Shown here: in pieces, positions 1 through 64,000 of the stretch
Layout of the letters: each line of letters starts with the position of its first letter
How positions within the stretch are numbered: position 1 is the stretch's first letter
Source of the DNA: Catellatospora methionotrophica
Lineage (GTDB): Bacteria; Actinomycetota; Actinomycetes; Mycobacteriales; Micromonosporaceae
Assembly: GCF_011297335.1 (NCBI RefSeq)
Contig: NZ_JAAOTJ010000001.1
Location: 434,001-498,000, forward strand
DNA length: 64,000 nt
Reading direction: 5' to 3'
Program-made: the position numbers and the translations under genes
The notes under the pieces: generated by a model
Told to the model about the DNA's origin: nothing
Databases searched by the model: none
What the model saw: only the letters and a program-made list of their open reading frames with translations

Positions 1-646
1 TCAGCGCGGCGGGCCGGGCGGTCAGCGCGTTGACGAGCATGGTCTGCGCGGCGTTGGTGCCGATCGGGAACGCGTGCAGGAACCGCCGGGAGTGGGCCAG
101 AGCCAGGCGCTTGGGGTGGATCACCGCGCCGTCGGTGAGGTTGGCGTGGGTCGCGGCGACGGCCTTGGGTTGTCCCGACGTGCCGGAGGTGAACAGGATC
201 TGCGCGATCTCGCCGGGACGGGAGACGTCGGCGGCGTCGCCGGGTTCCCGGATGCCGGTCGCGACCAGGGCGTCCACGTCGTCGCGGCCCTCGATCACGA
301 CGCTCGCGCCGCAGGCGGCCAGGAGCTGCGCCAGCCGGGCCGGGGGCAGCTGATCGGGCAGCGGCACGGCGACCGCGCCCGCTCGCTGCACTCCGCAGTA
401 GGCGACGGCGAAGCTCGTCCAGTCGCGGCCCGCGAAGACCAGCCCGATCGGCGTGCCAGCGGCGACTCCTCTGGCGCGCAGGGCTGCCCCGACCGCGGTC
501 GCGGCGTCGTCCCACTGGGTGAAGGTCAGCGTGTCGACGCCCGCGACCTCGATGGCGACGTCTTCGGGGTTGCGGGCACGCCGCCAGGCCAGCAGCCCGG
601 GGACTGTCCGGCATGGTTGCAGCGGTGGTTCGCCGATCCCGGGCAT
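1..646 (-). CDS. AMP-binding ligase (acyl-CoA synthetase / NRPS A-domain-like), C-terminus cut by window edge
   Basis: The visible 215 residues are the N-terminal half of an ANL-superfamily adenylating enzyme, which activates a carboxylate as acyl-AMP. The phosphate-binding motif LFTSGTSGQPKA is at about residues 147-158, followed by THANL. The upstream part (TFTQWDDAATAVG, then the FAGRDW and VAVPLPDQ regions) follows the usual order of these enzymes. The ATG at 646 is chosen because AGGAG lies about nine bases upstream. The gene runs off the left edge, so the C-terminal subdomain, the substrate pocket and any carrier domain are unseen. It is divergent from a stand-alone condensation protein, which suggests a small amide- or ester-forming natural-product locus. 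Substrate and exact subclass cannot be called. Confidence 0.85.
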   Translation of the reverse strand, partial: MPGIGEPPLQPCRTVPGLLAWRRARNPEDVAIEVAGVDTLTFTQWDDAATAVGAALRARGVAAGTPIGLVFAGRDWTSFAVAYCGVQRAGAVAVPLPDQLPPARLAQLLAACGASVVIEGRDDVDALVATGIREPGDAADVSRPGEIAQILFTSGTSGQPKAVAATHANLTDGAVIHPKRLALAHSRRFLHAFPIGTNAAQTMLVNALTARPAAL

Positions 647-751
647 GGGAGAACGTCTCCTAACGCGACCTGGTCGCGGGGATCGGCATCTCGCCCGCAT
701 GTCGAGACGAGTGTGCCTGCGAGGGCGGCGGGCAGGGATCGGCCGAACGGA

Positions 752-765
752 GGAAAGCGCTTTCC
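752..765. promoter_or_regulatory. Perfect palindrome GGAAAGCGCTTTCC in a divergent promoter region
   Basis: A perfect 14-base palindrome lies in the 144-base gap between the divergent ligase and condensation genes, 25 bases before the condensation start. A TACGCT at 779-784 could be the -10 of the rightward gene, which would put the palindrome over its -35. A central CG-containing palindrome is typical of LacI-family operators. A close variant lies at 4136-4149. The regulator is not identified. Confidence 0.55.
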
Positions 766-790
766 GCCATAGACGTCCTACGCTGTCGTG

Positions 791-2248
791 ATGTCCACCG
801 ACGGCCGCCCCGACACCGCGTCAGCCATGGAGCTGAGCGCCCCGTTCGACGGAGCCGCCGACCCGGGCGCGCCCCTCACCTGGGGGCAGCGTGCCCTGTG
901 GATCGCCATCCGCCGCCACGGGCCGAGCCACGCGATGTTCAGCCTGCGGCGGGTGGTCGCCGCCCCGCGCCGCGCCGCCCTGGACGTGCCGTCGGCGCTG
1001 CGCGCGGTCGGCGCGCTCGTCGGGCGGCACAGCTCGCTGCGTACCCGCGTGCAGGAGGTCGGCGGGCAGCTGCGGCAGGTCGTCGCCGCGCGGGGCGAGC
1101 AGCCGGTGCTGGTCATCGCGATCGGTGAGCCGCCCGCCGACGACGGCGCGGCGCTCGCGGCACAGGTGGCGGCCGAGCTGGCGAGCACCCCGTTCGACCA
1201 CGGCCGGGAGTGGCCCCAGCGGGTCGCGCTGCTGGTGTCGGGTGAGCGGGTGTGCCAGATCGCGGTCGTGTTCAGCCATACCACCGTCGACTTCCGGGCC
1301 ACCGAGGTCGTCCTGCGTGACCTGCGGCTGCTCCTGCTGCGTGGCGCGGTGCCGACGCCGCCGCCCGCGCAGTCGGCCGACATCGCCCGGCTGGAGGACG
1401 CCGACCGCCTGCGCCGCCGCAACGCCCGCGCGGTGCGGTACTGGCTGGACAGCCACCACCGCCTGCCCGCCGACACGCTGCCCGTCGTCGGACCCGCGCA
1501 CGCGCCGCGTTTCCAGCGCTGCGTGCTGACCTCGCGGGCCGCCGACACGGCCGCGCGGGCGGTGGCCCGGCGTGAGCAGGTGTCCAGCTCGACGGTGCTG
1601 CTGACGGCGGTCGCCGGGGTCGTCGCGGCCTGGTCGGGGCAGGACACGTGCGGGATCTACACGATGGTCAACAACCGGTCCGCCGACGGATACCGGGAGG
1701 CGATCTCCAAACTCAACCAGCTCGGCCTGCTGGTGATAAGCCTGGCCGACCGGCCCGCGTTCGCCGAGGCGCTGCCCCGCGTCTGGCACGCGGCGGTGGA
1801 GGCGTACCGGCACGCGTACTACGACCCCGAGCAGATGGCGCAGGCGCACGAGGCGGCCGGGCTGCCGTACGCCACCGGGGTCAACAAGCACTGCTACTTC
1901 AACGACATCCGGCTCGCCCCCGAGGCTGGACTGCCCGGCGACGGCCCCGACGCCGCCGCGCTGCGGGCCGCCCTGGCCGACACGGGTTTCGCGGTCGCCG
2001 AGGGCCTGGACACGTTCACCTGGCTGATGCGGTTCGAGGTGATCGACGCGCCCGGCGGCCTGGGACTGGCCGTCACCGGCGACACCGCCCACCTGCCCCC
2101 GGACGTCGCCGAGCGTTTCCTGCGCGAGGTCGAACGGCTGCTGGTCGACGCGGCGCTCGGCGCGGTCCCCTGGCCCTGGACAGCCGCCGCGAGCGCGGAC
2201 CATGAGGCGACGCAGGCGCGCAGCCGCCCGGTGCCGGGCGACCGGTGA
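791..2248 (+). CDS. Stand-alone condensation-domain protein (NRPS C-domain superfamily)
   Basis: The 486-residue protein is about the length of one condensation domain with no carrier or adenylation domain attached. It begins with the usual substrate-side segment (LTWGQRALW at about 31-39). The active-site motif HHxxxD appears as SHTTVD near residue 160, so the second, catalytic histidine and the aspartate are kept but the first histidine is serine. The later segment around TMVNNRS resembles the conserved C-domain latch region. Such free-standing domains make amide or ester bonds with a carrier-bound acyl group, or act as papA-like acyltransferases. ATG at 791 is used; GTG at 788 is an alternative. 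It is divergent from an AMP-binding ligase, the likely partner. Fold call firm, reaction unknown. Confidence 0.8.
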   Translation: MSTDGRPDTASAMELSAPFDGAADPGAPLTWGQRALWIAIRRHGPSHAMFSLRRVVAAPRRAALDVPSALRAVGALVGRHSSLRTRVQEVGGQLRQVVAARGEQPVLVIAIGEPPADDGAALAAQVAAELASTPFDHGREWPQRVALLVSGERVCQIAVVFSHTTVDFRATEVVLRDLRLLLLRGAVPTPPPAQSADIARLEDADRLRRRNARAVRYWLDSHHRLPADTLPVVGPAHAPRFQRCVLTSRAADTAARAVARREQVSSSTVLLTAVAGVVAAWSGQDTCGIYTMVNNRSADGYREAISKLNQLGLLVISLADRPAFAEALPRVWHAAVEAYRHAYYDPEQMAQAHEAAGLPYATGVNKHCYFNDIRLAPEAGLPGDGPDAAALRAALADTGFAVAEGLDTFTWLMRFEVIDAPGGLGLAVTGDTAHLPPDVAERFLREVERLLVDAALGAVPWPWTAAASADHEATQARSRPVPGDR

Positions 2249-2251
2249 CAC

Positions 2252-2286
2252 GGGTCGGCGACCGGTTCTCCACCGGTCGCCGACCC
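2252..2286. terminator. Bidirectional hairpin terminator
   Basis: A perfect 15-base-pair stem (2252-2266 with 2272-2286) with a 5-base loop lies between the convergent condensation and pectate lyase genes. No clear U-tract follows, as is common in high-GC actinomycetes. Confidence 0.75.
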
Positions 2287-2308
2287 TTGGTGAGGGTTCA
2301 CCGGCAGG

Positions 2309-3928
2309 TCAGAGTTTGCCCGCTCCGGCACCGGCGGTGACCGACGACTTGACCGCGCCGGAACCCTGCGCGGTGTAGCCGTAGGGCACCGAGGCCACCG
2401 AGCCGTTCGTCTCGCACGGGCCCGCATTCGTGAGCAGGTTGTCGCGGGCGACCAGGCGGCCCGGGTCGGAGTCGGCGTAGCCGCTGGCCGACCAGCACGC
2501 CTGCACCACGTTCTCGAACACGTTGCCCTCGACGAGCACCCCGGCGTTCATGGTCGACGCGATGCCGTACGACGAGCTGTTGTTGTCGATGTTGGAGTAG
2601 TAGTTGTTGAAGACGTGGACCGTCTCGCCGAACCGCACCCGCGGGTTGCGTTCGAAGGTCCGGTCGAACCAGTTGTGGTGGTACGTGATCCGCAGGTGGC
2701 CGACGTCCTCACCGGCGTTGCCGTCGGAGTGCCCGACCAGCGAGTCCTTCCAGTGGTTGCGCAGGACGTTCCACGACACCGTGACGTAGTCGCCCCCGTG
2801 CGTGATGTCGATCATGCCGTCGTAGAAGTCGACGTCGCTCTCGATGGTGCTGGACATCGTGTTGTGGTCGATCCAGATGTGGGTGGCGTTCTCGATCTGG
2901 ATCGCGTCGCCGCCCGGCACCCCGCGGATGTTCAGGTTCTGGATGATGACGTTGGCCGGGTGCATGTCCTCGATGTTGAGCGTGGTCCCGGATACGCCCG
3001 AGTTCGCGCCGACACCTCGGATGGTCTTGTTCGCGGTGATCTCGATGGTGCCCGAGCCGCTGAGCATGCCGTTGACCAGGATGGTCCGGGTGCCCGCGGC
3101 CTGGGCCTGGGTCCGCAGGTCGGCCCAGGTGCTCACCGTGACGGTGGCCCCGCCCGCGCCGCCGGTGGTGCCGCCCGCCTGGGTGGCCCAGCCGACGAGC
3201 CCGGTGGGCGGCGGCGGTGGGCTGGTGCTCGGCGACGGCTGCGCGGACGGCGAAGCCGAGGGCGGGGTCGACGGCGAACCGGACGGCGGGGTCGACGGGC
3301 TCGGGCCTGCCGCGTCGGTGGCCACGACGTCGTCGAATGATGCCGCGGTGTAGTTGGCCATCAGTCCGGCGCGGCCGGTCGCGTACGAGCCGTCCGTGAC
3401 GGACACCAGCTGGCTGCCGTTGACCGTGCCGACCAGCGTGCCGCCGGTCGCGCTCAGCGACAGGGTGTACCAGGTGCCGGTCGCCGTGGCGTACGGCGCG
3501 GAGGCCAGCACGGTGGTGCTGCCCTTGCGCAGCTGCACCGCGGTCGGGGTGAGCACGAGGGCGTAGAAGTTCGACGTGCTCTGCACGCGGGCCGCGACGC
3601 CGAGCCCGCGCGAGCCGGAGCCGCTAAACGTGTCGGCCCGGACCTTCGCCGACACCGTGGCGGTCGACCAGGACGTCGAACCGGCCAGGGCCTTGGCGCT
3701 CGCGCCGGTGCTCGACTGGGTGTAGGCGCCGGACGCCACCGACCAGCTGCCACCGGAGGTGCTCCAGCCGTTGGCGTTGCCGTCGTTGAAGTCGTCGGAC
3801 AGGAGCGTGGCCGCGTTGGCGGCCGCGCCGATGGTCAGGATCAGCGCGGTGACGGTGACGCTGACCCCGGCGGCCAGGGCGCTGCGGGCGCGCCTGCGCC
3901 GCCGAAGCGGGACGTGCGATTCCTGCAC
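2309..3928 (-). CDS. Secreted pectate lyase, PL1 family, with N-terminal LamG-like module
   Basis: Cleaves alpha-1,4-polygalacturonan by beta-elimination outside the cell. The 539-residue protein has a twin-arginine-rich N-terminus and signal peptide ending near residue 38 (ANA). A beta-sandwich domain of the LamG or 3-keto-disaccharide-hydrolase type follows (about 40-200), then a Pro/Ser/Thr linker (about 205-243) and a right-handed beta-helix PL1 domain. PL1 marks include HIWIDHNTMS, the calcium-site region SDVDFYDG, and RNPRVRFG, which carries the catalytic arginine. The start is GTG at 3928, fixed by GGGAGG seven bases upstream. The divergent intergenic region upstream holds two palindromes that may control it. 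The gene ends next to a strong terminator. It fits the rhamnose and arabinan genes as part of pectin use. Confidence 0.92.
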   Translation of the reverse strand: MQESHVPLRRRRRARSALAAGVSVTVTALILTIGAAANAATLLSDDFNDGNANGWSTSGGSWSVASGAYTQSSTGASAKALAGSTSWSTATVSAKVRADTFSGSGSRGLGVAARVQSTSNFYALVLTPTAVQLRKGSTTVLASAPYATATGTWYTLSLSATGGTLVGTVNGSQLVSVTDGSYATGRAGLMANYTAASFDDVVATDAAGPSPSTPPSGSPSTPPSASPSAQPSPSTSPPPPPTGLVGWATQAGGTTGGAGGATVTVSTWADLRTQAQAAGTRTILVNGMLSGSGTIEITANKTIRGVGANSGVSGTTLNIEDMHPANVIIQNLNIRGVPGGDAIQIENATHIWIDHNTMSSTIESDVDFYDGMIDITHGGDYVTVSWNVLRNHWKDSLVGHSDGNAGEDVGHLRITYHHNWFDRTFERNPRVRFGETVHVFNNYYSNIDNNSSSYGIASTMNAGVLVEGNVFENVVQACWSASGYADSDPGRLVARDNLLTNAGPCETNGSVASVPYGYTAQGSGAVKSSVTAGAGAGKL

Positions 3929-3944
3929 GGTAGGACCTCCCTGG

Positions 3945-3964
3945 TGGGAATGCGCTTTTTCCCA
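3945..3964. promoter_or_regulatory. Inverted repeat TGGGAA-N8-TTCCCA before the pectate lyase
   Basis: The arms TGGGAA (3945-3950) and TTCCCA (3959-3964) flank a GCGC core, 16 bases upstream of the lyase GTG and just above its ribosome binding site. This is a good place for a repressor. The core resembles the palindromes at 752 and 4136, though with longer arms. The rest of the 334-base gap (3929-4262) shows no gene. Confidence 0.5.
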
Positions 3965-4135
3965 ACCTAGGAAGATACAGTCAAGTCAGTCAATGCCTAC
4001 TATGTGCAGCTTTGTTGCACCGAATCTCCCCAAACGCCATGGGCCGATGGTCGATCGACCCCGGTAGGGCTGCTATGGCGAACTTTGCGGCGCGGGCGGA
4101 GGTCCCTCCGTTCGCAGGAATGAGACCGATCGTAT

Positions 4136-4149
4136 GGCAAGCGCTTTCC
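4136..4149. promoter_or_regulatory. Near-palindrome GGCAAGCGCTTTCC
   Basis: It differs from the perfect palindrome at 752-765 by one base and lies in the gap between the pectate lyase and the YCII-domain gene. It may be an operator for either gene. Similarity to LacI-type operators of carbohydrate genes is inference. Confidence 0.45.
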
Positions 4150-4262
4150 GGCCCGCCAGCGTCCGCGTGCCGAAGATTTCCGCCGGCGAGTGTCGGATCG
4201 ACTGGAGGCCGTTCGTAGTGAAGATGGAGTCGGACGCCGTCCGGCCGAGCAGAGGAGCAGCC

Positions 4263-4622
4263 ATGACCGAGTACCTCATCTACTTCAACCAGCAGTGGGT
4301 CGGCGACCACAGCGAGGAGTGGTTCCGCGGGCGCGGGCCGCTGTCCCGGGCGGTCGTCGAGGAACTGAAGGCGGCCGGGCAGTTCGTCTTCGCCGGTGGC
4401 CTGGAGGAGGACGAGCCCGCCTTCAGCGCCGACGCGACCAGTGGCACGCTGCTGTTCACCGACGGGCCGTACGTCGAGACCAAGGAGTTCCTGGGCGGGC
4501 TGACCGTGGTGAACGTGCCCGACGAGGCGACGGCCAGGATGTGGGCCGGCAAGATCGCGGAGGCGTGCGGCTGGCCGCAGGAGGTCCGCCGGTTCAAGCC
4601 GTGGGGTGGCACCGAGAGCTGA
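4263..4622 (+). CDS. YCII-related (DGPF) domain protein
   Basis: A 119-residue single-domain protein of the YCII/DGPF superfamily, a dimeric alpha/beta-barrel fold. Visible marks are the N-terminal strand MTEYLIYFNQQWV, a central segment ending LLFTDGPYVETKEFLGG (the DGP motif that names the family) and a C-terminal strand. Relatives are often encoded near ECF sigma factors or act as small-molecule enzymes, but no reaction can be given here. The ATG at 4263 has AGAGGAG just upstream. It stands alone between two glycan-degrading genes. The 113 bases after it carry the promoter region of the GH43 gene, including the inverted repeat CTGGA-N9-TCCAG at 4691-4709. Confidence 0.85.
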   Translation: MTEYLIYFNQQWVGDHSEEWFRGRGPLSRAVVEELKAAGQFVFAGGLEEDEPAFSADATSGTLLFTDGPYVETKEFLGGLTVVNVPDEATARMWAGKIAEACGWPQEVRRFKPWGGTES

Positions 4623-4735
4623 CATGGCAGGGTCGGGACGCGGGCGGCGAGCGGATGACTACAACGTCATACTTCGATACCCTCCTCTTTCTGGATGCTT
4701 TCTTTCCAGTTCCGAAAACGACCTGAGGAGGAGCG

Positions 4736-6079
4736 ATGCCCCGCTCGCCATCGTCTGTCGTCTCTACCTTGCTGGCGCTCGCGTCGATCGCCGCGACCCT
4801 GTCCGTCCCGCTCGCCGCCACCCCGGCCGCGGCGGCCGCCGCCACGGCCGCGCCGCAGCTCGTCATCGGCAGCGACTTCCCCGACCCCGACGTCTCGCGC
4901 TTCGACGGGGTCTACTACGCGTACTCGACCAACAACGGCTTCGGCAACGTGCCGGTCGCCTCGGCGACCTCGCTGACCGGGCCGTGGACGCGGCGCGGCA
5001 ACGCGATGCCGACCCTGGGCGCGTGGGCCAGCGGCGGCCTGACCTGGGCCCCGGAAGTGTTCCGGCGGGCTGACGGCCGGTACGTGCTCTACTACACGGC
5101 CCGCAGCCGCACGGTGGGCCGGCAGTGCATCGGCGCGGCCCTGGCCACCTCGCCGATCGGGCCGTTCACGGCCGTCGGCACGCAGCCGCTGGTCTGCAAC
5201 GGCGGGGAGGGCGGTGACATCGACGCGTCCAGCTTCGTCGACAGCACCGGCGCGCGTTACCTGCTGTACAAGGACGACGGCAACGCGATCGGCCAGCCGA
5301 CCAGCCTGTGGCTGCAGGGCGTCGCCGCCGACGGCGTCACGCTGCAGGGCGGCCGGGTCGAACTGCTGCGCAGCGGGCTGCCCGAGGAGGCGGGTGTCAT
5401 CGAGGCCCCGGTGCTGACCAAGGTCGGCACGCAGTACGTGCTGTTCTACTCGCTCGGCGGGTACGGCGGCGACGGCTACCAGACCAGCTACGCGACCTCG
5501 GCTTCGCTGACGGGGCCGTACACGAAGGCGTACCGCTCGCTGATCACGACCGCGAGTGTGGACGGCACCGTACGCGGGCCGGGCGGCGCGGACGTGATCC
5601 GCGACGCGGCCGGGGACAGCCTCGTCTTCCACGGCTGGATCAACAACTACAGCGCCCGCGGCATGTACGTGGCGGCCCTGGGCTGGGCCGGCGGCTTCCC
5701 GGTGGTCCGGGGCAGCCGGGTGCGCACCGAGGCCGAGCGCGGCACCCTGAACCGCTGCGCGATCCGGTCGACCACGACCGCGTCCCAGGGCCAGGCCGTG
5801 GCGTACATCGACTACGCCGACAGCTGGGTGCAGCTGAGCGTCTTCGCACCACGAGCCGGGTCCTACACGGTCAACGTCGCCTACGCGGCGGGCTTCGGCG
5901 ACGCGCAGCACACGCTCACCGTCAACGGCGGCGCGCCGACGACGGTCAACTACCCGAACACCGGCTGGGAGACCTGGCGGCAGGCCCCGGTCGGGGTGAC
6001 GCTGGCCGCCGGGTGGAACACCGTGCGCCTGACGTACCTGAGCCGCTGGGCCGAACTCGACTACATCGAGGTGGCATAG
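4736..6079 (+). CDS. Secreted GH43-type arabinanase/arabinosidase with C-terminal CBM6/35-like module
   Basis: A 447-residue exported glycoside hydrolase, expected to act on alpha-L-arabinofuranosyl links of arabinan or arabinoxylan. The signal peptide runs to about residue 36-40. The five-bladed propeller begins with FPDPDVSRFDG, which carries the catalytic base aspartate. The pKa-setting aspartate lies in GGDIDASSFVD and the acid glutamate in GVIEAPVL. From about 320 (RTEAERGTLN) to the end is a beta-sandwich resembling CBM6/35 modules. The start ATG is preceded by GAGGAGG. It is convergent with the M1 peptidase gene across a very strong hairpin. GH43 covers several specificities, so arabinan as substrate is inferred. 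Its neighbours support plant cell wall degradation. Confidence 0.87.
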   Translation: MPRSPSSVVSTLLALASIAATLSVPLAATPAAAAAATAAPQLVIGSDFPDPDVSRFDGVYYAYSTNNGFGNVPVASATSLTGPWTRRGNAMPTLGAWASGGLTWAPEVFRRADGRYVLYYTARSRTVGRQCIGAALATSPIGPFTAVGTQPLVCNGGEGGDIDASSFVDSTGARYLLYKDDGNAIGQPTSLWLQGVAADGVTLQGGRVELLRSGLPEEAGVIEAPVLTKVGTQYVLFYSLGGYGGDGYQTSYATSASLTGPYTKAYRSLITTASVDGTVRGPGGADVIRDAAGDSLVFHGWINNYSARGMYVAALGWAGGFPVVRGSRVRTEAERGTLNRCAIRSTTTASQGQAVAYIDYADSWVQLSVFAPRAGSYTVNVAYAAGFGDAQHTLTVNGGAPTTVNYPNTGWETWRQAPVGVTLAAGWNTVRLTYLSRWAELDYIEVA

Positions 6080-6080
6080 C

Positions 6081-6125
6081 AGCAGGCCTGCCCCGGCGGA
6101 TGTCCCCCGCCGGGGCAGGCCTGCT
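6081..6125. terminator. Very strong bidirectional hairpin terminator
   Basis: A perfect 19-base-pair stem (6081-6099 with 6107-6125) with a 7-base loop sits directly after the GH43 stop codon and nine bases before the end of the convergent M1 gene. It can serve both. Confidence 0.85.
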
Positions 6126-6133
6126 CACGCGGT

Positions 6134-7525
6134 TCAGGACGGGCGGCCGGTGGTGTAGAGCCACTGGTCGAAGAAGCCGTCCAGGCGGCGGCCGGAGGCT
6201 TTCTCGGCCAGGGCGATGAAGTCGGCGGTGCTGGCGTTGCCGTCCTTGTGCTCGGCGGTCCAGGTGCGCAGGATGCCGAAGAACGTGTCGTCGCCGACGA
6301 GCTTGCGCAGCGCGTGCAGGGTCATCGCGCCGCGCTCGTAGACGCTGTCGGAGAAGATCTCCTCGCGGCCCGGGTCACCGGTCGGGACCTTCCACAGGTC
6401 CGACTTCTTGTCGGCGTACCGCTTGTCGTACTGCGACTGCACGGTCGGACCGCCGTCGTGCTCCTGCCACAGCCACTCGGCGTAGGTGGCGAAGCCCTCG
6501 TTGAGCCAGATGTCGCGCCAGGTGTCGACCGACACGCTGTCACCGAACCACTGGTGCGCCAGCTCGTGCGCGAGGATCACCGTGTCGGGGCCGTCGGCCC
6601 AGGTCTCGGCCGTGTAGACCGGACGGGTCTGGCTCTCCATCTCGTCCTCGACGCGTTTCTCGGCCACCACGATCCCGCCGTACGCGTCGAACGGGTACGG
6701 CCCCGCGATCGTCTCCAGGAAGTCGGCGACCTCCGGGGTCCGGGCCAGGTTGCGGTCGGCCTCCCCCACCGGCACCTTCTCGGCGATCGCGGTGATCACC
6801 GGCTTGCCCTGGTGCTCGCCCTGCGTCACCCGGAACTTGCCGACGGCCATCAGCGCCAGGTAGGACGCCATCGGCGAGGTGACCTCCCACTTCCAGGTGC
6901 TCCAGCCGCCGTCCTCGGTGCGCCCGCGCAGCAGCCCGTTGCTGATACCGCTGTAGCCGGGCGGCACCGTCAGCTCGATGTCGTACAGCGCCTTGTCGCG
7001 GGGGTGGTCGTTGACCGGGAACCAGGCCGCCGCCGACTGCGGCTCGCCGACCGCGACCGCGCCGCGCCGGCTGGTGAAGAAGCCGTTGCCCTCGGCGTCC
7101 TTGTCGGGGGTGTCGGCGGGTCGCCCGCCATAGACGACCTCGGTGGTGAACGCCGCGCCGGACGCGATCGGCACGGCCGGGGTGATCACCAGTTCGTCCT
7201 GCTCGCGGGCGGTCTTGGCGGTCCGGCCGTCGACCTTGACGCCGCTGACGGTCAGGCCGTACAGGTCGAGGTGGAACGCGTCCAGGGGCTGGGTCGCCTT
7301 GGCCCGCACCGTCGTGGTCCCGTCCAGCCGCCCCGTGGCCGGATCGAACTTGACCTTCAGCTGGTAGCGCTCGACGTCGTAACCGCTGTTGCCGTACGTG
7401 GGGAAGTAGGGGTCGCCGATGCCGGCGAGGCCGACCTGCCCGGTCAGGCTCGGGGGAAGGAGGCCGCAACCGGCCAGCAGGGACGAGGTGACGACCATCA
7501 TCCCCACGATTCGGGCTTTTCGCAT
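6134..7525 (-). CDS. M1-family zinc metallopeptidase, lipoprotein
   Basis: A cell-surface peptidase of the aminopeptidase N (M1) type. The N-terminus carries a lipobox (LLAGC, cysteine near residue 20), so it should be a membrane-anchored lipoprotein. An N-terminal saddle domain of beta strands is followed by the thermolysin-like domain with HELAHQWFG and, 18 residues on, WLNEGFATYAEW, giving both zinc histidines and the distal glutamate. The substrate-binding GAMEN motif is replaced by DEMESQTR, a form common in exported bacterial M1 proteins. At 463 residues it lacks the C-terminal armadillo-like domain of full-length aminopeptidase N. A small cysteine-rich gene lies upstream on the same strand, 76 bases away. 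Confidence 0.9.
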   Translation of the reverse strand: MRKARIVGMMVVTSSLLAGCGLLPPSLTGQVGLAGIGDPYFPTYGNSGYDVERYQLKVKFDPATGRLDGTTTVRAKATQPLDAFHLDLYGLTVSGVKVDGRTAKTAREQDELVITPAVPIASGAAFTTEVVYGGRPADTPDKDAEGNGFFTSRRGAVAVGEPQSAAAWFPVNDHPRDKALYDIELTVPPGYSGISNGLLRGRTEDGGWSTWKWEVTSPMASYLALMAVGKFRVTQGEHQGKPVITAIAEKVPVGEADRNLARTPEVADFLETIAGPYPFDAYGGIVVAEKRVEDEMESQTRPVYTAETWADGPDTVILAHELAHQWFGDSVSVDTWRDIWLNEGFATYAEWLWQEHDGGPTVQSQYDKRYADKKSDLWKVPTGDPGREEIFSDSVYERGAMTLHALRKLVGDDTFFGILRTWTAEHKDGNASTADFIALAEKASGRRLDGFFDQWLYTTGRPS

Positions 7526-7601
7526 GGAATCACGTTAAGTGGAGACGCGAGCTCTCCGCCGACGGTCGGCGAAGCTGGGAAGAACCTGTGTCTTGGCGCG
7601 T

Positions 7602-7790
7602 TCAGAGCCCGGAGTAGCCGTGCGCGAAGTCGGCGGCCAGTTCCCGGTGGTAGGCGTGCGTGACCGCCGGGCAGGGCGCGGGCTGCCCGCAGCCGTCGCA
7701 GACCGGCTCGGACACGCTCGGCTCACTTCCGGCGAACCGCAGGTCCGGCGAGGGGCGGGTCAGCACGGTGCCGGGTTCGAACGCGTCCAT
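7602..7790 (-). CDS. Small cysteine-rich protein with CxxCGxPAPC motif
   Basis: A 62-residue acidic protein. Its middle carries CDGCGQPAPCP followed by two histidines (THAYHREL), a likely zinc-binding knuckle. A second protein with the same motif (CVACGEPAPC) is encoded at 17813-18040, so this is a small paralogous family in the window. The start ATG at 7790 has weak ribosome binding signals. The function is not recognised. Similar short CxxC proteins are widespread hypothetical proteins in actinomycetes. The next 174 bases carry no other gene I can support. Confidence 0.6.
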   Translation of the reverse strand: MDAFEPGTVLTRPSPDLRFAGSEPSVSEPVCDGCGQPAPCPAVTHAYHRELAADFAHGYSGL

Positions 7791-7964
7791 GGGGTGCCCC
7801 TCGCGTGCCCTGGACCGGCTCCGGACGAGTACGGCCTCACGACGGCGATTCCCGCGCGAATTCCGGCACAAACATGGCCCATCACCTGCGGCCCGATCGG
7901 AGGGCCCGCGCCTTTCATCGTCCACATACGATGTGCGCACCATCCCTCTCCAGACAGGTGCGCG

Positions 7965-8906
7965 ATGTCCACAGCAGACCCCACGGCCGTACCCAAGATC
8001 GCCTGGTCGCAGCGGATGGCCGGGATCCTGGCCAGCTCCATCGCCCTCCCGCTGATCTTCGAGATCCTGCTGGCCCTGCTGGGCGACGAGTCGTTCAACT
8101 TCGGCCGGGCGGCGGTGACGGTCGTGGTGGTCGGCATCACCGCGGCCGGCCTGTATCTGTTCCGGCCCGGCTGGCTGAACATGCAGCGTGCCCGCGCCAC
8201 GTTCCTGATCCTGGCCGGTCTGGGCACGGCGATCCACGGATTCCTGGTCACGGCCGCGTTCGACCTGTTCGAGGACAAGGATCTCGTCCAGGACGTGGTG
8301 GGCATGACGACGCTGCTGCTCGGGGTGACCGTCTTCGCCGTCGGCTGCTTCTACTTCCGGGTCGAGGACGGGCAGGAGGTCATCGAGAATCCGAGGACGA
8401 CGCGGGTCCCCGTCGAGGAGATCGCCGTGTCGCCGGTTGCGGGCGTCTACGAGGCCGACTCCAGCGACCGGGCGCTGCTGGAGGCCTGCCGCGACGCGCT
8501 GAGCGTCGAGCGGCTGCACTACATCGCCATGTACGAGCCGCCGGACGCCGACCCGAGCGCACCGGCCCAGCGCGTGTTCAGCGTGGACACCTTCGAGCAG
8601 GCCAGATATCGCGTACGCGGGCTCAGCGCGCACCAGCGCCGCGAGCTCTACCACGCCCAGGGCGAGCAGGTCTGCCGGCTGCGGCACGACCTGGACCCGC
8701 AGCTCGCCCACCTGCACACCGGCCCGCTGGTCCGGCTGGTGCTCGACGTCGAGCAGGGCGCGATCTACTACTACGAGGTCAGCCGCAACCCCAGCCGCCA
8801 CCTCGTCGCCGTCACCCTCGACCAGGACCACGTCTACACCACCGACGCCGAGCTGGAGATGCTCAAGGGCAGGCTGCGCCGCGAACTGGGCCTGCCGCGC
8901 GCCTGA
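7965..8906 (+). CDS. Four-helix membrane protein with cytoplasmic C-terminal domain, function unknown
   Basis: 313 residues. Residues about 18-135 contain four hydrophobic segments (SIALPLIFEILLALL, the VTVVVVGITAAGLYLF stretch, the FLILAGLGTAIHGFLV stretch, and GMTTLLLGVTVFAVGCFYF). From about 150 to the end is a soluble, charged domain rich in conserved-looking tyrosines (HYIAMYEPP, GAIYYYEVSR). I do not recognise the family. The ATG at 7965 is chosen because upstream sequence in the same frame lacks coding character, and AGGTG lies a few bases before it. It is convergent with the exported metallo-beta-lactamase fold gene across a terminator hairpin. No partner is evident. Confidence 0.75.
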   Translation: MSTADPTAVPKIAWSQRMAGILASSIALPLIFEILLALLGDESFNFGRAAVTVVVVGITAAGLYLFRPGWLNMQRARATFLILAGLGTAIHGFLVTAAFDLFEDKDLVQDVVGMTTLLLGVTVFAVGCFYFRVEDGQEVIENPRTTRVPVEEIAVSPVAGVYEADSSDRALLEACRDALSVERLHYIAMYEPPDADPSAPAQRVFSVDTFEQARYRVRGLSAHQRRELYHAQGEQVCRLRHDLDPQLAHLHTGPLVRLVLDVEQGAIYYYEVSRNPSRHLVAVTLDQDHVYTTDAELEMLKGRLRRELGLPRA

Positions 8907-8914
8907 CGCCCTCG

Positions 8915-8950
8915 ACGGCCGAAGCGCCCCCGCGGGGACGCTTCGGCCGT
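8915..8950. terminator. Hairpin terminator between convergent genes
   Basis: A 12-base-pair perfect stem (8915-8926 with 8939-8950) and a 12-base GC-rich loop, immediately after one gene and before the end of the convergent gene. Confidence 0.75.
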
Positions 8951-8960
8951 GCCTCATGGA

Positions 8961-9941
8961 TCAGAAGGTGTACGGCGTCGCGTACTGCGGCCGCAGGATG
9001 GTCGTGCGCGGCGCGACCTGCCGGATCGCCGCCTCGAACGCGGCCAGCTTGTCGGCGTCGGCGGGCGCGACCACCGGCGGGTTCTGCAGCGGCGTCTCGA
9101 AGTTGTCCCAGTGCACCGGCACCACGACCGCCGGGCGGTCCAGCGCCTCGATGAGCCGGGGCACGTAGTCGTGGGTGTTGCCGGTCGACGGCAGGGCCAG
9201 CATCGCGACGTCGGGCTTCAGCCCGTCCAGGTTGCGCTCGACGAAGTCGCTGGCGCCCATGAAGAACATCTTCGGCCCGTCCTTGACCGTGACCTGGTAG
9301 CACAGCGTGTCGCCCTCGGGCAGGTCGGCGATGGTGACCGGGGCCGGAATCCCCGGGCTGGTGCGTACGCCCGGGAACGCCATCGAGTAGGACGGGTTGC
9401 GGCTGTGCAGCGCCGACACGACCTCCACGAAGTAGTCGCCGAACTCCAGCACCTCACCGCCCTTGACCGGACTCAGCTGCCCCGACGGCACCCCCGAGGC
9501 GAGGCCGAGGTGGTACGCGGTCAGCGTGCCGAAGACCCGCGCACCCGTGGTCCTGGCGATGTGCGGGACGTCGTTGAAGTGGTCCCAGTGGGTGTGCGTG
9601 ACGAAGACGTTCTCCGCCTTGCCCGCGTGCGCGGCGACCGCGGTCGGGTCCACCTTGAGCTCGGTCGCGGGGTTGAAAGGGGGGCGGAACAGGCCGGTGT
9701 CGTACCGGCTGAGGTACGGGTCGATGAGCAGGGTGCGCGCGCCGACCTCGATGCGCCAGCCGGAGGTGCCCAGCCAGCGCAGCGTCGCCGTCTGCCGGTT
9801 GCCGGTGCCGGTCCGGGGGCTCGGCGCGGCGGCGGCCGGGGCGGCGAGGACGGGTGCGGCGGTCGCCGGGATGGCGGCCATGGCAGTGCCCGCGGCGGCG
9901 GTACGCAGGAAGCGGCGGCGGTCGACCGGGTGCTTCGACAT
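8961..9941 (-). CDS. Tat-exported MBL-fold metallohydrolase
   Basis: A 326-residue exported hydrolase. The N-terminus DRRRFLRTAAAG is a twin-arginine signal with cleavage expected after the AAPAAAA region. The metallo-beta-lactamase fold starts with LRWLGTSGWRIE and LLIDPYLSRYD. Metal ligands are in THTHWDHFNDV (about residues 121-131), a downstream histidine lies in SALHSRNP, then GASDFVE and a C-terminal HWDNF. This order is that of the UlaG/RomA-like branch of the superfamily, which includes lactonases and phospholipase-like enzymes rather than true beta-lactamases. Substrate unknown. The gene is monocistronic, with the next gene leftward facing it. Confidence 0.88.
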   Translation of the reverse strand: MSKHPVDRRRFLRTAAAGTAMAAIPATAAPVLAAPAAAAPSPRTGTGNRQTATLRWLGTSGWRIEVGARTLLIDPYLSRYDTGLFRPPFNPATELKVDPTAVAAHAGKAENVFVTHTHWDHFNDVPHIARTTGARVFGTLTAYHLGLASGVPSGQLSPVKGGEVLEFGDYFVEVVSALHSRNPSYSMAFPGVRTSPGIPAPVTIADLPEGDTLCYQVTVKDGPKMFFMGASDFVERNLDGLKPDVAMLALPSTGNTHDYVPRLIEALDRPAVVVPVHWDNFETPLQNPPVVAPADADKLAAFEAAIRQVAPRTTILRPQYATPYTF

Positions 9942-10095
9942 GGGTGTTTCCCCTCGTGCGGTGGATCAAGATGACCCCCGCAGCGAAACACCCGGCCGGT
10001 GGCACCGTCCAAGATCACAGGGCGGCACCGGCCATATCGATTCGGATATCAGCGCAGTTCAGACGATGCCCGACGAGTCCGACAAGTGGCCCAGG

Positions 10096-10977
10096 TCACT
10101 CGCCGCGCAGGTCGTCCACGGCCAGTTTCGCGGCTCTGCCGAGCACCAGGTCGAGTTCGAGCCGGGGCATGGACAGCCGCTCGGTCCTGGCGAACACGGC
10201 CACCGCGTAGCGGCCGCCGTCGGGATACTCCACGACCCCGGCCTCCATGTGCAGGCCGGGCAGCGTGCCGGTCTTGCCCGCCACCCGTACGCCCGGCGGG
10301 AACGCGGCGGCCAGCCGGGTCCAGAACAGCTGCCGGAACATCAGCGCCCGCACGTCCGCGCAGGCCTGCGCCGGCCCGGCCGCGTCGCGCCAGATGAGCC
10401 CGAGCAGCCGGGTCACCTCCTCGGGGGTGCTGGAGTTGGTGCGCGCCGGGTCGAACACGCGCAGCGCCCGGACCTGCTCGTCGGGCAGGTCCGGGAAGAT
10501 GCGCGCGAACTCCTCGTCGTCGCGCGCCCCGACGTCGGCGATCATGGTCGCCAGCAGCTCACGTGGCCCGCCGATCAACCGGGTGCGGGTCAGGCCCAGC
10601 TCCTGCGCGAGCAGCGGCAGCAGGTCCGGGCCGACGCGCTGCAGCAGCAGGTCGGCGGCGGTGTTGTCGCTGACGGACATGGTGAAGTAGGCCAGGTCGC
10701 GCAGCGACATCTCGACGTCGTCGGCGCAGCCCGCGGTCCCCCAGCCGCCGAGCCGGTCCCCGGCGCGCACCAGCACCCGGTCGGCCGGGTCGAGGGAGCC
10801 CGCGGCGGCCTGCCGGGCGAACTCCAGTACCAGCAGGATCTTGAAGATGGACCCGATGACGACCTGGTCGTCCGCGCCGACCGCGACCTCGCGGCCGGTG
10901 TCGAGGTCGCGGGCGTGCAGCCAGCCGCGCATGTCCGCCGCCGCGAACGCGTCCGCGATCCGGTTCGTGATCGACAT
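10096..10977 (-). CDS. Class A beta-lactamase-like serine hydrolase
   Basis: A 293-residue penicillin-recognising serine hydrolase. All three family motifs are present: SIFK (SxxK with the nucleophile serine, about residues 43-46), SDN in MSVSDNTAAD (about 101-103), and KTG in VAGKTGTLPG (about 233-235). No signal peptide is visible, so the protein may be cytoplasmic, unlike resistance enzymes. It may therefore not be a true beta-lactamase. The gene is head to head with a LysR regulator with only 22 bases between the start codons, the arrangement of AmpR-controlled beta-lactamases. The promoters must overlap the coding starts or give leaderless transcripts. ATG at 10977 is the first start in frame. 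Confidence 0.85.
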   Translation of the reverse strand: MSITNRIADAFAAADMRGWLHARDLDTGREVAVGADDQVVIGSIFKILLVLEFARQAAAGSLDPADRVLVRAGDRLGGWGTAGCADDVEMSLRDLAYFTMSVSDNTAADLLLQRVGPDLLPLLAQELGLTRTRLIGGPRELLATMIADVGARDDEEFARIFPDLPDEQVRALRVFDPARTNSSTPEEVTRLLGLIWRDAAGPAQACADVRALMFRQLFWTRLAAAFPPGVRVAGKTGTLPGLHMEAGVVEYPDGGRYAVAVFARTERLSMPRLELDLVLGRAAKLAVDDLRGE

Positions 10978-10999
10978 CGGGTCAGCCTATGGTCGGACG

Positions 11000-11965
11000 G
11001 TGGACCTCTCCAAACACCTGCGCTACTTCCTGACCGTCGCGGAGGAACTGCACTTCAGCCGGGCCGCGGCGATCCTGGGCATGGCGCAGCCGCCGCTCAG
11101 CCAGGCCATGCGGCGGCTGGAGGACGAACTCGGGGTCACCCTGTTCGACCGGCTGCCCCGCGAGACCGCGCTGACCGCCGCCGGACACGCGCTGCGCGAC
11201 GAGGCCCGCGAGTTCCTGGCCGCCGAGCAGCGTTTGCGCACCCTGATGAGCACCATCCGCGACGGCACGCTCGGCACCCTGCGCGCCGGAGTGCCCCCGG
11301 AGACCCCGGCCGCGGTCCTCGGCGAGCTGCTGCGGCGGCTCGGCGAGCAGGCCCCCGGACTCGACGTCGACCTGCAGGAGCTGACGACCGCCGAGCAGCT
11401 GGAACTGCTCGCCGCCGCCCGGCTGGACGTGGGCCTGGTGCACCAGCCGATCGACGAGGTCGACCTGCACACCGGCCCGGCCACCCGGACCCGGCTCGGC
11501 GTGGTGCTGCCCCGGACCAGCCCGCTGGCAGGGTCGAGCGAGCTGGAGCTGTCCGACCTCGCCGGGCACGGCCTGGTCGTCTTCCCGCGCGCGACCGCCC
11601 CGGCCTGGCATGACCACCTGCTGGCGGTATGCCGCGAGCAGGGCTTCACGCCGAGCCGGGTCCGGCACGCCCGCAACCCCGAGTTCCTGTGCGGCCTCGT
11701 CCTCGCCGGGCAGGGCGTGGCGCTGGACCGAGAGTCCACGACCCGCCGCGAACCGCGCGTGACCTGGCGGCCATTGACCGGTGACCCGTTGTGGCAGCAG
11801 GTCACCGCTGTCTGGCCGCGCCGGTCGCCGCACCCGGCGGCCCAGCGCTTCGCCGCCCTCGCCGGTGAGATCCTGGCCAGCACCGCCACGCCGCCGTCGC
11901 CGGAGCGGGCGACCGGGGCATCGGCGCCGTGGTCGGTGGTCTTCCATACCGCCCCCGGAGTCTGA
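11000..11965 (+). CDS. LysR-family transcriptional regulator
   Basis: A 321-residue regulator. The N-terminal winged helix is clear: LRYFLTVAEELHFSRAA, then MAQPPLSQAMRRLEDELG and LFDR, the standard LysR signature within residues 5-60. Residues about 90-290 form the two-lobed effector-binding domain. The GTG at 11000 is chosen because it starts the canonical DLSKHLRYF segment and lies 22 bases from the divergent beta-lactamase-like gene. The likely target is that gene, by analogy with AmpR and similar divergent pairs. The effector is unknown. The C-terminal tail (TPPSPERATGASA onward) is low in conservation. Confidence 0.88.
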   Translation: MDLSKHLRYFLTVAEELHFSRAAAILGMAQPPLSQAMRRLEDELGVTLFDRLPRETALTAAGHALRDEAREFLAAEQRLRTLMSTIRDGTLGTLRAGVPPETPAAVLGELLRRLGEQAPGLDVDLQELTTAEQLELLAAARLDVGLVHQPIDEVDLHTGPATRTRLGVVLPRTSPLAGSSELELSDLAGHGLVVFPRATAPAWHDHLLAVCREQGFTPSRVRHARNPEFLCGLVLAGQGVALDRESTTRREPRVTWRPLTGDPLWQQVTAVWPRRSPHPAAQRFAALAGEILASTATPPSPERATGASAPWSVVFHTAPGV

Positions 11966-12029
11966 CGCACCACCGACCCCCAGATGCGCATTATCCCCAG
12001 GTCAGGGCTGGTTGCCGATAGGCTTTGGG

Positions 12030-12110
12030 GTGAAGATCCAGACTGGCGCCACGCGGCTGGCGGAAACGGTCAGAGGGGTCGTGATGACGGTGCAGGGCCT
12101 GTCGGGGTGA
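12030..12110 (+). CDS. Possible 26-residue leader ORF coupled to the EAL gene
   Basis: A short frame begins with GTG at 12030, after a TTTGGG stretch, and ends with a TGA that overlaps the GTG of the EAL-domain gene (GTGA, 12107-12110). The overlap is typical of translational coupling. The peptide has no recognisable family. It could instead be untranslated leader, so confidence is low. Confidence 0.3.
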   Translation: MKIQTGATRLAETVRGVVMTVQGLSG

Positions 12111-13357
12111 ACGCGGGCGCGTTCGACGCGGTGCTCTCCGGTGGCCGGATCCACGCGGTCTACCAGCCCATCGTCGCGCTGGACGGCGGCCAGACGGTGG
12201 GTTACGAGGCGCTGGCTCGCGGGCCCGCCGGCACCGCGTTCGCCATGCCGGACGCGCTGTTCCGGCACGCCGCGCAGGCCGGGCGCCTGGCCGAGCTCGA
12301 CTGGGCGTGCGGGTCGGCCGCCTTCCGGGGCGCGCTGGACGCCGGGTTGCCGCGCGGGGTGCCGCTGTTCATCAATGTCGAGCCCGCGACGCTGCGTTCC
12401 GAGCCGCCGCCGGACGTGCTCGCCCTCCACGAGCAAGCACTCGCCGGGCTGCAGTGCGTCGTGGAACTGACCGAGCGCTCCCTGGCCGCCGACCCGGCTT
12501 CGCTGCTGGCCACGATCCTGGCACTGCGCGGCCGGTCGATCCGCATCGCCCTCGACGACGTCGGGGCCGATCCCACCAGCCTTGCCATGATGCCCCTGCT
12601 GAGCCCCGACGTGATCAAGCTGGATCGGGCCATCGTGCAGGGCCCGGTGACGCCGTCGTTGTCGACCGTCATCAACGCCGTGCTGGCCGAGGCCGAACGG
12701 ACCGGCGCCGCCGTGCTGGCGGAGGGCATCGAGACCCCGCGCCACCTCGCCATCGCGAGATCAATGGGGGCGACGCTGGGCCAGGGCTGGCTGTTCGGCC
12801 GCCCCGGGCCCCTGCCCGGGACGTTTCCGCCCGCGGACCTCGTGCTCGCGCAGGTCGACGCCCCCACCACGACCGGGGCGACCCCGTACGAGGTCGTCCG
12901 CAAACACCGGCCCACCCTCCGCACCACCAGGCAGATGCTCCGTTGCCTGAGCATGCACCTGGAGAACAAGTGCCTGGAACTGGCCGAGCCCGCGGTGCTG
13001 ATGGCGACGTTCCAGCAGGCCCGCCGGTTCGACGCCCCGACCCTGCGGCGCTACGGCCGGCTCGCCGCCAAATGCGTCTTCACGGCGGTGTACGCCCAGG
13101 ACATGCCGCCGCAGCCGGTCGCCGGTATCCGCGGCGGCCCGCTGCAACCCGATGATCCGCTGCTCAGCGAGTGGACGGTCGTCGTGCTGGGCACCCACTT
13201 CGCCGGCGGCCTGTTCGCCTGCGACCTGGGCAGCCCCGGCAGCCACGACGATCAGGAGTTCGACTTCGTCGTCACCTACGACCGGGATCTCATCATCGAA
13301 GCGGCCCAGCCGCTGCTGCACCGGCTGGTCCCCACCGAACCCGACTTCTACTGGTAG
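12107..13357 (+). CDS. EAL-domain protein with C-terminal DICT sensory domain
   Basis: Residues about 5-245 form an EAL domain, which hydrolyses or binds cyclic di-GMP. Visible motifs are VYQPIVAL, GYEALARG (EAL), NVEP, ELTER, IKLDRAIV, LAEGIET and GQGWLFGRP. The DDFGxG loop reads DDVGAD: the two metal-binding aspartates remain but the phenylalanine and last glycine are changed, so activity is uncertain. Residues about 260-416 match the DICT domain, found with bacterial light- and redox-type signalling proteins. The GTG at 12107 is preferred over an in-frame ATG at 11984 because the intervening codons lack GC bias. The end is seven bases from the convergent MTHFR-like gene. No diguanylate cyclase is seen nearby. 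Confidence 0.83.
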   Translation: MNAGAFDAVLSGGRIHAVYQPIVALDGGQTVGYEALARGPAGTAFAMPDALFRHAAQAGRLAELDWACGSAAFRGALDAGLPRGVPLFINVEPATLRSEPPPDVLALHEQALAGLQCVVELTERSLAADPASLLATILALRGRSIRIALDDVGADPTSLAMMPLLSPDVIKLDRAIVQGPVTPSLSTVINAVLAEAERTGAAVLAEGIETPRHLAIARSMGATLGQGWLFGRPGPLPGTFPPADLVLAQVDAPTTTGATPYEVVRKHRPTLRTTRQMLRCLSMHLENKCLELAEPAVLMATFQQARRFDAPTLRRYGRLAAKCVFTAVYAQDMPPQPVAGIRGGPLQPDDPLLSEWTVVVLGTHFAGGLFACDLGSPGSHDDQEFDFVVTYDRDLIIEAAQPLLHRLVPTEPDFYW

Positions 13358-13364
13358 GCCGGGA

Positions 13365-14321
13365 TCAGCCCCGCAGCAGCTCGCGGACCTCGCGGGCGAG
13401 CTCGACCGACGCCTCGATCTCGACCTTGCGGATGGACACGCTCTCGACGTTGAACCCGAACGGCACCCCCAGCCGCCCGCAGAACGCGGCCAGCTCCCGG
13501 GCCGTGGCCAGGCACTGCTGGTACGACTCGGTCAACGGGTCGTCGGAGTAGCGCAGCGCGTTCTCCAGCCAGCGGGGCACGTTCACGCCCAGCCAGTGCA
13601 GGAACGACAGCGTCTTCAGCGAGCCGCACACCGACAGCGTGAAGATCACCGGCCGGGGCGCGACGCCCTTCTGCGCGCACGTGTAGTAGTAGTCCGACAG
13701 CAGGCTCTTGGTCGCGTCGACGTCGTAGACCACCTGCGTGATGAAGAACGTCGCGCCGCGATCCTGCTTGGTCAGCATGCGCAGGTGCTCGTCACCGCTG
13801 CGCAGGTAACGCTCGGTGATGGCGACCGCGCCCAGCGGCAGGTCGGCGCGCAGCCGGTCGCGCATCGCGTACGCCTGCGTCAGTCCCGTGCGCACGCCCT
13901 TGTCCTTCGACGACGCCCCGACGAACACGCTCAGCACCCGGTCGGCGTCCACCTCGCCGAGCCAGTCCGCGAACTCCGGCTCGGTGTACTTGCCCACGCA
14001 GCGGTAGATGACCGACGGCAGCTGCCAGGCATCCAGGTGCTCGCGGTGGAACGCGGCCGGGTCCATCGTCGGCAGGTACGGGAACGGGCGCTCGGCCGGG
14101 TTGCGGTCGCTCTCGTCGTCGATGTCGTACAGGATCAGCCCGTCGAGGTCGACGGTGGCCAGCCGGGCGAGGGTGACCTCGGCGATCTGCGCGGCCTGCT
14201 CCGGCGAGACGCTGCGCCGGGGCGGCGTGATGCCCAGCAGCAGCACCCCCGACTCGGCCCGCTCCAGCATCGCCCGCAGGGACGGGCGGCCCGTACGGGC
14301 GGGCGCGATGTCGTCACTCAT
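13365..14321 (-). CDS. Methylenetetrahydrofolate reductase-family protein
   Basis: A 318-residue protein with a MetF-like TIM barrel. Features seen: SGVLLLGITPPR at the N-terminus, DGLILYDIDDESDRNP, then the TQAYAMRDRL and FFITQVVYDVDAT region, the last matching the FITQ segment conserved in MetF near the flavin/folate site. The family includes actinobacterial reductases lacking some MetF features, so it might reduce methylene-H4folate or a related C1 compound. ATG at 14321 gives the expected N-terminus; no strong ribosome binding site is seen. It is convergent with the EAL-DICT gene and apparently alone. Fold fairly sure, exact reaction not. Confidence 0.72.
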   Translation of the reverse strand: MSDDIAPARTGRPSLRAMLERAESGVLLLGITPPRRSVSPEQAAQIAEVTLARLATVDLDGLILYDIDDESDRNPAERPFPYLPTMDPAAFHREHLDAWQLPSVIYRCVGKYTEPEFADWLGEVDADRVLSVFVGASSKDKGVRTGLTQAYAMRDRLRADLPLGAVAITERYLRSGDEHLRMLTKQDRGATFFITQVVYDVDATKSLLSDYYYTCAQKGVAPRPVIFTLSVCGSLKTLSFLHWLGVNVPRWLENALRYSDDPLTESYQQCLATARELAAFCGRLGVPFGFNVESVSIRKVEIEASVELAREVRELLRG

Positions 14322-14391
14322 GTGATCACGGTATCGAACCCGGTCGTACGCGGCGGCCCGCGCGCGGGCGATCCGCGCCACAAACGGGCGG

Positions 14392-14427
14392 CGCGTGGCC
14401 GGGTGCGTTCTGCCACCCGGCCACGCG
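14392..14427. terminator. Hairpin terminator after a secreted protein gene
   Basis: A 14-base-pair perfect stem (14392-14405 with 14414-14427) and 8-base loop lies five bases beyond the stop of the leftward secreted-protein gene. Confidence 0.75.
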
Positions 14428-14431
14428 TGAC

Positions 14432-14953
14432 TCAGTCCACGAGCGTGCAGAGATTGGTCGTCGTGCCGTGGACCATCGTGAGGGTCTTATGGAACGTCGG
14501 CGAGAACGCGAGGGTGTAGACGCCGTCGATCAACCACATGCCACGGGGCAGGGTGCTGCCGTCGTCCCGGAACCCGAAGATCACCGGGCCGACCACGTAC
14601 CAGGTCATCGACCCGTCCGTGTGGTAGTCGACGAGCGCGGTGCCGCTCGCGTCGACCTCGGCGGACACCCCCGTCGCCAGGTTCGTGAACTTGACGATGA
14701 GGTCACCGGCGTACACCACGCGCTTGGGTGTGCCGTCGGCGTTGGTCTCCAGGACGAGCTGGCGCACCTCGTCCCGGATCGGCTCGCTGCGGATGGCGAA
14801 GTCGCAGCGGGCACCGGCAGGCTGCTCGAAGGCGGCCGACGGGGCCGGAACCCAGCCGCCGTGCCCGCCGGTCGGTGCGGCGGCCTGGGCCGGTGCGGCC
14901 CCGGCCAGCAGCGCGGCCACCATCACCACGGACGCCATGACTGCTCGACGCAT
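14432..14953 (-). CDS. Secreted protein of unknown function
   Basis: A 173-residue protein with a clear Sec signal peptide (MRRAVMASVVMVAALLAGA, cleavage near residue 24 at AQAAA). The mature part (about 150 residues) has one cysteine near its start and one near its end, which could pair, and a run of alternating hydrophobic residues suggesting a small beta fold. No enzyme motif is visible. ATG at 14953 is fixed by GGGAG five bases upstream. It is divergent from the SARP-CGNR regulator, with about 200 bases between, and might be its target, but that is only positional. Confidence 0.75.
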   Translation of the reverse strand: MRRAVMASVVMVAALLAGAAPAQAAAPTGGHGGWVPAPSAAFEQPAGARCDFAIRSEPIRDEVRQLVLETNADGTPKRVVYAGDLIVKFTNLATGVSAEVDASGTALVDYHTDGSMTWYVVGPVIFGFRDDGSTLPRGMWLIDGVYTLAFSPTFHKTLTMVHGTTTNLCTLVD

Positions 14954-15153
14954 GAAAGCTCCCTTCCTGTTGCATTCGCTTGCCCGCCCAGCCTGGCCCG
15001 ACCGGCTCACCACGGCCTGACCATCGCAAAAGGACTTACCGGATGAACCTGGCCATGCCGCGGCGACGACATGCCTGCCTCACGGCGCGCCTCACCACCC
15101 GCTCGACACGCCGCAAGGTCAACCGTCGGGACAGGGACGAGCGTCCTACCCGT

Positions 15154-16479
15154 ATGGAGTTCCGCCTGCTCGGCCCGTTCGAGGCCTGCCACGACGGCCG
15201 CCTCGTGGACATCGCCAGCCGCCGCCAGGAACGCTGCCTGCTCGCCCTGCTCCTGCTCGACCTCGGCCACCTGGTCACCATCGACCGCCTCATCGCCCTG
15301 CTGTGGAACGGCAGCGCCCCCGCCACCGCACGCGGTGCCGTCTACACGTACATCGGCCGCCTGCGCGCCGCACTGAGCCCGTACGGCGTGCGCATCACCA
15401 CCCGCGCGGACGGCTACCTCGTCGAGGCCGACGACCACCGCGTCGACGTCGCCGACTTCCACCGCTCCGTACAGCGGGCACTGGACACCGCCGACCCCGC
15501 CGCGCGGGCCAGCCTGCTGGACGGGGCGCTGCGGCTGTGGCGGGGACCGCTGCTGGCCGACGTCGCCGACGAAGCGCTGCGCCACCGCCTCGACGCCCAG
15601 CTCGAGGAGGCCCGGCTCGTGGCCCTGGAAGCGCGGGCCGAAGCGCAACTGGCACTGGGCAGACACCCCCGCGTGATCAAGGACCTGGCCGGGCTAGCCG
15701 AACGTCACCCCCTTCGCGAACGGCTCGTCGGCATCCTGATGACCGCCCACTACCGTTCCGCCCGCCAGGCCGACGCCCTGCTGCTGTACGAGGCCACCCG
15801 GCAGGCCCTGGCCACCGAACTCGGCGTCGACCCCGGCCCCGACCTGCAGGAACTGCACCGCCGTATCCTGCGCAACGACAACCGCCTCGAACAGCCCCGC
15901 CGCGCCGTGTTCGAGGTGCGCATCCGCGACGAGACGCTGCCCTGGACCGTCGGCGGCCACCCCGCCCTGGACTTCTGCAACACCTTCGCCGGCTGGGGCG
16001 ACCCGGCGCCACAGCCCTGCGCGGAGTGGCTGCGCTCCTACCGCACGCTCGCCGTCTGGTCGGGTTACACCGGGCTCGCCGACGACCCGACCGTCGCCCG
16101 GCTGCTCACCCTGGCCGGGCGCGACCCGGCCGAGGCCGACCGGACCCTGGCACAGGCACGCGCGCTGCGCGGCCAGGTGTACGCCTGCCTGACCGGACAC
16201 CCCGGCCACGCGGCGTTCGACGCGGTCGCCCGCGCCGCCGAGGCCGCCGCCCGGACCCTGGAGTTCACCCGTGACGAGAACGGCGGCGGGCGCTGGCGGC
16301 CCAGCCTCGAAGCCGGGCTGCGCCTGCCCCTGCACGCCGCCGCCTGGAGCGCCGCCGAACTGCTCGCCGACCCTCGGCGGCTGACGGTCCGGTCCTGCGC
16401 GGACTCCCACTGCCGGTGGCTGTTCATGGACGAGACCAGCATGCGCCGCTGGTGCAGCCTGGTCACCTGCGCCGCCTAG
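15154..16479 (+). CDS. SARP/BTAD regulator fused to an ABATE/CGNR-type module
   Basis: 441 residues. Residues 1-95 are the OmpR-like winged helix of Streptomyces antibiotic regulatory proteins (MEFRLLGPFEA at the start, ALLWNGSAP and VYTYIGRLRAAL later). Residues about 96-245 are the bacterial transcriptional activation domain (RLWRGPLL, ELGVDPGPDLQELH). From about 265 (GGHPALDFCNTFAGWG) to the end is an ABATE domain with a CGNR zinc finger, normally a separate regulator of about 190 residues. The finger reads SCADSHCRWLFMDETS and RRWCSLVTC, then ends at CAA, so the GNR part is missing. The ATG at 15154 is the start that gives the standard SARP N-terminus. The 3' end abuts a scar of two broken genes. 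Target unknown. Confidence 0.82.
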   Translation: MEFRLLGPFEACHDGRLVDIASRRQERCLLALLLLDLGHLVTIDRLIALLWNGSAPATARGAVYTYIGRLRAALSPYGVRITTRADGYLVEADDHRVDVADFHRSVQRALDTADPAARASLLDGALRLWRGPLLADVADEALRHRLDAQLEEARLVALEARAEAQLALGRHPRVIKDLAGLAERHPLRERLVGILMTAHYRSARQADALLLYEATRQALATELGVDPGPDLQELHRRILRNDNRLEQPRRAVFEVRIRDETLPWTVGGHPALDFCNTFAGWGDPAPQPCAEWLRSYRTLAVWSGYTGLADDPTVARLLTLAGRDPAEADRTLAQARALRGQVYACLTGHPGHAAFDAVARAAEAAARTLEFTRDENGGGRWRPSLEAGLRLPLHAAAWSAAELLADPRRLTVRSCADSHCRWLFMDETSMRRWCSLVTCAA

Positions 16480-16493
16480 ACCCGGCTCCGGCG

Positions 16494-16805
16494 CCCAGGG
16501 TTCCAGCGTTGCCGCCGCGGTGACCGGGACGCCGAGCGCGGCCGCGACCTCCGGCGTCCAGCCGTGCACGTCGCGCAGCACGAAGGCGGCCCGCTGCCGT
16601 CCGGGCAGGTACATCAGTGCCGCGATCAGGCCAGTTCGACGGTCTCGCGGCCCGGCGCGCTGGTCTGCGGGTCGTCGTCGGACAGCAGCGCGTCAGGGTA
16701 GGGGCCGATCTCGGTCGACCACTCCAGCAGGTCACCGGACGGCACCGCCCGGTTGGCCGCCGCTTTGCGGACGTCCAGGAAGGCGTTCGTCGCGATGCGG
16801 TTCAT
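16494..16805 (-). pseudogene. Remnant of an ECF-type sigma factor (SigX5/SigJ-like), truncated and frameshifted
   Basis: Read on the minus strand from about 16805, the sequence gives NRIATNAFLDVRK, matching the end of sigma region 2, then the linker EIGPYPDALL. After ETVELA a single missing base (near 16628-16632) moves the frame. The next frame continues as LMYLPGRQRAAFVLRDVHGW and EVAAALGV, a clear region 4 helix-turn-helix. The N-terminal third and everything after region 4 are gone, and there is no own stop codon. It starts exactly where a DUF899 remnant starts on the other strand, which points to one deletion removing both 5' ends. Confidence 0.72.
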
Positions 16806-17118
16806 GGGCTACCTGTTCCCCTGGTATTCGGCCCGCGACACGGACCCGGCGCTGGCCGACGGCCGCGGCTTCGGGTTCATCGCCTGCTACCTGCGTGACG
16901 GCGACCAGGTGTACGAGACCTACTGGACGACCGGGCGCGGCGTCGAGGCGCTGATGACCAGCTACCACGCCCTGGACCTGACCGTGTACGGCCGGCAGGA
17001 GAGCTGGGAGGACTCCCCCGACGGCTGGCCTCGGGTGAGCGACCGCCCGTGGCGGCTCGACGGCCGCCCGACGGCACAGTGGAGCCGCCCCGGCGCGGTG
17101 CGTGCAAGCACCGCTTGA
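16795..17118 (+). pseudogene. 5'-truncated DUF899-family (thioredoxin-like) gene remnant
   Basis: The frame gives FPWYSARDTDPALADG, then FIACYLRDGDQVYETYWTTG, GVEALMTSYHALDLTVYGRQ and ESWEDSPDGWP. This is the C-terminal half of DUF899 proteins: the SWYSSFGSDF-like segment, a TYSTYGRG-like motif and a YLDLTPLGRQEDWE-like motif. The roughly 120 N-terminal residues with the thioredoxin-like fold start are missing, and no good start codon or ribosome binding site precedes the homologous part. It may still be translated from ATG 16795 or 16804, but I regard it as a relic. Confidence 0.68.
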
Positions 17119-17175
17119 CCGGCGGGCTATCGCCCCTCGTTCGCTGACGGATCAGGCCGCGTTAGCCTTCCCGTT

Positions 17176-17643
17176 ATGTCGCTCGATGGGTTTTTTCAGC
17201 CGGATGATGAGGTCCGCGATGCGACGTGTGCTGTCTGCCCTGCTCAGAGGCTCCGCTTCGGGGACTTCGACGTCGTCGACAGGCCAGGCGTCGGCCACCC
17301 GTTCGACCCCCGGCACGGATGGCGCGCGAACCTTGCGACTGGCGCTCCCACCTGCGTCCATCCGTACCGGGTCGGGCTGCCTGCGGCGGCGTACGTCTCC
17401 AGTGGGGTGCCCTTACCCCCACCGGAGACACCCACACCGACACCCGACGCCGCCGCCCTGGTTCTGCCGGACGATCCGACGCTGCTCGAAGCGTGGCTCG
17501 TCGCCGTGTTGCGATGCTCTTCGCCCGAGCGGATGGCCTCCACCCTGTTCCGGGCGGAGGCCACCGCGTCGGAGAGGTTCCCCGCGCGAGACGTGGTCAC
17601 CGCGATGCGCCGGGTCATGTCCCGCGAGCTGACCGGTAGTTAG
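17176..17643 (+). CDS. Hypothetical protein, 155 residues
   Basis: An intact frame with weaker GC bias than its neighbours at the 5' end. It has a CAVC cysteine pair at about residues 18-21, a proline-rich middle (about 79-90) and an amphipathic, helical C-terminal third (DDPTLLEAWLVAVLRC, then the FPARDVVTAMRRVMSREL stretch). No family is recognised. The lower codon bias, position beside a gene scar and adjacency to other small hypothetical genes suggest a recently acquired or fast-evolving gene. A shorter frame on the opposite strand overlaps its first third, but this one is longer and ends cleanly at a terminator. Confidence 0.55.
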   Translation: MSLDGFFQPDDEVRDATCAVCPAQRLRFGDFDVVDRPGVGHPFDPRHGWRANLATGAPTCVHPYRVGLPAAAYVSSGVPLPPPETPTPTPDAAALVLPDDPTLLEAWLVAVLRCSSPERMASTLFRAEATASERFPARDVVTAMRRVMSRELTGS

Positions 17644-17724
17644 GTCCTGGCAAGATCACCAACGCGCCCGGACGGAGTTCTGCGGTGGCGCGCGTTGCCC
17701 TGCTCCCTTCCAAGGTTGTGGGGT

Positions 17725-17752
17725 GGGGCGGCGGCAGCGTTGCCGCCGCCCC
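17725..17752. terminator. Hairpin terminator between convergent small genes
   Basis: A perfect 12-base-pair GC stem (17725-17736 with 17741-17752) and 4-base loop lies in the 169-base gap between the hypothetical gene ending at 17643 and the leftward small gene ending at 17813. I see nothing else in that gap. Confidence 0.7.
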
Positions 17753-17812
17753 GACTGCGGCAGCCAGCAAGAAGAACATGGGAGATGGCTCAAGCCGGCC
17801 GTCGCTCCGGAC

Positions 17813-18040
17813 CTACCGGGTGGCAGCGTCCGGAAGTCTGGGGCGGCGCCGCGGCAGTTTGCCGAGCCGCTGAAACGCCGCATGAGCCAGCTCGCGGGAG
17901 CGGCACGGTGCCGGTTCGCCACAGGCGACGCACCGGCCTGTCCAGGGCACGCCGTGCAGGTGCCGTTCGACCAGTGTTTGGGCCTCCTCAGCCGTGGTAG
18001 GGAGCCGCACAGATCCCCGCGCCATGATCGCCGCTGTCAT
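17813..18040 (-). CDS. Small cysteine-rich protein with CxxCGxPAPC motif
   Basis: 75 residues, with CVACGEPAPCRSRELAH near residue 42, the same cysteine pattern as the 62-residue protein at 7602-7790, and a basic C-terminus (KLPRRRPRL). Probably zinc-binding, function unknown. Its ATG overlaps the stop of the preceding small gene (ATGA, 18037-18040), so the two are translationally coupled and likely act together. The pair is divergent from an XRE regulator. Confidence 0.62.
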   Translation of the reverse strand: MTAAIMARGSVRLPTTAEEAQTLVERHLHGVPWTGRCVACGEPAPCRSRELAHAAFQRLGKLPRRRPRLPDAATR

Positions 18041-18249
18041 GTGCCCGTCCCCCATGGTCGGCCAGCGATTGACAGCGTCCGGTCGGCCCACCGGCGGGCC
18101 GTGCACGGGTGCGGTGTCGCAAAGCCGTACTCGACCGCGCATCCCGTGCACCATCCATCGGCATCCTCCGCGTGCACCGCGATCACCTCCTTGGCTCTCG
18201 TGACCATGGGGGCAGGGTCACTCTCGGTAGGACTCGCGTCAGCGACCAT
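18037..18249 (-). CDS. Small CxxC protein upstream of and coupled to another cysteine-rich protein
   Basis: 70 residues. The motif WCTGCAVEYGFATPHPC gives three cysteines and a histidine in a likely zinc knuckle, followed by an arginine-rich helix (TARRWADRTL). Proteins of this shape are commonly encoded beside XRE regulators in actinomycetes, as here, where the regulator starts 173 bases away in the opposite direction. No function can be assigned. ATG at 18249 is the first in frame; no strong ribosome binding site is visible. Confidence 0.6.
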   Translation of the reverse strand: MVADASPTESDPAPMVTRAKEVIAVHAEDADGWCTGCAVEYGFATPHPCTARRWADRTLSIAGRPWGTGT

Positions 18250-18422
18250 CGTTGATCCCCCAGACCGTCCGGCGTACCGTCTACTTAGTTGCGAAGCGGC
18301 CGCGACCCGGACGTTCGACGACCGCCCCGCGCCCGCTCAGCGTGCACGGTGCGTGACGAACTCAGTAGGTGTTGCCTGTAGCGCCACGGGCCGGGCAACG
18401 CCTGAAGGCCAAGGAGCGAATC

Positions 18423-19652
18423 GTGGAAGAGGCATTCAGCACCGTGTTGAAACGTCTACGGGCCGAATCAGGCCTGTCCGTGCGCCAAGTCGGTGTCGCC
18501 GCGAACGTCGATCCCGGCTACATCAGCAAGCTCAGCAAGAGTGACCGAGGCGTCTCCCAAGCCGTTGCCCAGGCACTCGACGCCGCACTGGGTGCGGACG
18601 GCCGACTGATGTCGGCGTGGAAAGCAGGCAACGCACGCCGCCTCGCGGCACGGGTAACGTCGGAGGCTATGAAACGGCGCACCTTGATGGCCGGGACGAT
18701 GGGAGCCGTACTCGGCGGCCTGTTGCCCGGACGCAAAGAGGCCGGCTACCGCCTAGGCCTCTCCGATGTAGCTCAGATCCCCCGCCACGTCGACCGCCTG
18801 TTCGCCATGGACTACCAATTCGGCGGCGAGAGCTTGTGGCAGGTCGCCGTCGGCTACGCCACGGAGGCTCGGTGGTGGCTGGAGAACGGCGTACTGACCG
18901 GCGACGTCGAGGAAGCGCTTCTCCATGCCACGAGCCGCGTCCAGATGTGCGCTGGCTGGCTCGCATTCGACGCGGGTCGACATGATGTAGCGCGCAACAG
19001 CTACCACGAGGCGTTGGGCCTGGCGCGGCAGGCCCAGGACGCCGAGGCCGAGACACACGCCCTGGCGAACCTCGCCTTCATGTCCAACGTCCTGGGCAGC
19101 CCGAAGGAGGGACGGCGATGGGCGGATGCGGCCGAACGTGCTGCATGCGCCACGGACGAGCACGCACGCCTGTCGATCATTCCCATGCTTCGCGTTGCCA
19201 TGTCCTCCGCGCTCACCGGCGAAAAGCGCTCGTGCGAGCGCGCTCTCTCCACGGCACGGCGATACCTGGAACGCGATGAGGATCGACCGGTCGCCGAATG
19301 GCTGGCGTTCGTCACCTGGCATGAACTCGACGGTATCGAGGCCACCTGCGCCATGGAGCTGGGCGAGACCGACCGGTCGATCCGCCTGTTCAACGAGTCG
19401 ATCGACGCACACCCCGACGGGTTCGCCCGTAATCGAGCCACCTACAAGGTTCGCCTCGCCCTGGCCAGCCTCGATGCCCAGGAGGTCGAACAGGCCGCCG
19501 CAGCAGCCCACTCGGCACTCGATGACCTCTCCGGCAACGTCACCAGCTGGCGTTTGTCCACCGAACTCGGGGCGGTCGCCAACAAAATGGCGTCGCACCA
19601 CACTGCCCCGGTGGCCACGAACTTCGTCACCAGGTACAGAGCCCTCGTCTAG
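18423..19652 (+). CDS. XRE-family regulator with TPR-like C-terminal region
   Basis: 409 residues. Residues about 5-65 are a Cro/C1-type helix-turn-helix (FSTVLKRLRAESGLSVRQVG, then NVDPGYISKLSKSDRG). After a hydrophobic stretch (about 84-100, MAGTMGAVLGGLLPG) comes an all-helical region to the end, with repeated pairs of antiparallel helices typical of TPR regulators. This architecture is common in actinomycete regulators controlling adjacent genes. GTG at 18423 is chosen because AAGGAG lies six bases upstream. A GNAT gene follows after 18 bases and should be co-transcribed, and two small cysteine-rich genes are divergent. The ligand is unknown. Confidence 0.83.
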   Translation: MEEAFSTVLKRLRAESGLSVRQVGVAANVDPGYISKLSKSDRGVSQAVAQALDAALGADGRLMSAWKAGNARRLAARVTSEAMKRRTLMAGTMGAVLGGLLPGRKEAGYRLGLSDVAQIPRHVDRLFAMDYQFGGESLWQVAVGYATEARWWLENGVLTGDVEEALLHATSRVQMCAGWLAFDAGRHDVARNSYHEALGLARQAQDAEAETHALANLAFMSNVLGSPKEGRRWADAAERAACATDEHARLSIIPMLRVAMSSALTGEKRSCERALSTARRYLERDEDRPVAEWLAFVTWHELDGIEATCAMELGETDRSIRLFNESIDAHPDGFARNRATYKVRLALASLDAQEVEQAAAAAHSALDDLSGNVTSWRLSTELGAVANKMASHHTAPVATNFVTRYRALV

Positions 19653-19670
19653 ACCCGCAAGGAGCACGGC

Positions 19671-20234
19671 TTGCACACCACTCACTCCGACCTGATCATC
19701 ACCACCCACGATGCGGCGGGGCTGGCTGAGCACCTGGACCTCGTGCTCGACACATATGCGGAGGTCTACGCCACGGAGATCGCCACGGACCCGTTCTTCT
19801 CCTTGCCTCGCTACCAGGACCGGCTGAGCGCCTACGCCTCGCGAGCAGGATTCGCGCTGGCGTTGGGTTACGTAGGCGACGAACTGGCTGGCTACGTACT
19901 GGGCTTCCGGCTGCCTGAGGGCTCGGGCTGGTGGAGCGGGCTCCAGGACGAGGTTGACCCCGAGATGCTGATCGAGGATGGCATGCGCACCGTCGCGATC
20001 TGCGAAATCATGGTCAAGGAGAAGTACCGGCGGCGCGGCTACGCCCGCCGACTCCACGACACCTTCCTGCACGACCGGACCGAAGAGCGCGCGACACTTC
20101 TGGTCGACCCGATCAACAGCCCGGCGCGGTCGGCGTACCGTTCCTGGGGGTGGCAGCGCATCGGCGGCGTACGCCCTTTCCCCGACTCGCCTCTCTACGA
20201 CGGCATGCTGCTCGATCTGCCGACTCGGCATTAA
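19671..20234 (+). CDS. GNAT-family N-acetyltransferase
   Basis: 187 residues with a GNAT fold. The acetyl-CoA pyrophosphate-binding motif is KYRRRGYARRLHD (Q/RxxGxG/A type, about residues 125-137), preceded by ICEIMVKE (beta 4) and followed by the C-terminal NSPARSAYRSWGWQRIG segment typical of the last GNAT strand pair. The start is TTG at 19671, supported by AAGGAG six bases before it. It follows the XRE regulator by 18 bases, so the two form an operon that ends at the hairpin at 20242-20270. The acceptor is unknown. Confidence 0.87.
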   Translation: MHTTHSDLIITTHDAAGLAEHLDLVLDTYAEVYATEIATDPFFSLPRYQDRLSAYASRAGFALALGYVGDELAGYVLGFRLPEGSGWWSGLQDEVDPEMLIEDGMRTVAICEIMVKEKYRRRGYARRLHDTFLHDRTEERATLLVDPINSPARSAYRSWGWQRIGGVRPFPDSPLYDGMLLDLPTRH

Positions 20235-20241
20235 TATGCGA

Positions 20242-20270
20242 TGCAGGGCGGCCTTCCGGGCCGCTCTGCA
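20242..20270. terminator. Hairpin terminator after the XRE-GNAT operon
   Basis: A 12-base-pair stem with one G-T pair (20242-20253 with 20259-20270) and loop TTCCG lies eight bases after the GNAT stop. The remaining gap to 20475 shows no gene. Confidence 0.72.
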
Positions 20271-20475
20271 GACAATTCGAGCGGCCTGACGTGGTTACGC
20301 TCGCCTGCCTCAGCCGTCTACCCCAACCGGCACACACCCGACCACGGCAGCACCAGTCGGTGGCGTTGCATAACCGGACGGTCAGGTAGGTGAATAGCCC
20401 GCACGGTGCTCGGCCATCGCCTGACATGCGGATGCGCCCCACGGAGCGCAAACCGGGCGATGCGGAAGGAGCGGC

Positions 20476-21342
20476 TCAGACCTCCGACGCCGCCACCACG
20501 ATCTGGGCGGCAACGGAATCCGTGGCGATCAGGGTGCTGTCGAACACCGGATCTTCCAAACCGAGCTCGATGTCAATCTCCGTCCGGGGACGGCCACTGC
20601 CGTCAGCGACGAAGAGTCCTGCGGCGAAGGCGAAGCACAAACCGGCTGCCCCATCCCAGATCTTCTGCCGCCGACGGAAGAACAGGCCAAACGGCTCAAG
20701 CGCCGGCTCGGTGAAGGGCGACAGGTCGACACACACCCGCACCATGTCGAGTGTCTGTGACGTAGTGCGCGTCTTCAGCCGGTAGCCGTGTGAAGTGAGC
20801 TGCTGCTCGTAGGACCGCTCTTGCGTTCCTGAACTCCGTGTGACCGAGACCGTCTGTGGCTCATCGGTCGCCGCCAACCCGGCGACCTGCCTGCCGTTGA
20901 TCTCGATTGCGTGACCCTGTCCGTTCAATCGCACGCAAACGGGAGTGCGATCAGGACCGATCTCCGGGGCCAGCACGAACGCCGCGACAGGCCTGTGGTC
21001 CTCAACGAGGCAGACGACGCTACAAAACTCACGGCCATCAGCCTTGACGAACTGGGCCGTGCCGTCGATCGGGTCGATGATCCAAATCCGGCCGGTTGAG
21101 CTGCACCCGCGCAACAGATCACGACCGTGCGCACCCTCCTCGCCAAGAATCACCCCGTCGGGGTCCACCGCGCGCACAGACCTGATGATCTGGGCTTGTA
21201 CTGCTTCGTCAGCCTCGGATAGCAGCGTGGCATCCGCCTTGCGCTCGACACGAAGCGATCGCTTAGACCGGAACTCTGCCAGCATCGGCGTCAGGACTCG
21301 CTCAAGCTCTCGCCACAGCGACGGGATATCCACCCGGCGCAT
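20476..21342 (-). CDS. Inositol monophosphatase / CysQ-family phosphatase
   Basis: A 288-residue metal-dependent phosphatase of the IMPase superfamily. Motif 1 is IIDPIDGTAQFVK (about residues 91-103), where the aspartates bind Mg2+. The upstream glutamate is in ILGEEGA and the C-terminal motif is KIWDGAAGLCFAFAAG (about 231-246). Members act on inositol phosphates, histidinol phosphate, fructose-1,6-bisphosphate or 3'-phosphoadenosine phosphates, and the motifs do not decide which. The gene faces the XRE-GNAT operon. A neighbouring GNAT and IMPase suggest a small-molecule modification unit, but that is inference. ATG at 21342 gives a full-length N-terminus. Confidence 0.83.
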   Translation of the reverse strand: MRRVDIPSLWRELERVLTPMLAEFRSKRSLRVERKADATLLSEADEAVQAQIIRSVRAVDPDGVILGEEGAHGRDLLRGCSSTGRIWIIDPIDGTAQFVKADGREFCSVVCLVEDHRPVAAFVLAPEIGPDRTPVCVRLNGQGHAIEINGRQVAGLAATDEPQTVSVTRSSGTQERSYEQQLTSHGYRLKTRTTSQTLDMVRVCVDLSPFTEPALEPFGLFFRRRQKIWDGAAGLCFAFAAGLFVADGSGRPRTEIDIELGLEDPVFDSTLIATDSVAAQIVVAASEV

Positions 21343-21415
21343 TCTATGGCCGCCCAGAGCACCCAGGTTCGACGTTTACCCGACAGCGAGGTCGGCGTTC
21401 ACGCAGGCCGGGCAG

Positions 21416-21451
21416 GGCGCGGACGGGGCGGGAGCCCGCCCCGTCCGCGCC
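21416..21451. terminator. Strong hairpin terminator after the first M23 gene
   Basis: A 17-base inverted repeat (21416-21432 with 21435-21451), almost fully GC, lies 29 bases past the stop of the leftward M23 gene. About 15 pairs can form around the tight loop. Confidence 0.75.
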
Positions 21452-21479
21452 TGTGGTCGCGCGTTCTCGGGTTGGTAGG

Positions 21480-22799
21480 TCAGGAGGCGTAGATGAGCTT
21501 GACGCCGCCGACCGCCAGCGCGGATACTGTCGACCCGCCGACCCCGGAGTTGAGGTTGCGCCAGGCGTTGTTGCTGGCAGCCTCGTGCACGTAGCCGCCC
21601 GCGCTGGTGTAGACGTGCTTGATGCCGTTGACGTTCGTCGCGGCCAGGGTGCTGCCGGATACGCCGGAGATGCCGGTCCACAGGTTCTGCCAGCCGGCGT
21701 TGCTGGCCGCCTCGTAGATCCGACCGCCGTTGACCGTGTAGATGATCTTCGTGGTGCCGAGGGTGATCGCGGCGACCGCCGAGGCGGGGATGCCTGTGTT
21801 CAGGTTGCGCCAGGCGTTGGCGCTGTGTGCTTCGTGCACGTAGCCGCCGACGATGCTGTAGACGTACTTGACGCCGCCGAGCTGGATCGCCGCGATCGAG
21901 GAGGAGCCGACGCCGCTGATGCCGCTGTTCAGGTTGCGCCAGGCGTTGTTGCTGGCGGCCTCGTGGACGTAGCCGTCGACGACGTTGTAGATGTGTTTCA
22001 CGCCGTTGACGTTCAGCGCGGCCAGCGCGGTGCCCTGCGCGCCCTGGACGCCGGTCCACAGGTTCTGCCAGCCCGCGTTGCTGGCCGCCTCGTAGATCCG
22101 GCCGCCGTTGAGGCTGTACACGATCTTCGTGGTGCCGAGCGCGATGGTGGCGACCGCGGAACCGGTGACCGCACCGGCGCTGCCGGAGATCGGCAGGGCC
22201 CGCCAGCCGTTGTTGCTGGCCGCCTCGTACACCTGGCGCGACTGCCCGCCCGGATTCTGCCCGATGTAGACCAGCGGGCTGATTCTGGTTCCCGCCGGGT
22301 CGATCATGTGCCAGTGCAGGTGCGGGCCGGTCGAACTGCCCGAGCCGTCCGCCCCGGCCGCGCCGCCCGAGCGCCCGACGATCGCGCCTGCGCCGACGCT
22401 CGCGCCGTTGCCGAGCAGGAATTGCGACAGGTGCATGTACTGGCTGCGGTAGCCCTCACCGTGGTGGATCGTGACGGTGTGGCCGCCGGAGCCGTTGTAG
22501 GGGATGTTCTGGATGGTGCCCGCGCCGCAGGCGGGCAGTGGTGTGCCCACTCCCATGCCGAAGTCGATGCCGCCGAGTGAGCCCCGGGCCAGGTGGCCCG
22601 CCCAGGTGTCGGTGATCGGGTACGCGCCGAACGGGTTGTAGATCGCGGGTGCGGCGTGCGCGACGCCGGGCAGCAGCACGCCGCCCACGGTCATGGCGCC
22701 CGCGCCGAGCGCGGTCGCGCGCAGCATCGCCCGGCGGCTCAGGCCCGGTGCGGGTTCGCCGCCGCCCCCGCAGCAGGTGTGTTCGTCGTCTTGGGTCAT
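21480..22799 (-). CDS. Tat-exported M23 peptidase with six C-terminal EAxSxxxW repeats (copy 1)
   Basis: 439 residues. A twin-arginine signal (LSRRAMLRATALGAG, RR at 22-23) follows a cysteine-glycine-rich leader. Residues about 55-180 form an M23 LytM-type zinc peptidase domain with GHLARGSLGGIDFG (likely ligands H69 and D79) and GPHLHWHM (H160/H162), expected to cut peptidoglycan cross-bridges. From about 190 to the end are six repeats of about 43 residues with the pattern [VI][YH]EA[AH]SN.[GA]W[RQ]NL..G[IV], a probable beta-propeller or lectin-like fold. The ATG at 22799 has AAGGAG five bases upstream. An AfsR-type regulator lies 181 bases upstream on the same strand. A paralogue with the same build is at 51634-52968. 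Confidence 0.87.
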   Translation of the reverse strand: MTQDDEHTCCGGGGEPAPGLSRRAMLRATALGAGAMTVGGVLLPGVAHAAPAIYNPFGAYPITDTWAGHLARGSLGGIDFGMGVGTPLPACGAGTIQNIPYNGSGGHTVTIHHGEGYRSQYMHLSQFLLGNGASVGAGAIVGRSGGAAGADGSGSSTGPHLHWHMIDPAGTRISPLVYIGQNPGGQSRQVYEAASNNGWRALPISGSAGAVTGSAVATIALGTTKIVYSLNGGRIYEAASNAGWQNLWTGVQGAQGTALAALNVNGVKHIYNVVDGYVHEAASNNAWRNLNSGISGVGSSSIAAIQLGGVKYVYSIVGGYVHEAHSANAWRNLNTGIPASAVAAITLGTTKIIYTVNGGRIYEAASNAGWQNLWTGISGVSGSTLAATNVNGIKHVYTSAGGYVHEAASNNAWRNLNSGVGGSTVSALAVGGVKLIYAS

Positions 22800-22979
22800 G
22801 TTCGCTCCTTGTGCGACACGGCGATCGTTTCCATGGCGGTAGCGGTGCACGGGAGGGATCGTCGCCGGTCGGCAGCGTGGCCGCCGGTCCTGTCCGCGGT
22901 CCCTCACATGTGGACGGACGGAGGCGTGTTCATCCTGCGGCAGCGCCTCATACGGGAGCACATCCGGTCTTCACACGGG

Positions 22980-25829
22980 TCATGCCTCGTCGAGCCGGGC
23001 CAGCCTGTCCCGCAGTTCGCCCGCGTCGGGGTGGCCCAGTTCGTCGAGCATCGCCAGGGACAGCTGCCAGGCGTCGGCGGCGGGCCTCCGGTCGCCTGCC
23101 GCGTGGTGGGTGTCGCCGAGATGGGTGAGGGTGATCGTCTCGTAGTAGGGGTCGGCGAGCTGGCGCAGCACCACCAGGGCCTCCTGGTAGTGGACTGTCG
23201 CCTGCCGGTGGTCGCCCCGGCCGTGGTGGGCGTAGCCGAGGCTGTCGAGCGCGTTGGCCAGGCCCTCCCGGTCGCCCAGCTCCCGGTGCACCTCGACCGC
23301 CTGCTCGCAGTACTTGACCGCGTCGCCGTGCTGGCCCAGCTGGGCGTGCAGCCATCCGACGCTGTTGAGGGCCTGTCCCCGGCCGATGTGGTGGCCTGCC
23401 GACTGGAACCGGTCCAGCGCGTGCCGCGCGTCGAGCAGCGCCGCGTGCCGGTCGCCCTGGCCCTCGTGGACCAGGCTCATCCGCAGGTTGGTGTATGCCT
23501 GACCGACGAGGTCGTCCAGCTCGCCGAAGGCACGGTCGGCGCGGCGCAGGTGGGCGTGCGCCTCGCCGTACCGCTTCAGCCGGTTGTAGGCCAGGCCAAG
23601 GCTGCCGTGCGCGTGTGCCTGCCCGGCCCGGTCGGCGCAGCGCTCGGCGGCGGCCAGGGCGGTGCGCCCGGTGGCGACCCAGTCGTGCCAGTGCCCGTAC
23701 CGGTCCAGGTAGGTGGACAGAGCGGAGGCCAGCTGCCAGGCGTACGTGGCGAGGTTCTCGTCGGCGGCCGTGTTCAGCGCGGTCAGCAGCACGGCGTGTT
23801 CCGACGTGAACCAGGCCGAGGCCTCGTTCACGTCGCCGAACCGCGTCACCGCCGCGCCGGGATCGGCGGGCGCCAGGTCCAGCCGGTAACGGTGCGGATA
23901 GATGCGCAGCGCCGCGGCGTAGGCGCTGTGCAGGTAGTGGGACAGGACACGGCGCAGTGCCGCACGCCGGTCCGGCTCGGTCTCGTTGAGCTGCGCGAGC
24001 TTCGCCGCGTATCCCCGCAGGAGGTCGTGCAGCGAGAACCGGCCGGGCAGGTGTTCGGTGATCAGATGTGCGCGTGCGAGTTCGGTCAGCAGCGGGCGTA
24101 CCGCATCCGCCGGAGCTCCGGCCAGACTGGCGGCCGCGCTCACGCCCGCGTCCGCGCCCGGGTGCAGCCCGAGCAGCCGGAACAGCCTCGCGGCCGAGGG
24201 CGTCAGCCGCCGGCACGACCACGAGAAGGCGGCCTGCACGTCGGTGGTGAAGTCGTCGGGGTCCTGCGGCCGCAGGCGTTCGCGGACCGCGGACAGCTCG
24301 GCGGACAGCGCCCTGAGCGGAAGAGCGGGATGGACGGCGGCACGCGCGGCGACCATCGCCAACGCGAGCGGCAGGCGCGCGCACCGGACCGCGATCTCGT
24401 CGGCGGCCTGGACGTCCGCGGCCACCCGCGCTCCGCCGAGCCGCCCGGCCAGCAGCTCGCGCGCCTCGACGCCGGACAGCACGCCGAGGGTCACCGGATG
24501 GGCGCCCTCCAGCGCGACCAGGCCGATCAGCTGATCACGGCTGGTGATCAGCACCATGCCGCCACGCCCGCCCGGCAGCAGCGGCCGGACCTGGTCGGCG
24601 TCGACCGCGTTGTCGAGCAGCACCAGGATCCGCCGGCCCGCGACCAGGCTTCGGTACAGGGCCGCCTGCGCGTCCAGACCGGCCGGCACCCGCTCCGGGG
24701 CGATGCCGAGCGCGTCGAGGAAGCCGCGTAACGCCTCCCCCGGCTCCACCGGCCGGGCCGCGGGGTGGAATCCGCGCAGGTTCACATACAGCTGACCGTC
24801 CGGGAACCTGGCCGCCGCCTGCTGGGCCCAGTGCACCGCGAGGGCGGTCTTGCCCACTCCCGCGGTGCCCATGAGGACGGCGACCACCGTCTCGGGGGGT
24901 GTCGCGGCGGCACCGTCGGCGAGGGCGTCGAGGTGTGCCAGTTGCGTGCCCCGCCCGGCGAAACCGCGGACGTCCAACGGCAGCTGGGCGGGCACCGGAA
25001 GGGCGGCCCGGACGGGCTGCGCGACCGCCTGACCTGCCACGGCCCGGTCGGGTTCCAGCGGCAGGTCGAGCGTGTGGTCGCCGAGCAGGATGCGCCGCTC
25101 CAGGACCTGCAGTTCACGGCCGACGTCGAGGCCGTACTCGTCGGACAGGGTGTGCCGGGCGTTGCGGTAGACGCCGAGCGCGTCGGTGACTCTTCCGCTG
25201 CGGTGCAGGGCGATCATCAGCTGGGCGACGAATCGCTGCCGGACGGGGTCGGCGGCCACCGCGTCCGTCAGCTCCGGCACGATCGCCGCGTGGTTGCCGC
25301 AGCCCAGTTCGGCGTCGAAGAGCTGCTCCAGCGCCCTGTCGCGCTGCTCGATGAGGTATGGGCGAGCGGCGGTGACGAACGTGGCCCGCACCCCGGCCAA
25401 GGGCAGCGTGCCTCGCCACAGCCCGAGCGCCGCGCGCAGCAGACCGACGGCGGCGGCGGGCGTACGCGCTTCACGGGCCTGGCCGACGAGCCGCGTGAAG
25501 GCTGCCAGGTCGAGCCTGCCGGCGGTGATGTGCAGCGCGTAGCCGGCAGCCTGACGGTCCACCGTGGCCAGCGGCCCGCTGCGGCCATGGAGGGCGGCTC
25601 GCAGCGCGGACACCATGTTCTGCACCTGGACGTTCGCGGTGCGCGGCGCGGCTCCGCCCCACATCGCCTCGATGATCTCGCCGGTCGCCACCACACGTCC
25701 GGCGCGCAGCATGAGGAAGGCGAGCAGGTCGAGTTGCTGGCGACGGGCGAACCGCAACGGCTCGCCGTCGACGACGACCTCCACCGGGCCGAGTAGGCGA
25801 AAGTCACCACCGTCGCTGTCTGCGATCAT
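22980..25829 (-). CDS. AfsR-type regulator: SARP/BTAD + STAND ATPase + TPR (copy 1)
   Basis: About 949 residues. The N-terminal winged helix begins FRLLGPVEVVVDG and continues through the MWGGAAPRT region. The BTAD helices (LWRGTLPLAG, EYGLDVGRELQVLE) extend to about 250. The NB-ARC/STAND ATPase (about 280-560) has Walker A GTAGVGKTALAVHW, Walker B-like RILVLLDNAVD and sensor LITSRDQL. A winged-helix relay and a series of TPR helices (about 690-940; AHAHGSLGLAYNRLKRYGEA is typical) complete the AfsR layout. Such proteins couple an unknown ligand to activation of secondary metabolism or secreted-protein genes. ATG 25829 gives the standard SARP start; GTG 25865 is possible. The M23-repeat gene follows 181 bases downstream and is a likely target. 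Confidence 0.87.
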   Translation of the reverse strand: MIADSDGGDFRLLGPVEVVVDGEPLRFARRQQLDLLAFLMLRAGRVVATGEIIEAMWGGAAPRTANVQVQNMVSALRAALHGRSGPLATVDRQAAGYALHITAGRLDLAAFTRLVGQAREARTPAAAVGLLRAALGLWRGTLPLAGVRATFVTAARPYLIEQRDRALEQLFDAELGCGNHAAIVPELTDAVAADPVRQRFVAQLMIALHRSGRVTDALGVYRNARHTLSDEYGLDVGRELQVLERRILLGDHTLDLPLEPDRAVAGQAVAQPVRAALPVPAQLPLDVRGFAGRGTQLAHLDALADGAAATPPETVVAVLMGTAGVGKTALAVHWAQQAAARFPDGQLYVNLRGFHPAARPVEPGEALRGFLDALGIAPERVPAGLDAQAALYRSLVAGRRILVLLDNAVDADQVRPLLPGGRGGMVLITSRDQLIGLVALEGAHPVTLGVLSGVEARELLAGRLGGARVAADVQAADEIAVRCARLPLALAMVAARAAVHPALPLRALSAELSAVRERLRPQDPDDFTTDVQAAFSWSCRRLTPSAARLFRLLGLHPGADAGVSAAASLAGAPADAVRPLLTELARAHLITEHLPGRFSLHDLLRGYAAKLAQLNETEPDRRAALRRVLSHYLHSAYAAALRIYPHRYRLDLAPADPGAAVTRFGDVNEASAWFTSEHAVLLTALNTAADENLATYAWQLASALSTYLDRYGHWHDWVATGRTALAAAERCADRAGQAHAHGSLGLAYNRLKRYGEAHAHLRRADRAFGELDDLVGQAYTNLRMSLVHEGQGDRHAALLDARHALDRFQSAGHHIGRGQALNSVGWLHAQLGQHGDAVKYCEQAVEVHRELGDREGLANALDSLGYAHHGRGDHRQATVHYQEALVVLRQLADPYYETITLTHLGDTHHAAGDRRPAADAWQLSLAMLDELGHPDAGELRDRLARLDEA

Positions 25830-25988
25830 CGGCGCGATCGTAGCCGGGCACGGTGAACTGTCCACAGTGCGCGGGTCTGCCCCCGCCCACGCAATGGGCC
25901 GGGTCGCGGCGGCGAGGTCGTGGGGCTACCCGTCGGCGCGGGTCCGGCCCGTCAGATCAGTGGCGCGGTGCGGGCTCCCGCCCTCGGC

Positions 25989-26402
25989 TCACGACGGCCT
26001 GGGGGCGCGCCGGTCCCTGCGCCGGGCCAGTTCCTCCTCGTCCACCAGGACGAGCATCGGCTGGTCCGGTGCGCACAGCATGGTGACGGTGAACCGCACC
26101 GGCGTGTCGTCGCGGTTGTTGCCGTCCTGGTAGTGGATGACGTCGCCGCCCGGTTCCCAGAACACCTCGCCCGCGCGTACGACGCGCTCGGGCTCGCCTT
26201 CCAGTTCGAACACCATCTCGCCTTCGAGCACGTAACCGAAGGCCGGGCCGGAGTGCCGGTGCGGCGGTGTTCCGGGGCTGCCGGGCGGGTATTCGACGAC
26301 GATGGTCATCGCGTGCGCGCCGGCCGGGATGAACGGTGGCACCACCTCCTGGAGCATGGTGAACGCCGTCGAGTTCAGCTCCTGCGGAACATTGTCTGCC
26401 AT
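25989..26402 (-). CDS. Cupin-domain protein
   Basis: 137 residues with a single cupin barrel. Motif 1 is PGTPPHRHSGPAFGYVLEGE, with two metal-binding histidines and the glutamate further on. Motif 2 is the WEPGGDVIHYQDGNN region, with its histidine. The start ATG has GGAGG six bases upstream. It is the last gene of a same-strand run (sigma factor, SDR, small acidic protein, heme peroxidase, cupin) and lies 62 bases after the peroxidase. A cupin beside a peroxidase could be a metal-dependent oxygenase or a sensor/binding protein for the same substrate. Only the fold is certain. Confidence 0.87.
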   Translation of the reverse strand: MADNVPQELNSTAFTMLQEVVPPFIPAGAHAMTIVVEYPPGSPGTPPHRHSGPAFGYVLEGEMVFELEGEPERVVRAGEVFWEPGGDVIHYQDGNNRDDTPVRFTVTMLCAPDQPMLVLVDEEELARRRDRRAPRPS

Positions 26403-26464
26403 GGGATGCCTCCGCATCGGATCGTGGTGGATCTCTGAAGCGCGCTCGCCCTGCCGGGACGCGG

Positions 26465-27919
26465 TCACGCCGTGGGGACGCCGTCGAAGCCGAGGGTGAG
26501 CAGGTCGGCCATGCCGAAGCTCGGCCCGGCCGCGGGCAGGTTCGGCTGCCAGTCCGGTTCCAGGCTCAGGTAGCTCACCGTGTCGGCACGCATCAGGCCG
26601 ATGAGGACCTCGGCGACGATACGGCCGCCGACCGGGCCGAGCCGGTCGCCGTCGCCACGGTGCTCGGCCTCCTTGAGGATGTAGAACCACAGCGGCGTGC
26701 CCTGCGGCCAGTCCTGCGCCAGTTCTCCGGCGCTCAGCGGCTCGGAACCGAGCAGCCGCGCGACCGCCTCGCCGCTGGGCAGGGCCGTGGTGTCGCCGCG
26801 CAGCAGGTCGCGGACGGCCAGCGAGCGGTACGCCTCGGTGTCGACCGCGCCGGTGACCTGCTCGGGCAGGCCGATGAGGCTGGCGGCCAGCCGCCCGTCG
26901 AGGCGTTTGGCCCGTTGCGCGGGCGGGTGGCCGGGCAGGTCGAAGACCTGTGCGAGGTCGAGGCGACGATCGGCGGCCACGGGGCCGAAACCGACCAGGT
27001 CCGGGAAGAGCGGCACCGTGGAGCCGCCGTCGGCGAGCTGGTAGGTGTGCCGGATCTGGCCGTGGCCGTAGCGGAAGGCGGCGTCGGCGAACTCCAGCGG
27101 GATGTACGCCTGTCCCGCCGGCGGCGCGAACCACCGGCCGCCCTCGGCGAGCACCTGTTCGACCAGCTCCGTCCCGACCAGGCGGGGCAGGAAGTCGTGC
27201 ACGACGATCCACTGGTAGTGCCAGGTGAGGGTGATGCGTGCCTTGTCGAAGATGTCGCGGTCGGGCACGCCCGCCTCGCGCAGCCGGTCGACGATGCGGT
27301 TGTGCGCGCGCAGCAGCGCGATGTGCAGGGTCAGCGCGAACAGGTGCGAGTCGTTGCGGGGGTCGCCGATCAGGGCGACCCCTTGGACGTTGCGCTGCAC
27401 GTCGCCGCCGTCCGGGCCGAGCAGGAACTTCGCCGGGTCGGCGATGTCGTACAGGTAGGGCGAGCCGATCGGGCCGTCGGAGTACAGCATCTCCAGGTTC
27501 AGTTTCGGGGCGCGGGCGTTGCGCAGCGCCTCCGGGTCGACGCCGCCCATGATCGGTGACCGGTCGGCGGTGATGTCATGGGCGATGAGCTGGCCGAAGA
27601 ACGGCCATCCGGCGGCCTCGGTGGCGTCGTCGCGGCTGGGGTCGAGGCTGTCCAGGGCCACGGCGGCGTCGCAGATCCCGCCGTCGACGCCCGCGCGCAT
27701 CAGCAGTTGCGGGTCGGTGCCGAGCGGGGCGAGGCCGGGGAACATGCGCCCGTAGCGGGCCGCCCCGGTGGGCCGGTCCACGGCGCGGGCGAGGCTGAGA
27801 CAGTGGTCGCGGGCGGCCACCCGGCTGCCGTGCGGGTGTGCTTGAGCGCTGCTCACCTGCCGAGCGTATGCCGATACGGGACACGCTCCGGGCAGGTTGG
27901 CCAGATGCCCGGCGGTCAT
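26465..27919 (-). CDS. Heme peroxidase of the animal-type (An_peroxidase) superfamily
   Basis: 484 residues. The distal heme segment is WPFFGQLIAHDITADRS, with the distal histidine following Q and the calcium-site aspartate. Downstream is DPRNDSHLFALTLHIALLRAHN, matching the conserved R-E/N-LHxLxxREHN stretch. The proximal histidine lies in AFRYGHGQIRHTY. This is the bacterial branch related to peroxidasin and linoleate diol synthase. No signal peptide is visible. The ATG at 27919 overlaps the stop of the preceding small acidic gene (ATGA), so the two are translationally coupled; a GTG at 27856 is a less likely start. Operon context with an SDR, a cupin and an ECF41 sigma factor suggests oxidation of a specific small molecule or peptide. 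Substrate unknown. Confidence 0.87.
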   Translation of the reverse strand: MTAGHLANLPGACPVSAYARQVSSAQAHPHGSRVAARDHCLSLARAVDRPTGAARYGRMFPGLAPLGTDPQLLMRAGVDGGICDAAVALDSLDPSRDDATEAAGWPFFGQLIAHDITADRSPIMGGVDPEALRNARAPKLNLEMLYSDGPIGSPYLYDIADPAKFLLGPDGGDVQRNVQGVALIGDPRNDSHLFALTLHIALLRAHNRIVDRLREAGVPDRDIFDKARITLTWHYQWIVVHDFLPRLVGTELVEQVLAEGGRWFAPPAGQAYIPLEFADAAFRYGHGQIRHTYQLADGGSTVPLFPDLVGFGPVAADRRLDLAQVFDLPGHPPAQRAKRLDGRLAASLIGLPEQVTGAVDTEAYRSLAVRDLLRGDTTALPSGEAVARLLGSEPLSAGELAQDWPQGTPLWFYILKEAEHRGDGDRLGPVGGRIVAEVLIGLMRADTVSYLSLEPDWQPNLPAAGPSFGMADLLTLGFDGVPTA

Positions 27920-28152
27920 GACCGCCCCCGTTCGCCCGGCCCGGCGTCGTCCTCGACGGCCTGCACCGCGCGGAGCAGGTTGCGCAGCCCGACCTCTTCG
28001 CTCTGGGCGTACGCCGGATCGATCATCCACTCGTCCATCGGTGTGGCGGCGGCCTCCTCTTCCGTCGGCGCGTTCTCGGCCATGGTCAGTTCGGCTTCGA
28101 CTTCGTTCTGCAGCTCGTGCAGGAACGTGCCGTCGCCGGTCGGGGTGTTCAT
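27916..28152 (-). CDS. Small acidic protein translationally coupled to the heme peroxidase
   Basis: 78 residues, strongly acidic (about 20 Asp/Glu), no cysteine, with two short helical stretches (FLHELQNEVEAELTMAE and VGLRNLLRAVQAVEDD) around a Met/Tyr/Trp-containing middle (PMDEWMIDPAYAQ). The ATG at 28152 has GGAGGAG three bases upstream. The TGA overlaps the peroxidase ATG, so fixed stoichiometry is likely. It does not match a family I know. Possible roles are a chaperone or accessory subunit of the peroxidase, or a peptide substrate whose Tyr/Trp/Met residues are oxidised. Both are inference. Confidence 0.78.
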   Translation of the reverse strand: MNTPTGDGTFLHELQNEVEAELTMAENAPTEEEAAATPMDEWMIDPAYAQSEEVGLRNLLRAVQAVEDDAGPGERGRS

Positions 28153-28201
28153 GTCTCCTCCATACTCGGGATGCCGGTGCTGAACCGGGCGCCCCGGGAT
28201 G

Positions 28202-28960
28202 TCACTTCGCGGGCGCGCCGGTCCGGCCCGGCCAGTCGCCGAAACGCGTCTCGCCCAGCAGTGCGCCGCCATCGGGCAGCAGGGTGCGCTCTTCCAGCAG
28301 GGCGCCGAAGTACGCGGCCTTCGGGTCGCTGACCACCTCGCGCGGATCGTCGCGCGCGGCCAGCGCCTCGCGGAAGAACTCGTCCATCCGGAACTGCTCG
28401 GGCCCGGCTATCTCGACGGTCCCGTGCAGCGGCGTGCCCACGGCCGTACGGCCGACGGCTTCGGCGACCTCGTCGCTGACCATGGGCTGGAACAGCACCG
28501 GCGCGAAGTGGACGGTGTCGCCGACGGTCGCCGCGTCGGACATGCTGCGGACGAACTCGAAGAACTGGGTCGCGTGCACGATCGAGTACGGGATCGCCGA
28601 GTCCTTGATCAGCTTTTCCTGGGCGCTCTTGGCACGGAAGTAGCCGCTGTCCTGCAGGCGTTCGGTGCCCACCACCGACAGCGCGACGTGATGCCCGACT
28701 CCGGCGGCCTCCTCGGCGGCGAGCAGGTTGCGGGTGGACGTCTTGAAGAAGTCCATGACCGCCGCGTCCTCGAAGGAGGGCGAGTTCGACACGTCGACCA
28801 CGACGCTCGCGCCTGCCAGCGCGTCGGCGACACCCTCACCGGTGAGGGTGTCGACGCCCGTGTTCGGTGACGCCGCCACCGCCTCGTGGCCGTGCTCGGT
28901 GAGCCCGGCGACGAGCTTCGACCCGATCAGGCCGGTTCCGCCGATCACCACGATCTTCAT
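28202..28960 (-). CDS. NmrA-like NAD(P)-binding protein (atypical SDR)
   Basis: 252 residues. The dinucleotide-binding motif is VVIGGTGLIGSKL at the N-terminus (GxxGxxG, residues 7-13). The later ALSVVGTERL and the YFRAKSAQEKLI stretch follow the atypical SDR pattern in which Y and K flank a short helix. NmrA-like proteins act as redox sensors or reductases. ECF41 sigma factors are characteristically linked to genes for carboxymuconolactone decarboxylases, oxidoreductases or epimerases; this protein fits the last class. AGGAGG lies six bases before the start, and an ECF41-like promoter is about 50-80 bases upstream. The small acidic gene follows after 49 bases. Confidence 0.87.
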   Translation of the reverse strand: MKIVVIGGTGLIGSKLVAGLTEHGHEAVAASPNTGVDTLTGEGVADALAGASVVVDVSNSPSFEDAAVMDFFKTSTRNLLAAEEAAGVGHHVALSVVGTERLQDSGYFRAKSAQEKLIKDSAIPYSIVHATQFFEFVRSMSDAATVGDTVHFAPVLFQPMVSDEVAEAVGRTAVGTPLHGTVEIAGPEQFRMDEFFREALAARDDPREVVSDPKAAYFGALLEERTLLPDGGALLGETRFGDWPGRTGAPAK

Positions 28961-29011
28961 GACAGACCTCCTGTCCCTGAGGGCGGCAGTCGCCGGCCCT
29001 CCATCAGCTAA

Positions 29012-29038
29012 GACCGGGCAGCCCCGCGACCTGTGACA
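29012..29038 (-). promoter_or_regulatory. Candidate ECF41-dependent promoter TGTCACA-N16-GGTC
   Basis: On the minus strand TGTCACA (29038-29032) is followed by 16 bases and GGTC (15 bases to CGGT), about 50 bases before the SDR start and just after the ECF41 gene. As I recall the published ECF41 consensus, it is TGTCACA with a spacer of about 16 and CGTC. The -35 matches fully and the -10 nearly so. Confidence 0.6.
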
Positions 29039-29068
29039 GCTCCGGCGCGGTCGGGCACGTGGCAGCCG

Positions 29069-29992
29069 TCACGCGGTGTCACCGGTCCCCATGCGAGGTG
29101 GGGCCGCCGCGGCGATACCGGCGAGCTTGGCGGGGTTCATCACCCACATGATCTGCTCGATGCCGTCGCCCGACGCGCTGATCGTGAACATCACGAACGC
29201 CGTGCCGTCGCGTGAGGCCAGCACCGACGCCCCGCCGTTCGCCTCGACCCAGCTGAATTCGGCGCCGGTCCAGTAGGTCGAGGCGAACGCCGCGATGAAT
29301 TTCGCCACGGTCGTCCGGCCCGCGACGGGGATCCGGGCTGCCCGCACCGCGCCGCCGCTGTCGGAGTAGCTGACCACGTCGGCCGCGAACAGCTCCTCCA
29401 GCCGGACCAGGTCGCCTTCGCGGGCGGCGGCCAGGAACGCGGTGAGCAGGCGGCGCTGCTCCGCCGGGCGTACGGCCTCGCGGCGCTGCTCGGCGACCCG
29501 TTTTCGGGCCCGGCTGACGAGCTGGCGGGCGTTGTCTTCGCTGGCCTGCACGATGTCCGCTATCTGCCCGTACGGGTAATGAAACGCCTCGCGCAGCACG
29601 TATGCCGCGCGTTCGGTCGGTGACAGCTTCTCCATCAGCACCAGGATCGCCATTTCGAGCGCCTCGCCCGTCTCCGCGCCCAGCGCCGGGTCTGCCGCGG
29701 TGTCGACGGGTTCGGGCAGCCACGGCCCGAGGTAGGTCTCGCGTCGCGAACGGGCCGAGCGCAGGTCGTTGATCGCCAACCGCGTCGTCGTCGTGGCCAG
29801 GAACGCCGCCGGATCCCGCACCGAGTCACGGTCGTAGGCCTGCCACCGCAGCCAGGCCTCCTGCACGATGTCCTCGGCCTCTGCCGCACTGCCGAGCATG
29901 CGGTAGGCGATCCCGAACAGGCGCGGTCGCAGGCTCGCGAACGTCTCCGCGGCCTCGTCCAGCGCAGCCGACGAATGTTCCGGAACCGGCAC
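29069..29992 (-). CDS. ECF41-family RNA polymerase sigma factor with SnoaL-like C-terminal domain
   Basis: 307 residues. Region 2 is LRPRLFGIAYRMLGSAAEAE and DIVQEAWLRW. Region 4 is KLSPTERAAYVLREAFHYPY, followed by QIADIVQASEDNARQLVSRA. The linker holds WLPEPVD, and the SnoaL-like C-terminal domain (about 190-290) has DSGGA in place of the DGGGK motif and NPAKL near the end; these mark ECF41. In this group the C-terminal extension, not an anti-sigma factor, controls activity. The gene heads a same-strand run with SDR, small acidic protein, peroxidase and cupin. Only about 60 bases separate its start from a truncated monooxygenase remnant, so its own promoter region may have been rearranged. 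Confidence 0.9.
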   Translation of the reverse strand: MPVPEHSSAALDEAAETFASLRPRLFGIAYRMLGSAAEAEDIVQEAWLRWQAYDRDSVRDPAAFLATTTTRLAINDLRSARSRRETYLGPWLPEPVDTAADPALGAETGEALEMAILVLMEKLSPTERAAYVLREAFHYPYGQIADIVQASEDNARQLVSRARKRVAEQRREAVRPAEQRRLLTAFLAAAREGDLVRLEELFAADVVSYSDSGGAVRAARIPVAGRTTVAKFIAAFASTYWTGAEFSWVEANGGASVLASRDGTAFVMFTISASGDGIEQIMWVMNPAKLAGIAAAAPPRMGTGDTA

Positions 29993-30050
29993 ATATCAAT
30001 GCTAGCGACAGATCAGGTGCCGCTCGCCCACACGGCCATATCACCACAAT

Positions 30051-31010
30051 GCGCTGGAGGAGCACGGCTGGGGCGGCGCGCTGATCGGGACCGGCTGGGG
30101 ACGGCCGGACACGTTCACCGTCGCCACCGCCCTGGCCACGCAGACCACGACGTTCCAGCCGCTCATCGCGGCCCGGCCCGGCTACTGGCGACCGGCCCAC
30201 TTCGCCTCCGCCGCCGCGACCCTGGACCACCTCACCGGCGGCCGGGTCCTGGTCAACGTCGTGTCCGGCAAGGACAACCTCGCCGCGTACGGCGACAGCG
30301 ACGGCGACCAGGCACAGCGCTACGACCGCACCCGGGAGTTCCTGCGCATCGTCCGCAGGCTGTGGACCGAGGAGAACGTGACCTACCGCGGCGAGCACTT
30401 CAGCGTCACCGACGCCACCGTGGTGCCCCGCACGGTCGTGCGCGGCGACCGCAGGCACCCCCGGCTCTACTTCGGCGGTGCGTCGGAGGCCGCCGAACAG
30501 GTCGCCGCCACCGACGCCGACGTCCAGCTCTTCTGGGGCGAACCGCTCGACGGGGTCCGGGAACGCATCGAGCGGCTACGGGCCCTGGAACGGAAGCTGG
30601 GACGCGAACACGCCCCGCTGGAGTTCGGGCTGCGCATCACCACCCTCGTCCGGGACACCACCGAGCAGGCCTGGGCCGACGCCGAAGCCAAGGTCGCGAA
30701 GATGGCCGACGGGCAGGACCCGGTCGCCCTCGACCCGCTCTGGCGGGCGGCCGTCGGCCAGCGGCGGCTGCTCGACCTGGCCGCCCGCGGCGACGTGCTG
30801 GACGACAACCTCTACACCGCCCCGGGCCGGTTCGGCGGCGGCGGAGCGGGCACCACCTGGCTGGTCGGCTCCGCCGCGGACGTCGCCGCCTCGCTGCGCC
30901 GATACCAGCAGCTCGGGGTCACCCACTTCGTCCTGTCCGACACCCCGTACCTGGCCGAGATCACCCGTCAGGGCGACCAACTGCTGCCGCTGCTGCGCGA
31001 CCCCTACTGA
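30051..31010 (+). pseudogene. 5'-truncated LLM-class flavin-dependent monooxygenase (SsuD-like)
   Basis: From 30051 the frame reads as an alkanesulfonate-monooxygenase-type protein: GALIGTGWGRPDTFTVATAL, then HLTGGRVLVNVVSGKDN, REFLRIVRRLWTEE, LYFGGASEAAEQVAA and FVLSDTPYLAEI, through a normal C-terminus. The first 40 or so residues, with the initial beta strand of the barrel, are missing. A TAG at 30003 blocks the frame upstream and no usable start codon lies between. Starting at the internal GTG 30261 would remove the first third of the barrel. I therefore call a relic, although an uncommon start cannot be excluded. It ends by overlapping the convergent tautomerase gene by 7 bases. Confidence 0.68.
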
Positions 31011-31420
31011 GCGGCGAGGGCGACCAGGTCGGCGTAGCGCACGATCTTCCCGCCCGCGCCCCAGGTGCCGTCGGGCTGCTCGTGGATGAGCACCCACACC
31101 CGCAGCGCGTCGGCCTCGGTCAGCCCGGCGGCGTCCAGCACGGCGGTCGTGATCTCGCCGACCAGGCCGGACTTGCGGCGTTCGGACAGAGCGCCCACCG
31201 GGACGGTGATCTCCACGCGGAACCGTGGCGCGTCGTCCTCGGCGGTGGTCTGCGCCCCGGCGGGCAGCTCGTGCAGATAGGTCCAGGCCAGGCTGCGGAA
31301 CAGCGCGTTGTCGGGTGCGCCCTCCCAGCGCAGCAGCACCGCGGCCAGGGTCTTCTGGATGGTGTCACGGCCGGTGGGCGTCAGCGCGCCCGCCGGTGCC
31401 GTCAGCTGGATCATGGGCAC
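31004..31420 (-). CDS. Tautomerase-superfamily protein (4-oxalocrotonate tautomerase-like, long form)
   Basis: 138 residues. The GTG at 31420 is chosen over ATG 31414 for two reasons. AGGAG lies six bases upstream, and the product then begins Met-Pro-Met-Ile, so that Pro-1, the catalytic base of tautomerases, would be exposed after Met removal. Two beta-alpha-beta halves are seen: PMIQLTAPAGALT with the TIQKTLAAVLLRW helix, and VEITVPVGALSERRKSGLV with VLIHEQPDGTWGAGG. This is the layout of fused double-length tautomerases such as the MIF/MSAD-type proteins. Substrate unknown. It is convergent with the truncated monooxygenase. Confidence 0.78.
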   Translation of the reverse strand: MPMIQLTAPAGALTPTGRDTIQKTLAAVLLRWEGAPDNALFRSLAWTYLHELPAGAQTTAEDDAPRFRVEITVPVGALSERRKSGLVGEITTAVLDAAGLTEADALRVWVLIHEQPDGTWGAGGKIVRYADLVALAAQ

Positions 31421-31507
31421 GGAAGGCTCCTGAGGTAAGCGACGCAAGCGGTGTCACGACGAGTGCCATCGTGCCAGGTCGCCGGGAGCGGACACGGCCG
31501 CCTCAGG

Positions 31508-31861
31508 TCACGGGTTGAGTTCGGACTGCCAGTTCGCCGGGACCCGGCCGCGCGGCCCCGGCGTGGGCTGGTCGGCGGGGTGGTGGGTGGGGGCGGTGAG
31601 CTTCGGCCCGTTCATGAACGATTCGGTGCGGTAGTCCCAGAACCAGTCCTCGCCCGGCTCGAAACTGGAGATCACCGCGTGCCCGGACGATGCGGCGTGC
31701 TTGGTCGCGTGCTGGGCCGGGGAGTTGTCGCAGCATCCGATATGGCCGCAGGCGGTGCAGCGCCGCAGGTGCAGCCACCACCCGCTGGTCTGCTCGCACT
31801 CCACGCACCCGGTGCCGCTCGGCGGCACACTCGGGTCGATGACCGACTCGTCGTACTTCAT
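31508..31861 (-). CDS. UBP-type zinc finger protein
   Basis: 117 residues. The finger spans CVECEQTSGWWLHLRRC, CGHIGCCDNSPAQHATKHA and SGHAVISSFEPGEDW, which supplies the Cys and His ligands of a ZnF-UBP domain. In eukaryotes this domain binds ubiquitin C-termini. In actinobacteria it occurs as free-standing small proteins of unknown role. The C-terminus is a proline-rich tail. ATG at 31861 gives the natural N-terminus (MKYDESVID), with GGTAGG about ten bases upstream. Neighbouring genes show no clear link. Confidence 0.85.
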   Translation of the reverse strand: MKYDESVIDPSVPPSGTGCVECEQTSGWWLHLRRCTACGHIGCCDNSPAQHATKHAASSGHAVISSFEPGEDWFWDYRTESFMNGPKLTAPTHHPADQPTPGPRGRVPANWQSELNP

Positions 31862-31973
31862 GCGCTGACCTACCCCACACGGTGGCATGAGCGGCCGCCG
31901 CACCTCCAGGATGACAGGATCACCGGCCCGATGCAGGCGGAAGGCGCGCAGCCGGCCGGGGAGGGCGTCCGGT

Positions 31974-32237
31974 TCAGCGCTCGCGCCGGCGCTGCACCGC
32001 GCCCCAGATCAGCAGGACGACGATGGCCCCGATCACCGAGCCGATCAGGCCGGACGGCCGCAGCGCCAGGCCGTCGCCACTGAGCAGGCTGATCCCGAGC
32101 CCGCCGACGAACGATCCGAGCAGACCGGCCGCCACCGCCTGCGGCCAGCGCACCTCGCGGAACCCGCCGCCCCGGACGATCACCCAGGCCAGCCAGCCGA
32201 CCAGGAAACCCCACACCAGAATCGCAAGAATAAGCAC
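31974..32237 (-). CDS. GlsB/YeaQ/YmgE-family small membrane protein
   Basis: 87 residues, three hydrophobic helices. An N-terminal segment LILAILVWGFLVGWLAW is followed by glycine-rich stretches (GLLGSFVGGLGISLL, the GLIGSVIGAIVVLLIWG stretch) and a basic tail, as in transglycosylase-associated or stress-induced membrane proteins. GTG at 32237 has GAAGGG eight bases upstream and is preferred to a GTG nine bases earlier that overlaps this site. The 261 bases to the rhamnulokinase end carry no gene I can support. Confidence 0.8.
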   Translation of the reverse strand: MLILAILVWGFLVGWLAWVIVRGGGFREVRWPQAVAAGLLGSFVGGLGISLLSGDGLALRPSGLIGSVIGAIVVLLIWGAVQRRRER

Positions 32238-32498
32238 GTCGAGCACCCTTCGCGTCGGCAGGCGGCAACCTGAACACCCAAGTGTCTCGTACCATTTCGC
32301 GATGTTATGCCGGAATCCCAGCACACCCCGAACACCCCCGCACGAGGCGCGCTAACGGACCCGGCCCGGCTCGAACGGGCAGCCACCCTCTCCGACTGCG
32401 GACGCGCCCTTACCGGTTAGACGCGCCTTGGGCGGGCACCGTCGATACTAGGCCGAGCCCCCTGAACCACCGCCGACATTTCCTGCTGGTGGCCGTGA

Positions 32499-33977
32499 TC
32501 ATCTGTAGAGCCGGGCCTGAAGTCCGGTCCACGCGGCCGGACCCGGATCGGTGCTGGGCAGGTATCGGCGGGTCGGCGTGTGGCGGCGTAGCAGGCCGCG
32601 CAGGTCGGCCAGGGAACCGTCGATCGCACCGATGGCACGGGCCTGGACGAGGGCGTTGCCGAGCGCGGTCGCCTCGACCGGGCCGGCGACGACCGGCAGC
32701 CCGCACGCGTCGGCGGTGAGCTGGCACAGCAGCTCGTTGCGCGCGCCGCCGCCCACCAGATGCACCGCCTCGACGTCGCGGTCGGCGAGTTCCCGGGCCC
32801 GGCGCACCGTACGCGCGTGGGCCAGGGCCAGGCTCTCCACGATGCAGCGCACCAGCGCGGCCGGGGACGCGGGTGCGGGCTGGCCGGTGCGGCGGCAGAA
32901 GTCGGCGATGCGGGCGGGCATGTCGCCCGGCGGCAGGAAGACCGGGTCGTCCGGATCGACGACGCTGACGAACGCGGGCTGCCGGGCCGCCTCGTCCAGC
33001 AGCGCCGCCAGATCGTCGGGCCGCCCCTGGGCCGACCAGACCCGCAGCGACTCCTGGACCAGCCACAGGCCCATCACGTTGCGCAGGTAGCGGACCGTGC
33101 CGTCGACACCGGCCTCGTTGGTGAACCCGGCCTGTCGGCCCGCTTCGGTTAGCACGGGCGCGGGCAGCTCCAGGCCGACCAGCGACCATGTGCCGCAGGA
33201 GATGTAGGCGAACCGGTCGCCGTCGGCGGGGACGCCGACGACCGCCGACGCGGTGTCGTGCGAGCCGACCGCGAGCACAGGCACCGACGGTTTCAGGCCG
33301 GTCGTCTCGGCCACGTCGGGTCGCAGCGTGCCGATCCGCTCCCCCGGTTGCCGTACCGGCGCGAACAGGTCCCGGTCGAGGTCCAGTGCGGTGATCAGCT
33401 CGGTCGACCAGTCGCCGGTGGTCGCGTCGAGCAGCCCCGTCGTGGACGCGTTGGTGAGTTCCGCGCCCTGTTCACCGGTGAGCCAGTACGCCAGCAGGTC
33501 CGGCATGAGCAGCATCCGGTGGGCCGCGGCGGCGGCCGGGGTGCCGCGTGCCGCGACGAGCTGGTAGATCGTGTTGAACGGCAGGTTCTGCAGGCCGGTG
33601 ACGGCGTACAGGCGGGCCGGGTCGAGCTGGGCGTGCACCCGGGCCATGACGCCCTCGGTGCGCTCGTCGCGGTAGCCGACCGGGTTGCCGATGAGCGCCC
33701 CGGTGGCGTCGAGCAGCCCGTAGTCGACGGCCCACGAGTCGATGCCGATGCCGTCGAGGCCGCCGGGGGCCGCGCGCCCGGCGGCGCGCAGCCCGTCGAG
33801 GACGCCCCGGTACAGGGCGAGCACGTCCCAGTGCAGGGTGCCGCCGACGCGCACCGGCTCGTTGCCGAACCGGTGCAGTTCGGACAGGTCGAGCAGGTCG
33901 CGCCCGACGCGGGCGAGCATCACCCGGCCGCTGGACGCGCCCAGGTCGGCCGCCGCGACGGTGGCGATCTCGGTCAT
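32499..33977 (-). CDS. rhaB: L-rhamnulokinase
   Basis: Phosphorylates L-rhamnulose at O-1 with ATP. 492 residues of the FGGY/ASKHA kinase fold: AAADLGASSGRVMLA at the N-terminus (phosphate 1 loop, including the RhaB-typical GASSGR), DGIGIDSWAVDYGLLD, SHDTASAVVGVP and the FAYISCGTWSLVGLE strand, then VHLVGGGARNELLCQ (adenosine motif). The ATG at 33977 follows AAGGAAGG. It is the last gene of the unit binding protein, isomerase, aldolase/dehydrogenase, kinase, and starts 17 bases after the aldolase gene. The function is strengthened by the whole locus. Confidence 0.92.
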   Translation of the reverse strand: MTEIATVAAADLGASSGRVMLARVGRDLLDLSELHRFGNEPVRVGGTLHWDVLALYRGVLDGLRAAGRAAPGGLDGIGIDSWAVDYGLLDATGALIGNPVGYRDERTEGVMARVHAQLDPARLYAVTGLQNLPFNTIYQLVAARGTPAAAAAHRMLLMPDLLAYWLTGEQGAELTNASTTGLLDATTGDWSTELITALDLDRDLFAPVRQPGERIGTLRPDVAETTGLKPSVPVLAVGSHDTASAVVGVPADGDRFAYISCGTWSLVGLELPAPVLTEAGRQAGFTNEAGVDGTVRYLRNVMGLWLVQESLRVWSAQGRPDDLAALLDEAARQPAFVSVVDPDDPVFLPPGDMPARIADFCRRTGQPAPASPAALVRCIVESLALAHARTVRRARELADRDVEAVHLVGGGARNELLCQLTADACGLPVVAGPVEATALGNALVQARAIGAIDGSLADLRGLLRRHTPTRRYLPSTDPGPAAWTGLQARLYR

Positions 33978-33993
33978 GTGCCTTCCTTCGTGG

Positions 33994-36033
33994 TCAGCGC
34001 AGGAACGCGGCGGCGACCCCGGCGTCGACCGGGATGTGCAGGCCGGTGGTGTGGGACAGCTCCCCGGCGGTGAGCACGAACACCGCGTTGGCGACGTGCT
34101 CCGGCAGCACTTCGCGTTTGAGCAGGGTGCGCTGGGCATAGTAGGCGCCGAGTTCGGATTCGGGCACGCCGTAGACGGCGGCTCGTTTCGCACCCCAGCC
34201 TCCGGCGAAGATGCCGGAGCCGCGGACGACGCCGTCGGGGTTGACGCCGTTGACGCGGATGCCGTGCTCGCCGAGTTCGGCGGCGAGCAGCCGCACCTGG
34301 TGGGCCTGGGCGGCTTTGGCGGCGCTGTAGGCGACGTTGTTCGGGCCCGCGAAGACGCTGTTCTTGCTGGAGATGTAGACGATGTCGCCGCCCATGCCCT
34401 GCGCGGTCATCACCCGGGCGGTCTCGCGGGAGACGAGGAACGAGCCCTTGGCCATCACGGAGTGCTGCAGGTCCCAGTCGGCCTCGGTGGTCTCCAGCAG
34501 CGGTTTGGAGATCGACAGCCCGGCGTTGTTGACGACGAGGTCGACGCCGCCGAACGCCAGGCAGGCGGCCCGGACCAGGTCGGCGAGCGCGGCGGCGTCG
34601 GTGACGTCGGCGCGTACGCCGATCGCGGTGTCGGTGTCGCCCAGCTCGGCGGCGACCCGGTCGGCGGCGTCGCCGTCGCGGTCGGCGACCACGACGCACG
34701 CGCCCTCGGCGGCCAGGCGGTGGGCGATGGCGCGGCCGATGCCCGAGCCGCCCCCGGTGACGAGTGCGATCCGGGCGGCCAGCGGCCGGGGCTTGGGCAG
34801 CCGGGCGAGTTTCGCCTCCTCCAGGGCCCAGTATTCGATGCGGAACTTCTCCCGCTCGTCGATGGGCACGTACCGGGACACCGCCTCGGCCCCGCGCATC
34901 ACGTTGATCGCGTTGAGGTAGAACTCGCCCGCGATCCGGGCGGCCGGCTTGCTCGCGCCGAAGGTGAACATGCCGACGCCGGGCACCAGCACGACGGCCG
35001 GGTCCGCGCCGCGCATCGGCGGCGAGCCGGGTTCGGCGTGCTCCTGGTAGTAACGGGTGTAGTCGGCGCGGTAGGCCTGGTGCAGCTCGCGCAGCCGGGC
35101 GGCGGTCTCGTCGAGCGGGGCGGTCGGCGGCAGGTCGAGCAGCAGCGGGCGCACCTTCGTACGCAGGAAGTGGTCCGGGCAGGAGGTGCCCAGCGCGGCC
35201 AGGTGCGGGTGCCGGGCGCGGGCCAGGAAGTCGAGCACCGGCCCGCTGTCGGTGTAGTGGCCGACCTGCGGGCTGTCGGTGGAGGCGAGCCCGCGCAGGA
35301 TCGGGAACAGCGCGGCGGCCCGCTCGTGCCGGTCGGCCTCGGGCAGCGGGGTGTATCCGTCCAGCTCCGGCCCGAACGGCTCGGCCCGGCCGTGCTCGTC
35401 GAGGAAACGCTGCGCCACCTGGATGATCTCCAGGCTGTTGGCTTCGCACTGCTCGCTGGTGTCGCCCCAGGCGGTGACGCCGTGCCCGCCGAGGATCACG
35501 CCGATCGCGGCGGGGTGAGCGCGGCGCACCTCGGCGATGTCCAGGCCGAGCTGGAAACCGGGCCGCCGCCAGGGCACCCAGACCACGCGGTCGCCGAAGC
35601 AGCTATTGGTCAGCTCGGGGCCGTCGGCGGCGGTGGCCAGCGCGATACCGGAGTCGGGGTGCAGGTGGTCGACGTGCGCGGCGTCGACCAGGCCGTGCAT
35701 GGCGGTGTCGATGGACGGGGCCGCGCCGCCGCGCCCGTGCAGGCAGTAGTCGAACGCCGCGACCATCTCGTCCTCGCGGTCCGCGCCCGGATAGGTCCCG
35801 GCCAGCTCGCGCAGCCGGTCCAGCCGCAGCACCGCGAGCCCGGCCGTGGTCAGCGTGCCGAGGTCGCCGCCGGAGCCCTTGACCCACAGCAGCTCGACGT
35901 CGCCGCCGGTCACCGGGTCGGCGGCGGTGCCCTTGGCGGAGGTGTTGCCGCCGCCGAAGTTGGTGTTGCGCCGGTCGCCGCCCAGCCGCCGCGAGCGGGC
36001 GACGAGCTGCGCGGGCAGGTCCGCGGTGGTCAC
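33994..36033 (-). CDS. Bifunctional L-rhamnulose-1-phosphate aldolase / L-lactaldehyde dehydrogenase
   Basis: 679 residues. The N-terminal half (about 1-400) is a class II aldolase domain: NTNFGGGNTSAKG at the start, HLHPDSGIALA with the metal histidines, and VILGGHGVTAWG with a further histidine. The C-terminal half (about 420-679) is a classical SDR: LVTGGGSGIGRAIAHRLAAE (GxxxGxG), NNAGLS, YISSKNS and the YSAAKAAQ motif with Tyr and Lys. This fused protein, known as RhaEW or YuxG type, cleaves rhamnulose-1-phosphate to DHAP and L-lactaldehyde and oxidises the latter to lactate. GTG at 36033 is chosen because it overlaps the isomerase stop (GTGA). The kinase gene follows after 17 bases. Confidence 0.92.
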   Translation of the reverse strand: MTTADLPAQLVARSRRLGGDRRNTNFGGGNTSAKGTAADPVTGGDVELLWVKGSGGDLGTLTTAGLAVLRLDRLRELAGTYPGADREDEMVAAFDYCLHGRGGAAPSIDTAMHGLVDAAHVDHLHPDSGIALATAADGPELTNSCFGDRVVWVPWRRPGFQLGLDIAEVRRAHPAAIGVILGGHGVTAWGDTSEQCEANSLEIIQVAQRFLDEHGRAEPFGPELDGYTPLPEADRHERAAALFPILRGLASTDSPQVGHYTDSGPVLDFLARARHPHLAALGTSCPDHFLRTKVRPLLLDLPPTAPLDETAARLRELHQAYRADYTRYYQEHAEPGSPPMRGADPAVVLVPGVGMFTFGASKPAARIAGEFYLNAINVMRGAEAVSRYVPIDEREKFRIEYWALEEAKLARLPKPRPLAARIALVTGGGSGIGRAIAHRLAAEGACVVVADRDGDAADRVAAELGDTDTAIGVRADVTDAAALADLVRAACLAFGGVDLVVNNAGLSISKPLLETTEADWDLQHSVMAKGSFLVSRETARVMTAQGMGGDIVYISSKNSVFAGPNNVAYSAAKAAQAHQVRLLAAELGEHGIRVNGVNPDGVVRGSGIFAGGWGAKRAAVYGVPESELGAYYAQRTLLKREVLPEHVANAVFVLTAGELSHTTGLHIPVDAGVAAAFLR

Positions 36034-37196
36034 GCGCCCCACCCGGCCTGCCGCCCGCCGATCCGCGCGGCCTCGATCTGCTGCTGGTATCCGCTGGCGT
36101 GGTAGGCGGCGATCGGGTCGGGATCGATGCCCAGCTCGGTACGCAGCTCGGCGAGCAGCGGGCGTACGTCGGTGCTGAACGCGTCCATCAGCACCCCGTG
36201 CGCGCCGAGCACGTCACCGGCCAACTGGGCGGCGGACAGCGCGGCGGCGTCGACGAGCAGCGCCTTGGCGACGGCCTCCTGGACGTTGAGCACCGAGCGG
36301 ATCAGCGCCGGGACCTTGGCCTCCAGGTTGTGGCACTGGTCGAGCATGTACTCCACCCCGGAGTCGGGCCGGATCGCGTCGGCGCGCACGAGTTCGTGGG
36401 CGATGCGGAACAGCTGGAACGGGTCGGCCGCGCCGACCATCAGGTCGTCGTCGGCGTAGTTGCGGCTGTTGAAGTGGAAGCCGCCGAGCTTGCCGAACCG
36501 GTGCAGCACGGTCACCAGGAACTCGATGTTGGTGCCGGGTGCGTGGTGTCCGGTGTCGACGAGCACCTGCGCCTTGTCGCCCAGCGCGACGCAGTGCGCG
36601 TACGAGGTGCCCCAGTCGGGCACGTCCATGCTGTAGAAGTGCGGCTCGAACAGCTTGTACTCGACGAGCATGCGCTGGTCGGGGCCGAGCCGGTCGTAGA
36701 CCTCGCGCAGCGCGTCGGCGAGGCGGTCCTGGCGGGCGGCGACGGAGTCCTGCCCGGCGTAGTTGGTGCCGTCGGCGAACCACAGCGACAGCACCTTCGA
36801 GCCGGTGGCGTCCATGATGTCGACGCATTCGAGCAGGTGGTCGATGGCTTTGCGGCGTACGCCCGGGTCGGGGTGGCAGACGCTGCCGAGCTTGTAGTCG
36901 TCCTCCTGGAACACGTTGGGGTTGATCGCGCCGAGGCGGATGCCGTGCTCGGCGGCGTGGCGGGCCAGGTCGGCGTAGTCGTCGACGCGGTCCCAGGGGA
37001 TGTGCAGGGCCACGCTGGGCGCAGCGCCGGTCAGGCGGTGCACCGTCGCCGCGTCGGCGACCTTCTCGTACGCGTCGCGGGGCACCCCGGCCTGCGCGTA
37101 CACCTTGAACCTCGTGCCCGAGTTCCCGTACGCCCACGATGGCGTCTCGATGCGCATGGCGCGCAGGGCGGCTTTGACGGCGGCGTGGTCGTTCAT
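36030..37196 (-). CDS. rhaI: L-rhamnose isomerase (RhaI type)
   Basis: Converts L-rhamnose to L-rhamnulose. A 388-residue TIM barrel of the xylose-isomerase-like group. It matches the Pseudomonas stutzeri-type enzyme rather than E. coli RhaA. Seen are LHIPWDRVDDYADLA near residue 63, KVLSLWFADGTNYAG, LVEYKLFEPHFY (metal glutamate), VDTGHHAPGTNIEF (metal histidine and aspartate), and GGFHFNSRNYADDDLMVGA. It starts at ATG 37196 with AGGAG six bases upstream and overlaps the next gene by four bases. A stem-loop separates it from the binding-protein gene upstream, probably letting that gene be expressed at a higher level. Confidence 0.92.
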   Translation of the reverse strand: MNDHAAVKAALRAMRIETPSWAYGNSGTRFKVYAQAGVPRDAYEKVADAATVHRLTGAAPSVALHIPWDRVDDYADLARHAAEHGIRLGAINPNVFQEDDYKLGSVCHPDPGVRRKAIDHLLECVDIMDATGSKVLSLWFADGTNYAGQDSVAARQDRLADALREVYDRLGPDQRMLVEYKLFEPHFYSMDVPDWGTSYAHCVALGDKAQVLVDTGHHAPGTNIEFLVTVLHRFGKLGGFHFNSRNYADDDLMVGAADPFQLFRIAHELVRADAIRPDSGVEYMLDQCHNLEAKVPALIRSVLNVQEAVAKALLVDAAALSAAQLAGDVLGAHGVLMDAFSTDVRPLLAELRTELGIDPDPIAAYHASGYQQQIEAARIGGRQAGWGA

Positions 37197-37215
37197 GTGA
37201 CTCTCCTGGCTGGGT

Positions 37216-37245
37216 GGGCGGGTGGCGGCGGACCGCCACCCGCCC
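37216..37245 (-). terminator. Intercistronic stem-loop after the sugar-binding protein gene
   Basis: A 13-base-pair perfect GC stem (37216-37228 with 37233-37245), loop of four, between the binding protein stop and the isomerase start. Such hairpins often stabilise the upstream message or give partial termination, so that binding protein exceeds enzymes. No U-tract. Confidence 0.65.
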
Positions 37246-37250
37246 CCGGA

Positions 37251-38225
37251 TCACTTGACGGTGTCGACGTTGTCCTTGGAGATCAGCTGCACGGGGTTGT
37301 AGACCTCGCGCTCGGCCGCGTTGTCGAAGGTGATCGCGGTCTTGTTCAGGGCCTGCTCGGCGAGCTTGACCGTCAGCGCGCCCATCGCGGTCGGGTCCTG
37401 GGCGACGGTCGCGGCGAGGCCGTCGGCCTTGATCGCGGTCAGCGCCTCGGGGTCGGCGTTGAAGCCGACGGCCACGATGTCCTTGACCGGGCTCTTGCCC
37501 GCGTCCTTGATCGCGTTGGCGGCGGCCACGCCCATCGGGTCGTTGCAGGCGAACACGCCCGCGACGTCGGGGTTCTTGGCCAGGATGTCCTTCATGACCT
37601 TGTACCCCTCCTCCGCCTTGGAGTTGCCCGACAGCTCGGCAACGACCTTGAACCCGGCCTTCTCGATCGCCTCCTTGAAGCCCGCGTTGCGCCGGGCGGC
37701 GTAGACCGCGGACGGCTCGCAGGTGATCGAGGCGACGTTCTTGCCGGTCTTGCCGTTGGCGGCGATCTGCTTGGCCATGTACTCGGCGGCGAGCTTGCCG
37801 CCGCCGCTGTTGTCGGAGATGACGATCGCGTCGTAGGGAGCGCCGCCGCCGCCGATGTCGTCGACGATCACCGGCACGCCCTTGGCCTTGGCCTTGGCGA
37901 TGATCGGGCCGAGCGCGCTGGGCTTGAACGGGCTGATGATGAGCACGTCGACGCCGGAGTCGATGAGCGCCTGCGCGCCGGTGACCATCTCGTTCTCGTC
38001 GCTCTTCTCGTCGTGGAGCTTGAACTCCCAGCCCTTGGCCGTGACGGCCTCGCGGGTGCCCTTCTCCATCTTCTGGAAGAACTCGTACTGCATGTCGTAC
38101 ACGGAGAAGCCGACGACGACCTTGTCGTCCTTCGGGGCGTTCGGGTCGGTCGCGTTGGAGTCGGTGCAGCCGGTCAGGACCAGCGCACCGGCCAGGGCGA
38201 GCGGGAGGAGACCCTTCTTGAACAT
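37251..38225 (-). CDS. Rhamnose ABC transporter substrate-binding lipoprotein
   Basis: 324 residues of the periplasmic-binding-protein type I (ribose/RhaS) group. The N-terminal signal ends in a lipobox (LVLTGC, cysteine near residue 20), so it is tethered to the membrane. The sugar-binding core starts at KVVVGFSVYDMQYEFFQKME, with ALIDSGVDVLIISPFKPSAL, VIVDDIGG, GVFACNDPMGVAAANAI and IVAVGFNADPEAL. Its gene is first in the unit leading to isomerase, aldolase/dehydrogenase and kinase, and carries its own LacI-type operator (38263-38276) about 40 bases upstream, with GGAAGGA before the start. Rhamnose as ligand is inferred from the locus. Confidence 0.9.
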   Translation of the reverse strand: MFKKGLLPLALAGALVLTGCTDSNATDPNAPKDDKVVVGFSVYDMQYEFFQKMEKGTREAVTAKGWEFKLHDEKSDENEMVTGAQALIDSGVDVLIISPFKPSALGPIIAKAKAKGVPVIVDDIGGGGAPYDAIVISDNSGGGKLAAEYMAKQIAANGKTGKNVASITCEPSAVYAARRNAGFKEAIEKAGFKVVAELSGNSKAEEGYKVMKDILAKNPDVAGVFACNDPMGVAAANAIKDAGKSPVKDIVAVGFNADPEALTAIKADGLAATVAQDPTAMGALTVKLAEQALNKTAITFDNAAEREVYNPVQLISKDNVDTVK

Positions 38226-38262
38226 CGGCGATGTTCCTTCCAGTGTCGGGACTTAGGGACGG

Positions 38263-38276
38263 TTGATTCGTTTCAA
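38263..38276. promoter_or_regulatory. LacI-type operator TTGATTCGTTTCAA (rhamnose regulon site 1)
   Basis: Pattern TTGAWWCGWWTCAA, palindromic about the central CG, in the 89-base gap between the binding-protein start and the end of the permease gene. Shares CGTTTCAW with three further sites (41900, 42030, 49933). Confidence 0.7.
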
Positions 38277-38314
38277 ATTCGGTCGAGCGCCTGGCCCGAC
38301 GGCATACCCGGGGG

Positions 38315-39385
38315 TCAGGCGCTGTCGGGATCGGTTGATCTTCCGGCCAGGCCCGCCACGGCACGCCGCAGTGAGCCGGGCACGGCGAAGCGGGTCCGCA
38401 GCCCGTCGACGGTCAGGGCGACGATCAGCACGCAGCCGAGCACGATGCGCTGGTATGCCGAGGGCACGCCCTGCCCGACGAGCACGTCGTTGAGCACGCT
38501 GACCAGCAGCACGGCGGAGAACGTGCCGATCAGCGTGGCCTTGCCGCCCTTGAGGCTGGTGCCGCCGAGCACCACGGCGGCGATCACCTTGAGCTCGAAC
38601 CCGTCCTGGGCCGAGCCGTCGGCGGTCCACACCCGCGTGATGTAGGTCAGCGCGGCGATGCCGACGCTGAGCCCCACCAGCGCGAAGACGAACAGCTGGA
38701 TACGCCCGGCGGAGATGCCGCAGAACCGGGCGGCCGCCGGCGACGAGCCGTAGGCCAGCACGCGGCGGCCGGTGGCGGTGCGCCGCAGCAGGACCCAGGC
38801 GGCGGCGTACACCACGAGCATGATCACGAATGGCAGCGGCACCCCGGCGACGTTCAGCCCGCCGATCTTCACGAACGGCGAGCCGATCTGGTCGTACGGC
38901 AGGGTCTGCGGCCCGTCCTGGGTCAGGATGTAGGCCACGCCCCGGAACACGAACAGGGTGCCCAGTGTCGCCACGAACGGCGGCACCCGCAGTTTCGTGA
39001 TCAGCCCCGCGTTGACCAGCCCGCAGGCCAGCCCGGTGGCGATCGCCGCGCCGACCGCGGCCGGGGTGCCGCCCGCGCCGTACGCCAGCAGGGTCACGAC
39101 GCTGACCAGCGCGAGCTGCCCGCCGACCGACAGGTCGAACGCCCCGGCGGCGATGGCGAACGTCATGCCCGCCGCGACGATCCCCAGGTACGCGCTCTCG
39201 CGCAGCACCGACTGGAGGTTCTCCAGTTGCAGGAAGCCGGGCGCGACCAGCGGCGTGAGCGCGAGCAGGAGCAGCAGGATCGCGGTGATGCCCCAGGTGT
39301 CCCAGAGCCGTCCCAGCGACGGGCGCTCGGCCCGGTCGGCGAGGACCGGTTCCGGTGCGGCGGTGCGGGTGTCGGTGGTGGTCAT
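38315..39385 (-). CDS. Sugar ABC transporter permease (rhamnose), second permease
   Basis: 356 residues, about ten hydrophobic segments of the BPD_transp_2 (RbsC/RhaP/RhaQ) type. Marks include [19 protein letters not shown] near residue 98 and a C-terminal [17 protein letters not shown] (EAA-like loop, about 290) followed by the final helices. ATG at 39385 overlaps the stop of the first permease gene (ATGA), so it is translationally coupled. The cytoplasmic N-terminus (about 30 residues) is longer than in the first permease. The gene ends the ATPase-permease-permease unit; the next unit has its own operator. Confidence 0.9.
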
Positions 39386-40338
39386 GCGGTGACCTCCCGG
39401 ACGGCGGGCGCGGGGGCGGGGGTGCGCCGCAGGGCCAGCAGCGCCAGCGCGGTGACCAGCAGCAGGCCCACGCTGATGCGCTGGTAGGCGGGCGGGGTGT
39501 TGAGCAGGTTGAGGCCGTTGCGGATGGTCTCGATGAGCACCGCGCCGAGCACGGTGCCCAGCACCGAGGCGCGGCCGCCGAGCAGCGCGGTGCCGCCGAG
39601 CACGACCACGGTGATCGCGTCGAGTTCGAAGCCGAGCCCCAGCTGCCCGTTGCCCTTCTGCAGCTGGCTGGAGATCAGCAGTCCCCACAGCCCGCCGGAC
39701 ATGCCGACCAGGACGTACACGGCGATCCTGATCCGGTCGACGGGCAGGCCGGAGACCCGGGCGGCCTCGCGGTGCGAGCCGACGGCGCAGACCCAGCGCC
39801 CGAAGCGGGTCCGGTTGACCGTCCACCAGGCCAGCGCACCTGCCACGACCGCGAGCAGGATGGGCATGGGCACGCCCAGCGGCCGTCCGCCGACGAGGTA
39901 TTTCAGCGTGGCCGAGCTGACGATCTGGTCGTGCCCGTCGGTGTAGGCCAGCGACAGCCCGCGCACGATCACGAGCGTGGCCAGCGTCGCGATGAACGGC
40001 GTGACGCCGAGCTTGGTCACGACGAGGCCGTTGGCCAGGCCGACCAGCGCCCCGGCCGCCAGCGCGAGCAGCATCGCCAGCGGGGCGGGCACCCCGTCGA
40101 TGATGGCCGAGCAGCAGACGACTCCGGCCAGGGAGACGGTCGAGCCGATGGACAGGTCGAACTCGCCCATCGCCAGGCACAGCGTCATCGCCAGGCCGGG
40201 GATCGCCACGATCGCGGCGGCGACCAGCACGTTCTCCAGGTTGCCGCCGGTCAGGAAGCTGTCGGTGGTCAGCGCGAGCGCCACCGCGACCCCGAGCAGG
40301 GGCAGCGCGAGCGGGGCGCGGCGCAGCAGGCCGGTCAC
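39382..40338 (-). CDS. Sugar ABC transporter permease (rhamnose), first permease
   Basis: 318 residues, the same family as the downstream permease. It has [20 protein letters not shown] at about 52-71 (the conserved GxFDLSVG segment) and [18 protein letters not shown] at about 250-267. ATG at 40338 overlaps the ATPase stop (ATGA). Two different permeases form the membrane channel with the double ATPase, as in RhaP and RhaQ. Start and end overlaps on both sides indicate strict co-translation. Confidence 0.9.
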
Positions 40339-41867
40339 GCGGCCACCTCCGAGAAGACGCGCCGTCCCGTGGTGGCGCAGGCGATGACGTTCTCCTCGGT
40401 GCGGTCGTCGCCGGTGAGGTGCCCGACGATCCGGCCGGCGGCCAGCACGTACACGCGGTCGCTGACGCCGAGCAGTTCGGGCAGGTCGCTGGAGATCATG
40501 AGCACGGCCGTACCGGCCGCGGTGACCTCGTCGATGAGCTGGTGGATCTCCATCTTGGCCCCGATGTCGACGCCGCGGGTGGGTTCGTTGAGCACGAGCA
40601 GCCGCCCGCCGGGCGCGAGCGCGCGCCCGAACAGGACCTTCTGCTGGTTGCCGCCGGACAGCTGGCCGATGAGCTGGCCGGGCCCGGTGGCGCGGATCGC
40701 GAGCCGCTGCCGGTGCTCGGCGAACACGGCCGTCTGCGCCGCCGGGGACAGCAGCCGGGTGAGCGCGGCGCGGACCCGGTGCAGCACGGAGACGGTGAGG
40801 TTGTCGCGCACCGACAGGTCGGGCAGGATGCCGGACGACTTGCGGTCCTCGTGCAGGAAGCCGACCCCGGCGGCCATCGCGTCGGCGGGCGTGGACGGCC
40901 GGTAGGTTCTGCCGTCGAGGGTCATGGCGCCCGTGTCGACGCCGAGCGCCCCGAAGACGACCTGGGACAGTTCGGGCTGACCGGCCCCGGCGACGCCGCC
41001 GATGCCGACGATCTCGCCCGCGCGCACCCGCAGCGACACCTCGCGCAGCTGCCGGCCCGCGCTGACCTGGTCCAGGTCGAGGACGACGTCGTCGCGTACC
41101 GCGCCGGTGCGGCGGGTCGCGGCGGACACGTCGCGGCCGACCATCAGCCGCACCAGATCCTCCTGACTGGTCTCGGCGAGGTCGCCGGTGTGCACGTGGC
41201 GGCCGTCGCGCAGCACGGTCACCCGGTCGGCGACGGCGAACACCTCGTCGAGGCGGTGGCTGACGTAGACGACGCCGCGCCCCTCGGCCCGCAGCCGCCG
41301 TACGACGTCGAGCAGGCGGGTGACCTCGTCGGCGGACAGGGCCGCGGTCGGCTCGTCCATCACGATGATGCGCCCGTCGACCGACAGCGCCTTGGCGATC
41401 TCGACGAGCTGCTGCTCGGAGACGGTCAGGCTGCCGACGGTCCGGGCCGGGTCCAGGTGTACGCCGAGCGTGCCGAACAGCTGCGCGGTGCGGCGGTTCA
41501 GCTCGGCGTAGTCGATGCCGCGCGTGAGGCGGTGGTAGGGCTCGCGTCCGGAGAAGACGTTCTCCGCGACGGTCAGGTCGGGGTAGAGGTTGAACTCCTG
41601 GTAGATCACGGCGATGCCCGCGTGCAGGGCGTCGGCGGGACGGCGCGGCCGGTAGCGCCGCTCCCCCAGCCGGATCTCGCCCGCAGCGGGACGGTGCAGC
41701 CCGCCGAGCACCTTGAGCAGGGTGGACTTGCCCGCGCCGTTCTCCCCCACCAGCGCGTGCACCTCACCGGCCCGCACGTCGAAGTGCACGCCGTCCAGGG
41801 CGCGTACGCCGGGGAACTCGACGGTCAGCCGGTCGACGTGCAGCAGGACGGGGCTTTCGGCGGGCAC
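40335..41867 (-). CDS. Double-domain sugar ABC transporter ATPase (rhamnose)
   Basis: 510 residues. The first ABC domain has Walker [18 protein letters not shown], signature [16 protein letters not shown] and Walker [13 protein letters not shown]. The second has a degenerate Walker A region ([16 protein letters not shown]), signature [16 protein letters not shown] and [12 protein letters not shown]. This RbsA/RhaT layout is standard for monosaccharide importers. The start is GTG 41867 with GGAGG five bases before it. A longer frame back to 41957 is rejected because it would swallow the operator at 41900-41913. First gene of the transport unit, divergent from the LacI regulator. Confidence 0.9.
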
Positions 41868-41899
41868 GGGCACCTCCGATCCACAGTGCTCAGTGATGA

Positions 41900-41913
41900 T
41901 TGAATCGTTTCGA
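41900..41913. promoter_or_regulatory. LacI-type operator TTGAATCGTTTCGA (rhamnose regulon site 2)
   Basis: Lies 32 bases before the ATPase start in the divergent regulatory region with lacI. Same palindrome class as sites 1, 3 and 4. Confidence 0.68.
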
Positions 41914-42029
41914 GCTCGATGGGCTCGTACGCTACGATCCCGTTGCCATCCTGTCAATCATCGGTGTCGAAGTCCCGATTGACCTGCACAGACAGCCCGT
42001 GCAGCACCTGGCAGCGGGTTGAACGGCTG

Positions 42030-42043
42030 TTGACACGTTTCAT
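42030..42043. promoter_or_regulatory. LacI-type operator TTGACACGTTTCAT (rhamnose regulon site 3)
   Basis: Lies 50 bases before the regulator's own ATG, suggesting autoregulation. The TTGACA at its left end could also be the -35 hexamer of the lacI promoter. Confidence 0.66.
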
Positions 42044-42093
42044 TTGCCGCGTAGGGTGAATCCGCCGACCACCCGCCTACCGCATGAGGGGCC

Positions 42094-43173
42094 ATGGCTA
42101 CCAGCAACATCAAGGAGGTCGCCCAGCGGGCCGGGGTCTCCATCGGGACCGTGAGCAACGTGCTCAACCACCCCGACATGGTGGCGCCCTCGACCCGCCA
42201 GCGCGTGCTGGAGGCGATCGCCGAACTCGGCTACGTCCGCAACGACTCGGCCCGCCAGCTGCGGGCCGGGCGCAGCCGCACCATCGCCGTGGTCGCCCTC
42301 GACCTGGCCAACCCGTTCTTCACCGACGTGCTGCGCGGCGCGGAGACGGCCGGCGAGGACGGCGGCGTCAACATCATGATCTTCAACAGCGGCGAGGACG
42401 CCGCCCGCGAGCGCCGCCACCTCGACGTGCTGGAGGAGCAGCGGGTGCTGGGCGTGCTCATCACCCCGGTCAGCGACGCCGTCGACACCCGCCTGGAGCA
42501 GCTCATCGAGCGCGGCATCCCGGTCGTGCTGGTCGACCGGGGCTCCGGGCAGCACAACCGCTGCTCGGTCGCGGTCGACGACGTGCTCGGCGGCCGCCTT
42601 GCCGGGGAGCACCTGGCCCAGCAGGGCCACCAGCGCATCGCGTTCGTCGGCGGCCCGTTCTCCCTGCCGCAGGTGACCGACCGGCACACCGGGCTGGTCG
42701 CCGCGCTGACCGGCAAGCAGCAGTTGCAGGTCCTGCCGACCTCCAACCTGACGGTCGCGGCGGGCCGCCGCGCCGGGGAGCGCATCGCCGACCTGTCCCC
42801 CGACGCGCGGCCCACCGGCGTGTTCTGCGCCAACGACCTGCTCGCGCTCGGCGTGCTGCAGGAGATGACCATGCGGGGCGTACGGGTGCCGCAGGACGTC
42901 GCGATCGTCGGCTACGACGACATCGACTTCGCCGCCGCGGCGGCCGTGCCGCTGTCCTCGGTGCGCCAGCCCCGCGAACAGCTCGGCCGGGCCGCCGCTC
43001 AGCTGCTGCTGGAGGAGGCCAACGACCCGCACCGCCACCAGCACCGGCACGTGGTCTTCCGGCCCGAACTGGTCGTCCGCGAGTCGAGCAGCCGCACCAC
43101 CCGCCGAGCCGCCCGGGCGCCACGATCCGCAGCCGCCGACGCCCGGGACACCGCCGCCCACGACCCTGCCTGA
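42094..43173 (+). CDS. LacI-family regulator of the rhamnose locus
   Basis: 359 residues. The N-terminal LacI helix-turn-helix is NIKEVAQRAGVSIGTVSNVL (about residues 5-24). The hinge follows the GYVRNDSARQLRAGRSR segment. The sugar-binding core (about 60-330) has VVALDLANPFFTDVLRGAE, VVLVDRG, FVGGPFSLPQVTDRHTGL, GVFCANDLLALGVL and VGYDDIDFAAAAAVPLSSV. It is divergent from the transporter and flanked by palindromes with central CG, the pattern bound by LacI hinges. It probably represses in the absence of rhamnose or a derivative. The last 30 residues are an Ala/Arg-rich tail without known role. Confidence 0.9.
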   Translation: MATSNIKEVAQRAGVSIGTVSNVLNHPDMVAPSTRQRVLEAIAELGYVRNDSARQLRAGRSRTIAVVALDLANPFFTDVLRGAETAGEDGGVNIMIFNSGEDAARERRHLDVLEEQRVLGVLITPVSDAVDTRLEQLIERGIPVVLVDRGSGQHNRCSVAVDDVLGGRLAGEHLAQQGHQRIAFVGGPFSLPQVTDRHTGLVAALTGKQQLQVLPTSNLTVAAGRRAGERIADLSPDARPTGVFCANDLLALGVLQEMTMRGVRVPQDVAIVGYDDIDFAAAAAVPLSSVRQPREQLGRAAAQLLLEEANDPHRHQHRHVVFRPELVVRESSSRTTRRAARAPRSAAADARDTAAHDPA

Positions 43174-43192
43174 GCCGCGGGCAGCGGTCGCG

Positions 43193-44005
43193 TCACGGGG
43201 TGGCGGCGGGGAAGTTCTTCACCGGGCACGTGTTCGGGGTCGCCGGGTCGACGAGCTTCAGCGCGTGGGCGATGCCGTCGGCGGGCACCTGCGGCAGCTC
43301 GGGCTCCCGGTCGCCGACGAACACCAGGGCGTGCCATCCGGTGACCGTGGGCGTGTACTTCGTACACCCGTCGACGACGGCCACCGACTGGCCGGACGCC
43401 GCCGCGTTCCGGTTGCGCGCGTAGGTCGACGGCGCGCCTACCGCGCTCTTGACCAGGTAGAGGTGCTGTGCGGCGGTGGGCGTGGTGGCCCAGAAGGCCT
43501 GCCCGGCGGTGAGCCACATGTCGGCGACGGAGACGATGTCGTCGTCGGCGAGCACCGCGAACGCCAGGTCCGGATCGGAGGCACCGGTGCTGCCGGGGTG
43601 AGTGATCGCCGGGAGCACGATCGTGCTGGTCCCGGTCTGGCGCTGCACCGCGTAGGTTCCCGACCCGCTGTAGGCGGTGACGGTCGCCAGGTAGCGGCCG
43701 AGGGGCTGGAAACCGCCGTTGGAGTTGACCGCGATGAAGTCGGTGCGGCCCGCGCCCTGCGTGCTGGTGCCCAGCGCGACGCCGTTGCCGGACAGCGCGA
43801 GGTCGAAGTCGGCGCCGGGCGGCGACTGCAGCGCCATCACCGACCAGGAGGTGTTGGTGGTGCTGTAGTTGTAGGACTGCGGCGTGGTCGACAGGGTGAC
43901 CGAGTCGTTCGACAGGTAGACGGAAGCCGCTGCCAGGCCTGGCGCGGACAGCACCAGGACCAGGGCGGTGGCGGTAGAAAGGATGGCGCGACGGCGAGGG
44001 GACAC
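43193..44005 (-). CDS. Secreted protein of unknown function
   Basis: 270 residues with a Sec signal peptide (PRRRAILSTATALVLVLSA, cleavage near 27 at AAA). The mature part shows two apparent halves: an N-terminal beta-rich domain with a SWSVMALQSPPGADFDLAL segment, resembling a pre-peptidase C-terminal-like or jelly-roll fold, and a second part with two cysteines (DGCTKYTPTVTGWHALVFVG and NTCPVKNF). GTG 44005 is fixed by GGAGG four bases upstream. No enzyme motif is recognised. It is convergent with lacI and need not belong to the rhamnose locus. Confidence 0.72.
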   Translation of the reverse strand: MSPRRRAILSTATALVLVLSAPGLAAASVYLSNDSVTLSTTPQSYNYSTTNTSWSVMALQSPPGADFDLALSGNGVALGTSTQGAGRTDFIAVNSNGGFQPLGRYLATVTAYSGSGTYAVQRQTGTSTIVLPAITHPGSTGASDPDLAFAVLADDDIVSVADMWLTAGQAFWATTPTAAQHLYLVKSAVGAPSTYARNRNAAASGQSVAVVDGCTKYTPTVTGWHALVFVGDREPELPQVPADGIAHALKLVDPATPNTCPVKNFPAATP

Positions 44006-44104
44006 GGTTCCTCCACGGGAAGTGATCACCGCGACGGTAGCCTCAACCCCGTCTCCGAGCTGTCAGGTAGACGATCAACCATGTCTCGATCGGCTAACTC
44101 CGGT

Positions 44105-44281
44105 TCAGTCCTCGTCCTCGGCTGCCCGGTGGATGTCCTCGGCGATGGCGTCGGCGTCCCAGCCCCCGTCCGACCCGCGGTCCCGCCACGCGGCCACCGC
44201 CTCCTCGGCCTGCTCTTCGTCCCAGTCGTAGTCCGCGACGAGGGTACGAGCGATCAGCCGGTCCAGGGTCAAGTCGTCCAT
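44105..44281 (-). CDS. Small acidic protein, 58 residues
   Basis: A short frame with good GC codon bias. The product is very acidic, with a helix-rich pattern (LTLDRLIARTLVADYDWDEE, then EEAVAAWRDRG) and an acidic C-terminus (AAEDED). No family known. No clear ribosome binding site precedes ATG 44281, so the start is uncertain. It lies alone between a secreted protein gene and a GNAT gene. Evidence is codon use and composition only. Confidence 0.5.
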   Translation of the reverse strand: MDDLTLDRLIARTLVADYDWDEEQAEEAVAAWRDRGSDGGWDADAIAEDIHRAAEDED

Positions 44282-44384
44282 GCCGAGCAGTCTACGGCCG
44301 CAAGATCCCTCCGGCTTCGACCGCCGCTCCCTCGGCGTGCTTCACCCCCGCTCGGCCTGCCGGGCACGCTGCTAGGCTCGCCGC

Positions 44385-44876
44385 ATGCCTGTGGTTCTCC
44401 GCGAGATCACCGACAGCAACCGCGATGCCGTCCTCGACCTGCGCGTCGGGCCCGGGCAGGAGCGGTTCGTCTCGTCGGTGCGCGGTTCGCTGAAGGAAGC
44501 CGCGGCGCACCCCCACGCCAAGCCCTGGTTCCGGGCCGTCTACGCCGCCGGTGAGCCGGTCGGCTTCGTGATGCTGAGCTGGGATGTCGAGCCGCAGCCG
44601 CCCGAGATCAACGGCCCATGGTTCCTGTGGAAGCTGCTCGTCGACGAGCGCCACCAGGGCCGGGGCTACGGCTTGGCGATCGTGCGGCACGTCGCGGACC
44701 TCGTGACCGCCGAGGGCGCGACCGAGCTGCTGACCAGCTACGTGCCCCAGGACGGCGGCCCGGCCGGGTTCTACGAGCGGCTCGGATTCGTGCCGACCGG
44801 CGAACTGGACCCGGACGGCGAGGTCCTCATGCGCCTCGCGCTGCCGTGGACGCCACCCGGCCGTCCACCGGTGTGA
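44385..44876 (+). CDS. GNAT-family N-acetyltransferase (PaiA/spermidine acetyltransferase-like)
   Basis: 163 residues. VVLREITDSNRDAVLDLRVG at the start and FVMLSWDVEP (strand 2-3) resemble the BltD/PaiA group. The acetyl-CoA motif is VDERHQGRGYGLAIVRHV (QxxGxG). The C-terminal GGPAGFYERLGFVPTGEL with its tyrosine is standard. Members acetylate polyamines or protein amines; the acceptor here is unproven. Monocistronic, convergent with trpD. Confidence 0.87.
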   Translation: MPVVLREITDSNRDAVLDLRVGPGQERFVSSVRGSLKEAAAHPHAKPWFRAVYAAGEPVGFVMLSWDVEPQPPEINGPWFLWKLLVDERHQGRGYGLAIVRHVADLVTAEGATELLTSYVPQDGGPAGFYERLGFVPTGELDPDGEVLMRLALPWTPPGRPPV

Positions 44877-44910
44877 ACGAGGCGCCGCCCGCGACACGGG
44901 CGGCGTCACC

Positions 44911-45978
44911 TCAGGTACGCAGTTGGTGCGCCACCTCGCCACGTCGAGCTGATCCCGCCGCGGGCGTGGAGGCGTCGATCCAGCGTCGCAGGGTGGTCGC
45001 GGCGGCGCCGGTGTCGACAGCGTCGGCGCAGCGGACCAGGGCAGCCGCGATCCGGTCGTCGAGGTCGCCGCCGTCCGTCGTGGCGCAGGCCGCCGCCGCG
45101 TTGAGCAGCACGGCGTCGCGCACCGGTCCGGGTTTCCCGTCGAGCAGCGCGTGCACGGTCGCGGCGTTGGCGGCGGCGTCACCGCCGCGCAGGGCACCGG
45201 GCGCGGACCGGGCGATGCCGTACCGCGCCGGGTCGAGCACGCCGCGCCGGACCTGCCCGTCGCGCACCTCGATGACCTGCGACGTCGTACCCGTCGAGAG
45301 CTTGTCCAGGCCGTCGTCGCCGCGTACGACCAGGGCCTGGCAGCCGCGGGCGGCGAGCACGTCGGCGAGCACCGGCAGGAAGCGCGGATCGGCGACGCCG
45401 ACGAGCTGGTGTGCCGGGCGGGCTGGATTGATCAGCGGGGCGAGCACGTTGAAGATCGTCGGCACGCCGAGTTCGCGGCGCACCGGACCGGCGTGCTTCA
45501 TGCCGGTGTGGAACGCCGGTGCGAACAGGTACACGATGCCTGCCTGCTCGGCGACCTTCGCGGCATGTTCGGGCAGCAGGTTCAGCGGGATGCCGAGGTG
45601 TTCGATCACGTCGCCGGACCCGGCCGAGGTCGACGACGCGGCCCGGCCGCCGTGCTTGACCACGGTCAGGCCGGTCGCGGCGACCACGATCGCGGCCATG
45701 GTGGAGATGTTCACCGCGCCGGTGCCGTCGCCGCCGGTGCCGACGATGTCCACGGCCGGGCCCGCGACCTCGACCGGCACGGCGTGGGCGAGCAGCGCGT
45801 CGGCGGCCCCGGCGACCTCGGCGGCGGTCTCGCCCTTGGCCCGCAGCGCGACCAGGTACGCCGCCAGCCGCACGGGCGTGACCTCGCCCTGCACGATCTG
45901 GCTCATCGCCCACACGGACTGGCCGGCGGTCAGGTCACGTCCGGCGAGCAGGGTGGTGAGTGTCGTGGTCCAGTCCAT
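44911..45978 (-). CDS. trpD: Anthranilate phosphoribosyltransferase
   Basis: Second step of tryptophan synthesis: transfers phosphoribose from PRPP to anthranilate. 355 residues with the family motifs VDIVGTGGDGTGAVNISTMA (PRPP and Mg2+ binding, about residues 75-94), VKHGGRAASSTSAGSGDVIE (about 108-127) and VRGDDGLDKLSTGT. ATG 45978 has GAGGA six bases upstream. The gene stands apart from other trp genes but carries its own leader peptide with tandem Trp codons and a hairpin upstream, so attenuation by charged tRNA-Trp is likely. It is convergent with the GNAT gene. Confidence 0.95.
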   Translation of the reverse strand: MDWTTTLTTLLAGRDLTAGQSVWAMSQIVQGEVTPVRLAAYLVALRAKGETAAEVAGAADALLAHAVPVEVAGPAVDIVGTGGDGTGAVNISTMAAIVVAATGLTVVKHGGRAASSTSAGSGDVIEHLGIPLNLLPEHAAKVAEQAGIVYLFAPAFHTGMKHAGPVRRELGVPTIFNVLAPLINPARPAHQLVGVADPRFLPVLADVLAARGCQALVVRGDDGLDKLSTGTTSQVIEVRDGQVRRGVLDPARYGIARSAPGALRGGDAAANAATVHALLDGKPGPVRDAVLLNAAAACATTDGGDLDDRIAAALVRCADAVDTGAAATTLRRWIDASTPAAGSARRGEVAHQLRT

Positions 45979-46028
45979 CGTCGGTCCTCGTCAGGTCGGG
46001 CCGACCGGTCGGGGCGTGTCAACGACGA

Positions 46029-46053
46029 CGGCCGCCTCTTCCGGAGGCGGCCG
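46029..46053 (-). terminator. Attenuator hairpin of the trp leader
   Basis: Perfect 10-base-pair stem (46029-46038 with 46044-46053), loop of five, between the leader peptide stop and trpD, followed on the minus strand by GTCGTCGTTG. A segment of the leader-peptide coding part near the Trp codons (GGCCCGCCTC) can compete for the 3' arm, which would suit attenuation. Confidence 0.7.
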
Positions 46054-46080
46054 CGGGGTACGCGTGCAGGGGAGGACCGC

Positions 46081-46119
46081 CTAGGAGGCGGGCCACCAGC
46101 CCTGTCGACGCGAGATCAT
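46081..46119 (-). CDS. trpL: trp leader peptide MISRRQGWWPAS
   Basis: A 12-residue frame with tandem Trp codons, TAG stop at 46081, placed 103 bases before trpD. Tandem Trp codons ahead of a hairpin are the hallmark of trp attenuation. No ribosome binding site is seen. TACCGT at 46131-46126 would be a -10 six bases before the ATG, so the transcript is probably leaderless. Confidence 0.78.
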   Translation of the reverse strand: MISRRQGWWPAS

Positions 46120-46145
46120 GCCGGAACGGTAGCACGTATCGACGA

Positions 46146-46176
46146 AGCGGCCCGCCCCGAGCAGGGGCGGGCCGCT
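46146..46176 (-). terminator. Hairpin terminator after the rhamnosidase gene
   Basis: A 13-base-pair perfect stem (46146-46158 with 46164-46176), loop GAGCA, 18 bases beyond the GH78 stop. It insulates the trp leader promoter, which must lie within the next 30 bases. Confidence 0.75.
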
Positions 46177-46193
46177 CACTCAGCGGTTCGTGG

Positions 46194-49100
46194 TCACGCG
46201 GGTGCCGTGAACACGTAGCTGCCCGAGGGCAGGTGGTAGGACGCCGCGCCCTGGCTGTAGCCGAACGCCACGGCCTGCGCCGGTGCGGTCACCGCGGCGG
46301 CCGAGGCGGCCGGGACGCGTACCGTCGCCGAGGTGCCCGCCGGGACGGTGACCCGCAGCGTCAGCACCCCGCCGGACACCGACCAGTCGCTGACCGCCTG
46401 CCCGTACGGGGTCTGCATCGCCGACTTCGCCGAGGTCAGGCCGCCGCCGGGACGCGGTGCGACCAGCTGCGACTGGTATCCCGGACTCGCCGAGGACAGG
46501 CCGCCGACCTGCCGGTAGAGGAAGTCCCCGACCGAGCCCAGCCCGTAGTGGTTGAACGAGTTCATCCCGGGGGTCTGGAACGCGCCGTTGGTCTGGATGC
46601 CGTCCCAGCGCTCCCAGATCGTCGTCGCGCCCTTGCCCAGCATGTAGCCCCAGCCGGGATAGCCCGGCTGCAGCAGGATCTGGTACGCGATGTCGGCCCG
46701 GCCGTTGTCGGCCAGCACCGGCAGCAGGTTCTCCACCCCGAGGAAGCCGACGGTCAGGTGCCCGCCCGCCGAGGCGACCTCGGCGACGAGCTTGTTCACC
46801 GCCCCGGCGACCCGGTTGGCGGGCAGCAGCCCGAACGCCAGCGCCAGCACGTACCCGGTCTGGGTGTTGCCCGCGACCGTGCCGTCGGCGGCGACCCACC
46901 GATTGGTGAACGCGGTCGCGACCTGGTCGGCCAGCGTGCCGTAGCTGCTCGCCTGGGCGGTGCGCCCGGTGGCCGCGGCCATCCGCGACACCATCCGCGC
47001 CGACCAGGAGAAGAACGCCGTGGCGATCAGGTCCCGGGCGGTGTCGTCGTTGACGTTGAGCCAGTCGCCGTAGCCGCCGGTGTTGCGGATCAGGTCCGCG
47101 CCCGACGTGGACCGCAGGTAGTCGACCCAGCGGGCCATCGCGTCGAAGTGCTGGTTGACGACCTGCAGGTCGCCGTAGCGCTGCCACAGGGTGTACGGCA
47201 CGATGACGCCCGCGTCGCCCCATCCGGCCGTGCCCGCGCCGCAGCAGGCGTCGGGTGCGGTGTCGGTGAACGCGCCGTCGGCGTGCTGGGCGTCGGTCAG
47301 ATCGTCGGCGAACTTGTCCAGGAACCCCTGCATGTCGATGTTGAAGGTGGACGTCGCGGCGAACGAGGCGATGTCACCGGTCCAGCCGAGCCGCTCGTCG
47401 CGGTTCGGGCAGTCGGTCGGGATGGACAGCATGTTGGAGCGCTGCCCCCACAGGATCGCCTGCTGGAGCTGGTTGATCAGGCTGTTCGACGTGGTCAGCG
47501 TGCCCAGCTGGGCACCCGAGGTCCACGCGGCCAGACCCGTGATCGTATCCAGGTTCGGCGTGCCCGGGAACCCGGTCACCTCCACGTAGCGGTAGCCGTG
47601 CACGGTGAACCGCGGCGTCCAGACCTCCTGCGCGCCGGTCCCGGCCAGGGTGTACCGGTCGGTGGCAAGCCCCGCGACCCGCAGGTTGTCGGTGTAGATG
47701 GTGCCGTCGGCGTTGAGCACCTCGGCGTGGCGCAGCGTGACCACGGTGCCGGCCGCGCCGGTGACCCGCAGCCGGTCCCAGCCGGTGAAGTTCTGCCCCA
47801 GGTCGAAGACCCACACGCCGGGCTTGGGCTGGTTGAGCGAGATGGGCCGCAGCTCGCTCTGCACGGTCACCCCGTTGTCCACCTGCGACACCAGCCGTGG
47901 CGCGGCGCCGGAGCGCACCGCCGCGGTGGCCCAGCCGCCGTCGTTGTAGTCGGGCCCGTCCCAGCCGTTCACGGTGAGCCGGGCGTCGTACTCCTCACCG
48001 GTGTAGAGGTCCTCGGCCCGGATCGGGCCGGTGGCGACCTTCCACGTGTTGTCGGTGCGGATCACGGCGCTGGTGCCGTCGGTGTAGCTGATGTGCAGCT
48101 GCGCGGAGTACCACGGCTGGGTGCCGTAGCGCTGCGACCCGGCCATGCCGATGCTGCCCGAGTACCAGCCGCTGCCCAGCCACGCGCCGAGCGCGTTGGT
48201 GCCCTGCCGCAGCTGGCCGGTGACGTCGTACACCTTGTACTGCAGGCGCTTGTTGTAGTCGGTCCAGCCGGGCGCGAGCGTGTCCGCGCCGACCTTCGCC
48301 CCGTTGAGCCGGGTCTCGTGCAGGCCGAGCGCCGTGGTCAGCAGCCGCGCCGAGGCGACCGGCTTGCTGATCGTGAAGCCCTTGCGCAGCAGCGGCGCGG
48401 CGCGCCGCACGATCACGTTCGCACCCCACGGCCCGGTGCCGTACGCGGTCAGCGCCCGCGCCGCGACCCAGCCGCTGTCGTTGAAGCCGACCTGCTGCCA
48501 GCCCGACGGGCCGGACTGCGACGCCTTCCAGCCCGCGTCGGTGGTGACGGTCGGGCCGCCCGCGACGGTGAGCTTCGCGATGACACCGGTCGGCGACTGG
48601 GTGGTGTTCTGCGCCGCCACCGCGATGACGTTGTTGCCACTGGTCAGGCGTCCCGCCAGGTCGACCACGGTCGCCTGCTTCCACGAGTCGGTGACCCGCG
48701 GCGAACTGCTGACCTGCACGCCGTTGACCCATACGTCGGCGGTGTCGTCGCCGGTCACCACGAGGCTGGCCTGGGTCGGCGCGGACGACAGCGCGACGGT
48801 GCGCCGGAAGTAGCGGGTCATCGGCGGCAGCCCGGCGATCGGGTCGCCCTCGGGATACCAGATCCAACTGGCCCCGGTCAGGCCGTCGGTGACGGCGGGC
48901 TGGCCGATGTACGAGCCCTGCCACTCCGACGCCGGGCTGCGCAGCCCCGTCTCGAAGTACTGCACGGCGCTCCAGCCGCTCGCCCGGCCCTGGGTGTCCC
49001 AGACCCGCACCCGCCAGTAGTACCGGCGCAGCGAGGTCAGCGCGGCCCCGGCGTAGGCGACGTCGACGGCCTGGCGGCTGGAGACGCGGCCGCTGTCCCA

Positions 49101-49904
49101 TACGTCGCCGGTGCCGTTGGTGGCGTTCGCGCTGGTGCTGGCCACGATCACCTGGTACGCGGCCTGGTACTGCTGCAAGGTGCTCGACGTCAGCTTCCAG
49201 CCGAACCGGGGCGCGCCGGCGTCCACGCCGAGCGGGTTGACCCGCCGCTCGACGGTGCCCTCCCCCACCGCGAACGGGGACGCTCCCGTGATGGTCGGCG
49301 CGACCACGGAGCTGTTCCACGGCGCGATGCCGTACGCGCCCAGGTCGGTGGCGGCGGGCCAGGACCCGTCGGCGAAGCCGGGCTGCTCCCAGCCGGTCGG
49401 CGAGCTCTGGGACGCCTTCCAGCCGCCGTCGGTGACCAGGTCGGTGACGCCGCCGGAGCTCGCGACGTACACCCTGCCCAGCAGGCCGGCCGGGCCCGAC
49501 GCCGTGTTCTGCACGGCGATGGCGAGGGTGTTGGTCCCGGCGACCAGCGCGGGCGCGAGGTCGACGTAGACGGCGCTCTTCCAGGCGTCGACGACGCGGG
49601 CCGAGCCCGCGAGCGGCTTGCCGTTGAGCCACACGTCGACGGTGTCGTCGCCGGTGAGGACGAGCTGAGCGTCGCTGACCGTGCCCGTGGGCGCGGTGAA
49701 CGTCTTGCGGAAGTAGCGGTGGGCGGCGGGCGCGGTGGTGCGCGGATCGCCCTCGGGATACCAGATCCAGTGCGCGCCGCTGACGCTGACCGGGGTGGCG
49801 GCGTCGGCGGGCGCGGCGGGCAGGATCGCGACGGAGGCGAGCAGGACGGCGAGGGCGACGGCCACTCGGCCACGGGCGTAGGGGGCGGTGACGGGACGGT
49901 GCAT
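46194..49904 (-). CDS. Secreted GH78 alpha-L-rhamnosidase with duplicated N-terminal module
   Basis: Releases terminal L-rhamnose from pectin side chains or glycosides. 1236 residues with a Sec signal peptide (cleavage near 36). A module starting GAHWIWYPEGDP (about 43-200) recurs at GASWIWYPEGDP (about 344-510), each ending in a GWKASQS and GW.Q.GF.D..W stretch. Between them lies the GH78 Fn3-like domain (about 220-325). After these come the Bac_rhamnosid_N region (LGLHETRLNGAKVG) and the (alpha/alpha)6 barrel with DCPNRDERLGWTGD, which carries the catalytic acids, and GWGDAGVIVPYTLW. A beta-sandwich ends the protein. ATG 49904 follows AGGAG; the earlier frame start is excluded by the operator. 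A rhamnose operator precedes it. Confidence 0.93.
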   Translation of the reverse strand: MHRPVTAPYARGRVAVALAVLLASVAILPAAPADAATPVSVSGAHWIWYPEGDPRTTAPAAHRYFRKTFTAPTGTVSDAQLVLTGDDTVDVWLNGKPLAGSARVVDAWKSAVYVDLAPALVAGTNTLAIAVQNTASGPAGLLGRVYVASSGGVTDLVTDGGWKASQSSPTGWEQPGFADGSWPAATDLGAYGIAPWNSSVVAPTITGASPFAVGEGTVERRVNPLGVDAGAPRFGWKLTSSTLQQYQAAYQVIVASTSANATNGTGDVWDSGRVSSRQAVDVAYAGAALTSLRRYYWRVRVWDTQGRASGWSAVQYFETGLRSPASEWQGSYIGQPAVTDGLTGASWIWYPEGDPIAGLPPMTRYFRRTVALSSAPTQASLVVTGDDTADVWVNGVQVSSSPRVTDSWKQATVVDLAGRLTSGNNVIAVAAQNTTQSPTGVIAKLTVAGGPTVTTDAGWKASQSGPSGWQQVGFNDSGWVAARALTAYGTGPWGANVIVRRAAPLLRKGFTISKPVASARLLTTALGLHETRLNGAKVGADTLAPGWTDYNKRLQYKVYDVTGQLRQGTNALGAWLGSGWYSGSIGMAGSQRYGTQPWYSAQLHISYTDGTSAVIRTDNTWKVATGPIRAEDLYTGEEYDARLTVNGWDGPDYNDGGWATAAVRSGAAPRLVSQVDNGVTVQSELRPISLNQPKPGVWVFDLGQNFTGWDRLRVTGAAGTVVTLRHAEVLNADGTIYTDNLRVAGLATDRYTLAGTGAQEVWTPRFTVHGYRYVEVTGFPGTPNLDTITGLAAWTSGAQLGTLTTSNSLINQLQQAILWGQRSNMLSIPTDCPNRDERLGWTGDIASFAATSTFNIDMQGFLDKFADDLTDAQHADGAFTDTAPDACCGAGTAGWGDAGVIVPYTLWQRYGDLQVVNQHFDAMARWVDYLRSTSGADLIRNTGGYGDWLNVNDDTARDLIATAFFSWSARMVSRMAAATGRTAQASSYGTLADQVATAFTNRWVAADGTVAGNTQTGYVLALAFGLLPANRVAGAVNKLVAEVASAGGHLTVGFLGVENLLPVLADNGRADIAYQILLQPGYPGWGYMLGKGATTIWERWDGIQTNGAFQTPGMNSFNHYGLGSVGDFLYRQVGGLSSASPGYQSQLVAPRPGGGLTSAKSAMQTPYGQAVSDWSVSGGVLTLRVTVPAGTSATVRVPAASAAAVTAPAQAVAFGYSQGAASYHLPSGSYVFTAPA

Positions 49905-49932
49905 GGCGACTCCTATGAGGGGGATCGCGTGA

Positions 49933-49946
49933 TTAAAACGTTTCAT
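49933..49946. promoter_or_regulatory. LacI-type operator TTAAAACGTTTCAT (rhamnose regulon site 4)
   Basis: Lies 28 bases before the GH78 start and about 7.9 kb from lacI. It matches site 3 in ACGTTTCAT and has the same central CG palindrome, linking the extracellular enzyme to the uptake locus. Confidence 0.68.
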
Positions 49947-50090
49947 TACACGGCGGGTGTCCAGACCCTAGGGTGCTCAATCAACGCTGTCAATATCTGG
50001 CCGTAACGTCCCTGACACACGGGCCGCAATCCGTTAACCTGCGCCGGTGATCTCCGCCAGGTCCGGCCGAGCCAAGAAGGTGTGTCCTGA

Positions 50091-51413
50091 GTGAACCCTG
50101 ACGTCGACCACCTGCTGGCCGAACACGACAGTCAACTACGCGGCCGGACGCCCCGGTTCGCGCCGCTGGGTGCGGTGACGGAGGTCGACGGCCCCGTCGT
50201 ACGCACCCACTACGGCACCCATGGCACCGTCGATTTCCGGGGTGCCCCCGACGCCGACCTCGCGGACCTGATCCGGCGCCAGCAGGCCGCGTTCGCCGCC
50301 CGCGCCGAACCGGTGGAATGGAGAGTATTCGGCCACGACCCGGCCGGGGTGGCAGCACACCTGCTCGACGCGGGATTCGCCCCCGGCTGGCTACGCCCGG
50401 TCCTGATCTGCGCGATCGACGAGGTGGCCGTCGGACGGCCACTGCCCGCCGGTCAGCGGGTCCGTGATTTCGCCTACGGAGACGACGCGCTGCTGCCCGA
50501 GATCCGGGCGATGGCCGAGCGGTCGTCGCCGCACCTCAAGACCCTGGCCGAGCTTGAGGCGGACGGCGGCTCCCAACACTGGGACCGCAACTTGCTGATT
50601 CTCGAAACCGACGGCCGCATGCGCGCCGCCGCCTGGGCGGAGTTCGTCGGCGAGACGCAGTTCGTCGCCATCGGCGGGCTGACCGCTGACCATCCCGCCT
50701 TCCTGGCGGGGTGGATCGACTGGACCGCGCGACGCCGCGACTACCCCGGTCGGCAGGCGGGATCGGACTCGCGATACTTCGTCGCCGAAGCCGACGGCGA
50801 CCTGCGGACGATGCTCGTCGATCAAGGCTTTCAGCAGGTCACCACCGTGCAGACCTACCACTGGGCACCGCCGGGACCGACCATGCGGATGCGCCCCGTG
50901 CGGCGGGTCGACGGCGACCCGCACGACGAACTCGTCATGGAGCGATTCGCCGCGCGGTGGGAGTTCCCGCCGCAGACACCCGACCACGGACTCGTCGAGC
51001 CGGCCGACTCCGTCACCTGGCACCTCGCCGCCATCGACGGTGACGACAGCCTCGTCGGCGAACTGCACCGCATCATCGAACGCGGCCTGCGCTCGTGCAC
51101 CCGACCCGGCGAGCGTGTGTACGCGTTGAACCCAGGCACGCAGGGCTATCACTTCGACCCCCGGCTCGTGGGCAGACCGGGGCAGCCACTGACGCCTGGC
51201 CCTGCCTACCCTGACCAGTGCGAATACCGCGTCTACACCACCGGCGACATCCGCCTGGGCACCTTCGGTGATCCATGGGAACGCTCACTGTGCGTCTTCG
51301 GTGTCGACCTGCTGGCGAAGATCGAACCCGACCTCGACGTGCTGCTCGGGCCGGTCCTGCGACGCGGCGGGCAGAACGTGGAGAACAGCTGGACGTTCGA
51401 TCCGCCACGGTAG
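50091..51413 (+). CDS. GNAT acetyltransferase fused to DUF2716
   Basis: 440 residues. The N-terminal part (about 1-265) looks like a GNAT protein: EWRVFGHDPAGVAAHLLDAG, then a weak acetyl-CoA loop region (FVAIGGLTADHPAFLAGW) and a second half ending VDQGFQQVTTVQTYHW. The C-terminal part (about 285-440) matches DUF2716: VMERFAARWEFPPQTPD, SVTWHLAAI, ERVYALNPGTQGYHFDP, YRVYTTGDIRLGTFGDPWE and SLCVFGVDLLA. DUF2716 normally stands alone at about 150 residues. The GNAT QxxGxG motif is not obvious, so catalysis is doubtful. GTG 50091 is preceded by GAAGG at ten bases. The gene is divergent from the GH78 gene and convergent with the second M23 gene. Confidence 0.75.
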   Translation: MNPDVDHLLAEHDSQLRGRTPRFAPLGAVTEVDGPVVRTHYGTHGTVDFRGAPDADLADLIRRQQAAFAARAEPVEWRVFGHDPAGVAAHLLDAGFAPGWLRPVLICAIDEVAVGRPLPAGQRVRDFAYGDDALLPEIRAMAERSSPHLKTLAELEADGGSQHWDRNLLILETDGRMRAAAWAEFVGETQFVAIGGLTADHPAFLAGWIDWTARRRDYPGRQAGSDSRYFVAEADGDLRTMLVDQGFQQVTTVQTYHWAPPGPTMRMRPVRRVDGDPHDELVMERFAARWEFPPQTPDHGLVEPADSVTWHLAAIDGDDSLVGELHRIIERGLRSCTRPGERVYALNPGTQGYHFDPRLVGRPGQPLTPGPAYPDQCEYRVYTTGDIRLGTFGDPWERSLCVFGVDLLAKIEPDLDVLLGPVLRRGGQNVENSWTFDPPR

Positions 51414-51584
51414 CCCGACCTCGACCTGCGAACAGGTGCGCCGCTTGTCGATCAGTCCAGGACCGGTGCGGCAGGTGGCTCGGGACGCCGCAATAACCCG
51501 GCTCTGCCACCGGCCCGAAAAGCACTATGGCCCCGCCGCCCCGGCCGCGCAAACGCTTTCCGCCCTGGAAGTTCCTGACCACAA

Positions 51585-51626
51585 GCCGGAGCCGCCGCCT
51601 GATTCCCCTCGGACGGCGGCTCCGGC
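51585..51626. terminator. Hairpin terminator between convergent genes
   Basis: A 13-base-pair perfect stem (51585-51597 with 51614-51626) with a 16-base loop, just beyond the second M23 stop. The 220-base gap holds nothing else except an AAACGCTTTCC at 51551-51561. Confidence 0.7.
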
Positions 51627-51633
51627 CGCTGGT

Positions 51634-52968
51634 TCAGTTGGGGTAGAGGTACTTCACGCCGTTGAGCGTCAGCACGCTGGTGCGTGAGCCGGTCACGCCC
51701 GAGTTGACGTTGCGCCAGCCGTTGTTGCTGCTCGCCTCGTGCACGTAACCGCCGTACATGGTGTAGATCAGCTTCTCGCCGTTGAGGTTCGCCGCCGCGA
51801 TCGTCGCGCCGGACACGCCGGAGATGCCGGTGCCCATGTACGCCCAGCCCGCGTTACTGGCCGCCTCGTACACCGCGCCGCCGTTGACCGCGTACAGGAT
51901 CTTCGTGGTGCCGACCGTGATCGCGGCGACGGCCGAGGCGGGCACGCCCGTGCTGATGTTGCGCCAGCCGTTGGCGCTGTGCGCCTCGTGCACGTAACCG
52001 CCGACGATGCTGTAGACGTACTTCACGCCGTTGAGCGCGATCACCGCGATCGACGTGTTGCTCACCCCGCCGATGCCCGTGTTGAGGTTGCGCCAGCCGT
52101 TGTTGCTGCTGGCCTCGTGGACGAAACCGCCGATGACGCTGTAGATCAGCTTCTCGCCGTTGAGGTTCAGCGCCGCGAGCGCCGTGCCCTGCGCGCCGTT
52201 GATGCCGGTGTGCAGGTTGTTCCAGCCGGTGCTGCTGCCCGCCTCGAAGATCTGGCCGCCCTTGCTGCTATAAATGATCTTAGCGCCACCGACCTGGATC
52301 ACGGCGGTGGCCGTGGCGGTCACCGCGCCGTTTGGACCGGAGACCGGGATCATCCGCCAGCCGTTGGCGCTGTGCGCCTCGTACACCTGCTGGCCGCCGT
52401 TGCAGTTGGCACTGGTCGCGTTGCGCGCCAGGGACACCGGGCCGTTGACGTAGATCGGGCCGGTGGCCGCGCTGCCGTCGGAGGTGATGCCCGAGGGCGA
52501 GCCGTTGAAGTACGCCTCGGTCTTGCCGCCGTCGCGGGTCACCTCGAAGTGCAGGTGCGGTCCGGTGGAGTTGCCGGTGCTGCCCACCCAGCCGATCGGG
52601 ACGCCGCCGTCGACCCAGCCCGAGCTGTGGATCGCCGGCTGGATCATGTGCATGTACGTGGTGCGCCAGCCGCCGCCGTGGTCGATGACCGCGTAGTTGC
52701 CGCCACCGCTGCTGTACCCGGCGCTGATGGTGCCGCCCGCCGCGGACAGGATCAGGCGGCCGTTGCTGGCGCCGCCCGTGAACGTCATGTCGATGTCGTA
52801 GTCGTCGTGGCCGGCGTACGTGGCCATCCGCCACGTCTCGCCGCAGGGGAACGGCAGCTGGAAGAACGGCATCGGGCCGGCCGCGCGGGCCGGGCCGGCG
52901 CCGACCGCCAGCACGGCCAGCAACGTCGCGCACACGCCGGACAGGGCGCGCAGAAGTCTTTCTGACAT
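51634..52968 (-). CDS. Secreted M23 peptidase with six C-terminal EAxSxxxW repeats (copy 2)
   Basis: 444 residues. A Sec signal peptide ends near 30 (ARAA). The LytM domain (about 35-175) has YAGHDDYDIDMTF (likely zinc ligands H54 and D58 or D60), YMHM and GPHLHFEV (H138/H140). Six repeats of about 42 residues follow from about 195, such as VYEAHSANGWRMIPVSG, VHEASSNNGWRNLNTGI and VYEAASNAGWAYMGTG, as in copy 1 at 21480-22799. The two proteins share the repeat region closely but use different export signals and different peptidase N-termini. ATG 52968 has GAAAGG upstream. An AfsR-type regulator starts 180 bases away on the other strand. Confidence 0.87.
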   Translation of the reverse strand: MSERLLRALSGVCATLLAVLAVGAGPARAAGPMPFFQLPFPCGETWRMATYAGHDDYDIDMTFTGGASNGRLILSAAGGTISAGYSSGGGNYAVIDHGGGWRTTYMHMIQPAIHSSGWVDGGVPIGWVGSTGNSTGPHLHFEVTRDGGKTEAYFNGSPSGITSDGSAATGPIYVNGPVSLARNATSANCNGGQQVYEAHSANGWRMIPVSGPNGAVTATATAVIQVGGAKIIYSSKGGQIFEAGSSTGWNNLHTGINGAQGTALAALNLNGEKLIYSVIGGFVHEASSNNGWRNLNTGIGGVSNTSIAVIALNGVKYVYSIVGGYVHEAHSANGWRNISTGVPASAVAAITVGTTKILYAVNGGAVYEAASNAGWAYMGTGISGVSGATIAAANLNGEKLIYTMYGGYVHEASSNNGWRNVNSGVTGSRTSVLTLNGVKYLYPN

Positions 52969-53096
52969 GGGGTGCCTTTCAACGGGGGGATCGGGACGCA
53001 CACAGGGAAAATGAAGATCGAGAGAATTCGAGGTGCTGGGCGGCCGGATGGTACGGTGACCGGCCTACAATTTGTGCACATCGCTGTACAACCGTC

Positions 53097-53121
53097 GGCC
53101 GCAACCGTTTGGCCGCAACCG
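53097..53121. promoter_or_regulatory. Tandem direct repeat GGCCGCAACCG x2
   Basis: Two identical 11-mers (53097-53107 and 53111-53121), 14 bases apart start to start, in the divergent gap between the M23 gene and the AfsR-type gene, 28 bases before the latter. SARP proteins bind direct repeats, so this could be an autoregulatory or shared site, though the spacing is not the classical 11 bases. Confidence 0.4.
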
Positions 53122-53148
53122 CTGGCGCTCGGCACGCTGAGGTGAGGA

Positions 53149-55947
53149 TTGTCCATCCACTTCGACCTGCTCGGCCCGTTGGCGGTGTCGCTGGACGGCC
53201 GACCGGTCCCGCTCGGTTCGACCAAGCAGCAGCTGATTCTGGCGGCGCTGCTGCTGCGGCCGTCTGAGTCCGTCACCACCGGTGAGCTGGCGTCGATGCT
53301 GTGGGGCGATCAACCCCCCGCGTCGGCCGCCGCGAACGTACGCACCTACGTACGTGGGCTGCGCCTGGCGCTGACCGACCCGCCGACCGCCGAGCAGCGC
53401 ATCCTCACCACGCCAGGCGGTTATCTGCTACGGGTCGAGCCGGGCGAGCGGGACGTGGACCGCTTCGACGCCGCGGCGGCGCGGGGCCGGGCGGCGCTGG
53501 CTGCGGGCGACCCGGTGGGCGCGGAGCCCGAGCTGTCCGCGGCGGTCGCCATGTGGCGCGGCCCCGCGCTCGCGGGCCTGCCCCTGCCGCGGTTGCTCAC
53601 GGGACGGGTCACCCAGCTGGAGGAGCGGCGGCTGCTGACCGAGGAGGACTACGCCGTGGCCCGGCTCGCGCTCGGCGAACCGGCCGAGGTGATCCCCCGG
53701 CTGCGCGCCCTGCTCGACCGGCATCCCCTGCGGCAGCGCGCCTGGGCGCAGCTCATGGCGAGCCTGTACCACATCGGCGACGTGTCGGGCGCGCTGGCCG
53801 CGTTCCGGCAGGCACGGCGGGTGCTAGCGGAGCAGACCGGGATGGACCCCGGCCCGGAGCTGGTCCGGCTGCACGACGACATCCTGCACCACCGCCTCGG
53901 CAGGGTGTCCGCGCCACCCGATCCGGGTCGCGAGCCGCCGCAGGCGCCCCCTCGCCAGCTGCCGCTCGCCCGGCCAGGGTTCGTCGGCCGCGCGGCCGAG
54001 TTGTCCCTGCTCGACGCCGTCGCGGACAACGCGGACGCGACATCGTCCAGTGTGGACATAGTCACCGTCAGCGGGATGGCCGGCGTCGGCAAGACCACAC
54101 TGGCCCTGCACTGGGCGCACCGGGTGATCGCGCGGTTCCCCGACGGCCAGCTGTATGTGAACCTGCGCGGATACGCCGACGCCGACGCCCTGTCCCCGGC
54201 TGACGCGCTGGTCGCGCTCCTGGAGGCGCTCGGTGTGCCGACCGGCAGGATTCCAGGCAGCACCGACGCCCGGACGGGTCTGTACCGGAGCCTGCTGGCC
54301 TCCCGGCGGATGCTGCTCGTGCTCGACAACGCCCGCGATGCCGAGCAGGTGCGCCCGCTGCTGCCCGGCGCGGGCCGCTGTGTGGTCGTCGTGACCAGCC
54401 GTGACCAGCTGACCAGCCTCGTCGCGGCGGAGGGCGCCCGGCCGCTGACGCTGGACGTGCTCACCGCCACGGAGTCGATGAGCCTGCTGCGCGGCAGGCT
54501 CGGCGCGCACCGGCTCGCCGCGGAACCGGCGGCGACCGCCGAGATGATCGAGGCGACGGGCCGCCTGCCGCTGGCCCTGTCGATGGTGGCGGCGCGGGTG
54601 GCGGCCAAGCCGACGTTCCCGCTGGAAGCCGTGGCCGCGCAGCTGCGCCCGGCCGAGGACCGGCTAGGGGCGCTGGCCGACGGCGACGTCCGGCGCGTGT
54701 TCTCCTGGTCGCACCGGGCCCTGAGCCCGGACGCGGCCCGGCTGCTGCGCCTGCTCGGCCTGCACCCGGGCCCGGACCTGACCGGCGACGCCGCCGCGGC
54801 GCTGCTCGGGTGTCCCCGGGCCGCCGTCACGCCGCTGCTGCACGAGCTGACCCGGCTGCACCTGCTGGCCGAGCATCTGCCGGAGCGCTACGCGCTGCAC
54901 GACCTGCTGCGGTCGTACGCGGCCGAGCTGGCACGGGCGGCGGAGCAGCCCGCCGCGAGGGGTGCCGCGGTCAGCCGGATGTACGACCACTACCTGCACA
55001 GCGCGTACCCGGCCGCGCTGCTGCTCCAGCCGACGTGGACGCCGGTCGACCCGGTGCCCGCGCTGCCGTCGAACGTCCACTCGCCGATGCCGGACCGGGC
55101 CGCCGCCGTGGCCTGGTTCAACGCCGAGCACCCCGTGCTGCTGCGGGTGCTGCGCCAGGCCGCGGAGACCGGCTTCGAGCGGTACGCCTGCCAGCTCGCC
55201 TGGACGCTGGCCGCCTACCTGGCCCCCCGTGGCCTGTTCCAGGAGCAGCTGGCCGCCCAGCAGGCCGCGCTCACCGCGGCGGAGCGGATCGGCGACGTGG
55301 CGGCCCAGGCGCTGGCCAACCGGATGCTGGCCCGTGCGCTCATGCGCCTGGGCGACCACGACGCCGCCGAGCACCGCGTACAGCGGGCGCTGGCGCTGTA
55401 CGACCAGCTCGGCGACCTGGACGGCCTCGCCCTGACGCTGCGGCACTACACCGAGCACTGCACCGCGCGCGGAAGGCTGGCCGAGGCGCTGGCGCACAGC
55501 GTCGAGGCGTTGCGGGTGTCGCGGCTGATGGGCAGCCGGTACGCCGAGGCGCGGGCGCTGAACACCAAGGGCTACCTGCACGCCCTCAACGGCGACTACC
55601 GGCAGGCTGTCGCCGACTGCACGCAGGCCCTCGACGAGCAGCGGCAGATGGACGACCGGGTGGGCCAGGCCGCGACGTTGGACAGCCTCGGCTTCGCCCA
55701 CCAGCGCCTCGGTGACCTGGACCGGGCCGTGGAGTGCTACGAGCAGTCCATCGAACGGTTCCGGGACTCGGCCAACCGCTACCACGAGGCGGAGACCCTG
55801 ACCCGGCTGGGCGAGGCGCGGGAGGCGATGGCGGACCCCCTCGCGGCCGCCGAGGCGTGGCGGCGGGCCGTGCGCATCTACGACGACCTGGGGGACCCCG
55901 CCGCCGACGAGGCACGGCGGCGGCTGACCCGCGTGATCGCCGCCTGA
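53149..55947 (+). CDS. AfsR-type regulator: SARP/BTAD + STAND ATPase + TPR (copy 2)
   Basis: 932 residues. SARP winged helix (HFDLLGPLAVSLDG at the start; MLWGDQPPAS; VRTYVRGLRLAL), BTAD (MWRGPALAGL; GMDPGPELVRLHDDIL), STAND ATPase with Walker A SGMAGVGKTTLALHW and Walker B-like MLLVLDNARD, the VVVTSRDQL sensor, then a winged-helix/relay (LRLLGLHPGPDL) and TPR helices (about 690-925). The start is TTG at 53149 with GAGG six bases upstream. This is the second copy of the regulator-plus-M23 pairing, but here the peptidase is divergent rather than downstream. It is probably the regulator of the divergent M23 gene. Ligand unknown. Confidence 0.87.
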   Translation: MSIHFDLLGPLAVSLDGRPVPLGSTKQQLILAALLLRPSESVTTGELASMLWGDQPPASAAANVRTYVRGLRLALTDPPTAEQRILTTPGGYLLRVEPGERDVDRFDAAAARGRAALAAGDPVGAEPELSAAVAMWRGPALAGLPLPRLLTGRVTQLEERRLLTEEDYAVARLALGEPAEVIPRLRALLDRHPLRQRAWAQLMASLYHIGDVSGALAAFRQARRVLAEQTGMDPGPELVRLHDDILHHRLGRVSAPPDPGREPPQAPPRQLPLARPGFVGRAAELSLLDAVADNADATSSSVDIVTVSGMAGVGKTTLALHWAHRVIARFPDGQLYVNLRGYADADALSPADALVALLEALGVPTGRIPGSTDARTGLYRSLLASRRMLLVLDNARDAEQVRPLLPGAGRCVVVVTSRDQLTSLVAAEGARPLTLDVLTATESMSLLRGRLGAHRLAAEPAATAEMIEATGRLPLALSMVAARVAAKPTFPLEAVAAQLRPAEDRLGALADGDVRRVFSWSHRALSPDAARLLRLLGLHPGPDLTGDAAAALLGCPRAAVTPLLHELTRLHLLAEHLPERYALHDLLRSYAAELARAAEQPAARGAAVSRMYDHYLHSAYPAALLLQPTWTPVDPVPALPSNVHSPMPDRAAAVAWFNAEHPVLLRVLRQAAETGFERYACQLAWTLAAYLAPRGLFQEQLAAQQAALTAAERIGDVAAQALANRMLARALMRLGDHDAAEHRVQRALALYDQLGDLDGLALTLRHYTEHCTARGRLAEALAHSVEALRVSRLMGSRYAEARALNTKGYLHALNGDYRQAVADCTQALDEQRQMDDRVGQAATLDSLGFAHQRLGDLDRAVECYEQSIERFRDSANRYHEAETLTRLGEAREAMADPLAAAEAWRRAVRIYDDLGDPAADEARRRLTRVIAA

Positions 55948-55978
55948 GCGCGACGCTGTCGCGGCGGGTTCCCGCTGG

Positions 55979-56992
55979 TCACACGGGCAGTAGTGCCAGC
56001 ACCGAGACGACGGCCCGATGGTCGGTGCCCGGCACGGTCCGCTCGCCTGCGGAGACGCCCGCGAGTCCGGGGCCGTGCAGGACGTGGTCGAGCTGCACCA
56101 GAGGCGGCAGCAGGTTCATCCCGACCGGCCAAGTGCGGGCCCAGCCGCGGCCGAGCTCGTCATGGGTGTCGGTGAGCCCCGCGGCGAGCAGGTCGCGCAT
56201 CGGCGCGTGGTCGAGGGTGGCGTTGAAGTCACCCAGGAAGACCGTGTCCGGGCCGCTGTCACGGGCGGCGGAGGCCAGCGCGGCCATGTCGCGCGTCCAG
56301 CGCTCCGGGTCGCCGACCGGGTAGTAGGTGTGCACGGCCACCAGCCGCACGGTACGTGTGCCGACCGTCAGCTCCGCGGTGGTCTGCGGCCAGGCAGTGT
56401 CGGCGGCCAGCGCGCCACCCCGGTTCAGCGGGAACCGGGAGTAGATCGAGGCGTCCCACTCGGGGCGGAGCTCGTGATAGGGCAGCAGCGTGTCCAGGCC
56501 GGCCGCGGTCAGCGCGGCGACGCCCGCCGGCGGCAGCTGCTGCACGGCGAGCACGTCGAGACGCTCGGCCCGCACCAGCCGCACCAGCGCGGCCGGATCC
56601 GCCGCGCCGACGTCGGCGTTGACGGTCGCCACGCGCAGCTGCGCCGCCTGGGCGGGGACCTGCCGCCCGTCCGGTGTGAAGCGGGGCGTCAGCAGCACCA
56701 GGTGGGCCACTGCGAGGACCGCGCAGACGGCAACCGCCCAGCGCGTACGCAGCGCGGCGACGGCGAGCACGGCGGCTAGCAGGAACACGCTGAGCACGGC
56801 CGAGTACGGCAGGAGCACGATCGGCACGGCGAGCGGTGTGCCCGCGTCCAGGCCGGTCAGCCGCACGATGAGCAGCGCCGACGGCACGGCGAGGACGGCG
56901 CCGAGGGCCAGGCCGGGCAGCCGCCGCCGGACCCTGCCTGCCGGTTTGATCCCGTCCGCAGGCTGCGGGACGGTGACGGCGGTGTCGGTCAT
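55979..56992 (-). CDS. Membrane-anchored endonuclease/exonuclease/phosphatase (EEP) fold protein
   Basis: 337 residues. Three hydrophobic helices (about 28-48, 55-85 and 88-104) anchor the protein. The EEP domain starts at LRVATVNADVG and continues with RLDVLAVQQLPPAG, VAVHTYYPVG, FLGDFNATLDHAP, LDHVLHG and TDHRAVVSVL, the catalytic Asp-Asn and His motifs of the family. The metal-binding glutamate that normally follows the LAVQ strand is glutamine (QQ), so activity may be reduced or altered. Related actinobacterial proteins are annotated as membrane EEP proteins of unknown substrate. It is convergent with the AfsR-type gene. Confidence 0.82.
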   Translation of the reverse strand: MTDTAVTVPQPADGIKPAGRVRRRLPGLALGAVLAVPSALLIVRLTGLDAGTPLAVPIVLLPYSAVLSVFLLAAVLAVAALRTRWAVAVCAVLAVAHLVLLTPRFTPDGRQVPAQAAQLRVATVNADVGAADPAALVRLVRAERLDVLAVQQLPPAGVAALTAAGLDTLLPYHELRPEWDASIYSRFPLNRGGALAADTAWPQTTAELTVGTRTVRLVAVHTYYPVGDPERWTRDMAALASAARDSGPDTVFLGDFNATLDHAPMRDLLAAGLTDTHDELGRGWARTWPVGMNLLPPLVQLDHVLHGPGLAGVSAGERTVPGTDHRAVVSVLALLPV

Positions 56993-57046
56993 CGGTCCCC
57001 CGCTCGGTGCTGCGCGTCCGGTGATCTTACGTGCGGGCGGGGCTGG

Positions 57047-57952
57047 TCATCGTGTGCGCCCGGTCCACGGCCGGAGCTTGTCGGGGTTGCGCACCGCCCA
57101 GATGCGCCTGATCCGGCCGTCGGCGACGTCGAACGCCATGACCGTGATGACGACGCCGTCCCGTTCGGCCACCAGGCCGGGGCGGCCGTTGACCGTACGC
57201 TCCAGGATCGTCATCGCCGGCACCCAGTCGGCGATCCGGACGGCATAGCGGGCGACCTGCTCGCCGCCCTCGATCGGGCCGAGCACGGTGTCGACCCGGC
57301 CGCCGCCGTCGGCGACGGCCGTGACGGTGGGGTCGAGCAGGCCGACCAGCGCGCCGATGTCCCTGGCCTCCCAGGCGCGTTTGAAGTCCCTGACCAGGTC
57401 CGCCTGCCGGGCGGCCGGGTCTGCCGGAGTTCGCGCCGCACGGATGCGCCGCCGGGCCGAGGAGGCCAGCTGGCGGCAGGCCGCCGGGGTGCGCCCGACG
57501 ATCTCGGCGACCTCGCCGAAGGAGTGGCAGAAGACGTCGTGCAGCACGAACGCGACCCGCTCCGCCGGGGTCAGCTGTTCGAGCACGACGAGAAAGGCCA
57601 TGCTGACGGACTCGTCGAGGGTGACCCGGTCGGCCGGGTCGCCGCCCGACCACTCGGCGGCGTCGGGCAGCGGCTCGGGAACCCAGTCGCCGACGTAGCG
57701 CTCGCGCCGGGCCCGTGCCGAGCCGAGCAGGTCCAGGCAGATACGCCCGGCGACCGTGGTCAGCCAGGCCCCGGGCGAGGCGATGCCGGACTGCTGCCCG
57801 GCGGGCATCGCGTACCAGCGGGCGTACGCCTCCTGTACGGCGTCTTCGGCCTCGCTGAACGACCCGAGCAGCCGGTACGCGCGATTGATCAGCTGGCGGC
57901 GTTCGCTCATGATCGCGTCGCCGCCGTCCGCGATGTCGCTGCGGATGTCCAC
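57047..57952 (-). CDS. ECF41-family sigma factor (second copy)
   Basis: 301 residues. Region 2: LINRAYRLLGSFSEAEDAVQ. The linker holds WVPEPLPD. Region 4: QLTPAERVAFVLHDVFCHSF with VAEIVGRTPAACRQLASSAR. The SnoaL-like C-terminal domain carries VADGGGRVDT (the DGGGK-type motif) and NPDKLRPW near the end, so this copy keeps the ECF41 signature better than the one at 29069. GTG 57952 gives the right length. A DUF6220-type membrane gene is divergent and is the likely target. TGTCGCA-N16-CGGT lies 72 bases upstream on the minus strand, resembling the candidate promoter at 29012. Confidence 0.88.
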   Translation of the reverse strand: MDIRSDIADGGDAIMSERRQLINRAYRLLGSFSEAEDAVQEAYARWYAMPAGQQSGIASPGAWLTTVAGRICLDLLGSARARRERYVGDWVPEPLPDAAEWSGGDPADRVTLDESVSMAFLVVLEQLTPAERVAFVLHDVFCHSFGEVAEIVGRTPAACRQLASSARRRIRAARTPADPAARQADLVRDFKRAWEARDIGALVGLLDPTVTAVADGGGRVDTVLGPIEGGEQVARYAVRIADWVPAMTILERTVNGRPGLVAERDGVVITVMAFDVADGRIRRIWAVRNPDKLRPWTGRTR

Positions 57953-58135
57953 GTCTCCCCCGGTCCTCGCGCCCCGCCCAGCCCACCCGGAATGTGAGGT
58001 GGGGCACGTCGCCTCACATCGCCACCGGCTGCGTCGTCGGACCTGCGACACACCATCCTGCCAGCGCGAGAGCGCGGTGATCCGGCCGGTGTCCGAGCGA
58101 CACCGGCCGCGTTGCGACCGACCCGGGGAGTTCCG

Positions 58136-58567
58136 ATGCGTAAAGTCTTCACCGCCATGGCGGCCCTGCTGCTGCTGGTCGTCGTGGCGGAGTTCTACTT
58201 CGCCGCGAGCGGCGCGTTCGGCGCCACCACCGACGACGCGGCCTACCGGCCCCACCACGTGCTGGGGTACGTGATCTTCCTGCTGCCGCTGCTGATGGCC
58301 GCCGTCGCCGCGGCGGCCCGGCTGCCCCGGCGGCTCATCTGGACGAGCTTGCTGGTCACCGGCATGACCACGGTCCAGGTGGTGATCGCCAAGGTCGCCC
58401 TGGCACTCGGCGCGGGCACCCCCGGCAGCCTCGTCTTCGGTCTACACGCGATCGGCGGCCTGGCGCTGCTGGCCTCGGTCGTCATGGTCGGCCGGCAGGC
58501 GCGCCGCCTGGCGGACACCCCGGACCCCGCCCGGCGGGCCGAGGCAGCCGTGCCGACAGCCTCGTGA
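58136..58567 (+). CDS. Four-helix membrane protein (DUF6220-like)
   Basis: 143 residues with four hydrophobic segments (about 5-28, 44-62, 70-92 and 98-119), including PHHVLGYVIFLLPLLM and HAIGGLALLASVVMV, histidines at the membrane edge, and a short charged tail. It matches the small DUF6220-type integral membrane proteins often found beside ECF41 factors; the family assignment is from memory of its pattern. ATG 58136 has GGGGAG five bases before it. Divergent from the second ECF41 factor with a 183-base gap. Confidence 0.75.
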   Translation: MRKVFTAMAALLLLVVVAEFYFAASGAFGATTDDAAYRPHHVLGYVIFLLPLLMAAVAAAARLPRRLIWTSLLVTGMTTVQVVIAKVALALGAGTPGSLVFGLHAIGGLALLASVVMVGRQARRLADTPDPARRAEAAVPTAS

Positions 58568-58663
58568 ACCGGTGCCGGGTGTGCGCGTCAGGTCCCGTCC
58601 CGTCCGGTCCGGTGTGGACGCGCCGCCGGGAGCACCTGGCGGCGGGCGGCGGGCCGGTAGCGT

Positions 58664-59161
58664 ATGGCGATGACCGAGATCCTGATGGCCGTCATCGTGC
58701 TGCTGCTCGCCGTCATCGTGCTGCTCCTGGTCCGGCGGCGCCGCGCCGACCCGACGGACCTGCTCGGGTCCGCGATGGCCGCCCGGAACACCGAGCACGC
58801 CCGCTCGGCGCACGCCGCGCACGCCGGTGCGCCCGCCGCGGGCGGCGACGCCCTGGTGCAGCAGGTCCGCTCGCTCATGGCCCAGCGCAAGAAGGTCCCC
58901 GCGGTGAAGCTGTGGCGGGAGGCCACCGGGGTGTCCCTGGCCGAGGCGGTGAGGGCCGTCGACCTGATCGCGGCCGGAGGTCTGCCGTCGCCGCCTGCGG
59001 CCGGACTGCCGCCCACGGCGCAGCGCCTGGCCGGTCCCGACCTGATGGCGAACGCCAGCGCGCTCAAACACCAGGGCCGGGCCATCGAAGCGATCAAGCT
59101 GGTACGCCAGCACACCGGCCTCGGCCTGCGCGAAGCCAAGAACATCGTCGACGGCCTCTGA
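58664..59161 (+). CDS. Membrane-anchored protein with two L7/L12-C-terminal-like motifs
   Basis: 165 residues. One N-terminal helix (MAVIVLLLAVIVLLLV, about 8-23) followed by a basic stop-transfer (RRRRAD). Two stretches then resemble the ribosomal protein L7/L12 C-terminal fold: KKVPAVKLWREATGVSLAEA and GRAIEAIKLVRQHTGLGLRE, each ending in an A-V/N-I-VD helix, as in L7/L12 (K.-IKVVR--TGLGLKEAK-LVE). Such proteins are annotated as ribosomal L7/L12-domain proteins outside the ribosome. Function unknown. ATG 58664 or the second ATG six bases later could be the start; no strong ribosome binding site. The SDR gene is convergent, 3 bases away. Confidence 0.75.
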   Translation: MAMTEILMAVIVLLLAVIVLLLVRRRRADPTDLLGSAMAARNTEHARSAHAAHAGAPAAGGDALVQQVRSLMAQRKKVPAVKLWREATGVSLAEAVRAVDLIAAGGLPSPPAAGLPPTAQRLAGPDLMANASALKHQGRAIEAIKLVRQHTGLGLREAKNIVDGL

Positions 59162-59164
59162 GGC

Positions 59165-59917
59165 TCAGCCGGGCAGCAGCTGCTGACCGCCGTCGATGTC
59201 GTACGTCGCACCGGTCAGTGCCGTGTTCGTCATGAGGTGTACGGCCAGCGCGGCGACGTCGGCCGGTCCGACGACCCGCCGGATGGGCAGCGTGCCGCGC
59301 AGTTGCTCGCGGCGCTGGTCGAGGTCCTCGCCGAGCAGTTGCGCGGACAGGGGCGTGTCGACGAAACCGGCGGCGATGAGGTTGACCCGGATCGGCGCGA
59401 GTTCGAGGGCGAGGTTCGCGGTCATGGCGGGCAGCGCCGCGGTGCCCATCGCGGCGATCGTCAGCCCCGGACGCGCGCGGCGAGCCCCGGTGCCCCCCAT
59501 GAAGATGAGCGTCCCGCCCGGCCGGACCCGGCCGATGGCGAGACGGGCAACGTTGATCGGCAGCCACATGTGCTCGTCGAACGAGCGGCGCGCCTGCTCG
59601 ACGTCCATGTCGGCCAGCAGCCCGTAGTACGGCCGGCCCGCAGTGATCATCACTTGGTCGACCGGTGTGGCCAGTCCGTGGAAGAACCGTTCGAGAGCGG
59701 CCGGGTCGGTGGCGTCGAACGCCGCGCTGTCCAGTGCGCCGAGTGCGCTCGCGGCCTGTTCGAGGCGTCCCGGATCGCGGCCGGTCAGCACGACGTCGGC
59801 GCCCTCGGCGCGGGCCAGCCGGGCCGTTTCGAGCCCGATGCCGCCGCTGCCGCCGATCACGACGACCGTCTGACCGGTGAGCGCGGGTGCGCGTGCGATG
59901 ACTGAGGTGCTGGCCAC
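59165..59917 (-). CDS. SDR-fold oxidoreductase lacking the canonical YxxxK
   Basis: 250 residues. The nucleotide motif is VVVIGGSGGIGLETARLARA (GxxxGxG) and the later LELAPIRVNLIAAGFVDTPL is typical of classical SDRs, with C-terminal GATYDIDGGQQL. Where YxxxK should stand the sequence reads IAAMGTAALPAM, so the catalytic tyrosine and lysine are missing. The protein may be inactive as an oxidoreductase or use other residues. GTG 59917 is used because the earlier frame start adds an arginine-rich stretch without SDR character. It faces the L7/L12-like gene. Confidence 0.8.
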   Translation of the reverse strand: MASTSVIARAPALTGQTVVVIGGSGGIGLETARLARAEGADVVLTGRDPGRLEQAASALGALDSAAFDATDPAALERFFHGLATPVDQVMITAGRPYYGLLADMDVEQARRSFDEHMWLPINVARLAIGRVRPGGTLIFMGGTGARRARPGLTIAAMGTAALPAMTANLALELAPIRVNLIAAGFVDTPLSAQLLGEDLDQRREQLRGTLPIRRVVGPADVAALAVHLMTNTALTGATYDIDGGQQLLPG

Positions 59918-60304
59918 GACTCCCCCTCGACGGGTGCGCGAACATGATGCCGACAGCCGGGCGCGGATCCCGCCCACCGCTGACTCTAGTGCGGCGAACG
60001 CCGGCCGGGACGCAGGACGACCAGGGTGTCGGACCTCATAGGGCGGACTGATGCGTCCAGATATACCCTGGTCATAGCTGTCTTTTCGGCGAGGCGGGAG
60101 ACCGCCCGCAGGGAATAGAATCCGACGTGGGAGAGTTGTACCGTTCCAGGTCGTGATTTTGCGAGTTCAGTAGTCGATCTTTTGACACCCGCTGGATCAG
60201 GTCGCGCGGGTGGTTTCGTCTTCCTCTTGGGGCGGATGTGGCCGCTGGGGCAAACGGCTCGGGTCGTCGCAAGGTGCGGCACCCACTCCCAAGGAGGAGA
60301 CAAC
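59918..60304. other. Non-coding region upstream of the SDR and cold-shock genes
   Basis: 387 bases without a gene I can support. The part before the cold-shock gene is less GC-rich (about 60040-60180) and has a TTGACA at 60182-60187 without a convincing -10. Ahead of the cold-shock ATG is a long possible untranslated leader ending in AAGGAGGAG. Cold-shock genes often have structured leaders, which cannot be shown here. Confidence 0.4.
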
Positions 60305-60508
60305 ATGGCACAGGGCACCGTGAAGTGGTTCAACGCTGACAAGGGCTTCGGCTTCATCTCCGTCGACGACGGCAGCGCCGACGTCTTCGTGCACTTCTCT
60401 GAGATCCAGTCGAACGGCTTCCGCAGCCTCGAGGAGAACCAGAAGGTCGAGTTCGACATCGTGCAGGGCCAGAAGGGCCCTCAGGCGGCGGGCGTTCGCG
60501 TCCTGTAA
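60305..60508 (+). CDS. CspA-family cold-shock protein
   Basis: 67 residues. The RNA-binding motifs [12 protein letters not shown] (RNP1) and VFVHFSEI (RNP2) identify a cold-shock domain that binds single-stranded RNA/DNA and melts secondary structure. AAGGAGGAG precedes the ATG. A perfect hairpin ends the gene, followed by an acyl desaturase gene on the same strand. Family certain; cold induction inferred. Confidence 0.95.
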
Positions 60509-60519
60509 AGCAAGCTTGA

Positions 60520-60554
60520 ACACGGCCGGGAACCCGTTGGGCTCCCGGCCGTGT
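60520..60554 (+). terminator. Hairpin terminator after the cold-shock gene
   Basis: A 12-base-pair stem (60520-60531 with 60543-60554), further pairing CCC with GGG inside, 11 bases after the stop. It separates the cold-shock gene from the desaturase. Confidence 0.75.
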
Positions 60555-60596
60555 CGCTATCCGCAGCAGGTACGGAAGATCTCAGACAGGAGTCGC

Positions 60597-61562
60597 ATGG
60601 TTGTGACCAGTCCGCCGGCGGTCGCCGACCGCCTCGAAGCCCCCCGGCCCGTCAACGAGCCGAAGCCGATGCTCGCCGCGCCGCAGTCCCGAGCGGGCGC
60701 GATCGCGATCTGGATCTTCGTGGTGACCCCGTTCATCGGCCTGCTGGCCGCCGTCCCGGTCGCGTGGGGCTGGGGACTGTCCGGCGTCGACGTCACCCTG
60801 GCGATCACCACCTACCTGATCAGCGGATTCGGCATCGCGGCCGGGTTTCACCGGCACCTGACGCACGGATCGTTCAAGGCGCGCCGGGGACTGCGGGTCG
60901 CGCTGGCCGTGGCCGGGTCGCTGGCCGTCGAGGGTTCGCCGACGCAGTGGGTCGCCAACCACCGCCGCCACCACGCCTACTCCGACCGCGAGGGCGATCC
61001 GCACTCCCCCTGGCGCTACGGCACCAGCGTCAGCGCGGTGCTCAAGGGCCTGTTCCACGCCCACATCGGCTGGATGTTCCGGCGCGAGCTGAGCAACCGT
61101 GAGCGTTTCGCCCCGGATCTGGTCGCCGACCGCGACATCCAGGTGGTCGACCGCCTGTTCGGCCCGCTGGTCGCGGTGTCCCTGCTCACCCCCGCACTGG
61201 TCGGTGGCCTGGTCACCGGCACCTGGGCGGGTGCGCTGAGCGCGTTCTTCTGGGCCGGGCTGGTCCGCATGGCCGTGCTGCACCACGTCACCTGGTCGGT
61301 GAACTCGATCTGCCACGTGGTCGGCGACCGGCCGTTCGTCAGCAAGGACCGGGCCACCAACTTCTGGCCCCTGGCGATCCTGTCGTTCGGCGAGAGCTGG
61401 CACAACTCCCACCACGCCGATCCGACCGGGGCTCGCCACGGTGTGCTGCGCGGCCAGATCGACCCCGCCGCCCGGCTCATCTGGATCTTCGAGAAGCTGG
61501 GGCTGGCCCGCGACGTGCGGTGGCCGGTGCCCGAACGCCTCGCCGCGAAACGCGCGCGGTAA
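60597..61562 (+). CDS. Membrane acyl-CoA/acyl-lipid delta-9-type desaturase
   Basis: 321 residues. The three histidine boxes of di-iron desaturases are FHRHLTHGSFKAR (HxxxxH), NHRRHHAYSDREGDPHSP (HxxHH) and WHNSHHADPTG (HxxHH), with four hydrophobic segments between them. The group is the stearoyl-CoA 9-desaturase type that puts a double bond into acyl chains. ATG 60597 has AGGAG four bases upstream. It lies 88 bases after a cold-shock gene, which is notable since desaturation adapts membranes to cold. No electron donor gene is in the window. Confidence 0.92.
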   Translation: MVVTSPPAVADRLEAPRPVNEPKPMLAAPQSRAGAIAIWIFVVTPFIGLLAAVPVAWGWGLSGVDVTLAITTYLISGFGIAAGFHRHLTHGSFKARRGLRVALAVAGSLAVEGSPTQWVANHRRHHAYSDREGDPHSPWRYGTSVSAVLKGLFHAHIGWMFRRELSNRERFAPDLVADRDIQVVDRLFGPLVAVSLLTPALVGGLVTGTWAGALSAFFWAGLVRMAVLHHVTWSVNSICHVVGDRPFVSKDRATNFWPLAILSFGESWHNSHHADPTGARHGVLRGQIDPAARLIWIFEKLGLARDVRWPVPERLAAKRAR

Positions 61563-61599
61563 CCCCTCGCGCGGGTCCGCGCCGCCGGACAATGAACGT

Positions 61600-61983
61600 A
61601 TGCCGACCAGACGCGGCCCGGCCGCGAACCTGCGGATGCGCCGGGCGTACGAGCCCGCCTCGCCCGACGACGGCCTGCGGGTCCTGGTGGACCGGCTGTG
61701 GCCGCGCGGCCTGGCCAAGGAGCGGGCCCACGTCGCGCAGTGGCCCAAGGAGCTCACCCCGTCGACCGAGCTGCGCCGCTGGTACCACGAGGCTCCCGAG
61801 GAGCGGCACGAGCAGTTCGTGGCCCGGTACGAGGCGGAGCTCGACGACCCCGCCGCGCGGCAGGCCCTGACAGGGCTGCGCCAGGCCCTGCGCGAGGGCA
61901 CGGTGACGCTGCTCACCGCGGTGAAGGAGTTCCCCGGCAGCCACGTCGACGTGCTGGCCCGACGGCTGACCGGCAAGGAGTGA
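61600..61983 (+). CDS. DUF488-family protein
   Basis: 127 residues with the conserved segments RRAYEPASPDDGLRVLVDRL, WPRGLAKERA (the DUF488 signature WPRG), WPKELTPSTELRRWYHEAPE and VTLLTAVKEFPGSHVDVLAR. It is a small, widespread family with an unknown, perhaps stress-related function. It follows the desaturase gene by 37 bases on the same strand and may be co-transcribed. ATG 61600 gives the standard N-terminus. Confidence 0.87.
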   Translation: MPTRRGPAANLRMRRAYEPASPDDGLRVLVDRLWPRGLAKERAHVAQWPKELTPSTELRRWYHEAPEERHEQFVARYEAELDDPAARQALTGLRQALREGTVTLLTAVKEFPGSHVDVLARRLTGKE

Positions 61984-62031
61984 CGCGGCACGCCGCTGCC
62001 GCGCCACCCCCGCCCACCGGCAGGCCGGTGC

Positions 62032-63402
62032 TCAGCCGCCCACTCCGGAGCCGACCGCCGCCCGCAGGTTCTCCCGGGCGTCGGCGGGCAGCAGGTATCC
62101 GGCACGGACGTTGCCGAGATCGGCGAGCGCGACGCGGGCCAGGTAGCCCGCCCGGCTCGGATAGAGCCCGTGCAGCGTGGCCTCGTCGAACGGCTGGTGG
62201 CTGCCGAACAGGAAGCAGAACGACTGCCCGGCGTTGTCCCCGGTGTTCACCGCCGTCGGCACCGAGACCTGCGAATACCGGATGCCGCCCAGGGCCAGGC
62301 CCAGGCTGTCGCGCGCCTTGGTCCCGTCGGCGTTGAACACCAGCGGCGGGGCGGTCGGCGGCGCGACGCCGGTGCGGACCCACCGCACCAGGTGGTCGTA
62401 CGCCGCCGCGGTGGCGTGGTCGACCGGCACCCGGCTGAACGGCGGCTGGGCGCAGTCGTAGACCGGCGCCGTGCCGAGGTCGCGCACTGAGATCGGGGCC
62501 CGGTACTGCTGGCCGCGCCAGCCCGAGTGCGCGCCACCGGCGACCTCCCAGCGGCGGAACCTGTCAGTGTCGGGCGACGGCCGGACCGGGGTGCGCACGT
62601 CGGTCTCCGACAGCACCTGGAACACCGGCTCCGGACCGACCCGGGTCGGCGCGCTGCCGACGATGAACGCGTACCCGTCGAACACCGGCGCGACCTGCGG
62701 CAGGATGCTCTGGTAGTAGACGGTCATCCGGGCCGCGGACTGCGACGCGCCGATCGCCAGGACCGTACGCAGACCCAGCCGGGCCAGCGGAGCGTCCTTG
62801 CCACGGGCGCGGACGGCCTGGGCCGCCTGGGCGAAGATGTCGTAGGACAGCTCGTCGGCGGTGAACCGCCCCTCGCCGGTGACGTCGAGCGCGCCGTACC
62901 GGGCCGGGCTCCAGCCGCGCAGCTGGTCGACGCCGACCCGCTGCGCGGAGACGCCGATCCAGGCATACCCCGCCCGCATCATCGCCTCGCCGTTCCACAG
63001 CGCGTCCAGGTCGTAGCCCGCGGTGACGTTCTGCCACTCGACCAGCGCGGTGCCGTTGAAATTCCGGTCCTGGGCGGGTCGCCGGACCACGATCCGGGTC
63101 CGGTACGGCACGTCGGTGGCGACCTGGTTGCCGAGCTGGTCCCAGCCGTCGGCGACGCCCGACAGGTAGAACTCGCGCTCGACGTAGCCGCTGGCGGCCA
63201 GGTCGTCGGGGGTGGAGAAGAACGGGTAGGTGTCCTCGACGGCCTCGGCGAGCCGGTCGCCGGGCACCGTGCCCGGGATCGGCCCGGAGACCACCGGGGA
63301 CGAGACGGGTGTCGGCTGGTCGGCGAGCGCGGGCGAGGCCGGGAGGAGCGTCACGATCACCGCGGCCGCGAGGGCCGCGCGGTAGGCGCGTGGGAGCTTC
63401 AT
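62032..63402 (-). CDS. Secreted alpha/beta hydrolase-domain protein
   Basis: 456 residues with a Sec signal peptide (AALAAAVIVTLLPASPALA, cleavage near 28). The mature part is an alpha/beta hydrolase of the long actinobacterial type: VEREFYLSGVADGWDQLG, WQNVTAGYDLDALW, and a nucleophile-elbow-like LAIGASQSAARMTVYYQ (GASQSA, serine about residue 218). A histidine lies in the VAGGAHSGWRGQQY segment. It is probably a lipase/esterase or a cell-wall-associated hydrolase. Start at ATG 63402, weak ribosome binding site. Substrate unknown. Confidence 0.82.
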   Translation of the reverse strand: MKLPRAYRAALAAAVIVTLLPASPALADQPTPVSSPVVSGPIPGTVPGDRLAEAVEDTYPFFSTPDDLAASGYVEREFYLSGVADGWDQLGNQVATDVPYRTRIVVRRPAQDRNFNGTALVEWQNVTAGYDLDALWNGEAMMRAGYAWIGVSAQRVGVDQLRGWSPARYGALDVTGEGRFTADELSYDIFAQAAQAVRARGKDAPLARLGLRTVLAIGASQSAARMTVYYQSILPQVAPVFDGYAFIVGSAPTRVGPEPVFQVLSETDVRTPVRPSPDTDRFRRWEVAGGAHSGWRGQQYRAPISVRDLGTAPVYDCAQPPFSRVPVDHATAAAYDHLVRWVRTGVAPPTAPPLVFNADGTKARDSLGLALGGIRYSQVSVPTAVNTGDNAGQSFCFLFGSHQPFDEATLHGLYPSRAGYLARVALADLGNVRAGYLLPADARENLRAAVGSGVGG

Positions 63403-63470
63403 AAGCCGACATTCGTCCTGGACCGGTGGTACGCGCATCGGCGATGTCACCAGTGTCGGCGACTGCGCGC

Positions 63471-64000
63471 TCAGCCGAGGTCGGCGCGGGTGATGGCGTT
63501 GCGGGCCATCGCCTCGTTGGCCAGGCGGGCGCGGCGTCGCTCGCCCTCGCCGGCGATCCCGAACTTCTCGTACAGGCGCAGCAGGTGCTGCTTGACCGCC
63601 GCCTCGGTGACGACCAGCGCGGCGGCGATCTCGCGGCTGGACGCGGGCTCGGTGAACACCGCCCCGGCCAGCAGCGGGCGGCACAGCTGCACGAGCACGT
63701 CGCGTTCGCGGCCGGTCAGCTCCGGCGGGGCGGCGCCCGCCTCGGTGACCTGACCGGCGGGCGCTCTACCGGAGCGCAGCACGAACCGGGACGACCCGGC
63801 GCGGATCTCGTCGCCGTCGGCCAGCACGTGCTCCTGCCAGATACGGCGGCCGTTGACGAAGGTGCCGTTGCGGGAGCCGAGGTCGCGTACGCACCAGCCG
63901 GCCGGGTAGCGCTCGAACACGGCGTGCAGCCGCGACAGGAGGCGGTCGCCGGGCACGGCCAGGTCGTTGGAGTCGGCGCTGCCGAGGGTGACCCGGTCAC
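63471..64000 (-). CDS. FHA domain fused to LuxR-type DNA-binding domain, N-terminus cut by window edge
   Basis: The visible 176 residues start within an FHA domain (RVTLGSADSNDLAVPGDR, then LLSRLHAVFERYPAGW and CVRDLGSRNGTFVNG), the phosphothreonine-binding fold; RNG and SR-H are typical binding residues. The C-terminal part (about 90-176) is helical: LTGRERDVLVQLCRPL, SSREIAAALVVTEAAVKQHL and LRLYEKFGI, the LuxR/NarL helix-turn-helix. FHA fused to such a DNA-binding domain suggests a regulator controlled by a Ser/Thr kinase. The start lies outside the window. Confidence 0.83.
   Translation of the reverse strand, partial: DRVTLGSADSNDLAVPGDRLLSRLHAVFERYPAGWCVRDLGSRNGTFVNGRRIWQEHVLADGDEIRAGSSRFVLRSGRAPAGQVTEAGAAPPELTGRERDVLVQLCRPLLAGAVFTEPASSREIAAALVVTEAAVKQHLLRLYEKFGIAGEGERRRARLANEAMARNAITRADLG

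Follow-up and report, generated by a model that had tools for sequence, protein, structure and literature searches.

The ECF41 sigma factors described in Bacillus licheniformis and Rhodobacter sphaeroides carry a C-terminal extension, lie next to a target of the oxidoreductase or epimerase type, have no anti-sigma gene beside them, and use promoters of the form TGTCACA-n16-CGTC (PMC3426412). The study concluded that ECF41 controls one neighbouring target gene or operon; cupin genes are mentioned in four ECF41 contexts, and its main text never uses the word peroxidase (PMC3426412). Two motifs mark the group, WLPEP in the linker and a distal NPDKL (PMC7730460). The locus described here has the same extension, the same kind of adjacent gene and no anti-sigma gene, and its regulon is of the known ECF41 kind in a new variant form: unlike in B. 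licheniformis and R. sphaeroides, a heme peroxidase and a new small module belong to the predicted operon.

Catellatospora methionotrophica is a soil bacterium. In the window, a stretch of 64,000 nucleotides of its genome, five genes follow one another on the minus strand with intergenic distances of 108, 49, −4 and 62 bases, as the original prediction had reported, and the families that it named were matched in Pfam and NCBIfam. The run begins with ecf41 (29069..29992, 307 amino acids), followed by a gene for an SDR-like NAD(P)-binding protein (28202..28960, 252 amino acids; NAD_binding_10, PF13460, above cut-off), a small acidic ORF (27916..28152, 78 amino acids) that matches no Pfam or NCBIfam family, an animal-type heme peroxidase gene (26465..27919, 484 amino acids if read from the ATG at 27919; An_peroxidase, PF03098, 68.5 bits) and a single-domain cupin gene (25989..26402, 137 amino acids; Cupin_2, PF07883, 54.8 bits). 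An oxidoreductase-like SDR neighbour agrees with the expected ECF41 context. We consider it moderately probable that an ECF41 one-component sigma factor drives the locus as its target operon and that the small protein is an accessory module of the redox enzymes encoded there.

The assignment of the sigma factor rests on two NCBIfam models. TIGR02957 (SigX4) matched residues 16-293 with 344 bits against a cut-off of 323, and the model of Mycobacterium tuberculosis SigJ, which belongs to the same ECF41 group (PMC8999054), also exceeded its cut-off (NF007214, 284 versus 271). On the strength of the SigJ match, we infer that TIGR02957 represents ECF41. The gene neighbourhood of SigJ itself is presumably unlike that of the window locus. 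Both models cover the C-terminal extension, for which SnoaL-like PF12680 gave E 1.9e-4, below the Pfam cut-off. WLPEP is found at residue 91, and NPAKL, one change from NPDKL, at residue 286 near the C-terminus. Six bases before the ecf41 start is a TAGCAT element (29999..30004, minus strand), and TAGCAT-N6-GTG is retained in six Catellatospora copies of ecf41, a conservation that points to a putative leaderless promoter. Since ecf41 thus appears to use a promoter of its own, a single transcript led by the sigma gene, as first proposed, is unlikely. The ECF41 orthologs are 78-82% identical across the Catellatospora carriers. The window genome encodes at least three additional ECF41 paralogs, and a second ECF41-type promoter, described below, lies about 9 kb away from one of these, so that any pairing of sigma factors with promoters is putative.

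Between ecf41 and the SDR gene lies TGTCACA-N16-GGTC, followed by TTAGCTG (29012..29038, minus strand). It differs from the published consensus (PMC3426412) at the first base of the −10 element and can be counted as an ECF41-type promoter; because it precedes the SDR gene, the SDR, small, peroxidase and cupin genes are predicted to be an ECF41 target. The extended promoter pattern had seven matches in 11 Catellatospora genomes and none in the reversed control. Six of the seven lay at this locus, exactly in the six genomes that carry both the ECF41 ortholog and the small gene. The seventh was found in the window genome upstream of alpha/beta-hydrolase (abhydrolase) and TMEM175 genes, families that recur near the small module in other genera; such a second promoter is a further difference from the B. 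licheniformis and R. sphaeroides systems. The core motif occurred 38 times around 40 peroxidase loci, compared with once in the reversed control (659 kb), and 54 times around 39 module loci, compared with twice (637 kb), these two sequence sets being overlapping ones. In genome G003, only the 3' end of the SDR gene is left, so that the small gene is now the one directly behind the promoter.

The original prediction of a dedicated pathway implied that the five genes would stay together in relatives, and across the 11 Catellatospora genomes they did not form a fixed unit. All five were present at the locus in three genomes, and three others lacked the SDR gene there. In the remaining five, the ECF41 ortholog, the extended promoter and the small gene, which occur jointly in the same six genomes, were all absent, and the peroxidase was kept in four, with an adjacent cupin in three of the five. 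The six carriers form one clade, so this co-occurrence counts as one event rather than six, and a tree-based test of module versus promoter yielded too few independent pairs, with 1 on starred branches. Peroxidase identity within the genus was 82-89%. The peroxidase kept by genomes without ECF41 would be expected if the locus were a patchwork, in which a peroxidase-cupin pair that is older and has its own promoter stands beside an ordinary ECF41-SDR pair and the small gene has no joint function, a reading that we regard as unlikely.

The start of the peroxidase gene also bears on the patchwork reading. The stretch between the ATG at 27919 and a GTG at 27856 evolves like non-coding DNA (dN/dS 1.43, with the third codon position the most conserved) and holds a TACGCT element (27863..27868, minus strand) in the arrangement TACGCT-N6-GTG, which is invariant across six Catellatospora copies. 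TACGCT is kept in 10 of 11 aligned loci, with the N6 spacing in nine of the 10, including loci without the small ORF. For these reasons GTG 27856 is more likely than ATG 27919 to be the real start in Catellatospora, and the conserved element, a putative leaderless promoter, makes it seem that the peroxidase there has a promoter of its own, as the patchwork reading holds. A counterpoint to the GTG start is the ATGA overlap between the small ORF and the peroxidase gene, which is present in all six Catellatospora copies; in G134 and G136, which belong to a different genus, the peroxidase begins right at this overlap, at the equivalent residue. Because of this conservation and use, the translational coupling that had been proposed is still plausible, even if its start codon is probably not the one used in Catellatospora. 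Two observations argue against a patchwork: in several genera (g1, g4, g11, g13 and g18), the module is fused in frame to the peroxidase or encoded directly before it, and among the 17 peroxidase loci with the module or a relic of it, 14 are preceded by the ECF41 promoter and the remaining three by a version that has two mismatches and keeps the spacing. ECF41 is no general companion of the peroxidase, since among 40 peroxidase loci (of 45 places; G130, G124, G125, G096 and the second place of G062 were left out) 22 lacked an exact upstream match to the ECF41 promoter and 21 had no ECF41 gene in the stretch, such a gene being nearby in 19. In a class sample, the peroxidase profile matched 25 of 394 genomes and exceeded 313 bits in the own genome alone; hence Micromonosporaceae were the only group in which close orthologs were found.

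The peroxidase shares with the peroxidase-cyclooxygenase superfamily (lactoperoxidase, peroxinectin and the short bacterial peroxicins; PMC4420034) the An_peroxidase domain, the distal Gln-His, the Arg and the proximal His. Q110, H114, R188 and H286 were invariant in 16 of 16 homologs; R188 and H286 were aligned with 8s6c, and Q110 and H114 were assigned via the published signature, which includes a distal Gln/His/Asp (PMC4420034). Unlike in that superfamily, both heme-ester carboxylates (the Asp/Glu of xGQxxDHDx and xRxxEx) are replaced, by A113 (A in 15/16 and G in 1/16) and S191 (S in 10/16 and V in 6/16). As xGQxxDHDx is stated not to apply to families 4 and 7 (PMC4420034), these replacements argue only against membership in an ester-linked family. 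Inspection by eye revealed no signal peptide, and an AlphaFold model built from five sequences had a mean pLDDT of 30. The locus makes an animal-type heme peroxidase, one that is predicted to have no ester-linked heme, part of what is probably a regulated response in a bacterium.

The small acidic protein has a pI of 4.05, with 18 D+E and 4 K+R residues among its 78. Judging from its matches in relatives (27 of 354 Micromonosporaceae genomes, the own genome included) and from a dN/dS of about 0.48 over six Catellatospora copies, in which the third codon position is the most variable, the small ORF is a genuine gene. An AlphaFold model (mean pLDDT 79) has helices at 6-26 and 46-69. No relatives were found in Pfam, NCBIfam or PDB sequences, and a fold search gave 83 matches at E up to 10, the best no better than E 1.9; helical pairs and coiled coils predominated among the 50 of these matches that were listed. 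We therefore place the protein in an undescribed helical-hairpin family, which is conserved along its body and variable in its C-terminal tail. The effector-associated domain EAD2 (PF19956) was considered and rejected: two of 25 members matched at all (best E 0.0042), and 10 module proteins scanned singly gave one match, of 22 residues and 14.8 bits against a cut-off of 23.8. A scan of genome contigs with query A1 detected four loci, all in Catellatospora, and query A2 matched one of 198 genomes in a phylum sample, the own genome.

The surroundings of the module were compared at 40 places, comprising 26 of the 29 from Micromonosporaceae (the weak G177, G257 and G369 were left out) and 14 of the 17 non-own places from a second search (G761 and two of G640 were left out). 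The tie between acidic protein and peroxidase that had been foreseen is evident in other actinomycetes as in-frame fusions at five of the 40 places, with the module at the peroxidase N-terminus; at four others it is fused to the C-terminus of an SDR. Counting adjoining genes, a peroxidase was present at 15/40 and an SDR at 17/40 (13 upstream, 4 fused). At five places the module gene immediately precedes a gene for a ferritin-like protein, which has CDGSH in four of them, and Nonomuraea gerenzanensis has the order SDR, module, ferritin-like/CDGSH protein, abhydrolase. The one such neighbour that was scanned contains PF12902 and two CDGSH stretches, as in VioB-type ferritin-like enzymes and CDGSH proteins; it matches the VioB model weakly, and the window operon has no such protein. 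At two places (G143 and G146), the other families were absent nearby, and at 13 of the 40 the 2.5 kb upstream contained no matching promoter. Since the acidic protein is not peroxidase-specific, the suggestion that the peroxidase uses it as a substrate is weak. The ATGA overlap with an oxidative enzyme gene might still recall a RiPP-like precursor peptide modified by the peroxidase, which we consider highly improbable: a leader-core precursor is separate from its enzyme, and the module is fused to peroxidase or SDR at nine of 40 places, occurs without a peroxidase, and has a conserved body, a variable tail and a predicted folded hairpin. The module is most likely an accessory or docking part of ECF41-controlled redox enzymes.

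A signalling role for the module, in which it would bind ECF41 through the SnoaL-like extension or the core and report the state of the enzyme as feedback, is in our view quite improbable. In its favour, an ECF41 gene was found in the stretch at 27 of the 40 module matches, and in Catellatospora the module, the ortholog and the promoter come and go together; the same co-occurrence would also be expected of a regulon member, and at the other 13 matches no ECF41 gene was found nearby. At the module-SDR fusion loci, the ECF41-like sigma factors are short (209-215 amino acids at L140, L142 and L143, and one of 214 at L141), and the one scanned, from L140, covers only positions 3-191 of the 281 in the ECF41-type model. 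With most of the extension missing, this sigma factor may depend on another regulator, which would suit a signalling module. Against such a role, the published ECF41 study reports no part in signalling for the enzymes encoded nearby (PMC3426412).

Under the accessory-module reading that we favour, basal ecf41 expression would come from its own promoter, and the SnoaL-like C-terminal domain, by analogy with published ECF41 work, may sense a small molecule. Activated ECF41 would then bring RNA polymerase to the TGTCACA-N16-GGTC site (29038-29012), leading to joint transcription of the SDR, small protein, peroxidase and cupin genes, with the peroxidase probably expressed from a constitutive promoter as well. 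The helical-hairpin protein would bind redox enzymes of the regulon and most likely dock an enzyme to a common partner, for which the SDR is the first candidate, being, by a narrow count, the protein most often adjoining or fused with the module. The presumed output is cytosolic oxidative detoxification of an organic compound or peroxide. Because related bacteria have fusions to the peroxidase or to a dehydrogenase-like protein, the small protein looks like a shared plug-in part of a stress response. A tentative extension is that a transferable module marks ECF41 stress-response enzymes: fusion or translational coupling might plug iron enzymes of different chemistry, a heme peroxidase or a ferritin-like/CDGSH protein, into one complex with a dehydrogenase-like protein and perhaps with the sigma factor as well, the enzyme being swappable between species while the sensor, promoter and adaptor stay constant. 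The wider predicted ECF41 regulon and a module fused to two of its enzymes offer handles, namely interaction partners, promoter reporters and enzyme activity, on what ECF41 senses and why.

Two plasmid searches were evaluated for the 10 best of 384 and of 30 records. Within these, one record covered at least 80% of the module-peroxidase fusion, with the match beginning behind the module, and one covered at least 80% of the SDR-module fusion, which corresponds there to two adjacent genes. The record with the adjacent SDR and module genes is titled plasmid I and has a size of 11.85 Mb.

Five genes lie on the minus strand, namely ecf41 (29992-29069), an SDR gene (28960-28202), a small ORF (28152-27916), a peroxidase gene (27919-26465) and a cupin gene (26402-25989), and both the coordinates and the gaps of the original prediction (108, 49, −4 and 62 bases) were confirmed. 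Profile scans assigned four of the products to ECF41-type sigma factors (TIGR02957, over the cut-off), SDR-like NAD_binding_10, An_peroxidase and Cupin_2, but gave no family match for the 78-aa acidic protein (pI 4.05), whose family is called the module here. Directly downstream of the cupin gene is an AfsR-like regulator gene (22980-25865, minus strand; BTAD, NB-ARC, TPR), which has a counterpart at the equivalent place behind the cupin gene in G006 (84% identity); the other Catellatospora loci compared had partial weak matches or none. A luciferase-like (LLM) gene (30261-31010, plus strand) has an in-frame start without the first third of its family profile, the match beginning at position 114 of 314. 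This gene, beside the ECF41 locus, looks truncated at its 5' end, because family-like residues, judged by eye, run on upstream towards the ecf41 start.

Each of the six Catellatospora loci with ecf41 has TGTCACA-N16-(G/T)GTC-TTAGCT between the ecf41 stop codon and the next gene. By its sequence, the putative promoter at the locus (core at 29038-29012) is the ECF41 target promoter given as TGTCACA-n16-CGTC by Wecke et al. (PMC3426412), and ECF41 would use this promoter to transcribe an operon that would extend through to the cupin gene. The core motif occurred 10 times in the 8.4-Mb genome of the window, compared with two for a reversed control: once at the present locus, once upstream of an alpha/beta-hydrolase gene followed by TMEM175, three times at two other sigma-factor loci (one has an ECF41 paralog; the other has a sigma-factor gene and, running divergently from it, a carboxymuconolactone-decarboxylase-like gene, both identified by eye), and five times without such a neighbour. 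The extended pattern TGTCACA-N17-GTCNTNGCTG had seven matches in 11 Catellatospora genomes and none for the control; six were at the present locus and one preceded the hydrolase-TMEM175 pair in the window's own genome. Since hydrolase and TMEM175 families recur around the module in other genera, the genome-wide motif search independently recovers members of the same gene set. An ECF41 paralog (46%) is located about 9 kb from this second promoter, and therefore it, not the present ecf41, may serve it. Core motifs totaled 38 against one reversed control in 659 kb around peroxidase loci and 54 against two in 637 kb around module loci, two sets that overlap in common loci.

Peroxidase orthologs (82-89%) were found in nine of the 10 other Catellatospora genomes, and an ECF41 ortholog (78-82%) in five of the 10 as well as in the window genome; the remaining five have only paralogs of ≤48%. 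The extended promoter and the small gene track the ECF41 ortholog exactly (6/6 versus 0/5); the six carriers form one clade, so this co-occurrence amounts to one historical event. The SDR gene is within the operon in only three of the six, and in G003 all that is left of it is a 3' end of about 22 codons, with the promoter now before the small gene. The five genes are thus not conserved as a set.

At the family level, the analysis covered 40 of 45 peroxidase places. The module is upstream of or fused to the peroxidase at 14 of the 40 loci, and a degenerate relic is present at three, two recognized by profile and the third (G285) by eye from the N-terminus. An exact promoter lies upstream at 18 of the 40, including four of the 23 loci without module. 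Nineteen of the 40 stretches contain an ECF41 gene. Of the 17 loci with module or relic, 14 have the exact promoter. The other three of the 17 (G063, G064 and G065) have CGTCACG-N16-TGTC, with two −35 mismatches and identical spacing, a form read by eye and outside the relaxed search pattern. Directly before the peroxidase, three loci of more distant homologs encode a protein that resembles the product of window ORF 31508-31903, a putative UBP-type zinc finger by eye (L214:7068-7388 before 7385-8767, L216:7106-7288 before 7285-8673, and L217:6873-7187), twice with a 4-base overlap; it is a candidate for another small partner at the module's place.

Variants of ECF41 were also observed. Stand-alone proteins similar to its C-terminal extension (L083:7157-7600, L085:11521-11964, L087:5727-6095, L088:7904-8278, L093:9470-9835 and L213:10249-10602) in several cases directly follow an ECF41 gene; the one in L093 sits behind its own ECF41 promoter, and Pfam gave no family for that of L083, the one scanned. 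ECF41-like sigma factors encoded at module-SDR fusion loci (L140:5007-5651, L142:5847-6494 and L143:5343-5972) have 209-215 aa and apparently lack the extension, and L139:8714-10420 has a sigma domain in one frame with an alpha/beta-hydrolase.

Module matches were found in 27 of 354 Micromonosporaceae, 15 of 394 class-level and one of 198 phylum-level genomes, counts that include the own genome at each level, and 40 places were examined (26 of 29 family-level and 14 of 17 non-own class-level). At 15 of the 40 places a peroxidase gene is found no more than 110 bases downstream on the same strand; five of the 15 (G201, G241, G063, G064 and G065) have module and peroxidase in one open frame, giving a fusion of 565-568 aa. 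In four of the 40 the module forms the C-terminal part of an SDR, and an unfused SDR gene is upstream on the same strand within 300 bases in 13. Five have a ferritin-like protein gene within 300 bases downstream, four with the CDGSH-bearing form as best match; PF12902 and two CDGSH stretches were detected in the one protein scanned. For 27 of the 40 there is a matching same-strand promoter no more than 2.5 kb upstream (in three only at >2.3 kb). The stretches of 27 places contain an ECF41 gene, with one more (L143) found separately, and at the G143 and G146 places none of the other families is nearby. The order in Nonomuraea gerenzanensis is SDR, module, ferritin-like/CDGSH and abhydrolase; an ECF41-like gene lies on the opposite strand, and no exact ECF41 promoter was found in the stretch examined. 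Genes for a TMEM175-type potassium-channel-like membrane protein are recurrent neighbours (L083:5072-5686 and further matches). They often run divergently from the module operon, and several of them (in L085, L087, L101 and L198) lie behind their own ECF41 promoter.

The AlphaFold model of the module, built from five sequences only, is a helical hairpin (mean pLDDT 79), for which a fold search gave no significant match. We propose that the module docks enzymes together. Because SDR is narrowly its most frequent partner (17/40 versus 15/40 for peroxidase), we consider an SDR-module-oxidase assembly most likely, with direct module-ECF41 contact as a rival reading. The predicted output is oxidative detoxification.

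In the open-access literature, the two peroxidase mentions checked, in one paper that also names ECF41, were antibody reagents. Among the matches listed in that literature, ECF41 was not co-mentioned with CDGSH, animal heme peroxidase, Catellatospora or Micromonosporaceae, SnoaL being the sole co-mentioned term of that set, nor with TMEM175 or DUF1211. Gene-neighbourhood tables beyond the literature covered, such as those of ECF classification studies or of supplements, may already include these genes.

The superfamily signatures are given as xGQxxDHDx and xRxxEx in PMC4420034, and the window peroxidase reads GQLIAHD and DPRNDS at these positions. All 16 homologs compared retain the distal Gln, His, Asp and Arg as well as the proximal His. 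Both heme-ester carboxylates are replaced (A113 and S191, the Glu position taken from alignment with 8s6c), and a non-covalent heme is therefore predicted; the enzyme could be either a peroxidase or a dioxygenase.

Both ecf41 and the peroxidase gene seem to have promoters of their own. The ecf41 gene starts at the GTG of a TAGCAT-N6-GTG pattern in all six copies, and TACGCT-N6-GTG is found at a second candidate start of the peroxidase gene, GTG 27856. Ten of the 11 aligned loci, including ones without the small ORF, keep TACGCT, with N6 spacing in nine and N7 in G004. Leaderless genes and TANNNT are reportedly discussed for actinobacteria in PMC3160421 and PMC3898074. The 63 bases from ATG 27919 to GTG 27856 have a dN/dS of 1.43, the peroxidase body and the small gene having 0.18 and 0.48, respectively, and their third codon position is the most conserved, arguing that the peroxidase of Catellatospora probably does not start mainly at the ATGA overlap. 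Translational coupling is still plausible: the overlap is kept in all six Catellatospora copies, and in G134 and G136 the peroxidase does start there, at the residue that corresponds to the GTG.
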